Positions 1-64,000 of a stretch of DNA of 64,000 nt are shown here, piece after piece. Source of the DNA: Fimbriimonadales bacterium (GTDB taxonomy: Bacteria > Armatimonadota > Fimbriimonadia > Fimbriimonadales > GBS-DC); assembly GCA_025998675.1 (NCBI GenBank), contig AP024673.1, forward strand, positions 833,221 through 897,220, in the 5' to 3' direction. The notes beneath the pieces are model-generated. The model did no database searches and had not been told where the DNA came from. It worked only from the letters and a program-made list of their open reading frames with translations. Both the position numbers and the translations under genes were made by a program. The number at the start of each line of letters is the position of its first letter. Position 1 is the stretch's first letter.

Positions 1-117
1 TGGAACTTTCGCGGCTCGTTCGGCGTGATCGATAGCGAGCGCGCCGATGTGGCGTATCAATCGTGGCGCGGGCACAAACTGGATCGCCAGATGTTAGACC
101 TGCTGCAGGCGATGTAG
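1..117 (+). CDS. Glycoside hydrolase family 5-like, C-terminal fragment
   Basis: Frame 1 is open from the window edge to TAG at 115-117 and gives 38 residues, starting WNFRGSFGVIDSERADV and ending HKLDRQMLDLLQAM. The W-N-F-R-G-x-F-G-(V/I)-x-D-S-x-R-A-D-V pattern followed by GHKLDR-ML-LL is the usual C-terminal end of GH5 cellulase-type TIM barrels. The catalytic residues lie upstream of the window. It converges on the PilZ gene with only 5 bp between the stops. The family call rests on this short tail only. Confidence 0.6.
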   Translation, partial: WNFRGSFGVIDSERADVAYQSWRGHKLDRQMLDLLQAM

Positions 118-122
118 CTGTG

Positions 123-692
123 CTATGGAAACAGACGCTTGAGCCACAGGTAGTCCACACGCGAGATGTCGACGAATCGCCCTCCGACCCGCCACCAGCC
201 GTCGCGCTCGTGGATGGCGTAGCACGACTCGAAGGTCATCGCCATCGGCGCATCATCCCGCATCAGATGGACGACCAGCCTCGCGTGCTTGCCCTCGTGT
301 ATCGGCTGCTTGAGCCGCAAGCCAACGCCATAGGCATTGATGTCGACCACCTGCGCCTCCAGCCAGTCCGAGCCGTCAAAGCGTACAGAGGCGGTGAGGC
401 GAATCGGATAGCGCTTGGCGCGGCGCCGCTCATGGCAGCCGAACCGCGACACCAGCCTGAGCTGTAGCAGTGTGTCGCTTCTGGAACCGACCGTCGAAAT
501 CACCCGATGCGCCGTCTCACCCAGCGGCAACACGACGAACACCGTCTCACCAGGCGACAACTTCGGCGGCAGATTGGACAGACGCACCGTCAACTGGCAC
601 TTCTGCCTGTCTACCAGGATGAGTTGCCCCCGATAGACCTCTATGGCGTTCGGTATCTCCAGAACGACCTGCTGCGCCGACTCCAGACGCAT
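123..692 (-). CDS. PilZ-domain protein (predicted c-di-GMP receptor)
   Basis: 189 residues. Residues ~15-85 form a YcgR-N-like beta domain and residues ~88-189 a PilZ domain. The c-di-GMP-binding arginine motif is visible as RRRAKR (89-94, RxxxR). The second motif is DINAYG (117-122), which has Asn where the family consensus (D/N)xSxxG has Ser, so binding affinity could differ. No output domain is fused, so it would act through protein-protein contacts, typically in motility, adhesion or exopolysaccharide control. The ATG is preceded by a GGGGG run. A hairpin at 723-750 separates it from ruvX upstream. Confidence 0.8.
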   Translation of the reverse strand: MRLESAQQVVLEIPNAIEVYRGQLILVDRQKCQLTVRLSNLPPKLSPGETVFVVLPLGETAHRVISTVGSRSDTLLQLRLVSRFGCHERRRAKRYPIRLTASVRFDGSDWLEAQVVDINAYGVGLRLKQPIHEGKHARLVVHLMRDDAPMAMTFESCYAIHERDGWWRVGGRFVDISRVDYLWLKRLFP

Positions 693-722
693 ACAACACC
701 CCCTAATGCAGAATTATGGCTG

Positions 723-750
723 TCCAAAACCTTTTATTTAGTGTTTTGGA
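723..750 (-). terminator. Hairpin between ruvX and the PilZ gene
   Basis: Arms TCCAAAAC and GTTTTGGA (8 bp, perfect) enclose a 12-nt AT-rich loop. The hairpin lies downstream of the ruvX stop (783) and upstream of the PilZ start (692). Its position fits a terminator or attenuator. The U-tract is poor, so confidence is moderate. Confidence 0.4.
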
Positions 751-782
751 AGGCGTCCCCCTGTATGGTCAATCAGTTTTCG

Positions 783-1181
783 TCAGGACTTGCTGCGTCG
801 GAGGTAGGCGTCCAGCAGAATCGCGGCGGCGACGGCGTCGATGACTGCCTCGCGCTTTTTGCGGCGCAGCTCGCCCTCGCGCAGGCGTCGCTCCGCCTCC
901 ATCGTCGTCAGTCGCTCGTCAAACAGCTCCACAGGGACGCCCAGTCGCTGGCGAAGCTGCTCGGCGAACGCCTGCACGGTCTGCATCTGCGCGCTCTGCT
1001 CGCCCCACAGATGGTACGGCGCGCCAACCACCACCTGCTGCACGCCCTCCGCCTGCAGCCAGCGCACAATCTGCTCGAGGTCGTTGGGCAACACTGCCGC
1101 GGGGAAGGCAATCCCGATTTCGGTGCTCGCGACTGCTATCCCGACGCGCTGTGCGCCGTAGTCCAGCGCGGCGATTCGCAT
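783..1181 (-). CDS. ruvX: RuvX/YqgF: Holliday junction resolvase-like / pre-16S rRNA nuclease
   Basis: 132 residues, the normal length for this RNase H-fold family. Visible family signatures are the N-terminal ALDYG metal-binding strand, VVVGAP in place of the more common VVGLP, the DERLTT block and the C-terminal DAVAAAILL with the last conserved Asp. The family trims the 5' end of 16S rRNA and is also annotated as a resolvase. Its ATG directly follows the tdh TGA, so the two genes form one transcript and may be translationally coupled. Confidence 0.92.
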   Translation of the reverse strand: MRIAALDYGAQRVGIAVASTEIGIAFPAAVLPNDLEQIVRWLQAEGVQQVVVGAPYHLWGEQSAQMQTVQAFAEQLRQRLGVPVELFDERLTTMEAERRLREGELRRKKREAVIDAVAAAILLDAYLRRSKS

Positions 1182-2213
1182 TCAGTCCTCCCAGCGCAGC
1201 ACAATCTTGCCCGATTGCCCCGACGCCATCAGCTCGAAGGCGTGATCGTACTCGCACCAGGGCAGCACATGGGTGATGGCGGGGCGCACATCGAGCGCGC
1301 CCGACTGCAGCAGGTTCTGCATCACCTCCCATGTGTGAAACAATCGCCTGCCGATAATCGCGTGTATCTCGACGCCCTTGAAAATCAGCGCGTTCAGGTC
1401 CAGCGACGCTTGCTGTGCGAACAGCCCCAGCAGGCTCACCTCGCCGCCAGGGCGGATGGCGCGAGTGATCAGGTCTATCGAGGCGGGGTGTCCCGACATC
1501 TCCAGCGCGACATCGACGCCCAGCCCGTCGGTAGCGCGCATGAGGTAGCCCAGCGCATCGTCGGTTGCGGGGTTCAGCACGGCGTCTGCGCCCATGCGCC
1601 GGGCAAGCTCAGCGCGGTAGGGGCGCACTTCGGTCGCAATCACGCGCGCCGCGCCCAGCGCCTTCGCCACGCCGATACTGAACAGCCCAATCGCGCCGCA
1701 GCCCGTAATCAGCACGGTCGCGCCGCGCACATCCGCCGCCGTCACGGTATGCACCGCGTTGCCCAGCGGCTCCTGCACGGTCGCCACTTCGGGCGGCAGG
1801 CTGGGGTCGGTTTTGCAGGCGTTCGCCGCAGGGATGGCGACATACGGCGCGAAGCCCCCGTCCACATCCACGCCCAGAATGCGCGTGTTCAGGCACACAT
1901 GCGCCTGCCCCAGTCGACACGGTTTGCAGTAACCGCACACGATATGGCTCTCCGCCGCCACGAAATCGCCCACCTGCACATGCGCCACCTCGTCGCCAAC
2001 CGCCTCGACATACCCGCAAAACTCGTGCCCCACAATCAGCGGCGGCTTGAGCCGACTCTGCGCCCACGAATCCCACTGGTAGATATGCAAATCGGTGCCA
2101 CAAATGGAGGAACGGACAACGCGGATGAGAACCTCCTGTGCGCCCACTTTCGGTTCAGGAACCTCACACACCGCCAGCCCCACATCGGGCTGGGTCTTGC
2201 AAATCGCCTTCAT
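1182..2213 (-). CDS. tdh: L-threonine 3-dehydrogenase-like zinc alcohol dehydrogenase
   Basis: 343 residues, matching Tdh length. The medium-chain dehydrogenase fold is clear: CGTDLHIYQWDSWAQ carries the catalytic-zinc Cys, GHEFCGYVEAVGDEV follows, and a structural-zinc loop reads CGYCKPCRLGQAHVC. The Rossmann motif is GCGAIGLFSIG. CGTD-HIY-WD-WAQ and the C-terminal ASGQSGKIVLRWED are characteristic of NAD-dependent threonine dehydrogenase, which makes 2-amino-3-oxobutyrate for cleavage to glycine. No kbl (ligase) is adjacent. The neighbour on the transcript is ruvX. A GGTATAAT box ends 8 nt before the ATG and no Shine-Dalgarno is visible, suggesting a leaderless mRNA. Confidence 0.85.
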   Translation of the reverse strand: MKAICKTQPDVGLAVCEVPEPKVGAQEVLIRVVRSSICGTDLHIYQWDSWAQSRLKPPLIVGHEFCGYVEAVGDEVAHVQVGDFVAAESHIVCGYCKPCRLGQAHVCLNTRILGVDVDGGFAPYVAIPAANACKTDPSLPPEVATVQEPLGNAVHTVTAADVRGATVLITGCGAIGLFSIGVAKALGAARVIATEVRPYRAELARRMGADAVLNPATDDALGYLMRATDGLGVDVALEMSGHPASIDLITRAIRPGGEVSLLGLFAQQASLDLNALIFKGVEIHAIIGRRLFHTWEVMQNLLQSGALDVRPAITHVLPWCEYDHAFELMASGQSGKIVLRWED

Positions 2214-2221
2214 CGGCAGGG

Positions 2222-2229
2222 ATTATACC
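2222..2229 (-). promoter_or_regulatory. GGTATAAT -10 element of tdh
   Basis: On the minus strand ACAGGTATAAT is followed by 8 nt (CCCTGCCG) and the tdh ATG. The spacing would place transcription initiation at or next to the start codon. No Shine-Dalgarno is present. Confidence 0.65.
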
Positions 2230-2272
2230 TGTTCAGGCATTTCGGGAACCCGCTCAAAGCCCTGAAAACCTG

Positions 2273-2379
2273 CACTGGCTTCCGTAGCTTGGGCATCCTG
2301 CCCACAATCATGCGCAGGATGCGCGTGCTACTGGAGCCGACGCAGATCGGCTTCGTTTCATAGGAACGGCTTCAGCCGT
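2273..2379. repeat. Dispersed intergenic repeat, family 2, copy A
   Basis: About 107 bp nearly identical to 47046-47154. Shared blocks include GGCTTCCGTAGCTTGGGCAT, CGCAGGATGCGCGTGCTACT and TAGGAACGGCTTCAGCCG. Internal short inverted repeats (GGGCATCCTGCCC; GCGCAGGATGCGC) can fold. It lies between tdh and the truncated DUF433 gene and carries no ORF of its own. Confidence 0.8.
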
Positions 2380-2427
2380 CAGACATATTTTTTGCGCTTG
2401 AATGCAGCACGTGCGCAACGCGGCGAT

Positions 2428-2559
2428 TCATGGAGTGCGGAAGCGGAGCTTCCGCGACGCTGAAGCTCCCGCTTCAGCACTCCAAAGGACGCACTCACGC
2501 GTGATGGGTTTGCCGCCAAAGATGTTCGGGTCAATCACGATGCGCTCCACGCCAATCAC
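2428..2559 (-). pseudogene. Truncated DUF433 antitoxin fragment ending inside a family 1 repeat
   Basis: The minus-strand frame reads VERIVIDPNIFGGKPITR, which is the N-terminal signature of DUF433 (MazE/VapB-like) antitoxins (R-I-x-(I/V)-(D/N)-P-x-I-x-x-G-K-P-x-I-x-G). The match stops there. The frame then runs through the family 1 repeat at 2432-2483 and terminates at 2428-2430, giving only about 43 residues from a GTG at 2559. The rest of DUF433 and any partner toxin are missing. This looks like an antitoxin gene cut by a repeat insertion or deletion. The family match is made by eye on about 18 residues. Confidence 0.55.
2432..2483. repeat. Dispersed hairpin repeat, family 1, copy A
   Basis: The unit is bounded by GGAGTGC and GCACTCC and contains two internal palindromes, GCGGAAGC-GGA-GCTTCCGC and GCTGAAGC-TCCC-GCTTCAGC. 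Related copies are at 25769-25798, 29510-29562 and 57769-57821. It interrupts the DUF433 reading frame. Confidence 0.8.
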
Positions 2560-2601
2560 CTCGCTGCATAGGGTACCCCACCCGCGTTGGGTCTACCCCC
2601 T

Positions 2602-2913
2602 CTATCGCTTCACGGGTACGCCCCAGCCGTCGTACTCGCCGCCGAACGACTCGGCGGTGCGCTCCAGAAACTCGATGCGCCGCTCCAGCTCCGAAGCGCG
2701 GGGACAGTGATACGCATAGACCACCAGCAGCCATCCCCCACCCGTTGCTGGCTCCACCTCTGTCTGGTAGCCCGCATCCTGCAATGCCAGCGCGGCGAAG
2801 CCCGCCAAACGCGCATCGTCAAAATAGAGGAAATGCTCGAACGGACAAACGACATCGGGACTAACCCCAGAATCGAGCATATACTGCAACGCTGCCCAAT
2901 CGTCAACTCGCAT
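2602..2913 (-). CDS. RraB-like protein (regulator of RNase E activity B family)
   Basis: 103 residues from ATG 2913, preceded by GTAGGGGG. A longer upstream frame exists but runs antisense through clpS and is rejected. The sequence shows FEHFLYFDDARLAGFAALAL (residues 26-45), a central G-G-W-L-L-V-V strand and the C-terminal FGGEYDGWGVPVK. HFLYF-(D/P)-(D/E) and (G)GEYDGW are RraB hallmarks. RraB family proteins bind RNase E and lower its activity in proteobacteria; whether an RNase E exists here cannot be seen. It is transcribed divergently from clpS with back-to-back -10 boxes. Confidence 0.7.
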   Translation of the reverse strand: MRVDDWAALQYMLDSGVSPDVVCPFEHFLYFDDARLAGFAALALQDAGYQTEVEPATGGGWLLVVYAYHCPRASELERRIEFLERTAESFGGEYDGWGVPVKR

Positions 2914-2931
2914 GCATAACCCCCTACCGAT

Positions 2932-2953
2932 AGTATACCCCACACGGTATAAT
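2932..2953. promoter_or_regulatory. Back-to-back promoters of the RraB-like gene and clpS
   Basis: GGTATACT reads on the minus strand at 2932-2939, 18 nt before the RraB-like ATG with GTAGGGGG between. GGTATAAT reads on the plus strand at 2946-2953, 17 nt before the clpS ATG with GGTGAG between. The two -10 boxes are 6 bp apart, so simultaneous polymerase occupancy should be impossible and the genes may be reciprocally expressed. Confidence 0.6.
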
Positions 2954-2970
2954 TCCGCCGGTGAGACGCC

Positions 2971-3255
2971 ATGCCAGTGCTGGAAGTTCCTGAGAGTGAG
3001 ACGCTGGAGAACACGGGAGACTGGGAAGGGCATGTGTGGCAGGTCATCCTGTATAACGACGACTATCACCTCTTCGATCAGGTCGTCTGGCAGGTGCAGA
3101 AAGCGACGGGCTACCCCTTTCCCCGCGCGCTCGCCATCACGATGGAGGCGCACACCACCGGGCGCGCGGTTGTCTGGGCAGGCTCGATAGAAGAGTGCCT
3201 GCGTGTGGAAGCCGTGCTGCGCGAAATCGGACTGCACACCGATATCGTCGCCTGA
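2971..3255 (+). CDS. clpS: ATP-dependent Clp protease adaptor ClpS
   Basis: 94 residues. The core WQVILYNDDYHLFDQVVWQV, then TMEAHTTGRAVVW and a final ECLRVEAVLREIGLHTDIV, is the ClpS fold. The family delivers N-degron substrates to ClpAP/ClpCP. The NDDYHLFDQV block corresponds to the substrate-pocket segment (N-D-x-x-(H/T)-x-(F/M)). No clpA/clpC lies nearby. The chosen start has GGTGAG upstream. TetR follows 60 bp downstream on the same strand. Confidence 0.9.
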   Translation: MPVLEVPESETLENTGDWEGHVWQVILYNDDYHLFDQVVWQVQKATGYPFPRALAITMEAHTTGRAVVWAGSIEECLRVEAVLREIGLHTDIVA

Positions 3256-3315
3256 CATGCAGGAATCGCCCACACGACCGCGTATCTAATTTGCTTCGGG
3301 AGAGGCGACCTGACG

Positions 3316-3924
3316 ATGGCACGACGAACCGAACGGCAAGAGGCGCGACGCGAACAGATTCTCAACGGCGCGGCGCGCGTGTTCTCCAAAAAAGGCTACC
3401 ACGCCAGTACCGTCGATGAGATTGCAAAGGAGCTGGGGCTGACCAAAGCCAGCATCTACTACTATGTGTCCGACAAAAGTGACCTGCTCTATCAGCTCTA
3501 CAAACGCGCGATGACGATGCTGCTGGAGTTGCAGACGGCGATTCTGGAACGCCCCGACCCGCCTGATGTGAAACTGGCGGCGATGATTGAGGAGTATGTG
3601 CGGATTGTGGGCGGCGCGACGGCGATGTATAGCGTTGTGGTGCTGCGTGAGCATCACGCCCTGCCCCCGCGCAAGCGCAAGGAGATTATCGCCATGCGCG
3701 ACCAGTACGAGCAGGGCTACCAGCAGTGCATCGAGCAGGGCATCGAGCAGGGCATTTTCGAGGCGCAGGATGTGAAGATGGCGTCGTATGTGGTGCTGGG
3801 CGCGCTGAACTGGATCCCCAACTGGTACAACCCGCGTGGCTCGCTCAGCAAGGAGCAGATCGGGCGGATGTTCGCCGAGCAGCTGGTGCGCGGGTTGCGC
3901 GCGCCCGCCCCTTCACAACCGTAG
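3316..3924 (+). CDS. TetR/AcrR family transcriptional regulator
   Basis: 202 residues. The N-terminal helix-turn-helix is clear: RREQILNGAARVFSKKGYHA (residues ~11-30), then STVDEIAKELGLTKASIYYY with the canonical TKASIYYY-(V)-x-(D/N)-K recognition segment. The C-terminal ligand-binding helices are family-variable; the QQCIEQGIEQGIFEA stretch is a small internal repeat. The target is unknown. The last 12 bp overlap the convergent VWA lipoprotein gene. GGGAGAGG lies upstream of the ATG and a possible -10 (TATCTAAT) upstream of that. Confidence 0.88.
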   Translation: MARRTERQEARREQILNGAARVFSKKGYHASTVDEIAKELGLTKASIYYYVSDKSDLLYQLYKRAMTMLLELQTAILERPDPPDVKLAAMIEEYVRIVGGATAMYSVVVLREHHALPPRKRKEIIAMRDQYEQGYQQCIEQGIEQGIFEAQDVKMASYVVLGALNWIPNWYNPRGSLSKEQIGRMFAEQLVRGLRAPAPSQP

Positions 3925-4884
3925 CGTTTGCACGCGCTCCTTGCCGCCCGTCACCCGTATGCGCAGTTGCAGACGCTCGCCGCGTCGGAAGCCGCCCCGC
4001 CTGTGCAGGCGCAGATGCAGGTCGTAGCACGGCGCGTACTCCAGCGTGTCCAGCACCGCGCCGAACGCCTCGCGCAGGTCCTGCGCCTGATCGACGGCAA
4101 TCACGCTGCCCCCCGTCGCGTTCGCCAGATACTCCAGCGTGCGGTACACCTCCGCATAGGTCGGAATCGTCTGCTCGTTGCCCAGCAGCACGAAGACCAG
4201 CTTCACCCGGTGCCTCTGCGCAGCCTGAAGCGCCTCCTGCTCCGTGCGCGAGACGCCCGGCGGCGTCTCGTTTTGTCCGTCCGTGAAGAGAATCACCCAT
4301 CGCTCACGCTCGGGCGGCTCGTTCGCTAGCAGCTCAGGGATCCCGTAGTAAAGCGTGTTCCAGATAGGCGTGCCGTGCATCGAGAAGTCGCTGCGATTGA
4401 GCAGGCGCAGCGCGTCGATTATCTGCGCTTTGGGGCTGCCCATCGGGGCGCGCACATCGTAGTCGGCGTAGCTGAACCCCATCGAGGCGAAGTTCACCAG
4501 CCCAATCCGCGCGTCATTCGGCAAGTCGCTTACCAGCCGTTCGCCCGCAGGGAAGCGGCGGCGTTCGGGATCGGTCGACTCAAGTGAAGCCGACTGATCC
4601 CAGGCAATCAGCACGCTCAGGTTGCGTTGCTGCTGCGGACGACGCGCCTTGCCGTTTTTCCAGCCGACCAGCTCGACGCGCACGCCGGGCGTATCGCTGG
4701 TAATCGTGAACGCGCTCAGGCTGGGGTCGCGCAACTGCGGCGCGTCCGACTTGAAGTAGACGGCGTGCGCCACGCGCGTCTCGCGTCCCAGCGACTCGGC
4801 GGGCAACTCGTACACCCGATACTCAGGCGCACAGCCCGCCAGCCACAGTCCCATCCCCATCAGTAGCCAGCTGTATCGTCGCAT
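3913..4884 (-). CDS. VWA-domain lipoprotein
   Basis: 323 residues from ATG 4884, which has AGGAGG 8 nt upstream; a longer in-frame extension into smpB is rejected. The N-terminus RRYSWLLMGMGLWLAGC is a lipoprotein signal peptide with lipobox LAGC. A VWA domain follows: strand LSVLIAWDQSAS gives the MIDAS DxSxS (D-Q-S-A-S), with a conserved Thr in HGTPIW and VILFTDGQNE as the late MIDAS Asp. Such domains bind protein ligands through a divalent metal. It shares a 28-bp divergent region with smpB. Confidence 0.8.
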   Translation of the reverse strand: MRRYSWLLMGMGLWLAGCAPEYRVYELPAESLGRETRVAHAVYFKSDAPQLRDPSLSAFTITSDTPGVRVELVGWKNGKARRPQQQRNLSVLIAWDQSASLESTDPERRRFPAGERLVSDLPNDARIGLVNFASMGFSYADYDVRAPMGSPKAQIIDALRLLNRSDFSMHGTPIWNTLYYGIPELLANEPPERERWVILFTDGQNETPPGVSRTEQEALQAAQRHRVKLVFVLLGNEQTIPTYAEVYRTLEYLANATGGSVIAVDQAQDLREAFGAVLDTLEYAPCYDLHLRLHRRGGFRRGERLQLRIRVTGGKERVQTLRL

Positions 4885-4900
4885 CGTGTCCCCTCCTGAA

Positions 4901-4908
4901 GGTACAAT
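4901..4908 (+). promoter_or_regulatory. GGTACAAT -10 element of smpB
   Basis: GGTACAAT is followed by only CTCT and then ATGATG. With normal -10 to +1 spacing transcription would begin at or inside the start codon(s), which implies a leaderless smpB mRNA. Confidence 0.6.
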
Positions 4909-4912
4909 CTCT

Positions 4913-5383
4913 ATGATGGCGAAGCAGTCGGAAGGCGGCGTCAAGATAATCACCACGAACCGCAAGGCGTATCACGACTACCATGTAGAAGATACGATTG
5001 AGGCGGGCGTCGTGTTGACGGGTTCGGAGGTGAAGAGCATCGCGGCGGGCAAGGCGAGCCTGACCGACGCCTACTGCCGCGTCGACGACGGCGAAATGTG
5101 GGTGCAGAACATGCACATCGCGCCCTACGAGAACGCCGGCTACGCCCAGCACGACCCGCGACGCAAACGCAAACTGCTGCTGCACAAAGCGGAAATCGAG
5201 CGCCTGCGCGGCAAAGCGGAACAGAAGGGCTACACGCTCATCCCGCTCAAGTTGTATTTCCGCAACGGCAAGGCGAAGCTGGAGATTGGGCTGGTGAAGG
5301 GCAAGCGGCAGTACGACAAGCGCGAAACTATCAAGCGCAAGGACATCGAGCGCGAAATGCAACGGGAGCTGGGCAGAGGGTAG
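4913..5383 (+). CDS. smpB: SsrA-binding protein SmpB
   Basis: 156 residues from the first of two tandem ATGs (4913, 4916). It contains the whole SmpB core: NRKAYHDYHVEDTIEAGVVL, TGSEVKSIAAGKASLTDAY, the NMHIAPYENAGY loop, DPRRKRKLLLHKAEIERL, and the basic C-terminal tail GKRQYDKRETIKRKD. It binds tmRNA for ribosome rescue and alanyl-mRNA tagging. No ssrA-like sequence was recognised in the 484 bp that follow. Translation may start on a leaderless message. Confidence 0.95.
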   Translation: MMAKQSEGGVKIITTNRKAYHDYHVEDTIEAGVVLTGSEVKSIAAGKASLTDAYCRVDDGEMWVQNMHIAPYENAGYAQHDPRRKRKLLLHKAEIERLRGKAEQKGYTLIPLKLYFRNGKAKLEIGLVKGKRQYDKRETIKRKDIEREMQRELGRG

Positions 5384-5867
5384 CCGCCTGTGCGCCCCCG
5401 CGCGACGCTCCTCACCCCCTGAGTCTCTCTGGCGACACGCCAACCGCGCCGTCATCGCGTGTGAGTATCCCCCTCGTGCAGGCTCCCCGCGCGTTTCGGG
5501 GAAGCCGTGCGCCTAATTTATACCCCAATCAGCCCGAATCAGCCTGCGACCGTCGCGCGTGCAGGGTCGGATTATGCACTCCGATACCAGATGTTCGCCA
5601 GAAACTGGGCGACTTGCGCTTCGAACTCGCGGTCGGGTTGCCGTCTCGATTCCTCCGCGGATTGCACTCGCGTGCTTGGCTCCATTTCCAGCTGGAGAGA
5701 ACTCTCCGGCGGGCAGGGAGAACTCTCTGGGCTTGCAGGGGCGGTGAATTGCGGTGAAAGTTGCTCCTTTTTGCTTCCAAACCCCTTGCGATTCGGCGAA
5801 AAGTGTGCTATACTAAGGTGACCCGTGCGTTGTCTGAGCGCGGCCACTCCTTGAAGAAGGTAAAACT
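5384..5867. other. 484-bp gap between smpB and the HAF-repeat gene
   Basis: No tRNA or tmRNA was recognised. Visible structure: a hairpin at 5481-5506 (GGCT-CCCCG / CGGGG-A-AGCC) that may end smpB transcription; GAGAACTCTC-type direct repeats around 5694-5732; and a TGCTATACT extended -10 near 5806-5814, about 55 bp before the next ATG. A minus-strand ORF of uncertain reality (5572-5847) covers much of it. Confidence 0.5.
5572..5847 (-). CDS. Candidate small ORF, unassigned
   Basis: Up to 91 residues. The C-terminal half (AEESRRQPDREFEAQVAQFL, then ANIWYRSA) reads like a helical protein with codons similar to neighbours, whereas the N-terminal half is low complexity and overlaps the likely promoter of the HAF-repeat gene. 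An internal Met about 42 residues before the end (MEPSTRVQ) is an alternative start. No family was recognised. It could equally be a decayed gene or chance. Confidence 0.22.
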   Translation of the reverse strand: MAALRQRTGHLSIAHFSPNRKGFGSKKEQLSPQFTAPASPESSPCPPESSLQLEMEPSTRVQSAEESRRQPDREFEAQVAQFLANIWYRSA

Positions 5868-7061
5868 ATGCAACAAGCCATTCGGAGTCGGATACACGCG
5901 CTCATCAGCGCGATGCTGTTATCGGTTGTGGCGACCGCAGGCTGGTCGCAGTCTATCACCTGGTTAGGCACGCTCGGCGGCAGACAGAGCTATGCTACTG
6001 GCGTCTCTGCAGACGGACGTGTGGTTGTCGGCGGGGCATTAAACTACAGCAGTGAGTGGGCACGCGCCTTTCGCTGGACGCAGGCGACAGGGATGCAAGA
6101 CCTCGGCACGCTCGGCGGTGGCTGGAGCTCGGCTTATGGCGTTTCGGCGGACGGCAGTGCGGTCATCGGCGTGGCAACCGACGCTACCGATTCACCTCGC
6201 GCCTTTCGCTGGACACAGGCGACAGGGATGCAAGACCTCGGCACGCTCGACGGCAATTCCAGCGAGGCTTATGGCGTCTCGGCGAACGGCAGTGTGGTCG
6301 TCGGTGAGTCATACAGTCGCGCCTTTCGCTGGACACAGGCGACAGGGATGCAAGACCTCGGCACGCTCGGCGGTGGCTGGAGCTCGGCTTATGGCGTTTC
6401 GGCGGACGGCAGTGTGGTCGTCGGTGAGTCAGGCAGTCGCGCCTTTCGCTGGACACAGGCGACAGGGATGCAAGACCTCGGCACGCTCGGCGGTGGCTGG
6501 AGCTCGGCTTATGGCGTTTCGGCGAACAGCGTGGTGGTGGGCTGGGCAGACAGCACCAGCGGTCTGATACGCGCCTTTCGCTGGACGCAGGCGACAGGGA
6601 TGCAAGACCTCGGCACGCTCGGCGGCAGTTATAGCTGGGCTTATGGCGTTTCGGCGGACGGCTCGGTCGTGGTGGGTTGGGCACATGACGACAGCTATGA
6701 GTGGCGCGCCTTTCGGTGGACACAGGCTGGTGGCATGGAAGACCTGAACCAGACCTACGCCAGCCTGCTTACGAACGGTTCGTTTCTGGAAACAGCCCGC
6801 GCCATCAGCCCCGACGGGCGCTACATCGTAGGTCAGGGCATCAATGCGGTGACGGAGCGCTACGAGGCGTTTCTGCTGGATACGGGCACTTCGCCTCGGG
6901 AGGGCGATGTGAACGGCGACGGTTGTGTGGACGATAGCGACCTGCTTGCCGTGCTGTTCGCGTTCGGCAACAGCGGCGGCGCGGAAGACCTCAACAACGA
7001 CGGCGTTGTGGACGACGCGGACTTGCTGACGGTGTTGTTCAACTTCGGCGGCGGGTGTTAG
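5868..7061 (+). CDS. Secreted HAF-repeat protein with C-terminal dockerin-like tail
   Basis: 397 residues. A signal peptide covers residues ~1-28 (ends TAGWSQS). Residues ~30-330 carry six to seven HAF-type extracellular repeats of about 40-45 residues, AFRWTQATGMQDLGTLGG then AYGVSADGSVVVG, as in the TIGR family of probable extracellular HAF repeats. The last ~55 residues form a two-loop dockerin-like module, GDVNGDGCVDDSDLLAVLF and DLNNDGVVDDADLLTVLF, ending NFGGGC. The same tail ends three other secreted proteins here. AGAAGG lies before the ATG. The repeat DNA is unusually uniform (see repeat entry). Function is unknown; a surface or secreted beta-propeller-like protein is likely. Confidence 0.75.
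   Translation: MQQAIRSRIHALISAMLLSVVATAGWSQSITWLGTLGGRQSYATGVSADGRVVVGGALNYSSEWARAFRWTQATGMQDLGTLGGGWSSAYGVSADGSAVIGVATDATDSPRAFRWTQATGMQDLGTLDGNSSEAYGVSANGSVVVGESYSRAFRWTQATGMQDLGTLGGGWSSAYGVSADGSVVVGESGSRAFRWTQATGMQDLGTLGGGWSSAYGVSANSVVVGWADSTSGLIRAFRWTQATGMQDLGTLGGSYSWAYGVSADGSVVVGWAHDDSYEWRAFRWTQAGGMEDLNQTYASLLTNGSFLETARAISPDGRYIVGQGINAVTERYEAFLLDTGTSPREGDVNGDGCVDDSDLLAVLFAFGNSGGAEDLNNDGVVDDADLLTVLFNFGGGC
6063..6710 (+). repeat. Tandem coding repeats in the HAF gene
   Basis: CGCGCCTTTCG recurs at 6063, 6198, 6318, 6438, 6570 and 6705, giving units of 120-135 bp. Units 6318-6437 and 6438-6557 are nearly base-for-base identical, which points to recent unit duplication or gene conversion. 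Confidence 0.85.
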
Positions 7062-7071
7062 CCCCGTTGTG

Positions 7072-7099
7072 GTAGGGGCGCACGGCGGTGCGCCCCTAC
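7072..7099. terminator. Bidirectional hairpin between convergent genes
   Basis: A perfect 12-bp stem (GTAGGGGCGCAC / GTGCGCCCCTAC) with loop GGCG. It lies directly after the HAF-gene stop and overlaps the stop codon of the convergent DUF2135 gene. There is no strong U-tract. Confidence 0.55.
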
Positions 7100-8235
7100 T
7101 GTGTGCGTTTCGCCGATTGGGTCAGCCGATACGCCCTGCCCAGCCGTTGCGACGGGATTCCCCCACCCGATCGCACAAGTGCATAGCGCATCGCCCAGAA
7201 GAGCAGCGTAATCATCAGCCCGATTGCCAGTCCCAGCAGCGCAGCGACGAGCCAGCGTCCGGTGGCGTCCGAATAGTTTTGAAGCGCCCAGTCATACGCC
7301 CATAGCGCCAGTGCGCCGCCGATTATCCCTGCCCCGCGCGCGGGGTTCACAGGCAGATTGGGCACGCAGTGCGCCAGCCCGTAGCCCAGCAGCCCGCCCA
7401 GCGCCGCCAGCCCGACCAGCCGCGCGAAGCCCTCGCCCAGCCCGAAGAGCCAGCCGAACAGCAACTGCCCCAGCGCGCCTGATAGCGCGCCCAGCAACGC
7501 CCCGCCCAGCGCGCCCAGCAGCACCCGCCCGACGCGGAACTCGCGCGGGTCGTATGCCTCGTGCCCCTTGAAAAACGCCTGCGGCAGGCGCAGTCCCAGC
7601 GCGAGCGCGAGTCCCAGCGCCGCGCCCCACGCGCCCATCACCACCAGCGCCCACCCGCCCCGCGCCGCGGGCAGGGGATACCAGTCCTCAACCGCGCGCG
7701 GGTCTACCGTGATGCGCTGGCTCTCCTCGCCGTGCCGCAGGCTGCCCTGAAACTCGCGCGTGCGCCCGTTGACCGTTATGCGCAGCGTGTAGTCGGTCGG
7801 GTCGCGCGCCCCGTGGTTGGCGTAGTGATGCACATAGACCGTGTAGACCCCTTCGGGCGCGCGCTCTGGCGGCCAGTAGATGTTCTCCACGGGGCGGTCG
7901 GTCGTGCGCAGGCGGTCGGCGTTCGCGTCCACATCCAGCTCGCCGCCCGTGGGGCTGGCGCGCTCTTTGTACCAGATATGGTTTCGGGCGGGGTCAATCA
8001 CATGCAGGTCGAGGTCGTTGCGGTTGTTCCACGCCAGCGAGAACTGCGGGTCGCCAAACTGCGCGCCGGCTTCCTGCAACCGCTCCACGACCTCGTCTTC
8101 CGTGTCGAACAGCAGCACGCGCGTGCCTGCCAGCAGGGCGCGGGTGTTGAGCGCGTCAAAGAGCGCGTTCATTCCCAGCGCCGCCAGCAGGGCGACCGCC
8201 AGCCCCGCCGCGCCAAACAGCACGCGCACGCCCAT
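7096..8235 (-). CDS. DUF2135 (YfaP-like) domain protein with multiple membrane segments
   Basis: 379 residues. One N-terminal membrane helix (residues ~3-25) precedes a soluble domain (~60-180) with FSLAWNNRNDLDLHVIDP, GGELDVDANAD, PVENIYWP and APEGVYTVYVHHYANHG, the hallmarks of DUF2135. From ~190 onward there are about five hydrophobic, Gly/Ala/Leu-rich segments. DUF2135 is often encoded beside VWA proteins, as it is here. This is the last gene of a three-gene operon (10499 to 7096), 3 bp after the coiled-coil gene. Its role is unknown; the DUF2135 domain is probably extracytoplasmic. Confidence 0.7.
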   Translation of the reverse strand: MGVRVLFGAAGLAVALLAALGMNALFDALNTRALLAGTRVLLFDTEDEVVERLQEAGAQFGDPQFSLAWNNRNDLDLHVIDPARNHIWYKERASPTGGELDVDANADRLRTTDRPVENIYWPPERAPEGVYTVYVHHYANHGARDPTDYTLRITVNGRTREFQGSLRHGEESQRITVDPRAVEDWYPLPAARGGWALVVMGAWGAALGLALALGLRLPQAFFKGHEAYDPREFRVGRVLLGALGGALLGALSGALGQLLFGWLFGLGEGFARLVGLAALGGLLGYGLAHCVPNLPVNPARGAGIIGGALALWAYDWALQNYSDATGRWLVAALLGLAIGLMITLLFWAMRYALVRSGGGIPSQRLGRAYRLTQSAKRTQ

Positions 8236-8238
8236 CGC

Positions 8239-9780
8239 CTACCTCCGGAACAGCCCCATCAGCTTCTGCAGCAGCGTCTCGCCTGAGGCGCGTCGGCGCG
8301 GGGCGTACTGGGGCGCGTGGGCGTAGGGCGCGCGCTCCTTGCGCAGCCACCCCATCAGCTCGTCCCAGTAGGCGCAGAACTTCTGCGTGCTGCCGATGCA
8401 CTCGGTGCGGGCGGCGTCGAGGCGCTGTTCGATATGCTCCAGCTCGGCAATCAGCGTTTCACGGCGCTGACGCAGGTTAGCCACCTCCTGCGCTTTCGCG
8501 AACGCCTGTTGCACGGCAGGCTCCTCGCGGCGTTTCTCACCATGTCGCCGATGCAGGTAGGCGATGCGCGCATCGCGCTGACGCACCTCTGGCTCGCGCC
8601 AGCCCTTGACCGCCTTGTAGACGATGTACGGCGCGCTGATGATAAGCCCCGCGATGAAGAAGACCCACAGCGGTACTTCCGTACTACCGCCGCCCCCCGT
8701 GAGCTGCGCCTCTAGCTGGCGCTCCTCATAAAGCATGTGCAAGCCGAGCGCATCGACGGTCGCAATCGCAACGGTCAACACGGTGATTACCAGTAGGAAG
8801 AACGCCACGCGCCACCCGGAGCGCATCGTCGGGAATGGCTCGGCGACTTCGATAGCGTCGCGCTTTTCAGAGGCAGTCGCCGCCGACGCCATCAGGGAGT
8901 GCGCGGTGTTGCCGACCAGCTTCTCCACGAACAGCCCGATGACCGCCGCCATCGCGACCAGCCAGAGCGCCTCGCCCCGCTGCAGCACCTCGAGGCTCAG
9001 CAGTCCCGTAATCACGCCCAGATTGACCCCCAGCAGCAGTCCCGCCGCCAGCGGCGCGAAAAACTCGAGCAGCCACTGCCCGACCGTCGTCCACCTGCTT
9101 TCTTGAGACGAAACTTGGGCGACGCCCTGCTCACCGCATACCTCGTCCTTGTGGGCGGAGTCCGCCTGCAGGGCGCGCTCCACCAGATTCGGGCTGATTG
9201 GCTCAGGCGCAGGCGGCTGCTTCGTGCGCTTTTTGGGCGCGGGCGGCAACGGCAGCGGGATCTTGGCGGTCGCCATCGCCTGCATAAACTCTGTCTGGGC
9301 GCGCTCCAGCGCCTCGTCGGCAGCGCGAATCTGCCGCTGGCACTCGATGCGCTGAGGCTCCAGCTCGTGGCGCAGCTGCTCGTACTGCGTTGCGGGGATT
9401 TTAACCCACTGCGTGTAGCGCATCAATAACTCGCTGGCTTCCACCTCGTAGCCCGCGTTGCGCAGGTACGATTCCATGTGCAGCACGGTGCGCTCGGCGT
9501 CGGAGAGCTGGCTATGCACCAGCAGCGGCGTGTCGTGAAACGCGCCGGGCTCCAGCGGCATATGCCAGAACGGCGCAGCGTCTGAGTACGGTTGTATCAG
9601 CGGGCTGAGCGCAAAAGACCTCTCTGCCTGCGGCGTCGCAGGCGTCAGACGCGCGGGCGATTCGGCGGCGACCTCAGCCGATCCGTTGGCGCTCGGCGAT
9701 TCAGAATCGGTCGCTGTGCCAGTCGCCGCCATGTGCGCTACTGCTTGCTCAAATAGTGGATCGTTGCGTTCCTGTTGCAT
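8239..9780 (-). CDS. Membrane protein with long alpha-helical/coiled-coil arms
   Basis: 513 residues from ATG 9780 with GAGGGGG upstream; a TTG at 9792 is the alternative. Residues ~70-200 are polar and helix-rich (AERTVLHMESYLRNAGYEVE and a Gln/Glu/Arg-rich stretch). Four membrane helices follow: AAGLLLGVNLGVITGLL, ALWLVAMAAVIGLFV, WRVAFFLLVITVLTVAIA and VPLWVFFIAGLIISAPYIVY. A second coiled coil (QQAFAKAQEVANLRQRRETL) follows, then a basic C-terminus. No family was recognised. It is the middle gene of the VWA-coil-DUF2135 operon, so a scaffold role in the same envelope complex is a reasonable guess. Confidence 0.65.
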   Translation of the reverse strand: MQQERNDPLFEQAVAHMAATGTATDSESPSANGSAEVAAESPARLTPATPQAERSFALSPLIQPYSDAAPFWHMPLEPGAFHDTPLLVHSQLSDAERTVLHMESYLRNAGYEVEASELLMRYTQWVKIPATQYEQLRHELEPQRIECQRQIRAADEALERAQTEFMQAMATAKIPLPLPPAPKKRTKQPPAPEPISPNLVERALQADSAHKDEVCGEQGVAQVSSQESRWTTVGQWLLEFFAPLAAGLLLGVNLGVITGLLSLEVLQRGEALWLVAMAAVIGLFVEKLVGNTAHSLMASAATASEKRDAIEVAEPFPTMRSGWRVAFFLLVITVLTVAIATVDALGLHMLYEERQLEAQLTGGGGSTEVPLWVFFIAGLIISAPYIVYKAVKGWREPEVRQRDARIAYLHRRHGEKRREEPAVQQAFAKAQEVANLRQRRETLIAELEHIEQRLDAARTECIGSTQKFCAYWDELMGWLRKERAPYAHAPQYAPRRRASGETLLQKLMGLFRR

Positions 9781-9788
9781 AGTCCCCC

Positions 9789-10499
9789 TCAATTGTTGTC
9801 CAGAGTGCGCAATCGCTCTTTGAGGAGCGCAAGCGCGTTCAGGGCGTCGGTCTCGCCGAATACGAGCAGCTTGCCCGCCTCACGCAGCGGCGCATAGTAG
9901 TTGCTCTCCACCGCGCGACGGTAGCGGTTATTAACAGGTCCCACGACGACCGCTGCGACACGATCATCCTGCGCCAGTTGCGCTGCCAGTGCGCGCGTCT
10001 CGCTGGCGGCGTGGCACTCGCCGTCCGTGAACAGGCACAGCACAAACTTGCGCTGGGGATTGTCCTGAACATAAGTCTGAAAGTCGCGCATCACCTTATC
10101 GGGGCGCGTGCCCCACTTGCCCAGGTAGTTCTCAATCGTTTCGCGGGAGACCTTGTTCAGCTCTTTTGAGGCGATGGGTTGGCTTTCGTGTACAGTCTCA
10201 ATCGTCTCGGCGTAGCGCCAGATTTTGGTGGGCGTGCGCGAGGGCAGGACCTCGCCAATCATCTTGTTCAGGAATGCGACCGAGCGCTGTTTCTGCTCAC
10301 GGCTCATCGACTGGCTCACATCGAAACCCGCGCCGACTGCCAGCGGCGTTTTGATCGCCTGCGACTGACTGTAGCTCCAGAGCCACCACCCCGCCCCTGC
10401 AATAATTAGTAGCGCTCCCAGCAGGGCTAATCCCGTCAACAAATCATTTTGCTCTTCCCCTTCGTGCCGATAGCCTCGACTGCTCCTGTATCTCGACAT
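9789..10499 (-). CDS. Membrane-anchored VWA-like protein
   Basis: 236 residues. The N-terminus is polar, then one membrane helix (residues ~21-43) and a VWA-like domain. LAVGAGFDVSQSMS gives a MIDAS DxSxS at 60-64, and KFVLCLFTDGECHAAS gives the second metal loop. SD: AGGAG 7 nt before ATG. It is the first gene of the operon, and the downstream gene starts within 10 bp of its stop. VWA proteins of this kind are frequent partners of tubulin-like and MoxR-type systems, which is why the 38-44 kb locus is relevant; a physical link is inference. Confidence 0.75.
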   Translation of the reverse strand: MSRYRSSRGYRHEGEEQNDLLTGLALLGALLIIAGAGWWLWSYSQSQAIKTPLAVGAGFDVSQSMSREQKQRSVAFLNKMIGEVLPSRTPTKIWRYAETIETVHESQPIASKELNKVSRETIENYLGKWGTRPDKVMRDFQTYVQDNPQRKFVLCLFTDGECHAASETRALAAQLAQDDRVAAVVVGPVNNRYRRAVESNYYAPLREAGKLLVFGETDALNALALLKERLRTLDNN

Positions 10500-10603
10500 A
10501 GCCGTCTCCTACCGCTCCTACGAAGATAGTGTCAGGAGAGTTCCCGAAGTTATGATGAACGATGTGTCGCCCCCTGCGTTCCCATTATACCTCATGCAAC
10601 GAA

Positions 10604-11014
10604 TTAAGCGTCGCTACGGCGCACGGCTTCCGCCTGCAGCTCGATGCCGCCGCGGGGATATTGTTTCACCACCACGCGCAGGAAACGGGGCTGCAGCACC
10701 TCAAACAGGTCGTCGGCGATGCGCGCCGCCAGCGATTCGCAATACGCCCCCTCGTCGCGAAACGCCCACAGGTAGAATTTGAACGCCTTCGATTCGAGAC
10801 AGAGCTGGTTTGGCTCGTACTCCACAATCACCTCGCCGAAGTCGGGTTGCCCCGTGCGCGGGCAGACAGCGGTGAACTCTTTCGCGTGGAGGATGACGCG
10901 CTGGACAGGCGGCGCTGGAAACGCCTCCTGCTTGAGGGCTTCCATCGCCTCTGCGACGCTCTGGGGACGCGGCATCGGTCCCGAACGCGGCAGGTAGTAG
11001 TTGCGTTCAATCAT
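10604..11014 (-). CDS. queF: NADPH-dependent 7-cyano-7-deazaguanine reductase QueF
   Basis: 136 residues, the short (YkvM-like) type. It reduces preQ0 to preQ1 in queuosine biosynthesis. The T-fold signature is FTAVCPRTGQPDF, with catalytic Cys51 and Asp58, followed by LESKAFKFYLWAFRDEG and KQYPRGGI. The segment that normally reads (D/I)-F-H-E carries YCE here, so Cys92 occupies the position of the active-site His (His96 in B. subtilis QueF) while Glu93 is kept. It follows the Rpn nuclease gene by 3 bp on the same transcript. No other queuosine gene is in the window. Confidence 0.88.
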   Translation of the reverse strand: MIERNYYLPRSGPMPRPQSVAEAMEALKQEAFPAPPVQRVILHAKEFTAVCPRTGQPDFGEVIVEYEPNQLCLESKAFKFYLWAFRDEGAYCESLAARIADDLFEVLQPRFLRVVVKQYPRGGIELQAEAVRRSDA

Positions 11015-11017
11015 TCC

Positions 11018-12142
11018 CTACTCCGCGGGCGGCTTCTCCTGCAGGAAGGCGCGCAGTTGCTGGCGAAACGCCTCCAGACTGCCCGCACGCAGCGCAATCC
11101 CCTGCAGCTCCAGCAACCGCTCGGGATTGCTGATCTGGCGCAGCTCGCGCGCCAGCTCGTCAGACGGCTCGCCATAGAGTTCACGCAGGGTTCTCAGTAT
11201 CGACTGCTGCAGCCCCTGCTGAAGCCCCTGCTGAAGACCCTCTTGCAAGCCCTGTTCCATACCCTGTTGCAAGCCCTGCTCTATGCCCTGTTGCAAGCCC
11301 TGTTCCAGTCCCCGCTGGAGCCCTTTCTGAAGCCCCCGCTGCTCGCCGCGACGGTAGCCGCGCATCAACCCACGGCGGATGGCTCGCTCTTCCATTCGGG
11401 TCAGCAACTCGACCTTCTTCATGCGCTTCGCCTCCTCCAACAGCTGCTGATACTGTTCCTCCAGTTCGGCAGGCAATCGCATGGCACGCTCCAGAAACGC
11501 CAGTATCTGGCGGGTTTCGTCTTCATTATACCCCCTTTCAAGGGCTAACTGCATCAGCTCGATGCGCGCCTGCAGGCGGATATCGAGCGCGTGTTTGGTG
11601 CGCACCGCCCGCACAAAAGACGCCAGTATCAGCGACGCTGGGTCGCCGTCCGCAATCAGCTGCGCCTCGTCCAGATCCAGCAGCTTGATGCTGGGGAACA
11701 CAAAGCGCATCTGACACTCGCCGATGGCGTACCTGTATTCGCGCGGACGCCAGTTCGGGTTGTCGTCCGCCAGAATCGCGATGCTCAGCACGCGCCGCCG
11801 ATAGCGCAGCCAGATGGCGATATGATAGGCGAACATTCGCTCCTCGAATTGCGGATCGGGTGTGGACTGCGCCTCCAGATGCACCAGAATCCACTCCTCG
11901 CCGCCTTTTTTCAGGTAGACGCGGAACAGCTTGTCCACCACCTGCAGATTGGCGAACTCTCTGGGCGCAACTTGCGCCAGCTCTTTGTCCAGAAACTCCA
12001 CGCCACGCGACCAGTCGATACGCGCGTGCAGGCGCGGCAAGCCATGCTTAATCAGCGCTTTGAGCCGCTTCGGGTTGTCGGTGTACGCTTTCCATGTTGT
12101 GTCGTCTACCGTCAGCACCTGCGCGCGCTCGTTGGAACGCAT
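11018..12142 (-). CDS. Rpn/YhgA-type PD-(D/E)XK nuclease with GLQQG repeat region
   Basis: 374 residues from ATG 12142 (GAGGG just upstream; a GTG at 12163 with AGGA is possible). The N-terminal ~200 residues match the recombination-promoting nuclease/putative transposase family: HGLPRLHARIDWSRGVEFLD, then LVDKLFRVYLK-like text and EEWILVHLEAQST, where the (I/V)-H-x-E-x-Q strand is the PD-(D/E)XK core. Next come YRRRVLSIAILADDNPNW and a helical part. From ~245 to 320 the protein is a run of GLQ(R/Q)G(L/I/M)EQ units. The C-terminus is helical. Rpn proteins are DNA endonucleases linked to RecA-independent recombination. Confidence 0.7.
   Translation of the reverse strand: MRSNERAQVLTVDDTTWKAYTDNPKRLKALIKHGLPRLHARIDWSRGVEFLDKELAQVAPREFANLQVVDKLFRVYLKKGGEEWILVHLEAQSTPDPQFEERMFAYHIAIWLRYRRRVLSIAILADDNPNWRPREYRYAIGECQMRFVFPSIKLLDLDEAQLIADGDPASLILASFVRAVRTKHALDIRLQARIELMQLALERGYNEDETRQILAFLERAMRLPAELEEQYQQLLEEAKRMKKVELLTRMEERAIRRGLMRGYRRGEQRGLQKGLQRGLEQGLQQGIEQGLQQGMEQGLQEGLQQGLQQGLQQSILRTLRELYGEPSDELARELRQISNPERLLELQGIALRAGSLEAFRQQLRAFLQEKPPAE
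11205..11350 (-). repeat. Tandem 12- to 24-bp coding repeat (GLQQG(x)EQ units)
   Basis: On the plus strand the motif CCCTGTTGCAAGCCCTG and variants recur about every 24 bp between roughly 11205 and 11350, encoding GLQQGIEQ, GLQQGMEQ and GLQEGLQQ units. The repeat is prone to length variation in multiples of four residues. Confidence 0.75.
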
Positions 12143-12187
12143 GCCGCCCTCTTTCGCCTGCACAGGCGGTGTTCCTACTGCACAACA

Positions 12188-12195
12188 GGTACAAT
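12188..12195 (+). promoter_or_regulatory. GGTACAAT -10 element of ruvB
   Basis: ACAGGTACAAT is followed by 8 nt and ATG 12204, with no Shine-Dalgarno between, which suggests a leaderless transcript. An out-of-frame ATG lies 4 nt before the true start. Confidence 0.6.
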
Positions 12196-12203
12196 AGGTA
12201 TGT

Positions 12204-13247
12204 ATGGCGAAGTCAGAGCCTCAGTCTCGCGTGGTTGACCCAGCACGGCGCGCCGACGACGCCGCCAGCGAGGCGACCCTGCGCCCACAGCGGTTGCACG
12301 AATTCATCGGGCAGCAGCAACTGCGCGAGAACCTGAGCGTGTTCATTCAAGCCGCGCGCGCCCGCAGCGAGGCGTTAGACCATGTGCTGCTGTTCGGTCC
12401 GCCCGGACTGGGCAAAACGACCATCGCGACGATTATCGCCAACGAGATGGGCGCGCCGATTCACATCACCTCGGGACCCGCGATTGAGCGACCCGGCGAC
12501 CTCGCCGCCATCCTGACGAGTATGGAGCCGGGGCAGGTGCTGTTTATCGACGAGATTCATCGCCTCGCACGCGCGGTTGAGGAGGTGCTCTACCCCGCGA
12601 TGGAGGATTTCCAGATTGACATCGTGCTGGGCAAGGGCGCGGGGGCGCGCTCGCTGCGCCTCGATCTGCCGCGCTTCACGGTGGTGGGCGCGACCACGCG
12701 CGCAGGGCTGCTCACCTCGCCCCTGCGCGATAGATTCGGCATCGTGCATTACTTCCAGATGTATACGCCCGAAGAGCTGGCGCAGATTGTGCGCCGCTCC
12801 GCACGCATCCTGCAAACGCCCATCGAGGAGCCTGCCGTCGAGGAGATTGCGACTCGCTCGCGCGGCACGCCCCGTATCGCCAACCGCCTGCTGCGGCGCA
12901 TCCGCGACTTCGCGCAGGTGCTGGGCACAGGCGTGATTACGCTCGAAATTACCCAGGACGCGCTCCAGCGGCTGGGGGTAGACCCGCTGGGGCTGGACGA
13001 GATGGACCACAAAATCCTGCGCACACTTATCGAGAAGTTCGGCGGCGGTCCCGTGGGGCTGGATACGCTTGCCGCCGCCATTCAGGAGGATGCAGGCACA
13101 ATTGAAGACATGTACGAGCCGTACCTGATGCAGCTGGGCTTCCTGCAACGCACCGCGCGCGGGCGGATGGCGACCCCACGCGCCTACGCGCATCTGGGGA
13201 TTGCGGCGACTGGAGCCGCGCTCCAGCCGCCGCTGGACATCGTTTAG
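12204..13247 (+). CDS. ruvB: Holliday junction branch migration ATPase RuvB
   Basis: 347 residues, standard length. Visible: [19 protein letters not shown], Walker [10 protein letters not shown] (65-73), [17 protein letters not shown], Walker B LFIDEIH (113-119), sensor 1 VVGATTRAG, the [10 protein letters not shown] arginine-finger region, [18 protein letters not shown] (sensor 2), and the C-terminal winged helix [14 protein letters not shown] with the EDMYEPYL-(M)-Q-LGF-(L)-QRTARGR end. It is the hexameric motor of the RuvAB complex. ruvA and ruvC are absent here. Its stop overlaps the convergent gene by 4 bp. Confidence 0.97.
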
Positions 13248-13777
13248 CGACGAAACCGCTCGCGACGGGTCTGCTTGTTGCCCTCCGGGTCCGTGATCAC
13301 CTGCTGCTGGTATACCTCGCCGTTCAACTGCACCTGATAGGTGAACTCCATGTCTATCTTTTGCCCCAAAATTTCCATACTGGACTTGACGGGGGGCTTA
13401 TGCTCCAGAATCACGGTATCGGGCGCAGCGTCGGGCTTGGGCGGTTTGTAGACCAGTCGCACTTCGGTTCCGTCAGGCAGTTTGAAAGGCTGTGTCGGGT
13501 CTTCCGCCACATACTTGGGCGCAAGCTGCTTGAGACTGCTGGGATATTTGCTGTTGTTGTCGGCGGCGTAGCGTTTCAGGGCGTCGTAAACGGCGCGCTG
13601 CTTCGGCACAATCACCTGCGCCTTGGTGACAACCTCCTCAATCGGTCTCCCGACGGTATTCACGAGCGCCCGCCCGCCTACTACCATTGCCACAACGGCG
13701 ATGATAATCAAGCCGAGGCAGCCGATGCCGCCCAGCACCCAGCACGATGTGCGTCCCTGAATGCGTGTGTGCGTCAT
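13244..13777 (-). CDS. Single-pass membrane protein of unknown function
   Basis: 177 residues. A short basic N-terminus is followed by one membrane helix ([19 protein letters not shown], residues ~20-38). The outer part contains [20 protein letters not shown], then [17 protein letters not shown]. This (K)-(R/K)-YA-x-(D/N)-(N/H)-x-x-(K)-YP-x-SL-x-x-L-x-P-x-Y motif is common in pseudopilin-like and planctomycete-type secreted proteins, but no prepilin peptidase site is evident. The tail is strongly basic. A GGTACACT box lies 18 nt before the ATG, with a GTAGGGG Shine-Dalgarno. No function can be assigned. Confidence 0.6.
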
Positions 13778-13795
13778 AATTTTCCCCTACCCCAA

Positions 13796-13803
13796 AGTGT
13801 ACC
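13796..13803 (-). promoter_or_regulatory. GGTACACT -10 element
   Basis: Minus-strand GGTACACT, 18 nt before ATG 13777, with GTAGGGGA between as Shine-Dalgarno. This is a leadered example of the promoter class. Confidence 0.5.
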
Positions 13804-13811
13804 CACTGCGA

Positions 13812-14477
13812 TTAGCCGATGGGCGCGCCGTTAATCATCAGATGGAACTGGCATTCCAGCGCCTCCGCCGCGCGGCGGCACATCACCATGCGCTCCAGAA
13901 ATATCTCGAAATACTCCATCAGGCTGGCAACGCTCACATCGATCTCGAGGTTCAGCTCTATCAATCGCTCTTTGGGCATCACGCGCAGGCGCGAGCGCTG
14001 CGTGGCGAAGTTCACGCGGTCGTGAATGTCGAACTCGCCCTGATTGGGGTTCTGCACGCGTGAGAAATGCACATCCGACTTGTCCGCCAGAATGACCGCC
14101 GACGCCGCGTAGTTCACAGGAAAGCCTGTGGTCTCTTCGTGATTGCCAATCGCGCTGATGATGATGGCAATCTCGTCGGGCGGCATCCCCATCTGGGTCA
14201 ACAACTGAAATGCGATCAACGCGCCCGTCTGGGCGTGGTGGTCGCGGTTGACCACATTCCCGATATCGTGCATAAATCCCGCAATCGCCGCCAGCTCCGC
14301 CTGCCGCTCACTGTAGCCCAGTTTCAGGCACAGCCGACGCGCGTTGTTCGCCACCAGCCCCGCATGGCGCAGCCCATGCTCCGTGTAGCCCATCGCATAG
14401 AGCATCTGGTTCGCCTGCTGAATGTAGGTGCGTATCGTCTCGTTGTTGCGCACATCGTCCAGAGTAATCAGCGCCAT
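13812..14477 (-). CDS. HD-domain phosphohydrolase
   Basis: 221 residues. The HD metal site is visible: His38 in YTEHGLRHA, then GFMHDIGN (His70-Asp71), His80-His81 in RDHH, and a later Asp in ILADKSDVHFSR. The fold matches small stand-alone HD proteins (YfbR/HDIG-like) that hydrolyse nucleotides or cyclic nucleotides; the substrate is not evident. The C-terminal ~60 residues (IELNLEIDVSVASLMEYFEI) look like a dimerisation or ligand domain. It follows lpxK by 4 bp on the same transcript. Confidence 0.75.
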   Translation of the reverse strand: MALITLDDVRNNETIRTYIQQANQMLYAMGYTEHGLRHAGLVANNARRLCLKLGYSERQAELAAIAGFMHDIGNVVNRDHHAQTGALIAFQLLTQMGMPPDEIAIIISAIGNHEETTGFPVNYAASAVILADKSDVHFSRVQNPNQGEFDIHDRVNFATQRSRLRVMPKERLIELNLEIDVSVASLMEYFEIFLERMVMCRRAAEALECQFHLMINGAPIG

Positions 14478-14481
14478 AGCA

Positions 14482-15708
14482 TTAAGATTCTCGGCGACAG
14501 TGGGGGGTTCCTGTAAACAGGCTCTGCAGGCGCGCGCGTAACGCTTCGTCTAAATGCGCCTCAATCTGCAGCGCGTAGGCGTCGCAGGCGCTGGGCAATC
14601 TCTCACGCAGCTTGACCGCGTCCTTCATCGTGGTCAGCACCGTTTTGCCCGCGAGCGGTTGCAGGTCTTCAGGCGTGTAGGCGTGGTGGTCACGATAGAT
14701 GTGCATGCGTTCCACCGTATACCCCAGCGCATCAGCCATCCGCCGAAACCGTTCGGGGCGCGCAATTCCGCACAGGAGCGTGAGCGGACGCCCCTGCAAC
14801 CGCTCCAGCGGCAGCCGCTCGCCCGACGACAGGTGTAGCAGCGCAGTCGGCGCGATGGTGGCGGTGTAAGCGGCGACTTCTGGGACGCCCCAAGCATGCA
14901 TCTGACTCCCCTCTCCTGCACTGTGGGAGAGGGGACGGGGGTGAGGACGAACATCTGCCTCCTCTGTAGACAAACAACCTGTCTGACTCCCCTCTCCCGC
15001 ACTGTGGGAGAGGGGGCGGGGGTGAGGGTTCTCGACAGCTTCCCCTGTCGCCAGTGGCATGGATGTCCGCACCAGCACCACCCCGTCCGCGCGGCGCAGT
15101 CCGTCGGGCGGCTCGCGCAAGGGTCCCGCGGGCAGGCAGTAGCCGTTGCCCAGCGGCGATTCGGCGGGCAACAGTACCAGATCCAGCGCGCGCGCCAGCG
15201 GCAGATGCTGAAAGCCGTCGTCCAGCACCAGCGCGTCGGGCGACCAGCGTTCAATCGCCGCCTGCGCCATTGGTACGCGCCACTTCCCCACTGCCAGGGG
15301 CGTATCGGGAAGCGCCAGACGCAACTCCACCGCCTCATCGCCCACGATAGACGCATCCGGGTACTCGCGCGGGTCTAACAGTGCGCCCGTGCGGTAGCAA
15401 CTCCCGCCGTAGCCGTGCGTCAGCGCCGCGATGCGCACGCCCAGCGCCTGCAAATAGCGCGCCACCGCCACCGTGAGGGGCGTCTTGCTCACACCCCCCA
15501 CCCAGAGGGAACCGATACCGATGACGGGGATAGGCATCTGCGCCCGTCGCTTGAGCCCCAGCCGATAGACGCCCGCGTAGGCGCGCCATCCCAGCGCATA
15601 CAGCCATGCCAATCCGCGCAGCCCCGCAGGCGGCGACTCGCGCCAGAGCTGCTCCAGCCGCCGCGAGGAATCGCCCGAATTCATTCGCGCCATCCAAGCC
15701 TGTAGCAT
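14482..15708 (-). CDS. lpxK: Tetraacyldisaccharide 4'-kinase LpxK carrying a repeat-derived insertion
   Basis: 408 residues from ATG 15708 (ATGs at 15693 and 15684 are alternatives; a longer frame into hpd is rejected). It phosphorylates the lipid A precursor at 4'. Family blocks: RGLAWLYALGWRAYAGVYRL membrane anchor, VIGIGSLWVGGVSKTPLTVA P-loop, LTHGYGG, DALVLDDGFQHLPLARALDL, CLPAGPLREPPDGLRRADGV, a late HHAYTPEDL segment and TTMKDAVKLRE. Two oddities: the P-loop reads GGVSKT where GGTGKT is usual, and about 50 residues contain two copies of PHPRPLSHSAGEGSQ encoded by a dispersed hairpin repeat. That makes it ~70 residues longer than typical. Confidence 0.85.
   Translation of the reverse strand: MLQAWMARMNSGDSSRRLEQLWRESPPAGLRGLAWLYALGWRAYAGVYRLGLKRRAQMPIPVIGIGSLWVGGVSKTPLTVAVARYLQALGVRIAALTHGYGGSCYRTGALLDPREYPDASIVGDEAVELRLALPDTPLAVGKWRVPMAQAAIERWSPDALVLDDGFQHLPLARALDLVLLPAESPLGNGYCLPAGPLREPPDGLRRADGVVLVRTSMPLATGEAVENPHPRPLSHSAGEGSQTGCLSTEEADVRPHPRPLSHSAGEGSQMHAWGVPEVAAYTATIAPTALLHLSSGERLPLERLQGRPLTLLCGIARPERFRRMADALGYTVERMHIYRDHHAYTPEDLQPLAGKTVLTTMKDAVKLRERLPSACDAYALQIEAHLDEALRARLQSLFTGTPHCRRES
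14902..14947. repeat. Family 3 hairpin repeat, copy inside lpxK (1)
   Basis: Plus strand CTGACTCCCCTCTCCTGCAC, then TGTGGGAGAGGGGACGGGGG and TGAGG. The arms CCCCTCTCC/GGAGAGGGG are palindromic. In the lpxK frame (minus) it encodes PHPRPLSHSAGEGSQ. Confidence 0.85.
14983..15027. repeat. Family 3 hairpin repeat, copy inside lpxK (2)
   Basis: The second copy starts 81 bp after the first in the same orientation and phase, with 3-4 differences, and again encodes PHPRPLSHSAGEGSQ. Related copies lie in intergenic DNA at ~25903, ~25973, ~26112, ~51110 and ~51588. Confidence 0.85.
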
Positions 15709-15727
15709 ACCCCGCCCGCCCAAAACA

Positions 15728-15735
15728 GGTATACT
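15728..15735 (+). promoter_or_regulatory. GGTATACT -10 element of hpd
   Basis: ACAGGTATACT lies 31 nt before the hpd ATG with a strong GAAGGAGG in between, a leadered member of the promoter class. On the opposite strand the same bases read TAGTATACC, which may serve lpxK. Confidence 0.6.
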
Positions 15736-15766
15736 ACCCGCACCTGCAACGAAGGAGGTAGGAACG

Positions 15767-16852
15767 ATGCATGACATTATGCCAATTCGGCGCATCGACC
15801 ATGTGCGCTTTTTTGTGAGCAACGCGAAGCAGGCGGCGTACTACTACCGCACGCTGTTTGGCTTCGATGTAGTGGCGTATTCTGGGCTGGAGACAGGCAA
15901 CCGAACGGAGGCGAGCTATGTGCTGCAGCAGAACGATATTCGCTTCGTGCTAACTGCGCCGTACAAACAGGATCATCCGCTGGCGCAGTGGCTGGTCAAG
16001 CACGGCGACGGCGTGCGCGACATCGCCTTCGAGGTGGACGATGTGGAACGCGCCTATAGCGAAGCCGTGCGCCGCGGGGCGCAGGGCGCGATGGAGCCGA
16101 CCATTCTCAAAGACGACGACGGCGAAGTGCATCTCGCCGCCATCCATACCTACGGCGAAGTGCTGCACTCGTTCGTCAACCGCGACCACTACCGGGGAAC
16201 CTTCATGCCCGGCTTCAAGGAGATGTTCATCCCCGGCGAGTCCATCGGCGTCCAGGAGATTGACCATATCGTGGGCAATGTGGAGCTGGGCAAGATGAAC
16301 CACTGGGTCGACTTCTACCGCGAGATTATGGGCTTTGACCTGCTGGTGCATTTCTCCGACGACGACATCAGCACCGAATACTCCGCGCTGATGTCTAAAG
16401 TCGTGCAGGACGGGCGCGGCAAAATCAAGCTGCCCATCAACGAACCCGCCGAAGGGCGACGCAAATCCCAGATTGAGGAGTACCTCGAATACAACGCGGG
16501 TCCCGGCGTGCAGCACATTGCGCTGCAGACCGACGACATCATCAACACCGTGCGCCATCTCAAAGCGCGCGGGATGCAATTCATCTATGTGCCCCAGACC
16601 TACTACGAGGAAGTGCCCGACCGCGTTGGCGCGATTGAGGAAGACCTGCGCACCATCGCCGAGCTGGGAATCCTCGTAGACCGCGACGAAGAGGGCTACC
16701 TGCTGCAGACCTTCACCAAGACCGTGCAGGATCGCCCGACGCTGTTCTTCGAGATTATCGAGCGGCACGGCTCGCGCGGCTTTGGCAAGGGCAACTTCAA
16801 GGCGCTGTTCGAGGCGATTGAACGTGAACAGGCACTGCGGGGCAATCTGTAG
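15767..16852 (+). CDS. hpd: 4-hydroxyphenylpyruvate dioxygenase
   Basis: 361 residues, typical of bacterial HPPD. It converts 4-hydroxyphenylpyruvate to homogentisate in tyrosine catabolism (or toward tocopherol/plastoquinone-type products). It has two VOC modules: the N-terminal one begins RRIDHVRFFVSNAKQAAYYY. The C-terminal catalytic one has iron ligands His167 (QEIDHIVGN), His250 (GPGVQHIALQ) and Glu329 (TLFFEIIER), and ends HGSRGFGKGNFKALFEAIE-(R)-EQ. GAAGGAGG lies before the ATG. No homogentisate dioxygenase gene is nearby. Confidence 0.95.
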   Translation: MHDIMPIRRIDHVRFFVSNAKQAAYYYRTLFGFDVVAYSGLETGNRTEASYVLQQNDIRFVLTAPYKQDHPLAQWLVKHGDGVRDIAFEVDDVERAYSEAVRRGAQGAMEPTILKDDDGEVHLAAIHTYGEVLHSFVNRDHYRGTFMPGFKEMFIPGESIGVQEIDHIVGNVELGKMNHWVDFYREIMGFDLLVHFSDDDISTEYSALMSKVVQDGRGKIKLPINEPAEGRRKSQIEEYLEYNAGPGVQHIALQTDDIINTVRHLKARGMQFIYVPQTYYEEVPDRVGAIEEDLRTIAELGILVDRDEEGYLLQTFTKTVQDRPTLFFEIIERHGSRGFGKGNFKALFEAIEREQALRGNL

Positions 16853-16860
16853 TCACTTTC

Positions 16861-16891
16861 GCCCATCGGGAAACTTCAACTCCCGATGGGC
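16861..16891. terminator. Hairpin after hpd
   Basis: A perfect 11-bp stem GCCCATCGGGA / TCCCGATGGGC with a 9-nt loop, starting 9 bp after the hpd stop and ending 16 bp before the antitoxin ATG. There is no U-tract. It may end hpd transcription or structure the antitoxin leader. Confidence 0.45.
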
Positions 16892-16906
16892 TACAAGGAG
16901 CGTCCG

Positions 16907-17137
16907 ATGCAAAAGCTGATTCGAGCGCGGTACATAGGACAGGCAATCGTTCCAGACGAGCCTCTCGATATTCCAGAGGGGCAACGCATAGAAGTGGTTA
17001 TACGGCGTCTTGTCTCTGACGCTGAACTGCAAAAAGTAAAGGCTCAGGAAGCATGGAATGAGATAAAAATCACTGCGATCAAGGGGTTGAACCTTCCCGA
17101 CTCAGCCCTGAGTCGAGAAGCAATTTACGAGGATTAA
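16907..17137 (+). CDS. DUF104 (AF2212/PG0164-like) antitoxin
   Basis: 76 residues from ATG 16907 (AAGGAG 7 nt upstream; an upstream in-frame ATG lies inside the hairpin). The N-terminal IRARYIGQAIVPDEPLDIPE, then GQRIEVVI, is the typical DUF104 beta fold. The polar C-terminal tail would wrap the toxin. It is 3 bp upstream of a PIN-domain gene, the usual type II toxin-antitoxin arrangement. Codon use and base composition (AT-richer) differ from neighbours, suggesting transfer. Confidence 0.75.
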   Translation: MQKLIRARYIGQAIVPDEPLDIPEGQRIEVVIRRLVSDAELQKVKAQEAWNEIKITAIKGLNLPDSALSREAIYED

Positions 17138-17140
17138 CCC

Positions 17141-17584
17141 ATGCGGATGCTCCTGGACACAAGTGTACTTGTACGACTACGCGACGCAGATAGTCCGCTG
17201 CACACGCCTTGCATAGATGCAATCGAGAAACTGTTCGCACAGTCGGTACAAATATGCTTGTGTCTCCAGGTACTCATAGAGTTCTGGGGTGTCTGCACCC
17301 GACCACGCAGTGTAAACGGTATGGGATTTTCCCCTGAAGAGGCTTATCGCGACTGCCAACGATTCTTGAACGCATTCAGCTTTCTGGAGGAACCTGTAGG
17401 AATTGCAGACGAATGGCTGAAACTGGTACAAAAGTACAGTGTTCAAGGCAAACAGGTGCATGACGCCCGACTCGCCGCATTTGCGATAGCTCACGGGGTT
17501 GACGCGTTGCTAACGCTCAATCCAGAAGATTTTGTCAGATACACTGAGATAAAAATTGTGACTCCGCACGAGGTGCTCCAATGA
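17141..17584 (+). CDS. PIN-domain ribonuclease toxin (VapC-like)
   Basis: 147 residues. The four acidic PIN positions are visible: Asp6 (LLDTS), Glu47 (LIEFWG), Asp108 (VHDARLAAFA) and Asn127/Asp130 (LTLNPEDF). VapC-like toxins cleave tRNA or other RNA, and the DUF104 protein upstream should neutralise it. Its stop overlaps the purB start (ATGA at 17581-17584), so toxin and purine enzyme are translationally coupled. Composition is AT-richer than purB, supporting insertion of the module ahead of purB. Confidence 0.8.
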   Translation: MRMLLDTSVLVRLRDADSPLHTPCIDAIEKLFAQSVQICLCLQVLIEFWGVCTRPRSVNGMGFSPEEAYRDCQRFLNAFSFLEEPVGIADEWLKLVQKYSVQGKQVHDARLAAFAIAHGVDALLTLNPEDFVRYTEIKIVTPHEVLQ

Positions 17585-18876
17585 TCGAACGCTACACAAC
17601 CCCTGAGATGCGCGACCTCTGGAGCGAGGCGGGCAAGTACCGCGCGTGGCTGGAGGTCGAGATTGCCATCTGTGAAGGGCTGGCGCGCTACGGGTACATC
17701 CCCGCCGACGCGCCAGCCGTGATTCGTGAACGCGCCCGATTCGACCCCGCGCGGATTGCCCAGCTGGAGCAGGAGACGCGCCACGATGTGATGGCGTTCG
17801 TGCGCAACCTCGCGGAGAATGTCGGCGAGGCAGGACGCTGGATCCACTACGGCGTGACTTCCTATGATGTGGTGGACACCGCGCTTGCGGTGCGCCTCAA
17901 GCGGTCGGTGGAACTCATCATCGCCGAGTGTGACGCGCTGCGCCACGAAATCCGACGCCTCGCACAGGAACACCTGCACACGCCGATGATTGGGCGCACG
18001 CACGGCGTCCACGCCGAGCCAATCACCTTCGGCTTCAAGCTGCTGGGCTGGTACGCCGAACTGGAGCGGCATCGCGGGCGTCTGGAGCGCCTGCTGCCTG
18101 AAATCAGCGTCGGCAAGGTGTCGGGCGCGGTGGGCATTCACGCAAATGTGGACCCGCGCGTGGAAGAGTATGTGTGCGAGACGCTCGGTCTGACGCCCGA
18201 CCCCGCCTCGACCCAGATTGTCGCCCGCGACCGACACGCGAGCCTGCTGTGCGCCTTCGCCGTGCTTGCCGCTTCGCTTGAAAAATTCGCCACCGAAATC
18301 CGCAACCTGCAGCGCACCGAGATTCTGGAAGTGCAGGAGCCGTTCGCACAGGGTCAGACAGGCTCCTCCGCAATGCCCCACAAGCGCAATCCTTGGAACT
18401 GCGAGACCATCAGCGGGCTGGCGCGTATCGTACGGGCGAACGCACACGCAATGCTCGAAAGCGTCGCCACCTGGCACGAACGCGACCTCACCAACTCCAG
18501 CGTGGAGCGTATCGTCATTCCCGACACCTGCACACTGATTCACTGGATGTTGCGCAAGTTCACCAGCATTCTACAGGGGCTGGTGGTGCTGCCCGACAAC
18601 ATGCGGCGCAATCTGGAACTGCTCGGCGGGCTACCCTACAGCGAGCATGTGATGCTGGCGTTGATTCAGAAGGGTCTCTCGCGGGAACACGCCTACAAGT
18701 TAGTGCAGCGCAACGCGGCGCGCGTGTGGGATGAGCGGGTCTCGTTTCTGGACGCCCTGCTCGCCGATTCCGAGGTGCGCCAGCGCCTCAGCGAGGATGA
18801 GATACGCCAGTGCCTGAGTCTGGAGCATCACCTGCGCCATCTGGAGACGACAATACAGCGCGTTCTGGGCGGCTAA
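17581..18876 (+). CDS. purB: Adenylosuccinate lyase
   Basis: 431 residues, the bacterial short type. It cleaves SAICAR and adenylosuccinate in purine synthesis. Visible: RYTTPEMRDLWSEAGKYRAW, HYGVTSYDVVDT (residues 89-100), catalytic His141 in GRTHGVHAEP, and the signature GSSAMPHKRNP (261-271) with the flexible-loop Ser. The start ATG overlaps the toxin stop by 4 bp and has no independent promoter in the gap, so expression probably depends on the toxin-antitoxin transcript. Confidence 0.95.
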   Translation: MIERYTTPEMRDLWSEAGKYRAWLEVEIAICEGLARYGYIPADAPAVIRERARFDPARIAQLEQETRHDVMAFVRNLAENVGEAGRWIHYGVTSYDVVDTALAVRLKRSVELIIAECDALRHEIRRLAQEHLHTPMIGRTHGVHAEPITFGFKLLGWYAELERHRGRLERLLPEISVGKVSGAVGIHANVDPRVEEYVCETLGLTPDPASTQIVARDRHASLLCAFAVLAASLEKFATEIRNLQRTEILEVQEPFAQGQTGSSAMPHKRNPWNCETISGLARIVRANAHAMLESVATWHERDLTNSSVERIVIPDTCTLIHWMLRKFTSILQGLVVLPDNMRRNLELLGGLPYSEHVMLALIQKGLSREHAYKLVQRNAARVWDERVSFLDALLADSEVRQRLSEDEIRQCLSLEHHLRHLETTIQRVLGG

Positions 18877-18894
18877 TCGGCGTCGCGCCCGCAA

Positions 18895-20355
18895 CTACGC
18901 CGCGCCCACCACTGCCGTCTCTGCATATGCGCTGCAAATCGGCGGCGTCGGGAAGATACACACAAAAGTCGTGCCCTGCCCCGGCTCAGATTGCACCTGA
19001 ATGGTTCCGTGATGCTTTTCAATCGCCCGGTGCACCAGCGTCAGCCCGATGCCGCTGCCGTGCAAGCGCGTCGTGACGGCGCGTTCAAAGAGATGGTCGC
19101 GCACCTCGGGCGGCATACCCGGACCCGTGTCGCAAATCACCAGAATCGTCTTTTCGGGATGCTCCACCCAAGCATATTCGATGCGCCGCTCGCCCTCCCA
19201 GTCGCGCATCGCCTGAATGGCGTTCAGCGTCAGGTTCAAAAACAGTTGCTTCAGATACCGACGATCTGCCTGCATGCGCAGAGTCTGGGGAAGGTTGTTG
19301 ACCAGCACGATGGGCGGACTGAATAACCGCGCCCCTGAAAGTCGCTCCACCTCACGCACAATCTCGACAGGAGCGACCTCCGTCAACTCCACATCGCCAT
19401 CCTCGCGTGTCATCGCAAGCAGATCCATCAGGTACTGGTGCGCTTGCTCCGTCGCACTGCGAATGCTCTCAAAGTAGCGCGACGGATCAAACTCGGGATC
19501 GCGCTTTGCCCGCATGATGCCGACATCGGACAGCGATTGCACATTGTTAAAAAAGTTTTTCAGGTCATGCACAATCCCGCGCACCACCTGCCCAATCGCA
19601 CTCAGCCGTTCCTGCGCCACCATCTGGCGGTAGGCGTCCTGCAACTCCTGATTCGCCTGGTCTAAATCGCGCGTCAGCTGATAAATCTGCGCGTTCAGGC
19701 GAATCGAGAGCGCCAGTGAGATCACCCAGTAGTTGTAGTTCCATGTAGGTATAAATGATAAAACCCCATAGTAGACCAGCATATCCGTAAGGATGAGCGG
19801 GATCATTACGCTCAGCGCCGCGAGCAGTACCCGATTCTGAGGCGTATGTTGTCGCCAGCGCCGATATGCCACGATAAAGACTCCCAGAAACGCTCCCAGA
19901 TAAACTACAGAGTAAATCAATCCCAACCCAGTACTAACGCCCTGAATATAGTAGCCGCCGGTCAGGATTGGGCGCGCCTCAAAAGCAGGCGCAACAATCC
20001 AGCCCAGTGCGGCGAACAGGGGTAAGGGCAAAGTAATTGCCCATAAGCCGCGCACCCACCGCTCCAATCGCAGGCAAAGGAGCTGGTTGAGAATCTGCAC
20101 AAACAGCGTCGCGCAGAACGCAGAAGCCACAAACTGCCCGACGGCGTACCCCCAGGCGTTGGGCGCTGGCGTAGGGGTTTCCCGATACATCTGGACATCC
20201 ACAAAACTGAAGACCAGACAGCATATCAGGAACCCAATCAGCCACAGATTCTGCGCCCGCTCCCTTGAGAGAACCGCCTGTAGCGCGTGGTGTACGATCA
20301 GGTACCCGTACAGCCCCACGCTGAGCCACAGTATCGCCTGTGTCCAGCCATGCAT
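18895..20355 (-). CDS. Membrane-bound sensor histidine kinase
   Basis: 486 residues from ATG 20355 (GGGAG upstream; a TTG at 20391 is less likely). Seven or so hydrophobic helices span residues ~8-215, an integral-membrane sensor without a large outer loop. A helical linker follows, then a kinase core: H-box IVHDLKNFFNNVQSL (His263), N-box LFLNLTLNAIQAM, G1 DTGPGMPP and G2 GSGIGLTLVHRAIEKHHG. The DLKN variant (not E-L-R-(N/T)) occurs in NtrB/HydH-like kinases. No response regulator is adjacent (orphan). Stop-to-stop distance from purB is 18 bp. Confidence 0.88.
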   Translation of the reverse strand: MHGWTQAILWLSVGLYGYLIVHHALQAVLSRERAQNLWLIGFLICCLVFSFVDVQMYRETPTPAPNAWGYAVGQFVASAFCATLFVQILNQLLCLRLERWVRGLWAITLPLPLFAALGWIVAPAFEARPILTGGYYIQGVSTGLGLIYSVVYLGAFLGVFIVAYRRWRQHTPQNRVLLAALSVMIPLILTDMLVYYGVLSFIPTWNYNYWVISLALSIRLNAQIYQLTRDLDQANQELQDAYRQMVAQERLSAIGQVVRGIVHDLKNFFNNVQSLSDVGIMRAKRDPEFDPSRYFESIRSATEQAHQYLMDLLAMTREDGDVELTEVAPVEIVREVERLSGARLFSPPIVLVNNLPQTLRMQADRRYLKQLFLNLTLNAIQAMRDWEGERRIEYAWVEHPEKTILVICDTGPGMPPEVRDHLFERAVTTRLHGSGIGLTLVHRAIEKHHGTIQVQSEPGQGTTFVCIFPTPPICSAYAETAVVGAA

Positions 20356-20403
20356 GTCGGCTCCCGTAAAGTCCTTCCATATTATCGGCAAAATCGGGCG
20401 TCA

Positions 20404-20411
20404 GGTACACT
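20404..20411 (+). promoter_or_regulatory. GGTACACT -10 element of cinA
   Basis: TCAGGTACACT is followed by 8 nt (CGAACCCG) and the ATG; no Shine-Dalgarno is visible. Predicted leaderless start. Confidence 0.6.
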
Positions 20412-20419
20412 CGAACCCG

Positions 20420-21679
20420 ATGACTGTCGAGATTCTCTCCATCGGCACGGAACTGCTGCTCGGTCAGATTGTGGACACAAACGCGGCGTGGCTGTCGGCG
20501 CGTCTGGCGGAAATTGGTGTGGGCGTCTATCGGCGCACAACGGTCGGCGACAACCGTGAGCGTATCCTGAGTGCCTTGCGAGAGGCTCTGGAGCGCGCCG
20601 ACGGCGTGATAACTATTGGCGGGCTGGGACCGACGGACGACGATTTGACGCGCGAGGCGATTGCCGCCGTGCTGGGCGAGCCGCTCGTGCTGGACGAGAA
20701 CGAAGCCGCGCGCCTGAAACAATTCTTCGCCGCGCGCGGACGCGAAGCGACCGAACGCCAGCTGCGGCAGGCGATGCGCCCCACCCGCGCACAGCCCATC
20801 CCCAACCCGAACGGCACCGCGCCCGGGTTGTACGCCGAGTGGAACGGCAAGCCCATCCTCGCCATGCCCGGTCCGCCGAACGAGTTCCAGCCGATGGCGA
20901 CCGACTATGTGCTGCCCCGTCTCGCGGCGCGCACGGGTGGGCGCGTGATTCGTTCGCGCGTGCTGCGCCTGTGCGGTATCGGCGAATCGGACGCCGAAGC
21001 GCAACTGCACGACCTCATCGGCAGTGAGAATCCGACGCTTGCGCCGCTGGCGAAACTCGGCGAGGTGCATTTCCGAATCACCGCCCGCGCCGACAACCCC
21101 GAACACGCCGAGCAGATGATTGCGACGCTGGAGCGCGAAGTGCGCGCCCGACTCGGCGCGTATATCTTTGGCGTGGACGAGACGACGCTGGAACAGGCGG
21201 TGGTGCAGAGCCTCATTCAGGCGGGACAGAGCCTCGTGGTCGCGGAGTCCTGCACGGGCGGGTTGCTTGCCAATCGTATCACGAATGTGCCGGGCAGCTC
21301 GGAGGTGTTTCTGGGCGGGGTCGTGAGCTACAGCAACGCGCTAAAGCAGTCGCTTTTGGGCGTGCCTGCGGCGATACTGGAACAGCACGGCGCGGTCAGC
21401 GAGCCGACGGCGCGCGCGATGGCAGAAGGCGTGCGCCAGCGACTGGGCGGCTGGTGGGGCGTCGGAATCACAGGTATCGCGGGACCCGGCGGCGCAACGC
21501 CCGAAAAACCTGTCGGACTGGTCTACATCGGCGTCAGCGACCCGAACACAACCATCGTCAAGCGCCAGATTTTCGCGGGCGACCGCCAGACCATCAAGTA
21601 CCGCGCGACCCAGTACGCGCTCTGGCTACTCTACAAGGGGGTGCAGACAGGCGGATGCGACTCTTTATCGCCGCTTTGA
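20420..21679 (+). CDS. cinA: CinA: competence/damage-inducible protein, ADP-ribose pyrophosphatase/NMN amidase
   Basis: 419 residues from ATG 20420; the longer frame through the kinase gene is antisense. Residues 1-170 are the MoaB-like COG1058 domain: MTVEILSIGTELLLGQIVDT, then GGLGPTDDD (67-75) and PGPPNEFQPM. Residues ~255-415 are the PncC amidase domain: VVAESCTGGLLANRITNVPG (catalytic Ser277-Cys278 region), SYSNALKQ, GVGITGIAGPGGATPEKPVG. It participates in NAD salvage by deamidating NMN. It overlaps thpR by 25 bp. Confidence 0.95.
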   Translation: MTVEILSIGTELLLGQIVDTNAAWLSARLAEIGVGVYRRTTVGDNRERILSALREALERADGVITIGGLGPTDDDLTREAIAAVLGEPLVLDENEAARLKQFFAARGREATERQLRQAMRPTRAQPIPNPNGTAPGLYAEWNGKPILAMPGPPNEFQPMATDYVLPRLAARTGGRVIRSRVLRLCGIGESDAEAQLHDLIGSENPTLAPLAKLGEVHFRITARADNPEHAEQMIATLEREVRARLGAYIFGVDETTLEQAVVQSLIQAGQSLVVAESCTGGLLANRITNVPGSSEVFLGGVVSYSNALKQSLLGVPAAILEQHGAVSEPTARAMAEGVRQRLGGWWGVGITGIAGPGGATPEKPVGLVYIGVSDPNTTIVKRQIFAGDRQTIKYRATQYALWLLYKGVQTGGCDSLSPL

Positions 21680-22233
21680 TTCCCGAGTCGGTACGCGAGC
21701 GGCTGGCGCAGGCGCGCGAGTCGCTGCGTCGCGCCGCGCCTGACCGCGCCGTGCGCTGGGTCGCGCCCGAAAACTACCATATCACCCTGCTCTTTCTGGG
21801 CGAACAGGACGAGGCGCAGATTCCCGCGATTCTGGCGGCGATGGAGTCCGCGCGAGCAGGCGTCGCTCCCTTCGAGATAGCCGTGCAGGGGCTGGGCGTG
21901 TTCCCCAACTGGAACCGCCCGAATGTGCTGTGGGCGGGCGTGTCGCAGGGAGCGCAATCGCTCGCCCAGATGGCAGGCGCACTGGAACGCGCATTGCTTT
22001 CTGCCCCGTCAGGCAAGCCCTTCCATCCGCACATCACGCTTGCGCGGCTCAAGACGCCCTGCCGCGACGCTGAGGGACTGAAAAAGCGTCTGCACGATGC
22101 GACTCAACGACTCGCGCCTGCCGCCTTCGGGCACTATGCGCTGGAATCTATCAGCCTGATGCAAAGCGCCCTCACTCCCGATGGCTCGGTGTATACGGAA
22201 CTGCACAGGGTAGCGCTGGCGTCAGGCAGTTGA
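21655..22233 (+). CDS. thpR: RNA 2',3'-cyclic phosphodiesterase (2H phosphoesterase)
   Basis: 192 residues from ATG 21655, inside the end of cinA. Both catalytic HxT motifs are visible: NYHITLLFLG and PFHPHITLARLK. RLFIAALIPESVRERL at the start and RAVRWVAPENYH are standard for ThpR/LigT. cinA next to thpR is a frequently conserved bacterial gene pair (often with recA). The end overlaps a decayed minus-strand fragment. Confidence 0.92.
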   Translation: MRLFIAALIPESVRERLAQARESLRRAAPDRAVRWVAPENYHITLLFLGEQDEAQIPAILAAMESARAGVAPFEIAVQGLGVFPNWNRPNVLWAGVSQGAQSLAQMAGALERALLSAPSGKPFHPHITLARLKTPCRDAEGLKKRLHDATQRLAPAAFGHYALESISLMQSALTPDGSVYTELHRVALASGS

Positions 22234-22400
22234 GAGTCCGTCAGGCAACTTGCGAAACTCAAGGAAGCCCTGCGACAGCCCATCCCCGACAAACCACTCC
22301 ACACCCTGCTGTTGCGCCTCCGCCTGAACATCGGGCGGCCCCGCTCTTCTCCAATCATATGCGCAGCATGTCCTCAAAGTCTTCTACCGTGAACGCCACG
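22222..22400 (-). pseudogene. Decayed gene fragment, unassigned
   Basis: Between thpR and the DUF697 gene two minus-strand frames read like protein. One is YGVAFTVEDFEDMLRI up to a stop at 22355. The other, open between stops at 22384 and 22222 but without a start codon, contains AGPPDVQAEAQQQGVEWFVG, then DGLSQGFLEFRKL. They could be joined by one frameshift near 22360. No family was recognised, so this is a guess from composition only. Confidence 0.25.
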
Positions 22401-22453
22401 CCGTAATTGTACCCTTGCGTCGTTCGGGTATCATAATGCCATAGGGGGACTGT

Positions 22454-23275
22454 ATGATACGACAGAGACTGAACCAGTTGACGCACTGGTGGAACATCGC
22501 GAAGGAGCTTTCGCCGAAGCAGGTGGAGCGCGAGTTGCTCACGCCTTTCCGAATCGCGCTGGTGGGGCAGCCCGACCGCGTGGAAGCGGTGTGGCGCGTG
22601 CTGACCGCCGGGGCAAGCCCCACGCAGCTGCAGACCGCGGCGGAATATGTCAAACGATACAGCACGCCCGTTAGCGAGGAGTTCGATTTCGTGCTGGGCT
22701 GTGATGCGCTGGAGGTGCCCCAGGATGCGATTGAAGCGATTGTCGACCATTTCCAGAAGCACGAGTTTCCGCTGATTGCGCTGGCGCGGGTGCTGCCCGG
22801 CACGCGCGAGGTGGTGGTGAACCGTGTGGTGGAGGATGTGGCGTCGCTGAACGCGGGGCTGGCGATGGTCTCCGCGCTGCCGTCGGTCTTCCCGCTACTG
22901 GGACTGCTCGCGCCGCCCGCCGCTGTCGCCGATATGGTGCTGCTCACCAAAAACCAGCTGCTCATGGTGCTGCGTGTGGCGGCGGCGTTCGGCAAGGCGC
23001 CCGACTGGCGCAAGCGATTGCCGGAACTGGCGAGCGTGCTGGGCGCGGCGTTCGGCTGGAGAGCCGTTGCACGCCAGCTGGTCGGATTCGTGCCCGGCGG
23101 GGTGGGCATGGTGGTCAAGGGCATGGTCGCCTACGCAGGCACGCTGACCGTTGGGCGCGCCGCCGCATGGTACTACGCCACCGGCAAGTCGCCCAGCCAG
23201 GCGGAACGCGAACGGCTCTATCGCCAGGCGTGGGAAGAGGCGCGCGAAAAGAGCCAGCAGTGGAATAAACCGTGA
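22454..23275 (+). CDS. DUF697 (YcjF-like) membrane-associated protein
   Basis: 273 residues. Residues ~30-110 contain RIALVGQPDRVEAVWRVLTA, which resembles the start of a GTPase-like fold but has no P-loop. Residues ~130-260 match DUF697: hydrophobic SALPSVFPLLGLLAPPAAVA, a central KNQLLMVLRVAAAFGK, and the GFVPGGVGMVVKGMVAYAGT-(L)-T-(V)-GRAAAWYYATGK signature. Family members attach to the inner membrane and often neighbour dynamin-like or small GTPases. GGGGG lies upstream of the ATG. The stop overlaps the next gene's start (GTGA). Confidence 0.7.
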   Translation: MIRQRLNQLTHWWNIAKELSPKQVERELLTPFRIALVGQPDRVEAVWRVLTAGASPTQLQTAAEYVKRYSTPVSEEFDFVLGCDALEVPQDAIEAIVDHFQKHEFPLIALARVLPGTREVVVNRVVEDVASLNAGLAMVSALPSVFPLLGLLAPPAAVADMVLLTKNQLLMVLRVAAAFGKAPDWRKRLPELASVLGAAFGWRAVARQLVGFVPGGVGMVVKGMVAYAGTLTVGRAAAWYYATGKSPSQAERERLYRQAWEEAREKSQQWNKP

Positions 23276-25728
23276 ACCGACTCGCGCTCGGCTGCCTGCT
23301 CCTGCTCCTGACCCTGACGGCGTGGGGGACGCCGAGCGTGAGCCGACTCCAGTTGGCGAACGGACTGCAGGTCATCGTGGAGCGCGCGCCCGACGCGCCG
23401 CTGACGGTGGTTGAAGTATGGGTGCGCGTTGGCGTCGCACAGGAAACCGCCGAAATATCGGGCGTGGCGCACCTGCTGGAGCACCTGCTGTTTCGCGGCG
23501 CAGTGGGCTTGCCGCCCGACGCACTCGACCGCGCTTTCGAGAATGCGGGTGGCATTCTGGACGCCTCCACCGAACGCGACTGGACGCGCTTCCGCGCCAG
23601 CGTATTGCCCGACCGCTGGCGCGAGCCGCTGCAAACCCTCCTGCGCAGTCTGCTCTTCCCTGCCCTGCCCGCCGACGCGCTGGAGAAAGAGCGACGCCTC
23701 ATCCTGAACGACGAGTACGCGACGCACCACGCCGACCCCATTCGCCCCGCTCGCTACGCCCTGTTCGCCGAGCTGTTCCCGCAGCACCCCTACGGACTGC
23801 CCCTGCTGGGCAATCCCGACACGCTTGCCCGCGTCAACATAGACGCCATCCACCAGTTCCATCAGACGCACTACCGCCCCGACCGCATGGTCGTGGTGGT
23901 TGTTGGCGCGGTGGAGCCCGACGCCGTGCGTCAGGCGGTAGAAGCCGTCTGGAGCGCGGAAGTGCAGACCGCGCAATCGCACACATTCCCTGCTGCAGCG
24001 ACGCCTCCGCAGGTTGGGGAAGTCGCGCTTGCACACGCCGACGGCTGCTTCGCGCTGGGCTGGCGCACGCCCCCCGCGCACGACATCGAGAGCTGGCTGT
24101 GCGCGGAGGTGCTGCGGATTGCGCTCGCCGAGCCGCACTGGGGACTGCTTTACGAGGGCGAGCCGCCGTTCGAACGCCTGCAGAGCGAGTACCTGCCGCG
24201 CCAGCAGGGGAGCGCGCTGGCGTTCTATGCCCTGCCCCCGTTGCAGGGAGGAGACGACTGGCAGGCGCAGACGCGCCAGCGTTTCCAGCGCGCCCTGCAG
24301 CAGATTGCCGCAGGCGAGCGTCGCGCCGCACTGGAGGGCGCGCGCGTCATCGCGCTTGCCCGACACGCGGCGACGATGCGCAACCCCCTTGAGCGCGCCC
24401 GCTGGCATGGATTGTGCGCCGCGCTGAACCTCCCACTGACGCCCGAATCGTTCGAGGCGCGCTTGCGTGAGCTGCCGCTGGAGACAGTGGAAGCGTTCGC
24501 GGCGCGCCTGCGCGGGGAGCCGCCGCCCCAGACGCCCCTCGCTGTCCAGCAAGCGGCGCCTGCCCTGCCCCGCCCTGCCCCGCGCCGTGCGGAACCCGCC
24601 ATCGCACGGCAACGGCTGGCAAACGGCTTGCGCGTGATTGCCCTTACCGCGCCCAACGCCGACAGCGTGGTGATTCAGGTTGCCATCGGGCACATCTTCG
24701 ATAGCTCGCCCGCCGCAGGCGAGTTGACGATGCGGATGCTTTTTGGCGCGACGCAGAACGAGACTGAACGCACGCTCGCGGCGCGTATCGCCCGCTCCGG
24801 GGGCAGCCTGCGCGTGGAATGGACGCCCGCAGGCGCGCTGATTACCGCCTACGCACGCCCCGACTCGGTCGTGAATGTGCTGTCGCTGCTCAAAGAGGCG
24901 CTCTTCCGCGCGGCGTTCAGCGACGAGTCGCTCGAGCGCGCCCGTCGGCGCGCCCTGTACGACCGCCGCTACCCAGAGAGCGGACATGCGTGGCGACTGA
25001 TTGGACAACTCCTGAACGGCTACGCCGACGAGGACGCCCTCGCGCGTGTGCGCCTGCGCGACATCCGCGACTATTATGAGAGCCACTACCAGCCGCACAA
25101 CACAGTGATTGCGGTTGCGGGCGACCTGCCGGTGGAGCGGCTGACCGAGTTCGTACGCCTGATTTTCGGCGAGGCGTGGGAGAGCAGCTCGCGTCCTGCG
25201 CCCGACATACCGCGAGCGCTACCCCTGCGCGTGGCGACTGTCGCCGACCCACGCGGGCTACACTTCACAGGCTACGGCTGGGCAGCGCCCGTGGCGCGCG
25301 CGGAGGACTACTACGCCCTGTTGGCATGGCAGCTTGCGCTCTGGGAGGGCAAGCGGGCGCGCCTGTTCGTCGCCGCGCGCGAACAAAACGGCGTCGGCTA
25401 CGACCTGCGCGGAGGCACATGGCTGGTGCGCGGCGCGTGCGTCGGCGTCGGCTGGCTGCAAACGGGCAAAACGCCTGCCCCCGCGCAACTCCTGCGCGAC
25501 GCGCTCGCCAGTCCCCTGTCTGAAGAGGAGTTCCAGCGCGCCTGCCCACTCCTGCGCGGCGAGTGGGAGCGCGTGCGCCTGAACCTCGCCGCCTTCGCCG
25601 CCGCGCTCGCGTGGGCGGAACTCAGCGGGCTGGGCTACGAAACGGTCTGGAACGCGCCCGCGCATCTCCAGTTGCTCACACGCGCGGCAGTCGAACAAAA
25701 GCGAGCCGAGTTGCTGGAAAGTAGATAG
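23272..25728 (+). CDS. Secreted M16 (pitrilysin/insulinase) zinc peptidase, double-domain
   Basis: 818 residues from GTG 23272, overlapping the DUF697 stop. A signal peptide spans residues 1-20. The first M16 half contains the inverted zinc motif HLLEH (67-71) inside GVAHLLEHLLFRGAVGLP, with a third ligand expected in the RLILNDEYATHH region. The second half (from ~440: RLANGLRVIALTAPNADSVV) lacks the HxxEH motif, as usual for the non-catalytic half of fused M16B pairs. It also contains IRDYYESHYQPHNTVIAVAG. It probably degrades peptides outside the cytoplasm. Confidence 0.88.
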   Translation: MNRLALGCLLLLLTLTAWGTPSVSRLQLANGLQVIVERAPDAPLTVVEVWVRVGVAQETAEISGVAHLLEHLLFRGAVGLPPDALDRAFENAGGILDASTERDWTRFRASVLPDRWREPLQTLLRSLLFPALPADALEKERRLILNDEYATHHADPIRPARYALFAELFPQHPYGLPLLGNPDTLARVNIDAIHQFHQTHYRPDRMVVVVVGAVEPDAVRQAVEAVWSAEVQTAQSHTFPAAATPPQVGEVALAHADGCFALGWRTPPAHDIESWLCAEVLRIALAEPHWGLLYEGEPPFERLQSEYLPRQQGSALAFYALPPLQGGDDWQAQTRQRFQRALQQIAAGERRAALEGARVIALARHAATMRNPLERARWHGLCAALNLPLTPESFEARLRELPLETVEAFAARLRGEPPPQTPLAVQQAAPALPRPAPRRAEPAIARQRLANGLRVIALTAPNADSVVIQVAIGHIFDSSPAAGELTMRMLFGATQNETERTLAARIARSGGSLRVEWTPAGALITAYARPDSVVNVLSLLKEALFRAAFSDESLERARRRALYDRRYPESGHAWRLIGQLLNGYADEDALARVRLRDIRDYYESHYQPHNTVIAVAGDLPVERLTEFVRLIFGEAWESSSRPAPDIPRALPLRVATVADPRGLHFTGYGWAAPVARAEDYYALLAWQLALWEGKRARLFVAAREQNGVGYDLRGGTWLVRGACVGVGWLQTGKTPAPAQLLRDALASPLSEEEFQRACPLLRGEWERVRLNLAAFAAALAWAELSGLGYETVWNAPAHLQLLTRAAVEQKRAELLESR

Positions 25729-25768
25729 CGCCAAGCGGCGGTTCATAGTTCGTAAAGCAGCAATTTAT

Positions 25769-25798
25769 GGAGTGCTGAAGCGGGAGCTTCAGCACTCC
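25769..25798. repeat. Dispersed hairpin repeat, family 1, copy B
   Basis: Arms GGAGTGCTGAAGC and GCTTCAGCACTCC around GGGA: a 30-bp perfect palindrome-like hairpin, the shortest copy of the family. Confidence 0.8.
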
Positions 25799-25854
25799 AT
25801 AGTCGCAGGGCGCAGGCAACAAGCACGCCTCTGCAGGTGTGTGCGAGGGGATTT

Positions 25855-26079
25855 ATACCAATCTGCGCGTCATAGTTCGTAAATCAGCGACGCTTGCAGC
25901 CCTCACCCCCTTTGTCCCCCTCTCCCGAAGGTTCGGGAGAGGGGGATAGCGCATCGTGCGCCGCTCGCACGGCTCCCCTCTCCCGCCGCGCGGGAGAGGG
26001 GCTGGGGGTGAGGGCAAAACGCGCGTGGCTCTGGCTGTAGGCGCACAGCAATTACGAAGTCTGATGCGCAGATTGGTAT
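25855..26079. repeat. Element with ~28-bp imperfect terminal inverted repeats
   Basis: The left end ATACCAATCTGCGCGTCATA + GTTCGTAAAT (25855-25884) is nearly the reverse complement of ATTACGAAGTCTGATGCGCA + GATTGGTAT (26051-26079). Partial copies of the end (CATAGTTCGTAAA at 25745; ATTACGAACTC near 26078; CCGATTGGTAT near 26097) flank it. It has no ORF and a MITE-like layout. Confidence 0.55.
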
Positions 26080-26160
26080 TACGAACTCTGCCGTGCCGAT
26101 TGGTATCAGTATAGACGCCCCTCCCCCGCATAACGGGAGAGGGGCTGAGGCGAGAGGGGG

Positions 26161-27303
26161 TTAGCAGCCCGAACCGAAGTTGAACAGCACGGTCAGCAGA
26201 TCGGCGTCGTCCACCACGCCGTCGCGGTTGATGTCCTCAGGCTGGTTGGAGCCTGTCTGCCCGAACGCAAACAGCACCGCCAGCAGGTCCGCGTCGTCCA
26301 CGCAGCCGTCGCCGTTCACATCGCCCTCAGGACCCGCGGGACCCGCAACCACGCGCACATCCGTGAAGTTCGTGTAGCGCAGGCTGGAGCTGGTGCGGTT
26401 GCTGGCGTTCAGGGTGGGGTCCTGACCGTACTGGTTGCCCTGCGGGATGACCAGCGCGACATACTTGACGCCGCTCTGACCCGACACATTCAGCGTCGAG
26501 TACCAGAGCTCGTTCGTCGGGTCGTTGTAGAAGGCGATACCCTGCGCATTGTTGCCACTCAGGTAGTCCAGTGTCGCCTGCGGGCATTCGCCGAAGGTGT
26601 TGCTCGTATTAGGATCCCACTCGCACACATTCGGCAGCGTACCGTTCGCTTTGCTCAGCGTGCCCACCAGCGTCCAGTTGGAATCGCTCTGCGGGTCGCT
26701 GGCAGGGTTAGGGTCGTCGCTGGCGACATACACATCAATGCGGTAGGGCGCAGCGGTGTCCGAGAAGGAGCGCGTTTTCGTCCCCGATGCTTTGTGAATC
26801 AGGTCGCGCACATCCCACGCAAACACCTGTACCTTCACCACATTCCAGCCGTTCGGGTTGCTATCGTCCAGCTCGTACTTAATCCACACGGTGCCTTCAA
26901 CGCCGTGGTCGCCGTTGCTGGAACGATTAGTGCGCGCGCCGCCCTGACGGAACAGATAGCGCGGCATGGTGAAGCTGTTAGGCCAGCCTGCGCTTACCAG
27001 CGAGTCAACTGTCGTGATGGTGACATTCCCTGTATCGTCGCCAAAACCAACATTCTCACCGAGAAAGTCGAACTGCGGCTGGTTCACCTGAATCGTGTAC
27101 GCAGGCCAGAAGCCGAAAGACTCACTGTTCGTGCCATCCTGGAAATCGCGTCGGCTCCACTGAAGGGCGGACTCGTTGCCGCTAATCGTCGCCAGCGCGT
27201 TAGTGGCGCGTACTTTGCCCTTGTTATCGCCCAGCACCACCTGGGCGCAGGTCGTCGCTACAAGCACACTCGTAAGCCCACATGCGATAACCGTTCGTAT
27301 CAT
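26161..27303 (-). CDS. Secreted protein with C-terminal dockerin-like tail
   Basis: 380 residues from ATG 27303 (AAAGGAGG 8 nt upstream; longer frame rejected). The signal peptide MIRTVIACGLTSVLVATTCA is followed by ~300 residues without a recognised family (beta-rich, Asn/Thr/Gly-rich, e.g. WPAYTIQVNQPQFDFLGENV). The final ~55 residues are two Ca-binding-type loops, EGDVNGDGCVDDADLLAVLF and EDINRDGVVDDADLLTVLF, ending NFGSGC. A GGTATCCT box lies 41 nt before the ATG, and a small inverted repeat (GGTTTGGGCA/TGCCCAACC) sits in the leader just upstream of the ribosome-binding site. Confidence 0.7.
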   Translation of the reverse strand: MIRTVIACGLTSVLVATTCAQVVLGDNKGKVRATNALATISGNESALQWSRRDFQDGTNSESFGFWPAYTIQVNQPQFDFLGENVGFGDDTGNVTITTVDSLVSAGWPNSFTMPRYLFRQGGARTNRSSNGDHGVEGTVWIKYELDDSNPNGWNVVKVQVFAWDVRDLIHKASGTKTRSFSDTAAPYRIDVYVASDDPNPASDPQSDSNWTLVGTLSKANGTLPNVCEWDPNTSNTFGECPQATLDYLSGNNAQGIAFYNDPTNELWYSTLNVSGQSGVKYVALVIPQGNQYGQDPTLNASNRTSSSLRYTNFTDVRVVAGPAGPEGDVNGDGCVDDADLLAVLFAFGQTGSNQPEDINRDGVVDDADLLTVLFNFGSGC

Positions 27304-27344
27304 AGTTGCCTCCTTTCGGTTGGGCAGTTGCCCAAACCGCAATA

Positions 27345-27352
27345 AGGATACC
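27345..27352 (-). promoter_or_regulatory. GGTATCCT -10 element of the dockerin-tailed gene
   Basis: Minus-strand GGGTATCCTTATTG, 41 nt before ATG 27303. The leader contains a ~10-bp inverted repeat around CAACTG and an AAAGGAGG ribosome-binding site. Confidence 0.45.
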
Positions 27353-27373
27353 CGCTGCAAGTTTAAGCCTGTG

Positions 27374-29359
27374 TTAATAGGGCAGCACGGAGACCGACTT
27401 GGCGACGAGCGCGAGCGCGATTCCAAACATCCCGATCAAGCCCATCCCGCAGAAGAAGCCCGCCAGCAGCACGGGTGCGTAGCGCATCCAGTTCTCCTCG
27501 CCGTAGCGCTTTTTGAAGTAGCGATGCCCCAGCCACGCGCCCAGCAGCTTCGGCAGCGTGAAGTGCGGCAACTGCCCCACCCCGCTCACCAGCCCGTAGA
27601 AGAGCAGAATCGGCCACTTGAACGCGCTGAACAGCCAGAACAGCCCCAGCCCCGACACGAAGCCCGCCACGATGCGCGGAATATTCAGCGCGTTCAGCAC
27701 CACCTCGCGTATCTCGCTCTGCGGCAGGTTAATCTGCTTCCACACCGCCTCCATCTGCGCGTAGTAGGGCCACATCTTCTGCGCGAAGGGGAACAGCGGT
27801 GACGGAATCGGGCTTGCCTTCCAGAAAAACGCCCAGAAGATGAAGCTCGCGATAAAAATCACGGGCAACATCACCAGCTCCGCCTTCAGGATACTGGTGA
27901 ACTTTGTGCCCGTAAGTTCCACTTCACGAAAGCGCTGCGCCGACGCGCCGTGGTCGTACAGGGGCAGCGGCGCGTACCAGATGTCCACGCGCGGGTAGCG
28001 ACTGCTGATGATTGCCACCTCTTTAATAAACGGCACGGACACGCCCTGCCCGGTCAGCCCGACCATCCGCGCCGACACATAGCTGTTGAGCGGGCTCCAG
28101 AGCAAGCCGAACCCCGCCACAATCCACAGCGGAAAATCGGGCACGAGCCAGCGGCAGATGGCGATATACGAAACGACGGAGACCGCCCAGATTGCCAGCG
28201 GAATCCACAACGGCGGGTCGCCGCGCCCCGGCGGAGGCGTCAACCCGCGCAGGCGCAGCGACTGGTTCGTGCGATACTCGCGTAGCGTGCGCACGACCAT
28301 CCCCACGCCAATCGCCGCCACCGCCAGCTGCAACCCCACGATAATCGCCAGCCAGAAGTCCAGGTCCGCCGCAAGCTTGGTCTGCAACGCGGGCGAGTTC
28401 GGCTGCCAGTTCGGGATCAGCCCCGCACGGTACAGAATCGGGTTCGCCACGATGTAGGTCGCCACCGAGCTAATCGCCGCGCCCAGCAGAATGTGATAGG
28501 GCAGCACGAAGCCGACCAGCACCTCGCCCAGATTGATGGACACGCCCACAATCGCCGTCGGCAGGCTCGCCTCCACATTCTGCGTCAAATCCAGAAACGG
28601 GATGGGGATAATCTGCAGCGCGTTACCAAACAGCGTGCCCGTGAACACGGGGATGCCCACATAGAACAGCCCGAAGCCCATCCCCACAACCGCGCCCGTC
28701 GAGAACACACCCCAGCGCCACGACTCCTCGCGGCTGCCCGCCTCCGCCAGCGCGAGCGCGCCCGACGCCGCCACAGGCGCGAGCGGGAACGGCAACTTCT
28801 CCACATCGGAGGTCATCCGAAACAGCAGGTAGCCCATGCTCATCCAGCTCGCGCGCCCCAGTATCTCGGTCAGCGCCAGCAAAAAAATCGGCAACGCCCA
28901 CGCGCTGTCCAGAAAGGTGCGCTCGCGCAGCGCGGGCGAATCGGGCGCAGGAACCGCCCAGCGCGGCACCTGGTCGGCTATCGGCGCGGCGGGCGCCGAC
29001 TGCACGAAAAACTGATCCCATATTTTCCACTGCAACGGTCCGCCCGACAGTCCGTAGATGCCCATCGCGGTCAGCGACGCCGCGATGTAATACAGCATGT
29101 ATATCTCCTGCCGCCGCAGGGGCTGCAGTGAGCGGCGCATGACCTCCGCAAACAGCACAATCGTCACCCACTCCGCCGCCGCGCCCAGCCCGACGCCCGC
29201 GACCAGCCCCATGTAGATGCTGCCAGGCAACATCACGAACGCCACGAACAAAAGCCCCAGGAAGGTGCGGAAAGTGAACCCTTCCTGGAACTTATGCTCT
29301 TCGGCGGCGACCTCCTCGGCGGTCTGCCGCGCCTTTACCAACTCGTCCTGTACCGCCAT
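27374..29359 (-). CDS. OPT-family (oligopeptide transporter-like) membrane protein
   Basis: 661 residues from ATG 29359; the ribosome-binding site is weak and the longer frame runs into a dispersed repeat, so this start is chosen. About 14 hydrophobic helices are present, beginning FTFRTFLGLLFVAFVMLPGS. Loops include WDQFFVQSAPAAP and RASWMSMGYLLFRMTSDVEK, then PFPLAPVAASGALALAE, FTGTLFGNALQIIPIPFLDL and an IWYAPLPLYDHGASAQRF block. These features match the OPT-like proteins common in Armatimonadota and Planctomycetota. The substrate (peptide or metal chelate) is unknown. It is divergent from dacB. Confidence 0.75.
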   Translation of the reverse strand: MAVQDELVKARQTAEEVAAEEHKFQEGFTFRTFLGLLFVAFVMLPGSIYMGLVAGVGLGAAAEWVTIVLFAEVMRRSLQPLRRQEIYMLYYIAASLTAMGIYGLSGGPLQWKIWDQFFVQSAPAAPIADQVPRWAVPAPDSPALRERTFLDSAWALPIFLLALTEILGRASWMSMGYLLFRMTSDVEKLPFPLAPVAASGALALAEAGSREESWRWGVFSTGAVVGMGFGLFYVGIPVFTGTLFGNALQIIPIPFLDLTQNVEASLPTAIVGVSINLGEVLVGFVLPYHILLGAAISSVATYIVANPILYRAGLIPNWQPNSPALQTKLAADLDFWLAIIVGLQLAVAAIGVGMVVRTLREYRTNQSLRLRGLTPPPGRGDPPLWIPLAIWAVSVVSYIAICRWLVPDFPLWIVAGFGLLWSPLNSYVSARMVGLTGQGVSVPFIKEVAIISSRYPRVDIWYAPLPLYDHGASAQRFREVELTGTKFTSILKAELVMLPVIFIASFIFWAFFWKASPIPSPLFPFAQKMWPYYAQMEAVWKQINLPQSEIREVVLNALNIPRIVAGFVSGLGLFWLFSAFKWPILLFYGLVSGVGQLPHFTLPKLLGAWLGHRYFKKRYGEENWMRYAPVLLAGFFCGMGLIGMFGIALALVAKSVSVLPY

Positions 29360-29669
29360 CGCGCAGGGGATTCGGCGCAGGCTGGCGACTTCCTGCCGCC
29401 CAATCGCCCCTCGAAAGGCTAAGCGCCCTTTGCGCGGGACTAAGTGCCTTTGCGTTATACTTTCAACCGCCCCACTACCTGTAAGGCGTGCGCGGTTAGC
29501 GTGCATTTTGGAGTGCTGAAGCGTCAGCTTCAGCGGGCGCGAAAGCTTCGCTTCCGCACTCCATGTATGCGACGCTTCGCCTGCCTGCTACAATCATCGC
29601 ACAGGGATACTGAAGCGTGCAGCAGTCAGCACAGGCAGGAACCCGCGCCGCCCTCGCGAATCGAACGCT
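29360..29669. other. 310-bp divergent intergenic region (OPT gene / dacB)
   Basis: It holds the 122-bp dispersed repeat (29441-29562). Further right is a TACAAT-type -10 (29589-29594) that could serve dacB with a ~70-nt leader. Ribosome-binding sites at both flanking starts are weak. No gene was seen. Confidence 0.5.
29441..29562. repeat. 122-bp dispersed repeat including family 1 unit, copy C
   Basis: Aligned without length difference to 57700-57821. Shared text includes TAAGTGCCTTTGCGTTATA, CACTACCTGTAAGGC and GCATTTTGGAGTGCTGAAGC, followed by the family 1 double hairpin (29510-29562) ending CTTCCGCACTCC. Differences are scattered substitutions. Confidence 0.85.
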
Positions 29670-31100
29670 ATGCTTCGCTGGCGCTGGACTCTCGCGCTGT
29701 TTCTCACCCTGCGCATGCTGAGTGCGCAGTCGCTTACCGAATCGATAGACGCCCTGCTCGATGTAGACTGGCTGCGCTACGGCTACTGCGGGGTGGTCGT
29801 GCGCGATTTGCAGACGGGCGAGACGCTCTACCAACGCGATTCGGAGCGCGTGCTGATTCCCGCATCCAACATGAAGCTGCTGGCGACGGCGGCGGCGATT
29901 CACAGGCTCGGCGCGGACTACTGTTTCCGCACGCGCGTCTGGGCGCGGGGCGCGCTGACTCCCGACGGCGTGCTGCAGGGCGACCTCATCCTGCAGGGAC
30001 TGGGCGACGCGACGCTGGATGTGAAGGGGCTGGAGACGCTCGCCCAGCAGGTGCATCAGGCGGGCGTCCGACGAGTGGCAGGCTACCTGCTGTACGACGA
30101 CTCGTGGCTGGACGCCGTGCGCTACGGCTTCGGCTGGAACAGCGGCGACGAACCCTACGGCTACCAGGCGCAGATGAGCGCGCTCTGCGCCGAAGGCAAC
30201 GCCGTGCGCCTGTACGCCAAGCCCGCCGCTCAGGTCGGCGAACCGCTTCAGCTGCGCCTCGAACCCGACACGGACTACATCGAGCTGGTCAACCGCACGC
30301 GCACGGTCGAACGGGGCGCGCCGAATACCGCCGTCGACGCCATCCGCACGCGCGCCCGCAATCAGATCATCGTCAGCGGCGCGCTCCCGCTGGGTAGCGA
30401 GGAGGTTTTCGTGGGCAGGTACGCGGTGGAGAACCCCTCCCGCTACGCGGCGCGCCTGTTCCTGAAGGCGTTGCAGGCGGCGGGCGTCGTGGTGGAACGG
30501 GGAATCACGGCGAATCTGGCTCCGATTGTCCCTGCGGAGACGCCCTCCCTGCGCCTCGTCGCCGAACACCGCTCCCCGCCGATGCGCGAAATCATCGCAC
30601 GGATTAACAAACCCAGCGACAACCTGCTCACGGAAATCACGCTGAAGGCGCTGGGCAGGGAAGTGCGCGGCGAGGGCACGACCGCCGCAGGTGTGCAGGT
30701 TTTGCGCGAATTCCTGCAATCAGCGGGGCTGGAGATGGGCGCAGTGCATATCGTGGACGGGTCGGGACTGTCGCGCATCAACGGCGTCAGCGCGGAGAAC
30801 TTCGTGCGCCTGCTGGAGTATATGCATCGCTCGCCGCACGCGGAGGCGTTCCGCGAATCGTTGCCCGTGTACGGCGTGGACGGCACGCTGCGCAACCGAC
30901 TGCGCGGGACGCCCGTGCAGGGCAACAGCTTCGCGAAGACGGGCAGCCTGAACCGCGTCAGCAGCCTCTCAGGCTACCTGCGCACACAAAGCGGTCGCTG
31001 GCTGGCGTTCTCAATTATCATGAACGCCTACAACGCCCCCGCGAGCGACGCGCGCGCCCTGCAGGACAAACTCGTGCAACTGCTCTGGGAACGGTTATAG
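29670..31100 (+). CDS. dacB: D-alanyl-D-alanine carboxypeptidase/endopeptidase (PBP4, peptidase S13)
   Basis: 476 residues. The signal peptide is ~1-20 (LRWRWTLALFLTLRMLSAQS). Active-site motifs of class C PBPs: SNMK (Ser66-Lys69) in VLIPASNMKLLATAAA, S-D-N in KPSDNLLTE, and KTG in SFAKTGSLNRVSSLSGYL. DGSGLSRINGVSAENFVRLL is also S13-typical. It trims or cleaves peptidoglycan cross-links in the periplasm. Its stop is 2 bp from the convergent glyS stop. Confidence 0.92.
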   Translation: MLRWRWTLALFLTLRMLSAQSLTESIDALLDVDWLRYGYCGVVVRDLQTGETLYQRDSERVLIPASNMKLLATAAAIHRLGADYCFRTRVWARGALTPDGVLQGDLILQGLGDATLDVKGLETLAQQVHQAGVRRVAGYLLYDDSWLDAVRYGFGWNSGDEPYGYQAQMSALCAEGNAVRLYAKPAAQVGEPLQLRLEPDTDYIELVNRTRTVERGAPNTAVDAIRTRARNQIIVSGALPLGSEEVFVGRYAVENPSRYAARLFLKALQAAGVVVERGITANLAPIVPAETPSLRLVAEHRSPPMREIIARINKPSDNLLTEITLKALGREVRGEGTTAAGVQVLREFLQSAGLEMGAVHIVDGSGLSRINGVSAENFVRLLEYMHRSPHAEAFRESLPVYGVDGTLRNRLRGTPVQGNSFAKTGSLNRVSSLSGYLRTQSGRWLAFSIIMNAYNAPASDARALQDKLVQLLWERL

Positions 31101-31102
31101 CG

Positions 31103-33211
31103 CTACTCCACCACTATCTGTGTGAAGTCCGCCAGCGCGAGGTAGAGCCGATTCGCGCACGCGAGCAGGTTCAGGCGGTTCTGCCGACGCGCCGCGTCGT
31201 CCGTCATCACCATCACGCCGTCGAACAGCGCGTTCACCGCAGGCGCGAGCGCGAGCAGCTCGGTGTAAATCGTCGCGTAGTCGTGCTTGTAATACAGCCC
31301 CTCGAAGCGCGGGGTGAGACGCGCGAGCGCCTCGTGCAGCGCGTTCTCCGACGGGTGTTCGAACAGCGTTGCGTCCACATGCTCCAGCCCGCCGATGGCT
31401 TTGATGCCCTTTTTCTCGGCGGCGGCGAGGATGTTAGCGGGGCGCGTCGCCGTCTGCGTGAGCGGGATGAAGTCGGGCGACTCGGCGTGCGCCTGCAGCA
31501 GGTGCGCCCGCTGCACGAACCCGTACACCGAGTCGTCCCAGCCGCCGCCCAGCGTCGCGCGGATGAGGTCGTAGCGCACGCCCGCCTCCTCCAGCAGCGC
31601 CTCGATACGGCTGTAGAACAGCGTGCGCAGGTCGGCTTGCACGGCAATCAGCGGCTTGAGCGACGCGCGCTGCTCGCGATACGCATCGTGCGCGCGCTGC
31701 GCCAGCTCCGCCAGCGTCGGGTAGTCCGGCTCGTACTGCAAAATCTCCACTACGCTCGCCGCCGCGCGCCGCAGCCCGAACGGGTCGGACGAGCCTTTCG
31801 GTAGGTAGCCCAGCCCCACATAGCCCACCAGCGCGTCGATGCGCTCCAGCACCGCCAGCGCGCGCCCCAGCGCCGACTGAGGAATGGGGTCGCCCGCGTG
31901 GCGGGGCATGTAATGTTCGCCGATGGCGGTCGCAATCGACTCTGGCTCGCCCGCCATCCGCGCGTACTCCGCGCCAATCACCCCCTGCAGGTCGGGGAAC
32001 TCCATCACCATCTGAGTCGCGAGGTCCGCCTTGCACAGCAGGGCAGCGCGATGCAGATGGGCGGTCGTCTCCGCGTCCCAGCCCAGCGCCTCCGCCAGCT
32101 GCTCGGCGAGGCGCTCCAGCCGATGCGCCCTGTCCAGCAGCGTGCCCAGCTTCTGCTGATACAGAATCCGCCCCAGCGCGGGCACGAACGCCTCCAGCGG
32201 CTGCTTGCGGTCCTCCTCAAAAAAGAACGCCGCGTCGTTGAAGCGGGCGACCAGCACCCACTCGTTGCCCGCGCGCACCTTGTCGGGGTCGCCGCTGTTG
32301 TAGACCGAGATGAAATGCGGCAGCAGCGCGCCCGAATCGTTCACCACGGGGAAAAACTTCTCGTGCTTTTTCATCGCGGAGACCAGCACGGGCGCAGGCA
32401 GGCGCAGGAAAGTCTCAGGGAAGCTCCCCAGCAGCAGGTGCGGCTGCTCTACCAGAAACACATTCTCCTCCACCAGCGCAGGCTCCAGCACGGGGCGCGC
32501 GCCGATGCTATGCGCGAGGCGGGTTGCGCCGTCGATGATGATGCGCTCGCGCTCGGCGGGGTCGGCGATCACATGGGCGCGGCGCAGCTGCTCCAGAAAC
32601 GCCTCAGGCGACTCGACCTCGAACGGCGCGGGCGACAGGAACCGATGCCCGCGACTGTGCCTGCCCGACGGGATGCCCTCCAGCTCGAACGGAATCACCT
32701 CCTGCCCCAGCATGGCGACTATCCAGCGGATGGGGCGTCCGAAGCGCATCTTGCGGCTGCCCCAGCGCAGGGTTTTGGGGAAGGTCATCGAGAGAATCAG
32801 CTTCGGCAGCGCGTCGGCAAGCACGGCGACGGCGGGCTGACCCGCGTCGTATTCGCGCACGAAGGCGTACTCGCCCTGCGGCGTCTCCTGAAACTGCACG
32901 GCGTCGGGTTCCACCCCGCGCGAACGGGCGAAGCCAATCAGCGCCTGCGTCGGGTTGCCCTGCGCATCAAAGCATGCGCGCTTTGCGGGACCGCGCACGA
33001 TGCGCTCTTCGGCGGTCTGCTGACACGCTGCGCCCTCCACGAGTGCAATCAGTCGGCGCGGCGCGCCCAGCGTGCGGATTGCCCCATGCGCCAGACGGCT
33101 CTCGTGCAGCGTTGTGGTAAGCTTCTCCTGCAGTTGTTCCAGCGTGCCTCGCATGAACGCCGCAGGCATCTCCTCGCACCCAATCTCCAGCAGTAAAGTC
33201 GCCCGTTCCAT
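31103..33211 (-). CDS. glyS: Glycyl-tRNA synthetase beta subunit
   Basis: 702 residues from ATG 33211. The N-terminal ATLLLEIGCEEMPAAFMRGT is the standard start of GlyS. Also visible are LGAPRRLIALVEG, TFPKTLRWGSRKMRFGRPIR and GHRFLSPAPFEVESPEAFLE, with a C-terminal anticodon-binding helical region ending NRLNLLACANRLYLALADFT. It works with GlyQ (alpha), which is not in the window. A GGTACAAT box lies 9 nt before the ATG without a Shine-Dalgarno, so the mRNA is probably leaderless. Confidence 0.95.
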   Translation of the reverse strand: MERATLLLEIGCEEMPAAFMRGTLEQLQEKLTTTLHESRLAHGAIRTLGAPRRLIALVEGAACQQTAEERIVRGPAKRACFDAQGNPTQALIGFARSRGVEPDAVQFQETPQGEYAFVREYDAGQPAVAVLADALPKLILSMTFPKTLRWGSRKMRFGRPIRWIVAMLGQEVIPFELEGIPSGRHSRGHRFLSPAPFEVESPEAFLEQLRRAHVIADPAERERIIIDGATRLAHSIGARPVLEPALVEENVFLVEQPHLLLGSFPETFLRLPAPVLVSAMKKHEKFFPVVNDSGALLPHFISVYNSGDPDKVRAGNEWVLVARFNDAAFFFEEDRKQPLEAFVPALGRILYQQKLGTLLDRAHRLERLAEQLAEALGWDAETTAHLHRAALLCKADLATQMVMEFPDLQGVIGAEYARMAGEPESIATAIGEHYMPRHAGDPIPQSALGRALAVLERIDALVGYVGLGYLPKGSSDPFGLRRAAASVVEILQYEPDYPTLAELAQRAHDAYREQRASLKPLIAVQADLRTLFYSRIEALLEEAGVRYDLIRATLGGGWDDSVYGFVQRAHLLQAHAESPDFIPLTQTATRPANILAAAEKKGIKAIGGLEHVDATLFEHPSENALHEALARLTPRFEGLYYKHDYATIYTELLALAPAVNALFDGVMVMTDDAARRQNRLNLLACANRLYLALADFTQIVVE

Positions 33212-33220
33212 CAGGGCGAA

Positions 33221-33228
33221 ATTGTACC
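33221..33228 (-). promoter_or_regulatory. GGTACAAT -10 element of glyS
   Basis: Minus-strand TGAGGTACAAT, then 9 nt (TTCGCCCTG) and ATG 33211. No ribosome-binding site lies between. Confidence 0.65.
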
Positions 33229-33369
33229 TCAGGGGCGCCCTCCAGAGAAATTCAGGGCAAATTCGCTTCCAGAAGCGCTTCGGATGTGAACATTTCGTTA
33301 AGAATGGAGTATAATAAGGTACGCAGGCAAGCAGATTCATGCCCCCCTGCGAAAGGAGGTTTATTCACT

Positions 33370-34347
33370 ATGATGCGTTCACGAACCTATCTGACTCTAC
33401 TGGCGGCAGGCGCTGCGACGCTTGCAATGGTCTCACCGTCCCACGCACAGCGCACAGTCGTTGGCGGCAAACCGCGCGTGACGATTACTCCCGCGCCGTG
33501 GATGCCCACCCCCGCGCCTGTGCAGAGCATCTTTCCCACAGTTAAGCAGAACGACCTGTTCAGCGGATCGGACTTCTTCCCCGCTGCACCGACCACGCTA
33601 CTGGATAACACGACCACCACAGGTTTTTACTTCCCTGCTCCGAACATCGTGCTGGACGACGCGAACATCCCCGACACACGCGACACTGACGGCGACAACA
33701 CCTACTACCTGACACAGATTGAATACTCCTTCTATGTCCCTGCGAATCTGGATGTCACGGGCGAGGTCTACATCGCTGGGGCGGACTCCACCACTGGCGA
33801 CCCTATCGCAGGGGATCTGGCGTCGCCCGTCACGACCTTTTCGGGCACTCTCACGGCAGGCTCTTATATATTGACAGTGGAGTTTGAGCGCTGTTCCCCG
33901 AGAGAGCAACCCACGGTGAGTTTTACCACAAGCATTGGTGATACCTACGACTACTTCTGGACAGGCATCAAGTTTGTCGGGTGTCCTGGTCCGAATGGTA
34001 CAAACTTCGCAGGCATGTTGCTTGCCTCAGGTCCCGACTTTGAGGATGATGTCTTCTGGTGGCAGGGCAACCAGAGCTGCGGCGGCACGGCTGGACAGGG
34101 ATACTACTGGTTCGGCGGCAATCCGCGCGCGTCGTTCTACCTCAAGGTAATCGGCGCCGCCACACAGGAGGATGCGATTGTTACCTCGCCCGATGTGGAC
34201 GGCAACGGCTGCGTGGACGACGCCGATCTGCTCGCGGTGCTGTTCGACTTTGGCGGTTCGGGCGGCGCGGCGGATGTCAACTGCGACGGCGTGGTAGACG
34301 ACGCCGACCTGCTCGAAGTGCTGTTCAACTTCGGCAACGGCTGCTGA
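33370..34347 (+). CDS. Secreted protein with C-terminal dockerin-like tail
   Basis: 325 residues from ATG 33370 (a second ATG follows immediately; AGGAGG 11 nt upstream; TATAAT at ~33309). Signal peptide ~1-28 (ending SPSHAQ). The middle ~240 residues are a beta-rich, Asp/Thr-rich domain with text such as YYLTQIEYSFYVPANLDVTG and FEDDVFWWQGNQSCGGTAGQ, similar in style to PEP-CTERM/choice-of-anchor proteins but without a sorting signal. The tail is SPDVDGNGCVDDADLLAVLF then DVNCDGVVDDADLLEVLF and NFGNGC. A strong terminator follows. Confidence 0.7.
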   Translation: MMRSRTYLTLLAAGAATLAMVSPSHAQRTVVGGKPRVTITPAPWMPTPAPVQSIFPTVKQNDLFSGSDFFPAAPTTLLDNTTTTGFYFPAPNIVLDDANIPDTRDTDGDNTYYLTQIEYSFYVPANLDVTGEVYIAGADSTTGDPIAGDLASPVTTFSGTLTAGSYILTVEFERCSPREQPTVSFTTSIGDTYDYFWTGIKFVGCPGPNGTNFAGMLLASGPDFEDDVFWWQGNQSCGGTAGQGYYWFGGNPRASFYLKVIGAATQEDAIVTSPDVDGNGCVDDADLLAVLFDFGGSGGAADVNCDGVVDDADLLEVLFNFGNGC

Positions 34348-34374
34348 AGCCCCCTTCGATCTCCCTACCCCATG

Positions 34375-34405
34375 CAACACCTCCTCTTGTGAGGAGGTGT
34401 TGTCT
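34375..34405. terminator. Bidirectional intrinsic terminator
   Basis: A perfect 12-bp stem CAACACCTCCTC / GAGGAGGTGTTG with loop TTGT, followed by TCTTTT. It sits between the convergent dockerin-tailed gene (stop 34347) and GH51 gene (stop 34407). Confidence 0.85.
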
Positions 34406-34406
34406 T

Positions 34407-36875
34407 TTATAACCCCAGCATCACCGTCACCGAATGGGGCGGCAGCTCCCATTCCGTTTGCCAGCGTTGAAGTTCGCGCTGGAGTTGCACCCGATTCGGC
34501 TGTTCGAAGGTGTTCATCGCGTGGAACGGCTCGGCGTGCAGGCGGATCAGTTCTGTTTGCTGGAGCGTCGCGCCTGCAATCTCTATTCGCACGCGCACGG
34601 TCTCGGTGAGGCTGTAGTTAATCAGCCCGATGTGTATCCGCTCGCCGATGCGCACGGCGACGGCGTCCACCTGTTCCTCCAGCGATTCGGGCAGGCTGAC
34701 CCTGAGCCGCTGCCCCGCGAAATAGGGCGCATACATCCGAAACGCCAGCCATGTCGGGGTCTCCACCACCTGTGTGGGGCTGACCAGCAGTGCGGGCAAC
34801 ACATTCACCAGCTGCGCCAGGTTCGCCATCCCTACCGTTTCGGCGTTGCGAATCAGCGCGTGGAACACCCCCGCCGCGAAAATACCATCGTACAGCGGCG
34901 CGACCTGTCGGTACTGGCTCTCCCCGTTCGCTTCGGGATACCATGTGTTCCACTCATCAAACGCAATCAGCGGCGGGTTGTCGGGCATCTCCTCGCGGAT
35001 AATCTCGGCGGTGCGGCGCAGAATCCACTCCACGCGCTTCGCGCCCAGCACGACCGTCTCATACGCTTCGGGGCTGTCCTTGGGGTGGGGGCAGCCCTGA
35101 TAGAAATGCACCGACAGGTACTCGTGGTTCTCTCCCGCGACGCGCAGCACTTTGCGGTTCCACTGTCCCCACTCGTCGGCGTCCACGCCCACCGCGATTC
35201 GCAGGGCGTCGGGGTCTACGGCTCGGATGGCGCGTGCGAGTTCGTTCGCCTTAAGCGCGTACTTTACCGCGTCCAGCCGCCCCAGCTGCCAGTCGCCGTA
35301 CATTTCGTTGCCCGTGCCCCAGTAGCGCACGCGGTAGGGTTCAGGGTGTCCGTTCTCGGCGCGGAGCCGTCCCATCGGCGTGTCCGCGCCGCCGTTGCAG
35401 TATTCCACCCATTCCTGCGCCATGCGGGGCGCGCCCTCGCCCGCGTTCAGGCAGATGTAGGGTTCGGCGTTGATGAGCCTGCAGAGCTGGATGAACTCGT
35501 CCGTGCCGACATCGTTCATCTCCCAGCCGCCCCAGGCGCGGTTCCAGCGCGGGGGTCGCTGGTCGCGTACGCCGACGCCCTCGCGCCAGTCGTAGCCCGA
35601 CACGAAGTTGCCCCCAGGCCAGCGCAGGATGGGGATGGGCGTCTGCCGCAGGGTCTCCACCACATCGCGCCGCCAGCCGTGCAGGTTGTCGGCGGGCATC
35701 AGCGACGCGCAGCCAACAATCAGCGCGCCCTGCCCCTCCGCCTCGATGCGGAACGCGCCCGCAGGCTCACCGCGCGCAGGCGTCAGCTCGGCGGTAAGGG
35801 TATGCCACTGCCCCGCCTGTAGCCCCTCCCAGCGGTGCGTCGCGTCCCCGAAACTCACCTGCACGGCGGAGACGCCTTCGGGATAGACCACCACACGCGC
35901 CTGATACGCGCGCCCCGCCTGCACGGGGATTCCCGCCTGCGCCACGCCGCCGCGCGCGCCCTGCACCTCAATCCGCTGCGCCTGACCGCCTGTGTAGACA
36001 ATCCGATGCTCCCCGCGCAGGCGGGCGTCGCCGATTTTCCGCCAGCCTTCAATCGCGCCGTCGGGCAGCACTTCGCCTGCGAACTTGCGGTTGGTCAGCA
36101 GCTCCGCCCACAAGCCGCCCTGAATGCACTGCCCCATATGCTCGATGAAGTGCCCAAACAGTAGGGGCGAGACGGTCGCTTCAGGCGCGCGGGCGTCGAT
36201 TCGGATGACTGCCTCCTGCCCTGCAGGCGACGCGGGGAGCGTCTGCAGCGCGAATCGCTCCACCGCAAAACGAATCGGCTGGGACTCGCCCTCGGCGAAG
36301 GTTTTGCCCACAATCCCCACGAAGCGCGGGGGAATCAGGCTGTAGAGCGTGCTGACCGCCTGCCACCCGTCGGCGTCGCGGGCGCGCGTGAAAAAGGTGT
36401 AGCGTCCGCCCTGCTTCGCGACTCGGAGTTCCACGCGCGGCGCGTTCAGCGGGGCGGTCGCCAGTCGCGCTTCGCCCGTGCGTTCCAGCCAGAGTTCGGG
36501 GGTCGGCTTGCCCGCGAAGCGTCGGCTCTGAAACGGTCCCCAGAGGATGAGCCGATTCTCGCTGAATCCCACCGCCAGCCCCGCATGGAACTCGGCGTCA
36601 GGGGGCGTATTAAGAAGCTGCAGGGTCGCTTCCATCGCCCAGTCGCCTACGGGACAGGGCGTGCGCAGCATTGGCGCATCCGCAACGCCTGCCCAGTGAT
36701 TGTAGCCGCCCCGCCGCGCAGGAACCTCCACGGTCAGACTACCGTCCGCAAGCGCGTAAGTTGGTCCCGCAACGGGCGCGCGCCACTCCCAGCGCGTCTG
36801 CAGCGAACGCCCCTCAAAGTTGTCCACGAAATCCTGAGTCGCCATCTGCGCCATCAGCAGCACGCTCCACACCAT
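34407..36875 (-). CDS. GH51 alpha-L-arabinofuranosidase with N-terminal carbohydrate-binding region
   Basis: 822 residues. A short hydrophobic N-terminus (VWSVLLMAQMATQDF) may be a signal. Residues ~15-210 form a lectin/LamG- or DUF1080-like beta sandwich (TRWEWRAPVAGPTYALADGS). From ~225 the GH51 barrel follows: SPLLFGHFIEHMGQCIQGGL, WPGGNFVSGYDWREGVG, acid/base Glu in YWGTGNEMYGDW, nucleophile Glu in IAFDEWNTWY and a C-terminal beta domain. It releases arabinose from plant hemicellulose. No clear Shine-Dalgarno precedes the ATG. Confidence 0.9.
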   Translation of the reverse strand: MVWSVLLMAQMATQDFVDNFEGRSLQTRWEWRAPVAGPTYALADGSLTVEVPARRGGYNHWAGVADAPMLRTPCPVGDWAMEATLQLLNTPPDAEFHAGLAVGFSENRLILWGPFQSRRFAGKPTPELWLERTGEARLATAPLNAPRVELRVAKQGGRYTFFTRARDADGWQAVSTLYSLIPPRFVGIVGKTFAEGESQPIRFAVERFALQTLPASPAGQEAVIRIDARAPEATVSPLLFGHFIEHMGQCIQGGLWAELLTNRKFAGEVLPDGAIEGWRKIGDARLRGEHRIVYTGGQAQRIEVQGARGGVAQAGIPVQAGRAYQARVVVYPEGVSAVQVSFGDATHRWEGLQAGQWHTLTAELTPARGEPAGAFRIEAEGQGALIVGCASLMPADNLHGWRRDVVETLRQTPIPILRWPGGNFVSGYDWREGVGVRDQRPPRWNRAWGGWEMNDVGTDEFIQLCRLINAEPYICLNAGEGAPRMAQEWVEYCNGGADTPMGRLRAENGHPEPYRVRYWGTGNEMYGDWQLGRLDAVKYALKANELARAIRAVDPDALRIAVGVDADEWGQWNRKVLRVAGENHEYLSVHFYQGCPHPKDSPEAYETVVLGAKRVEWILRRTAEIIREEMPDNPPLIAFDEWNTWYPEANGESQYRQVAPLYDGIFAAGVFHALIRNAETVGMANLAQLVNVLPALLVSPTQVVETPTWLAFRMYAPYFAGQRLRVSLPESLEEQVDAVAVRIGERIHIGLINYSLTETVRVRIEIAGATLQQTELIRLHAEPFHAMNTFEQPNRVQLQRELQRWQTEWELPPHSVTVMLGL

Positions 36876-36926
36876 GCGGAGGAATTTCCCTGCGGGAGGC
36901 GGGTTTCCTGCGTAGGGCGCCGTTGG

Positions 36927-37406
36927 CTACTCCGAACCAGCAAACCGCTCCAGAAACCGCTGGCGTTGCTGGGGGATGTTGTAGGGCGTCTGGGGCGCGG
37001 CGCAGGCGGGCGCGGTGCAGTTGTACGCCAGCACCAGCGAGTTCACCCGCGCCATCACGCCCTCGATGCCCGTCCAGGTGCGCGTCTGCCACTCGGCGAA
37101 GCGCTCCGCGCCCAGCGTCGACGCGCGGGGATACTCCAGCTCCGCAATCCGCCAGAGCCGCTCGCATTCCGTGCGCAGGCGTTCAATCTCACGGGCGCGC
37201 TCCATCCAGTCGGGCAGCACACCCGCGCTCTTGAGCAGGCGTATCGCGGGGCGCAGTTCGGGCGGGGCGAACCACTCCTCGTCCAGCGGAAGCGGCTTGC
37301 CCCTGCCCGGCAGGTCGTCGAACTTGCCCTCCTGCATCGCCTCTTCGATTTTGCGGTCGGCGATGAGTTCAATCACGCGCTGGATGTCAAAGCCCGACTC
37401 GCGCAC
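36927..37406 (-). CDS. DUF1992 (DnaJ C28-like) protein
   Basis: 159 residues from GTG 37406 with AGGAG 6 nt upstream. IELIADRKIEEAMQEGKFDD, then LPGRGKPLPLDEEWFAPPEL, is the DUF1992 signature. The remaining helices (ERAREIERLRTECERLWRIA) continue the domain and the C-terminus is extended. Function in bacteria is unknown. It begins 9 bp after nuoE, so the two are co-transcribed. Confidence 0.8.
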   Translation of the reverse strand: MRESGFDIQRVIELIADRKIEEAMQEGKFDDLPGRGKPLPLDEEWFAPPELRPAIRLLKSAGVLPDWMERAREIERLRTECERLWRIAELEYPRASTLGAERFAEWQTRTWTGIEGVMARVNSLVLAYNCTAPACAAPQTPYNIPQQRQRFLERFAGSE

Positions 37407-37415
37407 GGCGCGCTC

Positions 37416-38051
37416 CTATGACTGGCTCAACGACTGCTGAATGCGTTCCCGCTCCTGCGCGCTCAGGTGCAGTTGCACCTCGGCGTCCGCCAGCTGCACA
37501 ACGGTATGCTCCTCGCTCTGGCGCAGCTGCTCCAGCAGGGCGTCGATTTTTTCGGGGGTCAGGCGTCGGCAGTAGATGTCGCCGACCTGCATCACGGGCG
37601 CGTCGCCGCAGTTGTTCAGGCACTCCACCTCTGTGAGCGTGAACAGCCCGTCGGGCGTCGTCTCGCCCAGCCGAATGCCCAGCTTCTGCTGCAGGTACTC
37701 CAGAATGCGATACCCGCCGCAGAGCATACAGCTCAGGTTCGTGCAGACCTCCAGCATATACTTGCCGACGGGCGTTTTGTTATACATCGTGTAGAAGGTC
37801 GCGACGCCCTCCACTTCGGCGTAGGAGCGCTGCAGGCGGTAGGCGACTTCGGCGATGGCGTCGGCGGTCAGGTGCCCCCCGTACTCGCGCTGGGCAATCC
37901 AGAGCGCGGGCAGCATCGCCGATTTTTTGTCGGGGTAGTGCGTTAGCAGCGCGTCCAGCTCCTTGACGGCGCGTTCCGAAAAGCGCAGGGTCAGCGTTTC
38001 GGGCTGCGGCGGCTTGGGTCGCTCGGTGATACGGATAATCGGCTCCTGCAT
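37416..38051 (-). CDS. nuoE: NuoE-like NADH dehydrogenase 24-kDa subunit ([2Fe-2S] thioredoxin fold)
   Basis: 211 residues. The 2Fe-2S ligands are visible: Cys103 and Cys108 (VCTNLSC) and Cys144 and Cys148 (ECLNNC). Other family text is KKSAMLPALWIAQREYGGHL, VEGVATFYTMYNKTPVGKY and GDAPVMQVGD. The C-terminal ~35 residues after EKIDALLEQL are an extra charged helix. No nuoF/G or other complex I gene is adjacent. Its own AGTATAAT box lies 9 nt before the ATG. Possible roles: complex I, or an NAD-linked hydrogenase/formate dehydrogenase diaphorase. Confidence 0.88.
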   Translation of the reverse strand: MQEPIIRITERPKPPQPETLTLRFSERAVKELDALLTHYPDKKSAMLPALWIAQREYGGHLTADAIAEVAYRLQRSYAEVEGVATFYTMYNKTPVGKYMLEVCTNLSCMLCGGYRILEYLQQKLGIRLGETTPDGLFTLTEVECLNNCGDAPVMQVGDIYCRRLTPEKIDALLEQLRQSEEHTVVQLADAEVQLHLSAQERERIQQSLSQS

Positions 38052-38060
38052 GGCGGGGGA

Positions 38061-38068
38061 ATTATACT
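38061..38068 (-). promoter_or_regulatory. AGTATAAT -10 element of nuoE
   Basis: Minus-strand GAGTATAAT, then 9 nt (TCCCCCGCC) and ATG 38051. No clear Shine-Dalgarno, so a predicted leaderless start independent of the tubulin operon upstream. Confidence 0.55.
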
Positions 38069-38081
38069 CACTGGAGCGTCT

Positions 38082-40043
38082 CTACGAGTCGGTCTCCAGC
38101 ACCGTTTCACGCGCCACCGCGAGGTAGCCGAGCATCGTGTCCGATTGCCAGTCGCGGATGGGCGCGGCGGCGGCGGCAGGCAGGCTACTGCGCTCTTCGG
38201 GCGGCGCAACCTGCCACAGCTGGGGCGTCGCCTTCTCCGTGCGCCAGAGGACGCGATCCGCTTGACTGCGCATTTGCTCCACCTGCTGCTCGCACCATGC
38301 CACACGCGCCTGCAAATTCGGAAACCGTGCGCGTAGGTAATAGGAAAAACTGCGGTAGTAGCTGGTCATCCACTGCTGCAGGTTGTTTTCCAGCTGCCCG
38401 ATGATCCACGGGAGCTGCTCGCGCAGGTCGCGTTCGGGGTCAATCATGCGATAGACTAACGCGCTCAAATCGCGTCCGCCCCACAGGGCATGCGCCGTAC
38501 TCTCCAGATGTTCCCAGCGGTAAACCAGCGGACGCAGCCACGGCAGCGACGGCAGATAAAACGCACGGACGCGGTTCTGGCGTTCACGTATCTCCTGCTG
38601 GATACGCTCGACCGCCGCGCTGACGCTCTGCAGCAGGTTGCCAAGCGTCTGTCGGATGCGGTCGGCGGCGGCGCGGTGCGCATCGTGTGCATCCACGCGC
38701 ATGTGTTGCGCGTAGTAATCCTGTAGCGCCTGCGTGTAGTCGTTGACAATCTGCGGATCGGGCATAGTGCGGCGGCGGAACAGCCCACCCTTGCTCTGTT
38801 GCGCCTGAGCGATTGCCTTTTCGAGGCGCGCATGGAGCGCCGCTTTGCGCTCCCCCGAAGGACGATGGGGAGTGAGCGTGTATATCTGCCAGCCCTCGAC
38901 GCTGCGGAGGAGCGCCTGCAGGCGGGACTGAAGAGTGAGCAAGTTGGCGTTCGGGGCGCGCAGGTACTGCTGGACGCTTGCGTGCAGGCTTTCGTGATAG
39001 GCGTCGGCGGCGTCTCGGGCGGCGCTCTGGAGCAGGGTCCGCCAGCGCGGAAGCCGCTGCTCTTGCCATGTCGTCTCCCATTCCGCCCCTGCAGCCAAGC
39101 GGGAGGAGTCCAGAGTGCTGGCGCTAAGTGAGGGCACAGGTATGGTTACGCTCAGTCCCAGCGCGCTCTGCGCCTGCACGCGCGCGCCGTCGCTCGTGTC
39201 CCATCCCTGCACGCTCTGCCCGACAATCTGCGTCCAGAGCTGGGCTTCTTCGGGGGTGGGCAGCCCTGTCGCGTCGTTCGCGCCGCTCAGTAAGCAACTC
39301 AGCGCATCGGCGACCAGCTTGTCCTGGAGGCACTGGATGATTTTGTGCAGCGGCAGCGTCACCAACCCGCAACCAATTGTGCTGGGGGCGCGCTCCGTGT
39401 CCACGACGCTGCGATAGAGCCAGTGTTCACCAACGAACTCCGCCGGGTGCAACGCCGTCAGGAGCATGTATGCGACAGTCTCGCGCAACTGCTCGTGAGT
39501 AATCACCGAGCCGTCCGAGCGCACCAGACGCAACAGGTGCATCTTGCCCTCTTGAACTGCGGACGAGGCGCGCAGGCGCGTCAGATGGTCCTGCCAGATT
39601 GCGGGCGGCAACGGCGAATCATAGGACGGATGCAGCACCAGCCAGTGCAGTCGTGCCGGTACCAGGTCGTCCGCGCGCTCACATAACGCCCGCAGGTCGT
39701 CAGCGACCCTGAGCGCATCAGCATACGCATCGCTGTCGAACACCAGCAGAAGTTGCTCCAGCAGGTAGCCGCCGGGCGGTCCGATTTCCATCCCCTGCTG
39801 GCGGGCGCGGTGGATGTTCTGCTCCAGGCGCGTCGCATACAGCCATCGGGTAAGCGGCGCGTCGAAGGCGCTCGCGTCGCCGCTCTCGGGCACATGAATC
39901 GCCTCATAGTCGCCGCGTTCGAACGCGCACAGCGCGGTTGTGGCGCGCGCGGGCGAACGAAACGCCTCCAGCAACTCGTGCGCCTCATGCACCGCGCGGC
40001 GCGAGAGGTCACCAATCGCGACGACCATTGTGGGATAAAACAT
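38082..40043 (-). CDS. Tubulin-operon protein 3: large helical protein, possible degenerate tubulin-like paralog
   Basis: 653 residues from ATG 40043 (GGGAG 8 nt upstream), overlapping the tubulin-like gene by 35 bp. The start YPTMVVAIGDLSRRAVHEAH parallels RPTLVVGLGGSGVYTARRLK of the upstream gene, followed by a similar strand (ATTALCAFERGD). The glycine-rich loops for GTP are absent. A second alpha/beta part contains LLVFDSDAYADALRVADDL and LHWLVLHPSYDSPLPP. From ~350 it is mostly long amphipathic helices (QSRLQALLRSVEGWQ; AAVERIQQEIRERQNRVRAF). It may pair with the GTPase as a non-catalytic partner. No named family was recognised. Confidence 0.6.
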   Translation of the reverse strand: MFYPTMVVAIGDLSRRAVHEAHELLEAFRSPARATTALCAFERGDYEAIHVPESGDASAFDAPLTRWLYATRLEQNIHRARQQGMEIGPPGGYLLEQLLLVFDSDAYADALRVADDLRALCERADDLVPARLHWLVLHPSYDSPLPPAIWQDHLTRLRASSAVQEGKMHLLRLVRSDGSVITHEQLRETVAYMLLTALHPAEFVGEHWLYRSVVDTERAPSTIGCGLVTLPLHKIIQCLQDKLVADALSCLLSGANDATGLPTPEEAQLWTQIVGQSVQGWDTSDGARVQAQSALGLSVTIPVPSLSASTLDSSRLAAGAEWETTWQEQRLPRWRTLLQSAARDAADAYHESLHASVQQYLRAPNANLLTLQSRLQALLRSVEGWQIYTLTPHRPSGERKAALHARLEKAIAQAQQSKGGLFRRRTMPDPQIVNDYTQALQDYYAQHMRVDAHDAHRAAADRIRQTLGNLLQSVSAAVERIQQEIRERQNRVRAFYLPSLPWLRPLVYRWEHLESTAHALWGGRDLSALVYRMIDPERDLREQLPWIIGQLENNLQQWMTSYYRSFSYYLRARFPNLQARVAWCEQQVEQMRSQADRVLWRTEKATPQLWQVAPPEERSSLPAAAAAPIRDWQSDTMLGYLAVARETVLETDS

Positions 40044-42963
40044 GCTTTCTCTCCCGAATTTGCTGCACGAGAACGCGAATGTTCTCGCGCTCCTCACTCC
40101 ACTGTTGCGCCTCTGGATCCGGCGTCTGGTTGGCGGTGTCGCGGAGCTGCTCCGCAAGCGTTTCCAGCGCCGCCGCCAGTCGCTCGCGCCCTACCGAGTC
40201 CTCAAGGCGCGCAAGGAAGGATTCGACCTCGCGCTGGCGCTTACGATCGTTCAAAAACGCCTGACGCGCCGCCCTGTAGGTCTCACCAATCGACGACTCG
40301 CTATTTGCTCGGTGGTAGATACCTGTGAGCAGATCGTTGCCATTCTCATCTGGCAAGCGCAGGCGCGGCTCGCGCTGCGTCTGGTACTTCGGGCGCGGAG
40401 TTGCGTGTCCTTCATCTTCCACGCCATAGTAGAACTTGCCGTCAATCAGCGCAACACAACCCAGATGAATCGCCGCTGCCCACAAGCGCTCCGCCTCTGG
40501 ATCCGGCGGCGTCAGCATCGGGAGCTGCGTGAAGCGGGCGTCCAGATGCAGGTGCGCGCGCACCTGCGAATTGTTCGCACGCATCCGGTAGATATGCTCC
40601 ATGTTATGAATACTGCGCAGGTAGTAGGCGCGTGCGCCGTAGGTACGGTTCATCACGGTCAGCGCGAAGGGGTAGCCGTCTGGCACGCGCTCGCAACTGA
40701 CGCCCGCCAGCCTTGTAATCTGCGCCACAGCATCATCCAGGCGTTTTGCCTCTTCCGCCTTCTGATAATCTTCAGGCGACAGGGGCACACTGACGGCAAC
40801 AAACTCCTCGAAACGCGCATCGCCCGGCGGCTGCACGGCGCTCCAGAAGGGACGCGCCACCTCAAGCAGGTACGCGACCTTGCGCTCCAGATACACCCGG
40901 TCATCGACATCTTCACCAGCGCGCTCGTCATAGACATGCTTGAGAAACTCCATCACATTCGCTTCGTTGCGAATCGGCTCGTTGATTTGCTCCGCAATCT
41001 TCTGTACCAGTCGATCAAGCGCGGTCTTATCCCGTGCGCTCAAACCCTCTATGCGAATATCCCTTACCGCCGCACTCAACGTTTGCTTTTTCGCCTGATA
41101 GAAGTTCCGAAAGTGATGGCGCAGGCAGGCGAGCAGCTCCAGCGGGTACGCAGTTCCGGGTCTGAGTTCCTCGATCTCTTGCAGACGCTCTCGGAGAAGA
41201 CTCACTAACTCCTGTGTTGTTTGTGTGTTGGAAGCGTACTGCTTGTGTATCTCCCTGAGGACTGAAGTGATTGAATCGGTGTCCGCGCCCAGTATCTCCG
41301 CAACTTTCTGGAGCCTCAGCGCGCTGACTGTTCGCTCCAGCCGACGGTTCACACGCGCTTCCAGCTGTTGATCACGCTGCTGACGAGCGCGAGTCGATGA
41401 GAACAGGCTCAGAAAACCCGGACTCGCGGTCGCATCCTGTTGCATCCGTTCCCATGTATCTGTGTTTTCACTTTCCACCTGTTTCATCTGGCTCTGGGCA
41501 CTGTTGCTTTCTTCTTGTACCCGTTGTCTGAGCGCTTCCAGAAACTGCACGACGCCTGCACCGCCATGCTTGCTTTCCAGCGCCTCACAGCGTTTTTGCA
41601 GCGCCTCTCGCACACGCGACACGATTTCATGGCGTTTCCTCGCGGCGAGGGCGTTTATGTTGGCGACGAGTTCCTGTTCCTGCCGTTTGGCGCGTTCAAT
41701 CGCTCGTTCGGGAGATTCCTGTTCCCCTATACGAAACGCACGCCGCACCTCACTGAGTTCGCTCTGAAGGGATTGGACCGTTATCCCATTCGCTTGCATG
41801 AAATTTTCCGCTTCATCGCTCCAGTTGTGATAGTGTCCGGCGTCATATCCCGTCTGCAGTCGGTCGAGCAGGAGTCGCAGGCAGCAATACTCCGTGAGTT
41901 CCCGAATGGGTACGGCGACGCTGGCAACGGCGAGGCTCGCCAGCAGGCGCGGCTGCCGTGTTTCGGGGCAGGGAATGGCGTCGATGACCGCCAGCGAGTT
42001 GCGCTTGGCGCTGCGTGCGCGGGCGCCCAGAGGCGAGCCGATGTCCATCAGCAGGCTGCGCGCCACCATTTCGAACACCTCGTATTTGGACCCCAGCGTG
42101 CGCCCACCCGCGTTCGCGCTCTCCACCACATACGCCTCGTCCACCAGAGGCTCCTTGATGGCAATCGGCGCTATCATGCGGTACTTCACTTCCCAAGTCT
42201 CGCGATTCAGGTTTTTGCTGTTGCAGAAGTATTCCAGCTCCATCAACGCGGCGTAGGCGTTGGCTTCGATGACCTCCCGCATCGAGCGCGAGATGCCCGC
42301 CTCGTTCTGAAACACCGACGGCAGGTAGAAAATCCCGACCAGCTCGCCGTCGAGGTTCTGCTGGAGTAGGATTTCGCGCAGCACCAGCGCTGTGTCGAAG
42401 TAGATGCCTGAGCCAGTGCCCCCACACAGCGACGCGATGATGTAGATGCGCGGCTGGCTGCTCAACACCTCCACCCGGTAGCGCACGGTCGCCATCAGCG
42501 CACGCACCTGCTCCTCGACCTGCATAATCTGTCGCACCGCCTGCTGCAGGCGCGGGTAGATGCGATCGAACGAGGCATGGAAACCGAACCGCCCCACCGG
42601 GCGGATGCCCGCCGCCCCGTCCGCGTTGCGCAACAAGCCGACATCTACATCCCCATTCAGAAACTCCAGGTAGGGGTGCAACTCCGGGTTGCGTTTCCAC
42701 TCGTCGACAATCTGTTCGGGGTGCGCAATCGACAGCTGCACGATTTCATCGGATTCCACATCTGCAAGCGTCGGTTCCTGTTGAAACTGTCCCTGATCGG
42801 TGTCCAGGTAGATAAAGCGGATGAGTCCCTCCACGCTGTAGCGCTCTCGAATCAGTTGTTTGAGTCGGCGCGCAGTGTAGACGCCGCTGCCGCCCAGACC
42901 AACCACCAGAGTCGGGCGCACTTCGCCACGCTCGTGATACTCCACTGCAATTGGGTTCTGCAT
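40009..42963 (-). CDS. Tubulin/FtsZ-like GTPase with long coiled-coil C-terminus
   Basis: 984 residues from ATG 42963 (AAGGAGG upstream). The N-terminal ~430 residues match the bacterial tubulin-like (Tubulin_2 / FtsZ-like) family: first glycine strand PTLVVGLGGSGVYTARRLKQ (17-36), Asp in YLDTDQ, and tubulin signature CGGTGSGIYFD (180-190), equal to FtsZ GGGTG(T/S)G. Further blocks are LVGIFYLPSVFQ and EANAYAALMELEYF. Residues ~470-700 are coiled coil (ERAIERAKRQEQELVANINA). The rest is helical with a GFP-unlike beta patch near 870-930. Relatives are predicted to act in membrane remodelling; function is not established. Confidence 0.82.
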   Translation of the reverse strand: MQNPIAVEYHERGEVRPTLVVGLGGSGVYTARRLKQLIRERYSVEGLIRFIYLDTDQGQFQQEPTLADVESDEIVQLSIAHPEQIVDEWKRNPELHPYLEFLNGDVDVGLLRNADGAAGIRPVGRFGFHASFDRIYPRLQQAVRQIMQVEEQVRALMATVRYRVEVLSSQPRIYIIASLCGGTGSGIYFDTALVLREILLQQNLDGELVGIFYLPSVFQNEAGISRSMREVIEANAYAALMELEYFCNSKNLNRETWEVKYRMIAPIAIKEPLVDEAYVVESANAGGRTLGSKYEVFEMVARSLLMDIGSPLGARARSAKRNSLAVIDAIPCPETRQPRLLASLAVASVAVPIRELTEYCCLRLLLDRLQTGYDAGHYHNWSDEAENFMQANGITVQSLQSELSEVRRAFRIGEQESPERAIERAKRQEQELVANINALAARKRHEIVSRVREALQKRCEALESKHGGAGVVQFLEALRQRVQEESNSAQSQMKQVESENTDTWERMQQDATASPGFLSLFSSTRARQQRDQQLEARVNRRLERTVSALRLQKVAEILGADTDSITSVLREIHKQYASNTQTTQELVSLLRERLQEIEELRPGTAYPLELLACLRHHFRNFYQAKKQTLSAAVRDIRIEGLSARDKTALDRLVQKIAEQINEPIRNEANVMEFLKHVYDERAGEDVDDRVYLERKVAYLLEVARPFWSAVQPPGDARFEEFVAVSVPLSPEDYQKAEEAKRLDDAVAQITRLAGVSCERVPDGYPFALTVMNRTYGARAYYLRSIHNMEHIYRMRANNSQVRAHLHLDARFTQLPMLTPPDPEAERLWAAAIHLGCVALIDGKFYYGVEDEGHATPRPKYQTQREPRLRLPDENGNDLLTGIYHRANSESSIGETYRAARQAFLNDRKRQREVESFLARLEDSVGRERLAAALETLAEQLRDTANQTPDPEAQQWSEERENIRVLVQQIRERKHVLSHNGRRDW

Positions 42964-42976
42964 GCTCACGCCTCCT

Positions 42977-44215
42977 TCAAAGTTGTGCCAACTGCTGCAG
43001 CTGATAATATTGATATCCGTACCAAGCCAGTAAAACGGCGCCACCCCCCACGAGAAACGCCTTGAGAGGGGTGTTGGGTAGAAACCTATTGGTGTGTCGA
43101 TCTCCCTGATAAGTCGCCTCCTTGTACTCGAGCATGAATCCATTCGCCAGTCGATACTTCTCGCCCTCGACAAGCGTACTCCCCGCAGGCAAGGGTTCGT
43201 TGTCCAGTAAATTTCTGAGTTCTCCCTCAACCAGATACACTTGCTTCTGCCCGGCGCGCGCCTGCAACACCACAGGCGCGTCTGTGTAGTTCGTAAGGGG
43301 ATAGTCCGAGTCGGCAGCGCCGATAGTTGTGCGTGCGTCGCTATCAAGCGATATCGAATTTCTTGTATTGTACGACGGGTTGATCAAGCACAGTTCATGC
43401 GTGTACAGCGGAATGCGTTTTCCGGGTATCAGCAGCCCAATAATCAGCGCGAGCCCCCCTACAACCGCCCATCCGATGTTAGGAAGCAAATACTGCACCA
43501 TCATCTGGTCTGGCTCTGTTGTGATGCGCTGCCCCTTGTAGGTCAGCGCTGTATTCACATAGAGGGTGTAGGTACCGGGCTTGCTGAAGCGATAGGCGAC
43601 ACTACTCTGCGGGGCGAGGCTACTGGGCAGCTCCACCTGCGCGGCAGGCTCGCAGCGCGCTTCCAGCGCGAGGTTCTCCGTCGCGCCCGTGTAGCGCGAC
43701 TCGGCGTCGCCGATCACCAGCGCGACAGGTTGACGGGCGACGGCGCCTACACGCACGCCGTCTTGCTCCAGCTTATTCAGGAACCGTGCGTAGGGCACGC
43801 GAATCACCTCAAATTGCTGAAAGGGCGAGTAGTAGCTCTGGGGGGCGCGCCCCTGCTCCCACTCCATTTTGAAGCGCAGGCGGTGCAGCTCCGCGCTGGC
43901 GGGCGTATAGGTTCCGGTGAACACGCGGTCGCCCGCAACGGTATCGCCATACTTGCCGTCGTCGCGCAGGGAGACGCGCTGAATCAGCTCATCGCGCGCG
44001 TTGTAGATAATAGCCGTGATGAACACACGCGCCACAGGCTCCTGCAGGCGCGCCTGCACCTCCAGTCGTACCACAGGCGCTCGCCGCCCCCATCCGTAGA
44101 CCGCATCTGGCTTGGGAGCCAGAACCTCGACAGGGTTTGCTCCCACTTTTGCAACCAGCAGTATAACTGCTATGGCGCTAATTTGTCCGCGCCTCATTTG
44201 CACCATCCCCTTCAT
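42977..44215 (-). CDS. Membrane protein with choice-of-anchor-X-like outer domain and FHA-like inner region
   Basis: 412 residues. A signal/anchor helix (~11-24) leads to an outer beta domain containing RVSLRDDGKYGDTVAGDRVF (81-100), the D-D-G-x-x-G-D-x-x-A-G-D motif of choice-of-anchor X. A membrane helix (~248-266) precedes an inner region ~275-375 that resembles a divergent FHA fold: RTTIGAADSDYPL, VVLQARAGQKQVYLVEG, LLDNEPLPAGSTLVEGEKYR and GFMLEY. A final membrane helix lies near 388-402. It is the first gene of the tubulin operon, 13 bp before the GTPase. The FHA assignment is weak and by pattern only. Confidence 0.6.
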   Translation of the reverse strand: MKGMVQMRRGQISAIAVILLVAKVGANPVEVLAPKPDAVYGWGRRAPVVRLEVQARLQEPVARVFITAIIYNARDELIQRVSLRDDGKYGDTVAGDRVFTGTYTPASAELHRLRFKMEWEQGRAPQSYYSPFQQFEVIRVPYARFLNKLEQDGVRVGAVARQPVALVIGDAESRYTGATENLALEARCEPAAQVELPSSLAPQSSVAYRFSKPGTYTLYVNTALTYKGQRITTEPDQMMVQYLLPNIGWAVVGGLALIIGLLIPGKRIPLYTHELCLINPSYNTRNSISLDSDARTTIGAADSDYPLTNYTDAPVVLQARAGQKQVYLVEGELRNLLDNEPLPAGSTLVEGEKYRLANGFMLEYKEATYQGDRHTNRFLPNTPLKAFLVGGGAVLLAWYGYQYYQLQQLAQL

Positions 44216-44232
44216 AACTGCTCCGTCTGTAT

Positions 44233-44240
44233 ATTATACC
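44233..44240 (-). promoter_or_regulatory. GGTATAAT -10 element of the tubulin operon
   Basis: Minus-strand TGTGGTATAAT, 17 nt before ATG 44215, with CGGAG as ribosome-binding site. This is the only evident promoter for the three-gene operon. Confidence 0.6.
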
Positions 44241-44321
44241 ACATTTCAGCTTTCTGTGTCAACAAACTGGTATCAATCGGCGCATTCCCCGTAAACCCAT
44301 CCGCACTTCGCTGTGCCATCA

Positions 44322-44329
44322 GGTATAAT
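44322..44329 (+). promoter_or_regulatory. GGTATAAT -10 element of sdhC
   Basis: TCAGGTATAAT, 21 nt before ATG 44351, with CGGAGG between. The tubulin operon promoter lies ~80 bp to the left in the opposite direction. Confidence 0.6.
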
Positions 44330-44350
44330 CCCTCCCGGAGGCGTATCGCT

Positions 44351-45046
44351 ATGAGCGTTCAAACAACGACTTCTATCGGCTGGCGAGAGAAGCTCAAGGG
44401 GGATAACTACTTCCTCCACAAGCTGCACTCGCTTACGGGCATCTTCCCCGTCGGCTACTATCTCGTACAGCACCTGTTTCTCAACTCGATGGCGGCGATT
44501 GACCCCAAATACTTCAACGCGGTGGTCTATTTCTTCAACGCCATCCTGCCGAAACCGGTGCTGTGGGCGATGGAGCTGTTTTTCATCATCCTGCCCCTGC
44601 TGTTCCACTCGCTGTACGGCTTCGTGATTACCTATCACGGCAAGGCGAACATCTTCAAGTACCGCTTCCGTGAGAATCTGGGCTACACGCTGCAGCGCGT
44701 GTCGGGCGTGGTGATTTTCCTCTTTCTGCTGTTCCATGTCTACTCCACAACGGTCAGCCACAAGCTCTACGGCAAGGACATCTCCTACGCGGGCATGCAG
44801 GCGCACTTCCAGAACCCGTGGGTGGTCGCGCTGTATGTGATTGGCATTACTGCCAGCTCGTACCATCTGTTCAACGGGGTCTGGAACTTCGCGATTCGCT
44901 GGGGGCTGGCGATTAGCGATCGCGCTCAGCGGAATGTCTACAAGTTCTGCATGGTCGGGTTTGTGCTGTTGACCGTTCTGGGGATTACGGCGTTGGCGGG
45001 CTTCTTTATGCACGAGGCGCCGCCGAACCCATTAGCGAATCATTAG
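44351..45046 (+). CDS. sdhC: Succinate dehydrogenase cytochrome b558 subunit
   Basis: 231 residues from ATG 44351; the longer upstream frame is antisense to the tubulin operon. It has five membrane helices, with likely haem-ligand histidines in FLHKLHSLTGIFPVGYYLVQ, LLFHSLYGFVITYHGK, LLFHVYSTT and SSYHLFNGVWNFAIRWGL. The pattern is the single-subunit, di-haem b558 type of Bacillus/Wolinella. It anchors succinate dehydrogenase to the membrane and passes electrons to (mena)quinone. sdhA follows 11 bp later. Confidence 0.92.
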   Translation: MSVQTTTSIGWREKLKGDNYFLHKLHSLTGIFPVGYYLVQHLFLNSMAAIDPKYFNAVVYFFNAILPKPVLWAMELFFIILPLLFHSLYGFVITYHGKANIFKYRFRENLGYTLQRVSGVVIFLFLLFHVYSTTVSHKLYGKDISYAGMQAHFQNPWVVALYVIGITASSYHLFNGVWNFAIRWGLAISDRAQRNVYKFCMVGFVLLTVLGITALAGFFMHEAPPNPLANH

Positions 45047-45057
45047 GAGGCGCACTG

Positions 45058-46929
45058 ATGGCAAAGCGACAGGTAGCCGTTGTTGGCGGCGGTTTAGGCG
45101 GTCTGATGACCGTGATGAAGCTCGCAGAGGCGGGCGTGCAAGTGGATTTGTTCTCGCTGGTGCCCGTGAAGCGGTCGCACTCGGTGTGCGCGCAGGGGGG
45201 CATCAACGGAGCGGTGAACACCAAAGGCGAGGGCGACTCGCCATGGATTCACTTCGACGACACCATCTACGGGGGCGACTTTCTGGCGAACCAGCCGCCC
45301 GTGCTGCGCATGGCGGAGCGCGCCCCCGCGATTATCTACCTGCTGGATCGCATGGGCGTGCCCTTCAACCGCACCCCCGAAGGCTTGATCGACTTCCGAC
45401 GCTTCGGCGGCACGCGCCACCACCGCACGGCGTTCTCCGGCTCGACGACGGGACAGCAACTGCTGTACGCGCTCGACGAGCAGGTGCGCCGCTGGGAGGT
45501 CGAAGGGCGCGTGACCAAGTACGAAGGCTGGGAGTTCCTGGGGCTGATTCTGGACGAGAACGGCGTGTGTCGCGGGCTGGTCGCGCAGGATTTGCGCTCG
45601 ATGGAAATCCGCGCTTTCCGCGAGGAGGCGGTCGTGATTGCCACGGGCGGACCGGGCATGATTTTCAAGAACACCACCAACTCCATCATCTGCACGGGCA
45701 GCGCGGCGAGCATCTGCTACCAGCAGGGCGCGTACTACGCCAACGGCGAGTTCATCCAGATTCACCCGACCGCCATCCCAGGCGAGGACAAGTGCCGCCT
45801 GATTTCCGAGGCGGTGCGCGGCGAGGGCGGGCGCGTCTGGGTTCCCAAAGACCCCCACGACAAACGCCACCCGCGCGACATCCCCGAAAGCGACCGCTGG
45901 TACTTCCTTGAGGAGAAGTATCCCGCCTATGGCAACCTCGTGCCGCGCGACATCGCCACGCGCGAAATCTTCGATGTGTGCGTCAACCAGCGGCGCGGCA
46001 TTCAGGGCAAGAACCAAGTCTACCTCGACATCACCCACCTGCCCCGCCAGCAAATCGAGAAGAAGCTGCTGGGCATCCTCGAGGTCTACATCAAGTTCGT
46101 CGGCGAAGACCCGCGCGAGACGCCGATGCGCATCTACCCCGCGCAGCACTACTCGATGGGCGGGCTATGGGTCGACTACGCGGTGAACGGCGACGGCGTG
46201 ATGGAGCCTGTCCACCCGCGCAATCAGATGACCAACATCCCCGGGCTGTACGCCGTCGGCGAGGTCGACTACCAGTATCACGGCGCCAACCGACTGGGCG
46301 CGAACTCGCTGCTGAGCTGCATCTTCGCGGGCGAGGCGGCGGGTCCCGCGATTGTCGAGTACCTCAAGTCGCTGGAGACCTCCGCGTTCGACCTGCCCAG
46401 CACTCTCTACGAGCAGGAGCAGCGCAAGCATCAGGCGCAGTTCGAGGAGATTAGCAAGCGCAGCGGCAGCGAGAACCCCTACCGCCTCGCCGACGAGATG
46501 CGCGTGCTGATGGACGAGAATGTGACCGTCGTGCGCGAGAACGCGCGCCTTGCCCGCACGCTGGAGCAGCTGAAGGCGTTGCGCGAGCGGGTACGGAATG
46601 TCAACATCGCCGACCATGCGGGCTGGACGAACCAGGTCATCCCCTTCGTGCGCACGCTGCAGCACCAGCTGGAGCTGGCAATCGGCATCACGGCGTGCGC
46701 GCTGGATCGCAACGAGAGCCGCGGGGCGCACTACAAGCCTGAGTTCCCCCAGCGCGACGACGAGCGCTACCTCAAGACCACGATGGCGCGCTGGACGCCC
46801 GACGGTCCCGAAATCCACTACGAGCCCGTCGATGTGTCGCTGATCAAGCCGCGCCCGCGCCGCTACGACACGCCCAAGACCGAAACCAAGACCGAGACCA
46901 AAGTCGCCGCGGGTGTCAAGGGGACATAG
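45058..46929 (+). CDS. sdhA: Succinate dehydrogenase/fumarate reductase flavoprotein subunit
   Basis: 623 residues. FAD-binding start VAVVGGGLGGLMTVMKLAEA; FAD-linking His in KRSHSVCAQGGINGAVN; substrate-site blocks IQIHPTAIPG, SEAVRGEGGRVWV, AQHYSMGGLWVD and RGAHYKPEFPQRDDERY, all present. The long form with b558 partner fits a menaquinone-linked enzyme. AGGAGG precedes the ATG. The iron-sulfur subunit gene sdhB, which normally follows, is not here; after the stop comes a repeat-filled gap and then gnd. Confidence 0.95.
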   Translation: MAKRQVAVVGGGLGGLMTVMKLAEAGVQVDLFSLVPVKRSHSVCAQGGINGAVNTKGEGDSPWIHFDDTIYGGDFLANQPPVLRMAERAPAIIYLLDRMGVPFNRTPEGLIDFRRFGGTRHHRTAFSGSTTGQQLLYALDEQVRRWEVEGRVTKYEGWEFLGLILDENGVCRGLVAQDLRSMEIRAFREEAVVIATGGPGMIFKNTTNSIICTGSAASICYQQGAYYANGEFIQIHPTAIPGEDKCRLISEAVRGEGGRVWVPKDPHDKRHPRDIPESDRWYFLEEKYPAYGNLVPRDIATREIFDVCVNQRRGIQGKNQVYLDITHLPRQQIEKKLLGILEVYIKFVGEDPRETPMRIYPAQHYSMGGLWVDYAVNGDGVMEPVHPRNQMTNIPGLYAVGEVDYQYHGANRLGANSLLSCIFAGEAAGPAIVEYLKSLETSAFDLPSTLYEQEQRKHQAQFEEISKRSGSENPYRLADEMRVLMDENVTVVRENARLARTLEQLKALRERVRNVNIADHAGWTNQVIPFVRTLQHQLELAIGITACALDRNESRGAHYKPEFPQRDDERYLKTTMARWTPDGPEIHYEPVDVSLIKPRPRRYDTPKTETKTETKVAAGVKGT

Positions 46930-47010
46930 CCTGCCCCTGCGAGGTATGTTCTGGAAGCGTGCGCCGCTTGCGAGCGTATCCAGCGCTTGCAGCGGCGCGC
47001 CTCTGTTAAT

Positions 47011-47154
47011 CGGCTGAAGCCGTTCCTACTACACGAAGCCAACCAGCGCTGGCTTCCGTAGCTTGGGCATCCTGCCCAAGTTCACGCGCAGGATGCGCGT
47101 GCTACTGGCGCCGACGCAGGTCGGCTTGGTTGGGTAGGAACGGCTTCAGCCGAC
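47011..47154. repeat. Dispersed intergenic repeat, family 2, copy B, with 18-bp inverted ends
   Basis: CGGCTGAAGCCGTTCCTA (47011-47028) and TAGGAACGGCTTCAGCCG (47137-47154) are perfect inverted repeats around a core that matches 2273-2379. Copy A has only the right arm. Confidence 0.8.
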
Positions 47155-47261
47155 TCTCCTGTGTGCAGGGCGCGAAAAACCTACCCCTGTAAACCGACCC
47201 GCCCGCCCTTGCGCCTTGAGGGAACCCCCTCTCGACACAAGGGAACTCCCTCCACCTGCCA

Positions 47262-47269
47262 GGTATACT
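47262..47269 (+). promoter_or_regulatory. GGTATACT -10 element of gnd
   Basis: CCAGGTATACT, then 7 nt and ATG 47277, with no Shine-Dalgarno. Predicted leaderless transcript for the gnd-nuclease-zwf operon. Confidence 0.65.
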
Positions 47270-47276
47270 TCGCGCT

Positions 47277-48200
47277 ATGCAACTGGCGATTGTGGGTCTC
47301 GGACGGATGGGCGGCAATATGGCGCGTCGGCTGGTCGCGCGCGGGCATCAGGTGGTGGGCTACTCGCGCACCCGCGCCACTGTGGAGGAGTATATCCCCT
47401 ACGGCGTCGCGCCCGCCTACACACCGCAGGAGGTCGTTCAGCAGCTGACGCCGCCGCGCGTGGTGTGGTTTATGTACCCCGCGGGCGAGCCGACAGAAAG
47501 CGCGATTTTCGAGTTCGCGCCCCTGCTGCAGGCGGGCGACCTGATTGTGAACGGCGCGAACAGCTTCTACAAAGACTCCATCCGCTACGCCGAGCGACTG
47601 CGCGAGTACGGGCTGCACTTTGCGGATGTGGGCGTGTCGGGCGGCGTGTGGGGGCTGGAGAACGGCTACGGGCTGATGGCGGGGGGCGACCCCGAAGTGA
47701 TTGCGCGGATTGAGCCGATTCTGCGCGACCTCGCCCCCGCGCCCGACAAAGGCTGGGTGCATGTCGGTCCCGTCGGCGCGGGACACTACGCCAAGATGAT
47801 TCACAACGGCATCGAGTACGCAATTATGCAAGCCTATGCGGAGGGCTTCGAGCTGCTGCGGCGCAAGGAAGAGTTCGGGATTGACCTTGCGGCGGTGGCG
47901 GAGGCGTGGCGGCACGGCACAGTTATCCGCAGCTGGCTGCTCGATTTGATTGCGGGCTTCCTGAAGGACGACCAGCGCCTCAGCGAGATTGCTCCCTATG
48001 TCGCCGATTCGGGCGAGGGTCGCTGGACGGCGCACGAGGCGATTGATCTGGGCGCGCCCGCGCCGCTGATGACCCTCGCGTTGCACGAGCGGTTCCGCAG
48101 CCAGGATGCGGAGGGCTTCCAGTACCGCTTCCTGGCGCAGCTGCGCAACGCCTTCGGCGGGCACGCGGTGAAAAAATTGGAGCATGACAGCCAGCCGTGA
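47277..48200 (+). CDS. gnd: 6-phosphogluconate dehydrogenase, decarboxylating (short type)
   Basis: 307 residues, the short GndA-like form (~300 residues) rather than the 470-residue enzyme. NAD(P)-binding GLGRMGGNMARRL; substrate blocks DVGVSGGVWGLENGYGLMAG and the catalytic GAGHYAKMIHNGIEYAIMQA (K and N-G-(I)-E-Y); GRWTAHEAID near the end. It makes ribulose 5-phosphate in the oxidative pentose phosphate pathway, with zwf encoded two genes downstream. It overlaps the nuclease gene by 17 bp. Confidence 0.93.
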   Translation: MQLAIVGLGRMGGNMARRLVARGHQVVGYSRTRATVEEYIPYGVAPAYTPQEVVQQLTPPRVVWFMYPAGEPTESAIFEFAPLLQAGDLIVNGANSFYKDSIRYAERLREYGLHFADVGVSGGVWGLENGYGLMAGGDPEVIARIEPILRDLAPAPDKGWVHVGPVGAGHYAKMIHNGIEYAIMQAYAEGFELLRRKEEFGIDLAAVAEAWRHGTVIRSWLLDLIAGFLKDDQRLSEIAPYVADSGEGRWTAHEAIDLGAPAPLMTLALHERFRSQDAEGFQYRFLAQLRNAFGGHAVKKLEHDSQP

Positions 48201-49251
48201 GCCTGTCGTCGTCCGCGAGCGCCAGATTGAAGACATCCTGGCGACCGACGCCGACCTGCTGGGGCAGATTCTGGGCGTGGCTGCGCCGCTGCGGGTGCTG
48301 GCGCGCCAGCTGGAGCTGCCCGACGGTGGGCGGCTGGACCTGATTTGTCTGGGCGGCGGATGCCTGCACCTGATAGAGCTGAAGGTGGAGCCTGCGCGCG
48401 CTGAGTTCGTGCAACAGACCGCCCGCTATCTGGAGCAAGTCCCTACTTTACAGCGGCAGGGCGCGCTGCCCAATGGCGCGGTACAGGGCTACCTCCTGTC
48501 GCCGTACATTCCCGCGCGCGTGCGCCGCGCATGTCAGACGGCGCAGATACACGCCGTCGCCTACGCGCCCGCCCGCGTGCTGGAACGCTTCTACAGCGGG
48601 TTCGAGCGCCGCATGCTTCCCCATCGGCTGATTACGCACAATCACGGCGTCTGGCATCTGGGCGTGACGAACCCCATCGTGGCGCAGCTGATGCAGACGC
48701 CCGCGCAGGCGGTGGACGCCCTTGCCAAAGGTACAGGGCTGGCGAAAAGCACCGTCGCCAGCTACCTCACCCTGCTGGAGCAGCTGGGCGTCGTGCAGCA
48801 GGAGGCGAAACGCTACCGCCTCACTCCCCTCGGCGAGCAGTACGCGCGTGCGATGACGCCCGGCAGCCGCACGATTTCGGAGGGGCAGGCGGAAGTATTG
48901 CGTGAATTCATCCTGCGCAACCCGTTCGCCAGCGGCGGGACGCTGGGAATCTTCACCGTCGTGGAGTGCGTCGCTTCTCTGGCGAAGAATCAGTATCCCG
49001 TGCCGCTGGAGCTGCTCAGCGACACCTTCACGCTGGCGGTGGGCAACCAGACGCGCTGGAACCAGCCGAAGACGCGCCGCGACGCCACGCGCATGTATGT
49101 GGAGTACGCCGCGCAACTGGGACTGCTGGCGCGTGTGGGCGACCGTGTGTACCTGACGCCGACGGGCGCGCGCTTCAACCTGATGCTGCAACTGCACAAG
49201 TCCATCCAGCTGGCAGCGCCCCTTGCCGACGAGCGCCTGCCGCAGGGATAG
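48184..49251 (+). CDS. NucS/DUF91-like PD-(D/E)XK nuclease fused to winged-helix region
   Basis: 355 residues. The N-terminal ~130 residues contain the nuclease core: [20 protein letters not shown] gives D-(x)n-E-L-K, preceded by a helical lead-in and followed by [14 protein letters not shown]. This is the NucS/endonuclease family pattern used in mismatch or branched-DNA cleavage. From ~175, [20 protein letters not shown], then [20 protein letters not shown], is a winged helix-turn-helix. The remainder is helical with a second wHTH-like end ([18 protein letters not shown]). It sits between gnd and zwf in one operon, which is unexpected. Confidence 0.7.
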
Positions 49252-49258
49252 GTATCCT
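49251..49258 (+). promoter_or_regulatory. GGTATCCT -10 element of zwf
   Basis: ATAGGTATCCT overlaps the stop of the nuclease gene (TAG) and lies 10 nt before ATG 49269. No Shine-Dalgarno is present. A weaker match to the class, possibly giving zwf its own leaderless mRNA. Confidence 0.45.
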
Positions 49259-49268
49259 TAACCCCGTC

Positions 49269-50723
49269 ATGACCCAGCGCGAGACGACGATTGTGATTTT
49301 CGGGGCGACGGGCGATTTGACGCGCCGCCTGCTGCTGCCCGCGCTGCTGCAACTGTGTCGCGCCCATGTGCTGCCCCCAAGCGTGCGCATCGTGCTGTAC
49401 GCCCGACGCCCCTACACCCTGGAACGCTACCTCGACGAGGTCGCTCAGGAGCTGCAGGCGGCGGGCAAGTCGCTGAACGGCTGGGACGAGTTCTGCACGC
49501 GCTTCGTCGCCTATGTGCAGGGCGGGCTCGATGCGCAGGGCGTGTGCCAGCTGCAGGAGCAGATTCAGGGCAACGCACTTTTTTACCTCGCGCTGCCGCC
49601 CGGAACCTTCGCGACCGCCAGCCAGCTGCTCGCCCACGCGGGACTGCACGACGAAACGCACGGCTTCCGACGCCTGATTATCGAAAAACCCTTCGGCTAC
49701 GACCTCGAAAGCGCACAAACGCTCGACCGACAGGTGCGCGAACACTGGCGCGAGGAGCAAATCTTCCGAATCGATCACTACCTCGGCAAGGAGACCGTGC
49801 AGAACATCCTCGTGTTCCGCTTCGCGAACCTGCTGCTGGAGCCGCTCTGGAACCGCAACTATGTCGAGCATGTGCAAATCACGGCGGCGGAGACGGCGGG
49901 GCTGGAGGGACGCGCAAGCTACTACGATCAGGCGGGCGCGCTGCGCGATATGATTCAGAACCACCTGATTCAGCTCTTCACCCTGACCGCGATGGAGCCG
50001 CCCAGCAGCCTCGTGCTGGACGATTTGCGCACGGAGAAGGTGAAGGTACTCAAGAGCGTGCGTCCCATCCCGCGCAGCGCGGTGAACGCCTTCGCTGTGC
50101 GCGCGCAATACACCGCAGGGCAAATCGGCGGCGTGCGCGTACCGGGCTACCTTGAGGAGGAGGGCATCCCCCACGACTCGACCACTGAGACCTACGCCGC
50201 CATCAAGCTCTATGTGGACAACTGGCGCTGGCGCGGCGTGCCGTTCTACCTGCGCACGGGCAAGCGCCTCGCCGCCGACCGCAGCGAGATTGCCGTGCAG
50301 TTCAAAACGCCCCCGCTGCACCTGTTTCGTGAGACACCCCTCGATCGGCTGGAGCCGAACTGGTTTCTGTTCGAGATGAAGCCTGCGGAGGCGCTCTACC
50401 TCACGGCGCAAGCCAAGAAGCTGGGGCTGGAGCTGACCCCGCGCACGATTACCCTGCGCGCGCCCTACCGCGAGGCGGGTCAGGAGGGCTTCGACGCCTA
50501 CACGACGCTGCTGCTCGACGCGCTGGAGGGCAACCGCCAGCACTTCCTGCGTTTCGACGAGGTGGAGTGGGCGTGGCGCGTGCTGGACCCCATCCTCAAG
50601 GCATGGCAGAGCGACGACAGCCCGCTGCCCACCTACCCCGCAGGCAGTGAGGGACCGCCCGAAGCCGCGCGCATCCTCGACAGTGAACTGCACCGCTGGC
50701 GACCCTTAGGAGGACACACATGA
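49269..50723 (+). CDS. zwf: Glucose-6-phosphate 1-dehydrogenase
   Basis: 484 residues from ATG 49269. NADP-binding [16 protein letters not shown]; active-site RIDHYLGKE in [40 protein letters not shown]; and [14 protein letters not shown] are all classical. It catalyses the first step of the oxidative pentose phosphate pathway. 6-phosphogluconolactonase is missing from the cluster. The stop overlaps the VOC gene start by 4 bp. Confidence 0.97.
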
Positions 50724-51100
50724 ACACTTCGCAACCGATTCAACAGGTATTCCCCCAGCTGCGCGTGAGCGTTTGGGAGCAGGCGCGCCGTTTTTATGTG
50801 GACGGACTGGGCTTTCAGGTGGACTGGACGCACCAGTTCGCCCCTGGTATGCCCGTTTTCGCGCAGGTAAGCCGCGAGGGACGCGCGCTGTTTCTGACCG
50901 AACACGCAGGCGACTGTCAGTTCGGCGGCGCGGCGTATCTCGTGCTGGACAATCTGGACGCCTTTTATCAGGAGGTTGTTCAGCGCGGGTTAATTCAGCC
51001 CGACCCACCCGAAGAGACCCCGTGGGGGCGTCGGGAGATGACCCTCAAAGACCCCGACGGCAATACCCTGCGCTTTGCGTCCCCGTTAGAGACGCGGTGA
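50720..51100 (+). CDS. VOC-superfamily (glyoxalase/bleomycin-resistance-like) protein
   Basis: 126 residues. Two beta-alpha-beta-beta-beta modules: [20 protein letters not shown], then [18 protein letters not shown] and the C-terminal [20 protein letters not shown]. This is the bleomycin-resistance-protein form, which binds rather than transforms its ligand in many members. The ATG overlaps the zwf stop (ATGA) and AGGAGG lies upstream. Ligand unknown; a metabolite-damage role alongside the pentose phosphate genes is only a guess. Confidence 0.8.
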
Positions 51101-51109
51101 ACAGGGACG

Positions 51110-51139
51110 CCCCCTCGCCCGCAGTGGCAGGCGAGGGGG
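51110..51139. terminator. Family 3 hairpin between convergent genes
   Basis: Arms CCCCCTCGCC and GGCGAGGGGG (10 bp, perfect) with a 10-nt loop, 9 bp after the VOC stop and 18 bp before the stop of the convergent dockerin-tailed gene. It is a divergent copy of the family 3 repeat that may serve as terminator. Confidence 0.5.
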
Positions 51140-51156
51140 GAGGAAGTGAGGACACA

Positions 51157-51558
51157 TCAACACCCACTGCCGAAGTTGAACAGCACAGTCAGCAGGTCGG
51201 CGTCGTCCACCGTGCCGTCGCAGTTCAGGTCGGCGGGGCTCAACCCAGTCGCGCCGAAGGCGAACAGCACCTGCAAGAGGTCCGCGTCGTCTACACAGCC
51301 GTTGCCATCCACATCGCCGTTGGAAACGATGCACGGCGTGAACCAGAAGCCGCCCGTGAGGCTGAAGCTGCCCCCCGTGAGCGCGCTGCTCGCGTCGGGT
51401 TGACCCACCGTGCCGCCGAGGTTGAAAGTGCCCCCCGTGGCGAAGGTGATTCCGCCGCCGTCAATCGTCCACCAGCTCAGGTCGTACCCGCCGCCCGACT
51501 GGGCGCACGCGACGCCGAGGAGCATCGCAACAAACGCACTCATCATCAGTGTTCTCAT
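51157..51558 (-). CDS. Small secreted protein with dockerin-like tail
   Basis: 133 residues from ATG 51558 (GGAGG 9 nt upstream; longer frame rejected). Signal peptide ~1-19 (MRTLMMSAFVAMLLGVACA). The ~55-residue mature domain SGGGYDLSWWTIDGGGITFA, then TGGTFNLGGTVGQPDASSAL and TGGSFSLTGGFW, is a common beta motif in secreted proteins of Armatimonadota, Chloroflexota and Planctomycetota. The tail GDVDGNGCVDDADLLQVLF then DLNCDGTVDDADLLTVLF ends NFGSGC. It is almost a minimal carrier of the tail. Confidence 0.75.
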   Translation of the reverse strand: MRTLMMSAFVAMLLGVACAQSGGGYDLSWWTIDGGGITFATGGTFNLGGTVGQPDASSALTGGSFSLTGGFWFTPCIVSNGDVDGNGCVDDADLLQVLFAFGATGLSPADLNCDGTVDDADLLTVLFNFGSGC

Positions 51559-51587
51559 CGTCGTTTGCCTCCATCGTTTGTTATTAG

Positions 51588-51613
51588 CCCCTCTCCCGTG
51601 GGCAGGAGAGGGG
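51588..51613. repeat. Family 3 hairpin repeat
   Basis: Arms CCCCTCTCC / GGAGAGGGG around CGTGGGCA, followed by CAAGGGGTGCGGGT. It lies between the metzincin gene stop (51629) and the downstream dockerin-tailed gene start, in a terminator-like position. Confidence 0.6.
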
Positions 51614-51628
51614 CAAGGGGTGCGGGTA

Positions 51629-53125
51629 TTAGGGCGCGCCGATTTGCACCATCCCACCGCACGCCTTGAGGCACATCCGCTTGCTAATCGTGAGAGTCTC
51701 GTTGTACGAACCCGCCTTGATATAGAGCGTAGGGAAGTCCAGCACCGCCGTGTCCACAAAGGGTGTTATCACATCCACACCTTCGCGAACCGTATTGAAG
51801 GGGAAGTCAAAGGTGCCGATCTCGGGAATCCATGCACTCCGGTCCACCCAGATGTCCAGCAAGCGGTAAAGCTCACGCGACCGGCGAGTTTCAGTAATCA
51901 CCCGAGCGTTATACGCTTCGTTTGGGTTGCCGATAGGCACACCCGTCGCCACACCCTGATAGGTTACATTCGGGTTGGAGAAATAGGGAATACGGGTACC
52001 CGGCGCATACGCCATCACTGTGCGGTACTGTACGCCGTTGTTGCCGGTGAACCGCCAACCGAACCCATACGTACGGAAGCCACAGCCCCCATTATCCCGG
52101 TCGTGCCCACACCCCTGATTGTGCCCAATCTCGTGAGCAAAAGTGTAGTTGGTACAATCCCACTTTACCAGACTAAACGCCCTCTCTGGGTCACTACCAT
52201 TCCCACACCAGGCAAGTCCGCAGACATCCGTATTGTCCACCAACAAAACGACCTGATCGGCGCGATAGTTGGTGCGATCCGAGTGGATGCCGTCCATTAC
52301 GCCGTCGCTGGGATTGGTCAGGTGATTCAGCTGCGTGCTGCCGTCTCCGTTCCCTTCACCAGAATAGCTCACTTCCAGCCGCCGCACTAAGCGCGCCGTC
52401 AAGCTGATCTGGCTGTTCTGGTAGGCTTCGTTGCACTGGTCGACAAACAACTGGATGCGCGCGTTCATGAGATTCGCTCCACCAATCGCCTGGCGCGCCT
52501 GCGTGGTGTAGTAAACGGCGATGTCCAGCACCGCTCGCGGCTCGGTGCAGGCAGCTGTGCCGAAGTCGTCGTCCCCTGCCATCTCAAAATCCTGATTGGC
52601 AAAGTGGGCGTGCCACCCGGCATCCTCGGGTGTCATCTCAAACGGCAGCGGCGTCTCGTTCCCCTGATTCCCGCACGGCGGCTCCTCGCCAATCTGCACC
52701 ACCACATAGAGGTCATCCTTGTAGTAGCGCAGATCAAACACCGCCTCATACATCGGCACAGAGACAAACAACGCGAGCGCGTCCTCCTCCATCACCAGAA
52801 TGAAGTGGCTGCCGTCCAGCCCTTCCAGGCGTCCGAAGCAGGAGTAGCGCCGTTCGTTTCGGCGCTCCACACGCTCTACCACGCCAATAGGGTTGACGCC
52901 GTCCAGCAGGTTGAACAGTACGCGGCTGCCCGGTTGCAGGCTCTGCACCACCTGCCAGTGGACACGCACAGGTTGGTAGGCTTGTGCGTTGCGCAAAGCC
53001 GGGGCGCCTGCAGGTACGGTCGCCTTCACTGGCGTAAAGAGGGGCGGGGCAGCCGATTGTGCCTGTCCGCCCAACCAGAGCGCGCCGAGGATTAGAATCG
53101 CCCAAAAGCCCTTAGGTGTTTTCAT
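51629..53125 (-). CDS. Secreted metzincin protease (reprolysin/M12B-like)
   Basis: 498 residues from ATG 53125 (GGAGG 8 nt upstream). Signal peptide ~1-24 (ending GGQAQSA). The zinc site AHEIGHNQGCGHDRDNGG gives HExxHxxGxxH-D, and RTVMAYAPG supplies the Met-turn. Upstream AVLDIAVYYTTQARQAIGG and the NDNTDVCGLAWCG-like region fit M12B. The end IKAGSYNETLTISKRMCLKA matches the beta-helix repeat found at the C-termini of many secreted proteins. It is probably exported and active outside. It sits 13 bp after the fibre-like gene. Confidence 0.85.
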   Translation of the reverse strand: MKTPKGFWAILILGALWLGGQAQSAAPPLFTPVKATVPAGAPALRNAQAYQPVRVHWQVVQSLQPGSRVLFNLLDGVNPIGVVERVERRNERRYSCFGRLEGLDGSHFILVMEEDALALFVSVPMYEAVFDLRYYKDDLYVVVQIGEEPPCGNQGNETPLPFEMTPEDAGWHAHFANQDFEMAGDDDFGTAACTEPRAVLDIAVYYTTQARQAIGGANLMNARIQLFVDQCNEAYQNSQISLTARLVRRLEVSYSGEGNGDGSTQLNHLTNPSDGVMDGIHSDRTNYRADQVVLLVDNTDVCGLAWCGNGSDPERAFSLVKWDCTNYTFAHEIGHNQGCGHDRDNGGCGFRTYGFGWRFTGNNGVQYRTVMAYAPGTRIPYFSNPNVTYQGVATGVPIGNPNEAYNARVITETRRSRELYRLLDIWVDRSAWIPEIGTFDFPFNTVREGVDVITPFVDTAVLDFPTLYIKAGSYNETLTISKRMCLKACGGMVQIGAP

Positions 53126-53138
53126 GGCGATTGCCTCC

Positions 53139-54896
53139 TCACAGCAGGTTGACCAGCACCAGCACGAAGCCCGTCTTGCCTTTCTCAAGGCGGGTCATCG
53201 CCTTGCCCAGTGTCGCACCCTGTGCTTTGCGCAGGTCGGTCGCTTTCATCGCGTAGCCCGGACGCGACGCGGTGGTCAACAAATCGCCAGGTTCGATAGC
53301 GTGCTGGGTGGCGTCGGCGTAGACCCACACGCGCCCGCTGATAGCAATCGGGGCGTGGTTCTCACTGCCTTCCATGTTGCCCAGCACGATGCCCTTGGAC
53401 AGCCCATTCGCGCCCGCGACGATGCCTGCCACGCGCTTATTGTACACGCCGCGCGCCAGGCGCAGGTTGCCGGGGTTGTCGGGGTCAATCTCCACGACCA
53501 TGCCGGGCTGCACTTCGTCGGTGGTGGGGAACTTCTCGGCGAAGTCGGCGCCCACAATCTGCAGCACATCGACCTTCGCCGTGCCGTTCACAACCAGTCT
53601 CTGGTCGGGCGCTGTGGTGCCGATGCCGACATTTCCTGTATCTGTGACTACCATCCTCGTGAAGTTGCCATTGGTTCGGAATTGCAGCCCATTGGGGTTT
53701 GAACTTGCATTGTATATCACACCGCCCGACACATTGCTGGTTGGGTTTCCGAATAAGATACCGCTTTCGTTAGCGGCAGGGGTCAACAGGTTAATGTAAG
53801 CATTGGTGCTATTTTTAACTGCCAGAACAGCGTTGCTATGCGCTGCCACAGTCCCTGCGCTGGCTCGACGCACATGCAGGCTTGATTCGGGAAGTGATGT
53901 GCCGATGCCTATTCGAGTGCCCGTGCTGTTCATCAAGCCGCCCGATACCTTGTTCAGCGACGCCTCGTCGGATGCCAACTTCGTGTTATCCACGGCGTTA
54001 TTTGCCAGCATGCTCGTCACGATTCCGCTCGTAGCGACGCTGAAGGTGGTTCCTGACAGGCTCAGTCCCGCGCCCGCCGAATACTGAGTGTCGGCGTCAT
54101 TTGCAGGCGCCCATTCGGCGCCGCTCCACTTCAGCACCTGTCCACTGCTGGGCGCAGTGGTGGACAGAGGGCGTCCCTGAATGCGCGCCACCGTCGGGTT
54201 CGGGTAGGTTCCCGACAGGTCGCCGCCCGCCGCACCGCCCGGCGGCACGCCCGAAATGCTCACATTGCGGGCAGCGGTGATGCGCCCCTGCGCATTCACG
54301 GTGAACTGCGCCACCTGTGTGGCGCTGCCGTAAGTATTGGCGGTCACACCTGTGATGGACAACTTCGCATCGGTCACCGCGCCGTCCGCCAGCATGCCTG
54401 TTACGACCCCTGAAGGGGCGATGCTAAAGGTTGTTCCGCTCAACTGGAGACCTGTCCCTGCAGAATAGATGGTGTCGTTATCGATGTTATCCGCAAAGCC
54501 TGCCGGGACGCTAATCAGACCACTCCACGGCGTCCTTTGCGCGAAAATGCTATACGGGGTGGGCGTCACAACGACGCGCGGCGATAAGGTCGTATACGCG
54601 CCCGTGCTGTTGCCAGGACGCACCGCAATCTCCAGATACCGATCCGCGCCTGTCCACACCGCGCCAAAGTCAATCACTGTCGTGAACAAGCCGTTCTGCA
54701 CGGTCAGGTCATTCGCAAACTGGTCGGTTCCGACCTGCGCGCCCCCTGCTGGGGCGTCGTACAGTCGGAAGCGAAAGTCGTAGGTTCCGTTCGCGGGGCT
54801 GCCGCTCACACGCAGGAACCCCTGATAGGTGAACGGCTGGGCGCACCCAAGCGCGAGTAAAATGATAAGCCCAATGCTACACAGCGCAATTCGCAT
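53139..54896 (-). CDS. Secreted fibre-like protein with phage-tail-fibre-type repeats
   Basis: 585 residues. The signal peptide MRIALCSIGLIILLALGCAQ may be lipoprotein-type (LALGC). Residues 20-120 form a beta domain (FTYQGFLRVSGSPANGTYDF, YLEIAVRPG). The middle has tail-fibre-like repeats: YSAGTGLQLSGTTFSIAPSG twice, AQFTVNAQGRITAARNVSIS and GDLSGTYPNPTVARI. Then NVGIGTTAPDQRLVVNGTAK introduces a C-terminal domain (EIDPDNPGNLRLARGVYNKR, RVWVYADATQHAIEPGDLLT) seen in bacterial surface proteins. Likely an extracellular trimeric fibre. AAGGAGG lies upstream; TATAAT at ~55000-55005 (minus strand) gives a ~95-nt leader. Confidence 0.72.
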   Translation of the reverse strand: MRIALCSIGLIILLALGCAQPFTYQGFLRVSGSPANGTYDFRFRLYDAPAGGAQVGTDQFANDLTVQNGLFTTVIDFGAVWTGADRYLEIAVRPGNSTGAYTTLSPRVVVTPTPYSIFAQRTPWSGLISVPAGFADNIDNDTIYSAGTGLQLSGTTFSIAPSGVVTGMLADGAVTDAKLSITGVTANTYGSATQVAQFTVNAQGRITAARNVSISGVPPGGAAGGDLSGTYPNPTVARIQGRPLSTTAPSSGQVLKWSGAEWAPANDADTQYSAGAGLSLSGTTFSVATSGIVTSMLANNAVDNTKLASDEASLNKVSGGLMNSTGTRIGIGTSLPESSLHVRRASAGTVAAHSNAVLAVKNSTNAYINLLTPAANESGILFGNPTSNVSGGVIYNASSNPNGLQFRTNGNFTRMVVTDTGNVGIGTTAPDQRLVVNGTAKVDVLQIVGADFAEKFPTTDEVQPGMVVEIDPDNPGNLRLARGVYNKRVAGIVAGANGLSKGIVLGNMEGSENHAPIAISGRVWVYADATQHAIEPGDLLTTASRPGYAMKATDLRKAQGATLGKAMTRLEKGKTGFVLVLVNLL

Positions 54897-55116
54897 TGCT
54901 TAGCCTCCTTGAACGAAAAATTAGCAAATGAGGAAGAAATAAGAGAGCGCCGATGCAGCAGGACATTCTGCGTATCTCATCCTTCACTTGCTAATGCCTA
55001 TTATACACCACTTTTTTTGCAAAATGCAACACGCACGACGATACGCAGTCAGAAACCTGCCGATTGCGACGAACCCGGCAGGACTTACTCGCACCGCGTT
55101 GAAGCGTTTCAGTACT

Positions 55117-57702
55117 ATGCAAGTGCAGGGTAGTTTTCCGTGGGTGGCGCGTTTCAACGAGCCGCTGCAGGGCGCGGCGGACTTCAGCTTTCTGATTGAC
55201 CACAAGCCGGCGGGCGCGCGCGGCTGGGTGCGCGTCGGGGACGACGGACACTACTATCTGGGCAAACGGCGCATTCGCTTCTGGGGAGTCAATATCACGG
55301 CGGGCGCGTGCTTTCCTGAACCCGAAGACGCCGTCAAGATGGCGACCCAGATTGCCCAGGCAGGCTGCAACATCGTGCGGTTCCACCACATGGACGCCTT
55401 CTGGGCGACCCCATCCGTGATTGATTACGCGCAGGGCAACTCGCGCCAGATAAATGCGCAGGCGATGGCGCGCTTCGACGAGCTGTTTGCGCAGCTGCGC
55501 GCGCGCGGCGTCTACACGAATATCAACCTGCTGGTGAATCGGCGATTCTATGCGGCGGACGGGCTGCCCCGCGAAATCGAGCAAATCGGCGATGTGAAGG
55601 CGCAGCATGCGGTTGGATGCTTCTACCGTCCGCTGATTGAGCTGCAGAAAGAGTTCGCCCGCCAGATACTCACCCATCGCAACCCCAAAACGGGGCGCAC
55701 CTACGCCGAAGACCCCGCCGTCGCGATGGTCGAGATTAACAACGAAAACGGGCTGATTCAGGGATGGTACATGAGCTACATCGACAACGCGCCCGAAGTG
55801 TTCCGCAATGACCTGCAGCGCCAGTGGAACGAGTGGCTGGCGCGTAAGTACCCCAGCACGGAGGCGATGCGCCGCGCGTGGGGCGAGCGGAGCGAGCCGC
55901 TGGGCGCCGAGATGCTGCGCAACCCGCGCTTCGCCGACGGACTGCAGCACTGGAATGTGGAGCAGCACGGCGGGGCGCAACTGCACGCGGAAGTCAGCCC
56001 CACAGGCTACAACGGCGCGCCCAGCGTGCGCCTGCGCGCCACACAAACCAGCCCCACCGACTGGCACGGGCAGTTCAATCAGCCGCAACTGCGCTTCGAG
56101 GCGGGACGAATCTACACCCTGCGATTCGCCGCCCGCGCCAGCAGCCCGCGCAGAATCGGGCTCAGCGTGATGCAGGCGCGCGCGCCATGGGAGTGGCTGG
56201 GCTTCTCACAGGAGATTGCGCTGGATGCCCAGTGGCGCGTGTTCGAGTTCAGTTTCACCCTGCCGCGCGGCGATGAGAACGCCCGAATCAACTTCTTCCG
56301 TCTGGCGATGGAAGCGGGCGAGGTGGAGCTGGCGGAGTTCTCGCTGCGTCCGGGCGGCGCGCTGCGCGTCGCGCCCGACGGCGACCTGCTGGGCGAACGA
56401 CGCACGCCGATGATTTTCCACCGTCAGCGCGCGACCACCCCCGAACCCATGCTGCGCGACTGGCTGGAGTTCCTGTGGGAGACCGAACGCGCCTACTGGC
56501 TGGAGATGGCGAACTACATCAAGCGCGAGCTGGGCTACAAAGGGATTGTGTTCGGCACAATTATAATTTGCAGCACGCCCCATCTGATGGCGCAACTGGA
56601 CACCGTGGACGGGCACGCCTACTGGATGCATCCGGAGTTCCCCGGCGCGCAGTGGGACTTCAACAACTGGTTTGTGCGCAACGAGCCGCTGGTCAACAGC
56701 GACGAGACGACCCTGCGCCGCCTTGCCCAACATCGCGTACTGGGCAAGCCCTACACGGTGACGGAGTACGACCACCCCGCGCCGAATCAGTACGCGGCGG
56801 AGGGGCTGCCGATGCTGGCGGCGCACGGCGCGCTGCAGGATTGGGACGGACTGTTCCCCTTCGACTACGGCCCCTCGTCGGGCGAGGGGCGTATCAACGC
56901 CTTTTTTGAGCAGCGCACGCACCCCGCGAAGTGGGCGCTGATGCGCGCGTGCGCCGCGCTGTTTGTACGCGGCGATGTGCGCCCCGCACAGCAACTGATT
57001 TGCGCCGTGTTTACGCGCGAGGCGGAGCTGGACGCCCTGCGCCATACATGGGCGTGGGGGCTGCCCGACGGCAGGTTCGCGGGGCTGGACGGCAGAGCGA
57101 CGACGATGCATCGCGTCGCCACGGCGCTGACGCCGAATCAGGTTCCGCGCGGCGCACGCCGCCCACAGGAGGTCGCCATCCCCGACAGCCGCCGCGTCGC
57201 CGACACGGGCGAACTCATCTGGGACCGTACACAGCCGAGTCGGGGCTACCTCGTGGTCAGGGCGCGCCTCTCGAAGGCGGCGATTGGCTTTATCGGTGGG
57301 CGCACACTCGATCTTGGCGATGGCTTCCGCCTGCAGGTGCAGGACGCGCCGCTGGACGGCTTCGGCGTCGTGGCGCTTACCGTGCGCGCGGAGAAACCCG
57401 TCTGGCGCGCGCTGATTACCTGCGTCAGCACAACGGAGAACACGGGCTGGAACCTGCGCGATTTGGGCGAGCGGCGCATCACCGTCGGCAACCAGTGGGG
57501 CGACGCGCCCACGCGCATCGCCGTGCCCCGCGCCGTGCTGACTCTCCCCTACCCCGCCGCGCGCGTGCAGTGCTGGGCGTTGCGCGAGGACGGCAGTCGC
57601 GCGCGCGCCCTCAAACCCACCCCAGCGGGCAACGCTCGCTGCCAAATTGAACTCTCCCCACAACACCGCACCCTCTGGTACGAGCTGGAAGTGCGCGGCT
57701 AA
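55117..57702 (+). CDS. Large glycoside hydrolase (clan A, GH5-like) with inserted carbohydrate-binding module
   Basis: 861 residues from ATG 55117 (weak GAAGCG upstream; in-frame ATGs at 54994 and 55024 are alternatives). The barrel starts RRIRFWGVNITAGACFPEPE and NIVRFHHMDAFWATPS. The acid/base is the Glu in MVEINNENG (~209) and the nucleophile probably the Glu of VTEYDHP (~550). Residues ~270-400 between barrel halves look like a CBM4/9-type sandwich (NPRFADGLQHWNVEQHGGAQ). The C-terminal domain is beta-rich. No signal peptide is evident from this start. The stop codon is the first triplet of a dispersed repeat. Confidence 0.75.
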   Translation: MQVQGSFPWVARFNEPLQGAADFSFLIDHKPAGARGWVRVGDDGHYYLGKRRIRFWGVNITAGACFPEPEDAVKMATQIAQAGCNIVRFHHMDAFWATPSVIDYAQGNSRQINAQAMARFDELFAQLRARGVYTNINLLVNRRFYAADGLPREIEQIGDVKAQHAVGCFYRPLIELQKEFARQILTHRNPKTGRTYAEDPAVAMVEINNENGLIQGWYMSYIDNAPEVFRNDLQRQWNEWLARKYPSTEAMRRAWGERSEPLGAEMLRNPRFADGLQHWNVEQHGGAQLHAEVSPTGYNGAPSVRLRATQTSPTDWHGQFNQPQLRFEAGRIYTLRFAARASSPRRIGLSVMQARAPWEWLGFSQEIALDAQWRVFEFSFTLPRGDENARINFFRLAMEAGEVELAEFSLRPGGALRVAPDGDLLGERRTPMIFHRQRATTPEPMLRDWLEFLWETERAYWLEMANYIKRELGYKGIVFGTIIICSTPHLMAQLDTVDGHAYWMHPEFPGAQWDFNNWFVRNEPLVNSDETTLRRLAQHRVLGKPYTVTEYDHPAPNQYAAEGLPMLAAHGALQDWDGLFPFDYGPSSGEGRINAFFEQRTHPAKWALMRACAALFVRGDVRPAQQLICAVFTREAELDALRHTWAWGLPDGRFAGLDGRATTMHRVATALTPNQVPRGARRPQEVAIPDSRRVADTGELIWDRTQPSRGYLVVRARLSKAAIGFIGGRTLDLGDGFRLQVQDAPLDGFGVVALTVRAEKPVWRALITCVSTTENTGWNLRDLGERRITVGNQWGDAPTRIAVPRAVLTLPYPAARVQCWALREDGSRARALKPTPAGNARCQIELSPQHRTLWYELEVRG

Positions 57703-57870
57703 GTGCCTTTGCGTTATATTCTCAACTGCGCCACTACCTGTAAGGCATGCGCAGTTAACATGCATTTTGGAGTGCTGAAGCGGGAGCTTCAGCCCGCGCG
57801 GAAGCTCCGCTTCCGCACTCCATAAAGACAGCGATGCACGCGCCTGTCGCATTCTCGCACAAAGGCACTT
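57700..57870. repeat. MITE-like element / 122-bp dispersed repeat, copy D
   Basis: AAGTGCCTTTG at 57701 and CAAAGGCACTT at 57860-57870 are perfect 11-bp terminal inverted repeats around 148 bp. The first 122 bp match copy C (29441-29562) and end with the family 1 double hairpin (57769-57821). The element begins on the TAA stop of the glycosidase gene. Confidence 0.75.
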
Positions 57871-57871
57871 C

Positions 57872-57916
57872 GCGGCGAATCGGGCAAATTCGCGGCGAAT
57901 TTGCCCGATTCGCCGC
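57872..57916. promoter_or_regulatory. Strong hairpin upstream of the MerR gene
   Basis: Perfect 19-bp arms (GCGGCGAATCGGGCAAATT / its reverse complement) with a 7-nt loop CGCGGCG. It ends 8 bp before the TTGACA of the next promoter. It could terminate readthrough from the glycosidase or act as an operator. Confidence 0.6.
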
Positions 57917-57924
57917 TCCAAACC

Positions 57925-57955
57925 TTGACAGTGATATATTGCAGTGTGGTATAAT
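57925..57955 (+). promoter_or_regulatory. Promoter of the MerR-VIT operon (TTGACA / GGTATAAT)
   Basis: TTGACA at 57925-57930 and TATAAT at 57950-57955 are separated by 19 bp, the elongated spacing typical of MerR-regulated promoters. The ATG follows 9 nt after the -10 box with no Shine-Dalgarno, so the mRNA should be leaderless or nearly so. Confidence 0.7.
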
Positions 57956-57964
57956 AGGATGTAG

Positions 57965-58582
57965 ATGGAAACGACGCAGCCGATGTGGACGATAGAGGCG
58001 CTGACGCAGGTCGCTGCACAAGTGTTGCAGCAGGACTACTGGGGGCAGCCGAGCCGTCAGGCGGCGGAGCTGCCGAACCTGCGAACGGTGCGCTACTACA
58101 CCACACTGGGGCTGCTGGATCGCCCAATTATGCGCGGGCGCGTCGCCTACTACACCCGCCGCCATCTGGCGCAACTGGTCGCCATCAAGCGACTGCAGGC
58201 AGAGGGACTCTCACTGGTGGAGATTCAGCAGCGGCTGTACGGGCTGACCGACGATGCGCTGGCGCGGGTTGCCCGCCTGCCAGAGTCGCTGGACGCGCCT
58301 GCAGAGACGCCGCCTGCGTCGGCGCGCCGTCGCCGCCGATTCTGGAGCGCGCTGCCCGCGCCGCCCGAAGCAACCCGCACGCCCGCAGTGCAGACATGGC
58401 AGGTGCTAACGCTTGCGCCCGGCGTCGAACTGAGCCTGCAACTGGAGCAGCCGCTCGACCCGCAGGCAATCGCGCAAATCCAGCGCGCAGCGACGCCCCT
58501 GATGCGCGTCCTGAACGAACTGGGCGTCGTTTCCAGCGAGAATATCCATTTGGAGGCAGACCGAAATGGCGAAGCAGACTAA
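57965..58582 (+). CDS. MerR-family transcriptional regulator
   Basis: 205 residues. After a ~35-residue lead, ELPNLRTVRYYTTLGLLDRP is the MerR recognition segment (T-V-R-Y-Y-x-x-x-G-L-L) and GRVAYYTRRHLAQLVAIKRL, then QAEGLSLVEIQQRL, completes the DNA-binding domain. The C-terminal part (from ~120) is not a known effector domain and is rich in Ala/Pro/Arg. The promoter's 19-bp spacer fits autoregulation by a MerR protein. It overlaps the VIT gene by 17 bp and probably controls it. Confidence 0.85.
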   Translation: METTQPMWTIEALTQVAAQVLQQDYWGQPSRQAAELPNLRTVRYYTTLGLLDRPIMRGRVAYYTRRHLAQLVAIKRLQAEGLSLVEIQQRLYGLTDDALARVARLPESLDAPAETPPASARRRRRFWSALPAPPEATRTPAVQTWQVLTLAPGVELSLQLEQPLDPQAIAQIQRAATPLMRVLNELGVVSSENIHLEADRNGEAD

Positions 58583-60968
58583 AGTACAGAGCGTTCCCGT
58601 CGTACAGATGTTGCCCGCGCAGCCGTCGCAGAATGGCATCGGCGCCCTGACGACGCCGCAGGGCAACCTGCCCCTGAAACGCCTTGAGGTTGAGGCGGAC
58701 ATCGTGGGCGTTTTTGCCCAGACCATCATCCGCCAGATCTTCCAGAACCCGACCGACCAGGCGCTGGAGGCAGTCTACATCTTTCCCCTGCCCGACCGCG
58801 CAGGCGTTGGGGCGTTCCAGATGACCGTGAACGGGCGCGTGATTGATGGCGTGCTGAAGGAGCGGCTGCAGGCGCGCCGCGAGTACGAGGCGGCTCTCCA
58901 GCAGGGCTACCGCGCCGCGATGCAGGAGGAAGAGCGCCCAAATGTGTTCACCCTCAGCGTAGGCAACCTGATGCCCGGCGAAGAGGCGCACATCACGCTG
59001 ACCCTCTACAGCCTGCTGGAGCTGGACAACGGCGAGGCGACCTATCGCGTGCCGCTGGTGGTCGCGCCGCGCTACATTCCCGGCATGCCCCTCGACGACT
59101 CGGTGGGCTACGGAACCGCGTCCGACACCGACGCTGTGCCTGACGCCTCGCGCATCACCCCGCCCGTGCTGCTGGATGGCTTCCCGAACCCCGTGCAACT
59201 CGAAATCGTCGTGCGCATCGACGGACGCGCCGCACCCATTACAGACCTGCGCGCCTCGCTGCATAATGTGATGACCGTCAATACGCAGGGCGTCTACACC
59301 GTGCGCCTGCAGCCCGGCGAGCGCATCGACCGCGACTTCATCCTGCGCTTCCGCCCCCTGCAGAAAGAGCTGACCACGCGCGCCCTGCTGGCGCCTGACC
59401 CGAAGAATCCCAACGAGGGCACGCTGCTGACCCTTGTGTTCGCCGACGACGCCGAGTCGCCTGCCAAGCTGAGCGATGTGCTGTTCGTCGTCGACCGTTC
59501 GGGCAGCATGGACGGCTGGAAGATGGAGGCGGCGAAACGGGCAACCGTGCGCCTGATCGATTCGCTGCACCCCGCCGCCCAGTTCGGCGTGCTGGCGTTC
59601 GACAACATCGTGGAGGCGTTCGACAACGGCGCGTTCCAGCCCGCCTCGGATCGCGTGCGCTTTCAGGCGACGCAGTGGCTGGCGCAGATTTACGCCCGCG
59701 GCGGCACGGAGATGCTCGGCGCACTACAGGCGGCGATTAAACAGTGTACGCATCCTGCGCGTGGGCGATATGAGGAACCGCCACGCGAACCCAAACCTGA
59801 CGCGCGCCCGATTATCGTGTTGATTACCGATGGACAGGTGGGCAACGAGGAGCAAATCCTGCGCTATGTGGCGAACGCGGGCGTGACCCTCTACATCGTG
59901 GGCATTGATGAGGCGCTCAACGACGCCTTCCTGCGCCGTATGGCGGAGCAAACAGGTGGGCTGTTCATGCCTATCGAGAGCGAAGACCGCCTCGATGAGA
60001 CGCTCGACCTGCTGCGTCAGCGGCTGAGCGCGCCCGTGCTGCACGACATCCAGGTTCATAGCAACGATGTGCCCCTGCTGCCCAACACGACCGCGCCGAA
60101 GTCGCCGATTAACCTCTACACGCGCGGCGTCGCCTATGTGCTGCAGCGCTGGCAGGGGCGCGTTCCGAAAAACGCGGTGGTCACTGTCGAGGCGCGCCGC
60201 CCCGACGGCAGCCTGTGGCAGCAGACCGTGCGCGTCCGCCGCGTGCGCACCCCCGTGTTGCGCTTCAGCTGGGCGCGACACATGGTGCGCATGCTCGAAG
60301 ACCTCTACTACATCGCGGGCGTCAAGCGACTGGAGCAGCGGATTGTGCAGACCTCGCTGCAGTACGGCGTACTGTCGCGCTTCACCGCCTTCGTCGCCGT
60401 CGACCGCAGCGAGCAGGTCAACCCCGGCGGCGCAACGCACCGCATCGTGCAACCCGTCGAGATGCCGCGCGGCTGGCAGCCGACCCGACCGGCTGCGCCG
60501 CCAAATCGGCAAAGCGTCGCTTACTCGCCGCCCTTAGATGATCAAATCGATGATCACAACACTTTTGGGCTAATTCAGGCTCCTCCACGAACCTTCTTAG
60601 GTTTGATGAGGACACCGCCCCGCTCGGGTTCAGGTTCCAGGGGACCCGTTAGAGAAGCCCCGATTGACGAGAGCGAGTCGCTTGCGTCGCTGCGCAACTT
60701 CTATCGCGACCTGAGCGCCCTCACGCCTGAGTCGCCCGCGCGCGTCGACCAGTTCCTGCTGAACCTGCTGCACGCGCTGGACAGCTGGCTGGCGGAGTAC
60801 GCCGATGAATCGCCGCACACTGAGCGGGTTCTTGAGCTGGTGGACGCCATCCTCGACCATTTCCAGCAGTGCTGGGACGCGAAGCAGGTAGAACGGCTGC
60901 TTATCCTCTGCCGAGAGGCGCTCTCGGCGCTGCTGGAGCAGCCCTCCCGCCGTGAGCGGTGGTGGTAA
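58566..60968 (+). CDS. VIT-VWA domain protein (inter-alpha-trypsin-inhibitor heavy-chain-like)
   Basis: 800 residues. VIT domain at ~35-165: LPLKRLEVEADIVGVFAQTI, FPLPDRAGVGAFQMTVNGRV, then RREYEAALQQGYRAAMQEEE and SVGNLMPGEEAHITLTLYS. VWA domain at ~300-470: SDVLFVVDRSGSMDGWKMEA gives MIDAS DxSxS (~309-313), with the conserved Thr in GGTEMLGALQAA and VLITDGQVGNE. The C-terminus has a Pro/Gly/Ser linker (AT-richer at 60540-60620) and a helical end. No signal peptide, so probably cytoplasmic or non-classically localised. Function unknown; coupled to the MerR gene. Confidence 0.88.
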   Translation: MAKQTKVQSVPVVQMLPAQPSQNGIGALTTPQGNLPLKRLEVEADIVGVFAQTIIRQIFQNPTDQALEAVYIFPLPDRAGVGAFQMTVNGRVIDGVLKERLQARREYEAALQQGYRAAMQEEERPNVFTLSVGNLMPGEEAHITLTLYSLLELDNGEATYRVPLVVAPRYIPGMPLDDSVGYGTASDTDAVPDASRITPPVLLDGFPNPVQLEIVVRIDGRAAPITDLRASLHNVMTVNTQGVYTVRLQPGERIDRDFILRFRPLQKELTTRALLAPDPKNPNEGTLLTLVFADDAESPAKLSDVLFVVDRSGSMDGWKMEAAKRATVRLIDSLHPAAQFGVLAFDNIVEAFDNGAFQPASDRVRFQATQWLAQIYARGGTEMLGALQAAIKQCTHPARGRYEEPPREPKPDARPIIVLITDGQVGNEEQILRYVANAGVTLYIVGIDEALNDAFLRRMAEQTGGLFMPIESEDRLDETLDLLRQRLSAPVLHDIQVHSNDVPLLPNTTAPKSPINLYTRGVAYVLQRWQGRVPKNAVVTVEARRPDGSLWQQTVRVRRVRTPVLRFSWARHMVRMLEDLYYIAGVKRLEQRIVQTSLQYGVLSRFTAFVAVDRSEQVNPGGATHRIVQPVEMPRGWQPTRPAAPPNRQSVAYSPPLDDQIDDHNTFGLIQAPPRTFLGLMRTPPRSGSGSRGPVREAPIDESESLASLRNFYRDLSALTPESPARVDQFLLNLLHALDSWLAEYADESPHTERVLELVDAILDHFQQCWDAKQVERLLILCREALSALLEQPSRRERWW

Positions 60969-60980
60969 TTCCATGCGCGT

Positions 60981-61008
60981 CGGCTCGGAGCTGAATCGCT
61001 CCGAGCCG
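60981..61008. terminator. Hairpin after the VIT-VWA gene
   Basis: A perfect 10-bp stem CGGCTCGGAG / CTCCGAGCCG with loop CTGAATCG, 12 bp after the stop and before the ccmA promoter. GC-rich, no U-tract. Confidence 0.5.
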
Positions 61009-61031
61009 CGCCCGTTCGCCTACCCGCGACA

Positions 61032-61039
61032 GGTACACT
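61032..61039 (+). promoter_or_regulatory. GGTACACT -10 element of ccmA
   Basis: ACAGGTACACT, then 7 nt (TGTGCCG) and ATG 61047. No Shine-Dalgarno; predicted leaderless start. Confidence 0.65.
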
Positions 61040-61046
61040 TGTGCCG

Positions 61047-61664
61047 ATGCAGCAGTGGACGCTGGCGTGCCATCGGCTGGGCAAGCGGTTCGGCGGACGG
61101 TGGGTGTTTCGCGGGCTGGAGCTGGAGCTGCGCACAGGCGCGCGGCTGGTCGTGCGCGGGGCGAACGGCTCGGGCAAAAGCACGCTGCTTCGGCTGATTG
61201 CGGGGCTGCTCGCGCCGACGGAGGGTCGGGTCGAACTGCGCGGCGGCGCGCGCCCCGTTGCCGATCGCACGCGCCTGCTGGGCTGGTGCGCCGCCGACGC
61301 CGCGCTCTATCGGGAACTCACAGGCTATGAACACCTGCACTGGTGGGCGCAGACGCGCGGGCTGCCCGCCGACCGCCCGACGCTGATGGCGCATCTGGAG
61401 CGCTTCGAGCTGGCGCATCGCGCGCATGAATGGGTGCGCGCCTACTCAACGGGCATGCGCCAGCGACTGCGCCTCGCGCTCGCGACCTACGGCGACCCGC
61501 CGCTGCTGCTGCTCGACGAACCCGACGCAGGGTTAGACCCGTCGGGACTGACGCTCCTTCGGCAGGTGCTGGATGACCAAACCCGTTATGGAATCGCCCT
61601 CTTCGCGACCAATCGCGCAGAGTGTGCGGACTGGGGCGACCTCACGCTCGAGCTGGGCGCGTGA
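61047..61664 (+). CDS. ccmA: Heme exporter ATP-binding protein CcmA
   Basis: 205 residues from ATG 61047 (a GTG two codons earlier is possible). ABC ATPase motifs: Walker A GANGSGKST (38-46), signature YSTGMRQRLRLA, Walker B PLLLLDEPDAGLD, and H-loop replaced by a FATNRAECADWGD ending, as in CcmA-type proteins. Short length and the CcmB-like gene overlapping downstream support the cytochrome c maturation exporter rather than a drug exporter. CcmC and later ccm genes are absent here. Confidence 0.8.
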   Translation: MQQWTLACHRLGKRFGGRWVFRGLELELRTGARLVVRGANGSGKSTLLRLIAGLLAPTEGRVELRGGARPVADRTRLLGWCAADAALYRELTGYEHLHWWAQTRGLPADRPTLMAHLERFELAHRAHEWVRAYSTGMRQRLRLALATYGDPPLLLLDEPDAGLDPSGLTLLRQVLDDQTRYGIALFATNRAECADWGDLTLELGA

Positions 61665-62307
61665 GACGCTCGCCGTCTGGCGCAAAGACCTGCGGCAGGA
61701 GTGGCGTCTGCGGCAGGGGATGGTCGCCGCGCTGCTGATGGGCGTCGCGACGATGGTGGGGGTGGGTTTCGCCGCGCTGGGGCAGTCGCTTGCGCCCGGC
61801 GTGCAGGCGGGGCTGTTCTGGGTCGCGATGCTGTTCGGGATGTTCCCCGCGCTCGCGCGCGGCTTCATCGTGGAGGAGGAGACGGGCACGGCAGATTTGC
61901 TCCGCCTTGCCGCGCGCCCTGCCAGCATCTTCTGGGGCAAGTGGCTCTTTCACGGGACGCTGTACGCGCTGCTCAGCGCCGTGCTGGTTCCGCTCTATGC
62001 GCTGCTGGTCGCGCCGCTCACGGGTCCGTGGGAGGCGTGGCTGCTCCTGTGGCTGGGCGGCGGGTTCTGCCTCACGACGGTACTGACGCTGTGCGGCGCG
62101 CTGGTTGCCCAGACTGCCGTACGCGGCGCACTGCTCGCGGGGCTGACCTTTCCCCTGCTCCTGCCGCTGTTGCTGATCCTTATCGCGGGCACACGCCAGG
62201 CGCTGGAAGGGCTGTTCCCAGCAGAGCCGTTGCAGGGCGTGTTCGGCTATGCGCTGGCGCTCGGCGCGGGCGGCGCGTGGGTGTTCGAAAAGGTGTGGCG
62301 CGAATAG
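61573..62307 (+). CDS. ccmB: Heme exporter membrane subunit CcmB
   Basis: Up to 244 residues from ATG 61573 (AGGTG upstream); GTG 61624 is a plausible shorter start, because homologues usually begin near TLAVWRKDLRQEWRLRQG. Six membrane helices: GMVAALLMGVATMVGVGFAA, FWVAMLFGMFPALARGF, LYALLSAVLVPLYALLV, LLLWLGGGFCLTTVLTL, LLAGLTFPLLLPLLLILIAG and a last one before EKVWRE. VEEETGTADLLRLAARP is the CcmB loop after helix 2. It overlaps ccmA by 92 bp (41 bp with the GTG start). Confidence 0.78.
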   Translation: MTKPVMESPSSRPIAQSVRTGATSRSSWARETLAVWRKDLRQEWRLRQGMVAALLMGVATMVGVGFAALGQSLAPGVQAGLFWVAMLFGMFPALARGFIVEEETGTADLLRLAARPASIFWGKWLFHGTLYALLSAVLVPLYALLVAPLTGPWEAWLLLWLGGGFCLTTVLTLCGALVAQTAVRGALLAGLTFPLLLPLLLILIAGTRQALEGLFPAEPLQGVFGYALALGAGGAWVFEKVWRE

Positions 62308-62309
62308 CC

Positions 62310-63467
62310 CTACGCGCCCAGCGACTGTCCCGTATCAGGGTCAAACAGGTGCAGATACTCCAGGTGCAGCCGTATCGGTACGGCGTCGCCTTCGCTGAGT
62401 TTCACGCGCGCGCTCAACTGGGCAATCGCCGTCGCGCCGTCAATCAGCAGATGCACATCGTTGCGGTCGCCGTGCGGCTCCACCACATCGACCGTCGCGT
62501 GGATAGGCTCCGACAGGATGGCGTCGGGCGGCGCGGTGCGGTCAGTATAAATGTCCTGCGGGCGGATACCCATCAGCACGCCCCTGCCCACCCTCTGCGC
62601 AAGCGCGCGCGCGTGCGACTCCAGCACAGGCACGGCGTTTGCGCCAATCTGCAGCGCGGGCTTGCCTGCGTACTCCACCACTTGCGCTGGCAGCAGGTTC
62701 ATCGGCGGCGTGCCGATAAAGGTCGCCACGAAGGTGTTCGCAGGGCGGAAGTAGACCTCTTCGGGCGTCCCAACTTGCTGCAGCACACCGTCTTTCATGA
62801 CCGCGATGCGCGTGCCGAGCGTCATCGCCTCTTTCTGGTCGTGCGTCACATAGAGGGTGGTGACGCCCAGTCGCTCCTGAAGCTTTTTGAGTTCGGCGCG
62901 GGTCTGGTCGCGCAGTTTCGCATCGAGGTTCGACAGCGGCTCGTCCATCAGGAACACTTTGGGCTGGCGCACAATCGCGCGCGCCAGAGCGACGCGCTGG
63001 CGCTGTCCGCCCGAAAGCTCTTTGGGCAGGCGATGCAGCAGGCTCTCGATTTCGAGCATCTGCGCGACCTGGCGCACACGCGCGTCGATGCGATTCTTGA
63101 TGGCGCGCGCCTCGCCCAGATGCGTGAGTTGCCACAGCGCGCCCTTCAGCTCGCGCAGGCGCAGCCCAAACGCGATATTATCGTACACGCGCATATGCGG
63201 ATAGAGCGCGTAGTTCTGGAACACCATCGCGATGTCGCGGTCGCGCGGCGAGACCTCGTTGACGCACCGCTCACCGATGTAAATCTCGCCTTCGGTGGGG
63301 TCTTCCAGCCCCGCCAGCATCCGCAGGGCAGTCGTCTTGCCGCAGCCCGAGGGACCCACCAGCACCATGAACTCGCCCGGCTGAATGTGCAGGGTCAACT
63401 GATTGACCGCCGTTACCGCGCCGAAGCGTTTGGTGACCTGCTCAAAGCGCACACTCTCTGCTGTCAT
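62310..63467 (-). CDS. ABC transporter ATP-binding protein, MalK/UgpC (carbohydrate uptake) type
   Basis: 385 residues from ATG 63467. Walker A GPSGCGKTT, Q-loop MVFQNYALYPHM, signature LSGGQRQRVALARA, Walker B VFLMDEPLSNLD and H-loop YVTHDQKEAMTL. The ~150-residue C-terminal TOBE/OB region (ATFIGTPPMNLLPAQVVEYA, MGIRPQDIYTD, DVVEPHGDRNDVHLLI) places it with sugar or sugar-phosphate importers. These ATPases often energise several permeases encoded elsewhere; none is adjacent. Its ATG overlaps the MBL gene stop by 4 bp, so the two are co-translated. Confidence 0.92.
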   Translation of the reverse strand: MTAESVRFEQVTKRFGAVTAVNQLTLHIQPGEFMVLVGPSGCGKTTALRMLAGLEDPTEGEIYIGERCVNEVSPRDRDIAMVFQNYALYPHMRVYDNIAFGLRLRELKGALWQLTHLGEARAIKNRIDARVRQVAQMLEIESLLHRLPKELSGGQRQRVALARAIVRQPKVFLMDEPLSNLDAKLRDQTRAELKKLQERLGVTTLYVTHDQKEAMTLGTRIAVMKDGVLQQVGTPEEVYFRPANTFVATFIGTPPMNLLPAQVVEYAGKPALQIGANAVPVLESHARALAQRVGRGVLMGIRPQDIYTDRTAPPDAILSEPIHATVDVVEPHGDRNDVHLLIDGATAIAQLSARVKLSEGDAVPIRLHLEYLHLFDPDTGQSLGA

Positions 63468-64000
63468 TGCAGTCCCAGTTTCTTGCGCCAGTAGCGTGCG
63501 TAGCCCAGCGCAATCAGTTCGTAGCCCGCGCCGAGGTCGTAGCTGCTCGGATCGACGCTCTGCTCGTGCATCTCGGCGTTGCCGTACTCGCGCATGCGCT
63601 GGATAAGTTCCGCGTCTGGAACGCCCTGTTCGACGAGGGCGCGGGTGAATCCTGCCCAGTCGAGCAGGCGCGTTTCCAGTTCGTCCAGATGGCGCGCCAC
63701 ATCGTCGTACAGTCCGAAATGGGTCAGCGCGAGTTGACGAATCGGCATGGCGCGCAGTTTTGCGAGGCTGGCTTGCCACGCCTCGATGTCCAGTTCAGGC
63801 GGCGGGGTCGGCGGGCGCACATAGGTCGTGCCGGGCATCCGCACCCCCGCGATGTCGCCTGCAAACAGCACGCCCGTCGACTCATCCAGATACGCATGGT
63901 GATGGCGCGCGTGTCCGGGCGTATCCACCGCCAGCAGCGTGCGCCCGGCGGCTTCGATGCGCTCGCCGTCGCGCACCACCCGCAGCCGCGCCTCAGGCAC
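63464..64000 (-). CDS. MBL-fold metallo-hydrolase, N-terminus beyond window
   Basis: The frame is open to the window edge; 178 residues are visible. VDTPGHARHHHAYLD and VLFAGDIAGVR supply the fourth and fifth metal-binding motifs of the metallo-beta-lactamase fold, and LALTHFGLYDD the last His. The main HxHxDH motif should lie in the missing N-terminal ~100 residues. The C-terminal ~90 residues are helical. Substrate unknown (glyoxalase II- or thiolesterase-like possible). Upstream partner of the ABC ATPase. Confidence 0.75.
   Translation of the reverse strand: MPEARLRVVRDGERIEAAGRTLLAVDTPGHARHHHAYLDESTGVLFAGDIAGVRMPGTTYVRPPTPPPELDIEAWQASLAKLRAMPIRQLALTHFGLYDDVARHLDELETRLLDWAGFTRALVEQGVPDAELIQRMREYGNAEMHEQSVDPSSYDLGAGYELIALGYARYWRKKLGLQ

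Follow-up and report, generated by a model that had tools for sequence, protein, structure and literature searches.

The window, i.e., the entire stretch of 64,000 nucleotides from a Fimbriimonadales bacterium that was analyzed, carries on its minus strand three genes, here called A, T, and H, which span positions 44215 to 38082. A gap of 13 bp separates A from T, and 35 bp are shared by T and H; the coordinates and the spacing are exactly those given in the preliminary description of the locus. The host is a hot-spring bacterium.

42977-44215, minus strand: gene A, 412 aa, membrane anchor protein (choice_anch_X match, AlphaFold2, Foldseek, orthologues)
40009-42963, minus strand: gene T, 984 aa, FtsZl1/Tubulin_2 GTPase (Pfam Tubulin_2 match)
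38082-40043, minus strand: gene H, 653 aa, predicted degenerate tubulin-like (pseudo-GTPase) partner (profile comparison, intermediate homologues, AlphaFold2)
44233-44262, minus strand: putative promoter TTGACA-18 nt-TATAAT (consensus match 12/12)

The putative promoter is located 5' of A, within the gap between this gene and the divergent sdhC. Of four promoter-like sites in the region, where 1.7 would be expected, the one at the 5' side of A alone is a perfect match. Strong ribosome-binding sites were found for both T (GAAGGAGG) and H (GGGAGAG). The gene nuoE, 30 bp downstream, was rejected as a fourth member of the operon: it adjoins the trio in genome G008, but not in G016, G017, or G006.

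T matches the Pfam family Tubulin_2 (PF13809) with an E value of 3.8e-52 and a score of 178.1 bits (cut-off 27) over residues 19-366, the alignment covering positions 1-352 of the 356 in the profile. Against the canonical FtsZ/tubulin profile PF00091 it reaches 21.8 bits, which is below the cut-off of 33. T is the single copy of its kind in the genome; an ordinary FtsZ is encoded elsewhere, separate from T. Both GTP-binding loops can be recognized in the Tubulin_2 domain:

42883-42900, minus strand: T1 GTP-binding loop GLGGSG, T residues 22-27 (G22, G24, and G27 invariant across T homologues)
42406-42426, minus strand: T4 tubulin signature loop CGGTGSG, T residues 180-186 (invariant or nearly so across T homologues)

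The latter fits the GGGTG(S/T)G type expected of FtsZl1. The domain order of T would be compatible with that of an FtsZ-like domain followed by a coiled coil and a helical C-terminal domain, and residues ~377-650 matched only helical-bundle proteins in a PDB search. By its sequence, T is a member of the known FtsZl1/Tubulin_2 family with intact GTP loops. The FtsZ/tubulin-like GTPase with a CGGTGSG motif that had been proposed is thereby recovered, the tubulin domain being present by profile. FtsZl1 proteins were found in 2010 in diverse bacteria and archaea, and neither the GTPase family nor the idea that it remodels membranes is new (Makarova and Koonin 2010, PMC2875224). No structure or mechanism of an FtsZl1 protein was found in the literature.

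Protein A consists of an N-terminal signal or transmembrane segment, two outer Ig-like domains, a transmembrane helix, a degenerate FHA-like inner domain, and a C-terminal transmembrane helix. Three of these elements could be delimited as follows:

43871-43975, minus strand: choice-of-anchor X motif, A residues 81-115, DDGKYGDTVAGDRVFTG (NF041940 match)
43421-43477, minus strand: transmembrane helix, A residues 247-265 (hydropathy; helix 247-262 in the AlphaFold2 model)
43094-43417, minus strand: inner domain, A residues 267-374, FHA-like (alignments; lacks the phospho-binding R and SxxH)

The match to the NCBIfam model choice_anch_X (NF041940) scored 33.6 bits, above the cut-off of 25, and D85, D86, G87, D91, and D96 of the motif are invariant in the alignment of A. 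Filamin-type Ig repeats were the top Foldseek matches (E 7e-8) of the AlphaFold2 model (pLDDT 84.5). Together with the hydropathy data, these results agree with the envelope-spanning partner and the choice-of-anchor-X-like outer motif that had been described. Of the FHA-like inner region, a degenerate resemblance is left: a search of A with PF00498 (FHA) gave no match, the A orthologue L126_1 reached 16.3 bits with the Pfam FHA model (cut-off 20.7), and a profile search of the PDB with the inner domain returned nothing significant, the FHA chain DUN1 appearing at an E value of 1.2 only. Every aligned relative lacks both the arginine typical of FHA and the S-x-x-H motif, and no kinase is linked to the trio, the nearest one lying ~41 kb away. 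FHA-mediated phospho-input via A, which the preliminary description had suggested, was rejected as the default because the phospho-binding residues are missing and the PDB search with the inner domain gave no significant match. No match to a VWA domain was obtained for A. Its equivalents in loci L126, L146, and L148 do carry VWA, and vWA-bearing equivalents precede T in families f29, f39, and f42. A goes back to the vWA proteins that FtsZl1 operons encode and has since lost its vWA domain.

H was earlier taken to be a large helical protein. This holds for its C-terminal two thirds, a long helical region, which is preceded by a Rossmann-like domain. As judged by profile comparison and alignment, this N-terminal third represents a Tubulin_2 domain in degenerate form, with neither of the GTP-binding loops retained:

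39276-40043, minus strand: tubulin-like domain, about H residues 1-256 (Tubulin_2 profile comparison and joint alignment)
40002-40019, minus strand: eroded T1 loop AIGDLS, replacing GLGGSG (joint alignment)
39723-39740, minus strand: eroded T4 loop FDSDAY, replacing CGGTGSG (joint alignment)
38754-38801, minus strand: site at H residues about 415-430, the position of a transmembrane hairpin in homologues from other families (alignment, hydropathy)

A Pfam search with H of the window alone gave no match to Tubulin_2. When window-type H was compared with the Tubulin_2 profile, a score of 45.3 was obtained in three collinear segments, against a decoy maximum of 34.7, and the probability of the match was ~78 %. 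As the hhalign comparison of H with T gave weak matches with shallow alignments, intermediate homologues were sampled. H homologues from four other Armatimonadota families (f36, f39, f40, and f42) matched the full Tubulin_2 domain (304 columns, P 1.4e-17, score 130.7 versus 40.2 for decoys). The H profile also matched a bona fide Tubulin_2 protein, with an E value of 1e-8 among neighbourhood proteins and 1e-10 in a two-sequence search, as well as proteins encoded by the second gene of other loci (2.2e-9 and 2e-8). One second-gene protein scored 24.5 bits with Pfam Tubulin_2, below the cut-off of 27, and 29.2 bits once the neighbouring frame pieces had been added. The joint alignment reveals a stepwise erosion of the GTP-binding loops toward H. 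As both T1 and T4 have been lost, H would be a pseudo-GTPase and not an active Tubulin_2 member.

Alternatively, H could be a Rossmann-like and helical protein unrelated to tubulin, its likeness stemming from a beta-alpha-beta start of a generic kind and from coiled coils. The matches of the T profile to H sequences do fall in coiled coils, and they were discarded as homology evidence. The ~78 % probability for window-type H alone also fits such a view, as does the lack of a tubulin match in Foldseek: the AlphaFold2 model of H, of moderate quality (pLDDT 70, pTM 0.51) and with alpha/beta secondary structure, gave nothing at E <= 0.001 in the PDB, the list containing mostly long helices. This explanation is already disfavoured and very improbable, since the homologues from the four families span the entire Tubulin_2 domain with scores far over those of decoys, two of them are tied to H by the profile matches at 2e-8 and 2.2e-9, the matching segments run collinearly, and the gene occupies an unchanged position.

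The order A-T-H is kept in relatives despite unrelated flanking genes, also in a second Armatimonadota family (f19), and A orthologues adjoin T in six related loci. All three genes are present in f17 and f29 genomes too; A and T are separated by intervening genes in the former, while H sits on another contig than A and T in the latter. T and H diverge in parallel across relatives, with identities to the window proteins of 65, 61, 54, 53, and 46 % for T and 67, 57, 51, 50, and 41 % for H. A scan of genome contigs with H yielded five loci, each of them an already-found relative. In the paralogous locus L020, A and T are present and H is not recognizable; H may thus be dispensable. Both neighbours of the GTPase are linked to it in relatives, and the earlier interpretation stands as far as the GTPase, this linkage, and the envelope partner are concerned; the phospho-input has fallen, and the kinship of H with tubulin had been missed.

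The trio is best read as a co-inherited FtsZl1-type operon for a tubulin GTPase (T), an inactive tubulin-like protein (H), and an envelope anchor (A), with a probability of roughly 0.55. T would be a GTP-binding tubulin-superfamily protein, most likely forming filaments or ordered arrays. H would be an ancient paralogue of T that has retained the tubulin-like fold and a long helical tail; in co-assembly with T, it would most likely be the subunit that does not hydrolyse GTP and caps, nucleates, or pins the polymer. The degenerate FHA-like domain of the anchor A may dock T/H by protein contact instead of phospho-recognition. As a transmembrane hairpin is carried by H of relatives (f19, f29, f36, and f40), H was probably the ancestral membrane attachment; the hairpin is gone from the lineage of the window, where anchoring would fall to A. 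On the inner side of the membrane, the T/H assembly could serve as a GTP-driven scaffold that A couples to the outside. Only tentatively can it be proposed that GTP-binding T and an inactive, ancestrally membrane-embedded H form an obligatory tubulin pair, with A as an Ig-type envelope receptor. If true, H would tie the polymer to the membrane and set its end or register, and A would couple the T/H polymer to the outside.

T might instead be a non-polymerizing GTP switch within a membrane complex that also contains H and A, which is possible but doubtful. According to Makarova and Koonin (2010, PMC2875224), FtsZl1 is the most diverged member of the superfamily, neither the T6-H7 elements nor those for longitudinal contact can be identified in it, and its filaments might form differently or fail to form. 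The long C-terminal helical region of T could also block stacking. The same authors argue that every characterized member of the tubulin superfamily forms filaments, which speaks against a mere switch. A role in conflict or anti-phage defence, with A sensing envelope perturbation and T/H assembling in response, is unlikely. GTPase- and tubulin-centred conflict systems have been proposed by Kaur et al. (2020), among them GAP1-N2 tubulin systems, which in firmicutes contain two tubulin genes, and a patchy distribution would suit such a function. On three Thermales plasmids, moreover, a trio for a vWA protein, a Tubulin_2 protein, and a protein of ~680 aa is followed by brxL, which is the next gene in two cases and lies one transposase further in the third; helicase, methyltransferase, or nuclease genes come next on two of the three. 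The third protein is weakly H-like (score 23.4 versus a decoy maximum of 21.0), and PADLOC reported DrmD-, DrmMI-, and DruE-like genes in A. silvanus. However, no defence genes adjoin the trio in the window or the examined Armatimonadota loci, PF20013 (GAP1-N2) has no match in the whole genome, and A, T, and H have no convincing PADLOC family match. Less likely still is the regulation of a surface organelle or of motility, such as type IV pili, as is apparently the case for the Synechocystis Tubulin_2 protein. There, mutants interrupted in sll0445 (Tubulin_2), sll0446 (FtsA-like), or sll0447 (DivIC-like) are impaired in phototactic motility, and pilus assembly proteins are recovered in the same fractions as the gene products (PMC9880817). 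MotA/ExbB-like and OmpA proteins in other Armatimonadota and Deinococcus Tubulin_2 loci also indicate that Tubulin_2 is repeatedly tied to envelope machines. The Synechocystis cluster has other partners, however, and pilus genes adjoin the trio in none of the loci examined.

On the preferred reading of an FtsZl1-type operon, a cytoskeleton-like bacterial family, known yet unstudied, is here probably paired with an inactive partner. Literature searches on pseudo-GTPase bacterial tubulins and on BrxL together with tubulin yielded no relevant result. A conserved pseudo-GTPase tubulin partner would suggest a concrete mechanism, namely pinning or nucleation of the polymer at the membrane by a non-hydrolysing subunit. 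The identity of H also accounts for a gene downstream of Tubulin_2 that could not be classified before. The trio is a ready-made three-gene set for reconstitution. Hot springs are the source of some relatives; the proteins may hence be thermostable, which would make the set attractive for structural work.

Two tubulin-superfamily proteins also occur together in the alpha/beta-tubulin and BtubA/B pairs, in which GTP is bound by both subunits. Unlike these subunits, H, from which both loops are gone, would be a partner that binds no nucleotide. With the FtsZl1/Tubulin_2 operons as outlined by Makarova and Koonin (2010), the locus shares the N-terminal Tubulin_2 domain of T with its signature loop and a membrane-associated partner gene, of which the equivalents in relatives carry vWA. 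Such operons typically, though not universally, encode a vWA protein, whereas A of the window lacks vWA and the operon is without a P-loop GTPase, kinase, or OmpA gene. Its third protein is a putative degenerate tubulin, and the excerpted text of 2010 describes no pseudo-tubulin partner. The GAP1-N2 tubulin conflict systems likewise combine Tubulin_2 with a vWA/Ig-type membrane protein, and the second tubulin of the firmicute versions is not termed degenerate in the excerpts of Kaur et al. (2020); the genome of the window has no GAP1-N2, and the trio no FNIII or GTPase gene. The plasmid loci of Thermus, Meiothermus, and Allomeiothermus have the same three-gene order as the window, with a third protein near H in size and weakly like it, but differ by the vWA in their anchor and by their BREX/DISARM-type defence neighbours. 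Sll0445-Sll0447 of Synechocystis are also encoded by a three-gene cluster with Tubulin_2 and, unlike the trio of the window, comprise FtsA-like and DivIC-like partners and have a motility phenotype.

Genes A, T and H encode an envelope anchor, an active-looking tubulin GTPase and an inactive tubulin paralogue, respectively, that are inherited together. Their open reading frames agree with those of the preliminary description:

42977-44215, minus strand, gene A (412 aa), membrane anchor
40009-42963, minus strand, gene T (984 aa), Tubulin_2 GTPase
38082-40043, minus strand, gene H (653 aa), degenerate tubulin-like partner

A and T are separated by 13 bp and T and H overlap by 35 bp, also as described before. 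A perfect TTGACA-18-TATAAT sequence is located 18-47 bp upstream of the start codon of A, in the gap between the divergent A and sdhC genes, and good ribosome-binding sites precede T and H. A mechanical ORF list gives longer forms that begin with TTG (T, 1112 aa; H, 691 aa), which are not likely to be the genuine genes; relatives keep the internal ATG starts. A gene for a NuoE-like 2Fe-2S thioredoxin-type subunit (37416-38051, same strand) starts 30 bp downstream of H; this adjacency recurs in the related genome G008 and is absent in G016, G017 and G006.

T matches Pfam Tubulin_2 (PF13809) with 178 bits over residues 19-366, which bears out its earlier designation as FtsZ/tubulin-like, while its score against the canonical Tubulin/FtsZ profile is under the cut-off. 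It is the single Tubulin_2 protein of the 2.99-Mb genome, which also encodes an ordinary FtsZ. Tubulin_2 genes are present in 84 of 291 Armatimonadota genomes. Inside the genus of the window the gene occurs patchily; T is therefore an accessory rather than a division protein. It belongs to the FtsZl1 family described by Makarova and Koonin in 2010 (PMC2875224), who predicted a membrane-remodelling role together with vWA proteins.

H gave no match above chance with Pfam, NCBIfam or PADLOC. Its N-terminus, FYPTMVVAIGDLSRRAVHEAHELL, is similar to the Tubulin_2 start, RPTLVVGLGGSGVYTARRLKQLI. As direct comparison of a few sequences gave a weak signal, intermediate homologues were gathered from the position 3' of Tubulin_2 genes in four other Armatimonadota families (L135_6, L148_1, L147_3 and L146_5, from f36, f39, f40 and f42). 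These are homologues of H by sequence: the H profile alone retrieved L146_5 (E 2.2e-9) and L135_6 (E 2e-8). L146_5 in turn matches Pfam Tubulin_2 (E 2e-5, 24.5 bits), reaching 29.2 bits against a cut-off of 27 in a DNA-based search that added in-frame neighbours. Using hhalign, the N-domains of the homologues aligned with Tubulin_2 over 304 columns (P 1.4e-17, score 130.7 vs a decoy maximum of 40.2), that of window-type H in three collinear segments (45.3 vs 34.7), and both sets combined with P 6.9e-15. The H profile also matched a true Tubulin_2 protein, L126_2 (E 1e-8; E 1e-10 in a two-sequence search). AlphaFold2, at moderate confidence, models residues 1-200 of H as strands alternating with helices, as expected; Foldseek with this model was uninformative.

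In a joint alignment the GTP site erodes stepwise from T through the intermediates to window H: GLGGSG, GVGxxG and AIGDLS in loop T1, and CGGTGSG, remnants such as EPGAG, and FDSDAY in loop T4. Judging from these residues, window H could hardly bind GTP in the manner of tubulin. Two hydrophobic segments, which point to a membrane hairpin, lie midway in the helical region of the H homologues from f19, f29, f36 and f40. At this site the f42 homologue has one such segment, the f39 homologue none above threshold, and the family of the window a short loop. A conserved fourth gene follows the H homologue in f36, f42, f40 and f39 (L135:13022-14104, L146:11409-12521, L147:1809-2936, L148:1102-2163) and is absent from the operon of the window. 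Its product has four TM helices and a transglutaminase-like domain (weak Pfam match) with a conserved GDCEDK motif.

The order A-T-H is conserved in the relatives G008, G016, G017 and G011; it is partial in G002 and G006, where the loci lie at contig ends. Flanks in common with the window (sdh genes and nuoE) occur only in G008. Those in G016, G017 and G006 differ, so the three genes are passed on together as one block. The identical order recurs in a second family, f19; at one f19 locus (L058 of G183, 6613-13081) all three genes are decayed or frame-shifted, which may reflect sequencing error. Genomes of f17 and f29 contain A, T and H, their adjacency not being demonstrable. In a tree of T domains the proteins from trios group together (3 changes vs 11.4 expected from shuffles), and the f29 sequence stands apart on a long branch. 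G017 has, in addition to its complete trio, a diverged paralogous A-T pair (L020, G017:C20) in which no recognizable H was found.

A consists of an N-terminal signal/TM segment and an outer part, followed by a TM helix, the inner beta-domain and, at the end, another TM helix. The outer part was modelled as two Ig-like domains (pLDDT 84.5; best Foldseek match of the A model filamin, E 7e-8) and carries the choice-of-anchor-X motif noticed earlier. As the genes preceding T at L126, L146 and L148 additionally encode a VWA domain, A seems to be an FtsZl1 partner of the vWA type from which the vWA itself has been lost. The FHA-like character previously ascribed to the inner region holds at best as a resemblance (the L126_1 inner domain scores 16.3 bits, under the cut-off), and the phospho-binding residues are missing from the inner domain of A, so the proposed phospho-signal input finds no support. 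The domain would more likely dock by shape than through phosphorylation.

T would assemble, H would join or cap the assembly without hydrolysing GTP, and A would tie it to the inner membrane and link it to the outside; in relatives, the hairpin of H would form a further tie to the inner membrane. That the output is membrane scaffolding or remodelling is a guess from the literature. A role in defence is suggested by plasmids of the Thermales genera Thermus, Allomeiothermus and Meiothermus (L154/L157, L155/L158, L159). In 3/3 of these, genes for a vWA protein, a tubulin-like protein and a protein of ~680 aa, the last only weakly H-like, are followed by brxL. These plasmid loci are possibly tubulin-containing defence loci; that of A. 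silvanus also has DrmD-, DrmMI- and DruE-like genes. Motility is suggested by the impaired phototaxis of mutants in the Synechocystis Tubulin_2 cluster (PMC9880817).

The trio is not the GAP1-N2 conflict system as Kaur et al. (PMC7159879) defined it, since the genome of the window lacks a GAP1-N2 gene. A second type of Tubulin_2 locus (L138, L139, L132, L141 and L024 in Armatimonadota; L160-L163 on Deinococcus plasmids) has two genes after that of the tubulin: the product of one is a coiled-coil membrane protein like MotA/ExbB, that of the other is like OmpA/MotB. The two are similar to ZorA/ZorB of Zorya at most of the Armatimonadota loci, which suggests coupling of the tubulin to an ion-driven motor. 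The GTPase family was already known, as was the notion of an operon that includes a membrane partner. The supplementary tables of Makarova and Koonin 2010 (PMC2875224) list unnamed partner families and may include H-type genes unrecognized as tubulins; with that proviso the pseudo-tubulin partner is new as far as the literature shows, as are the erosion series of H, the loss of its membrane hairpin and the lack of a vWA in the anchor A.
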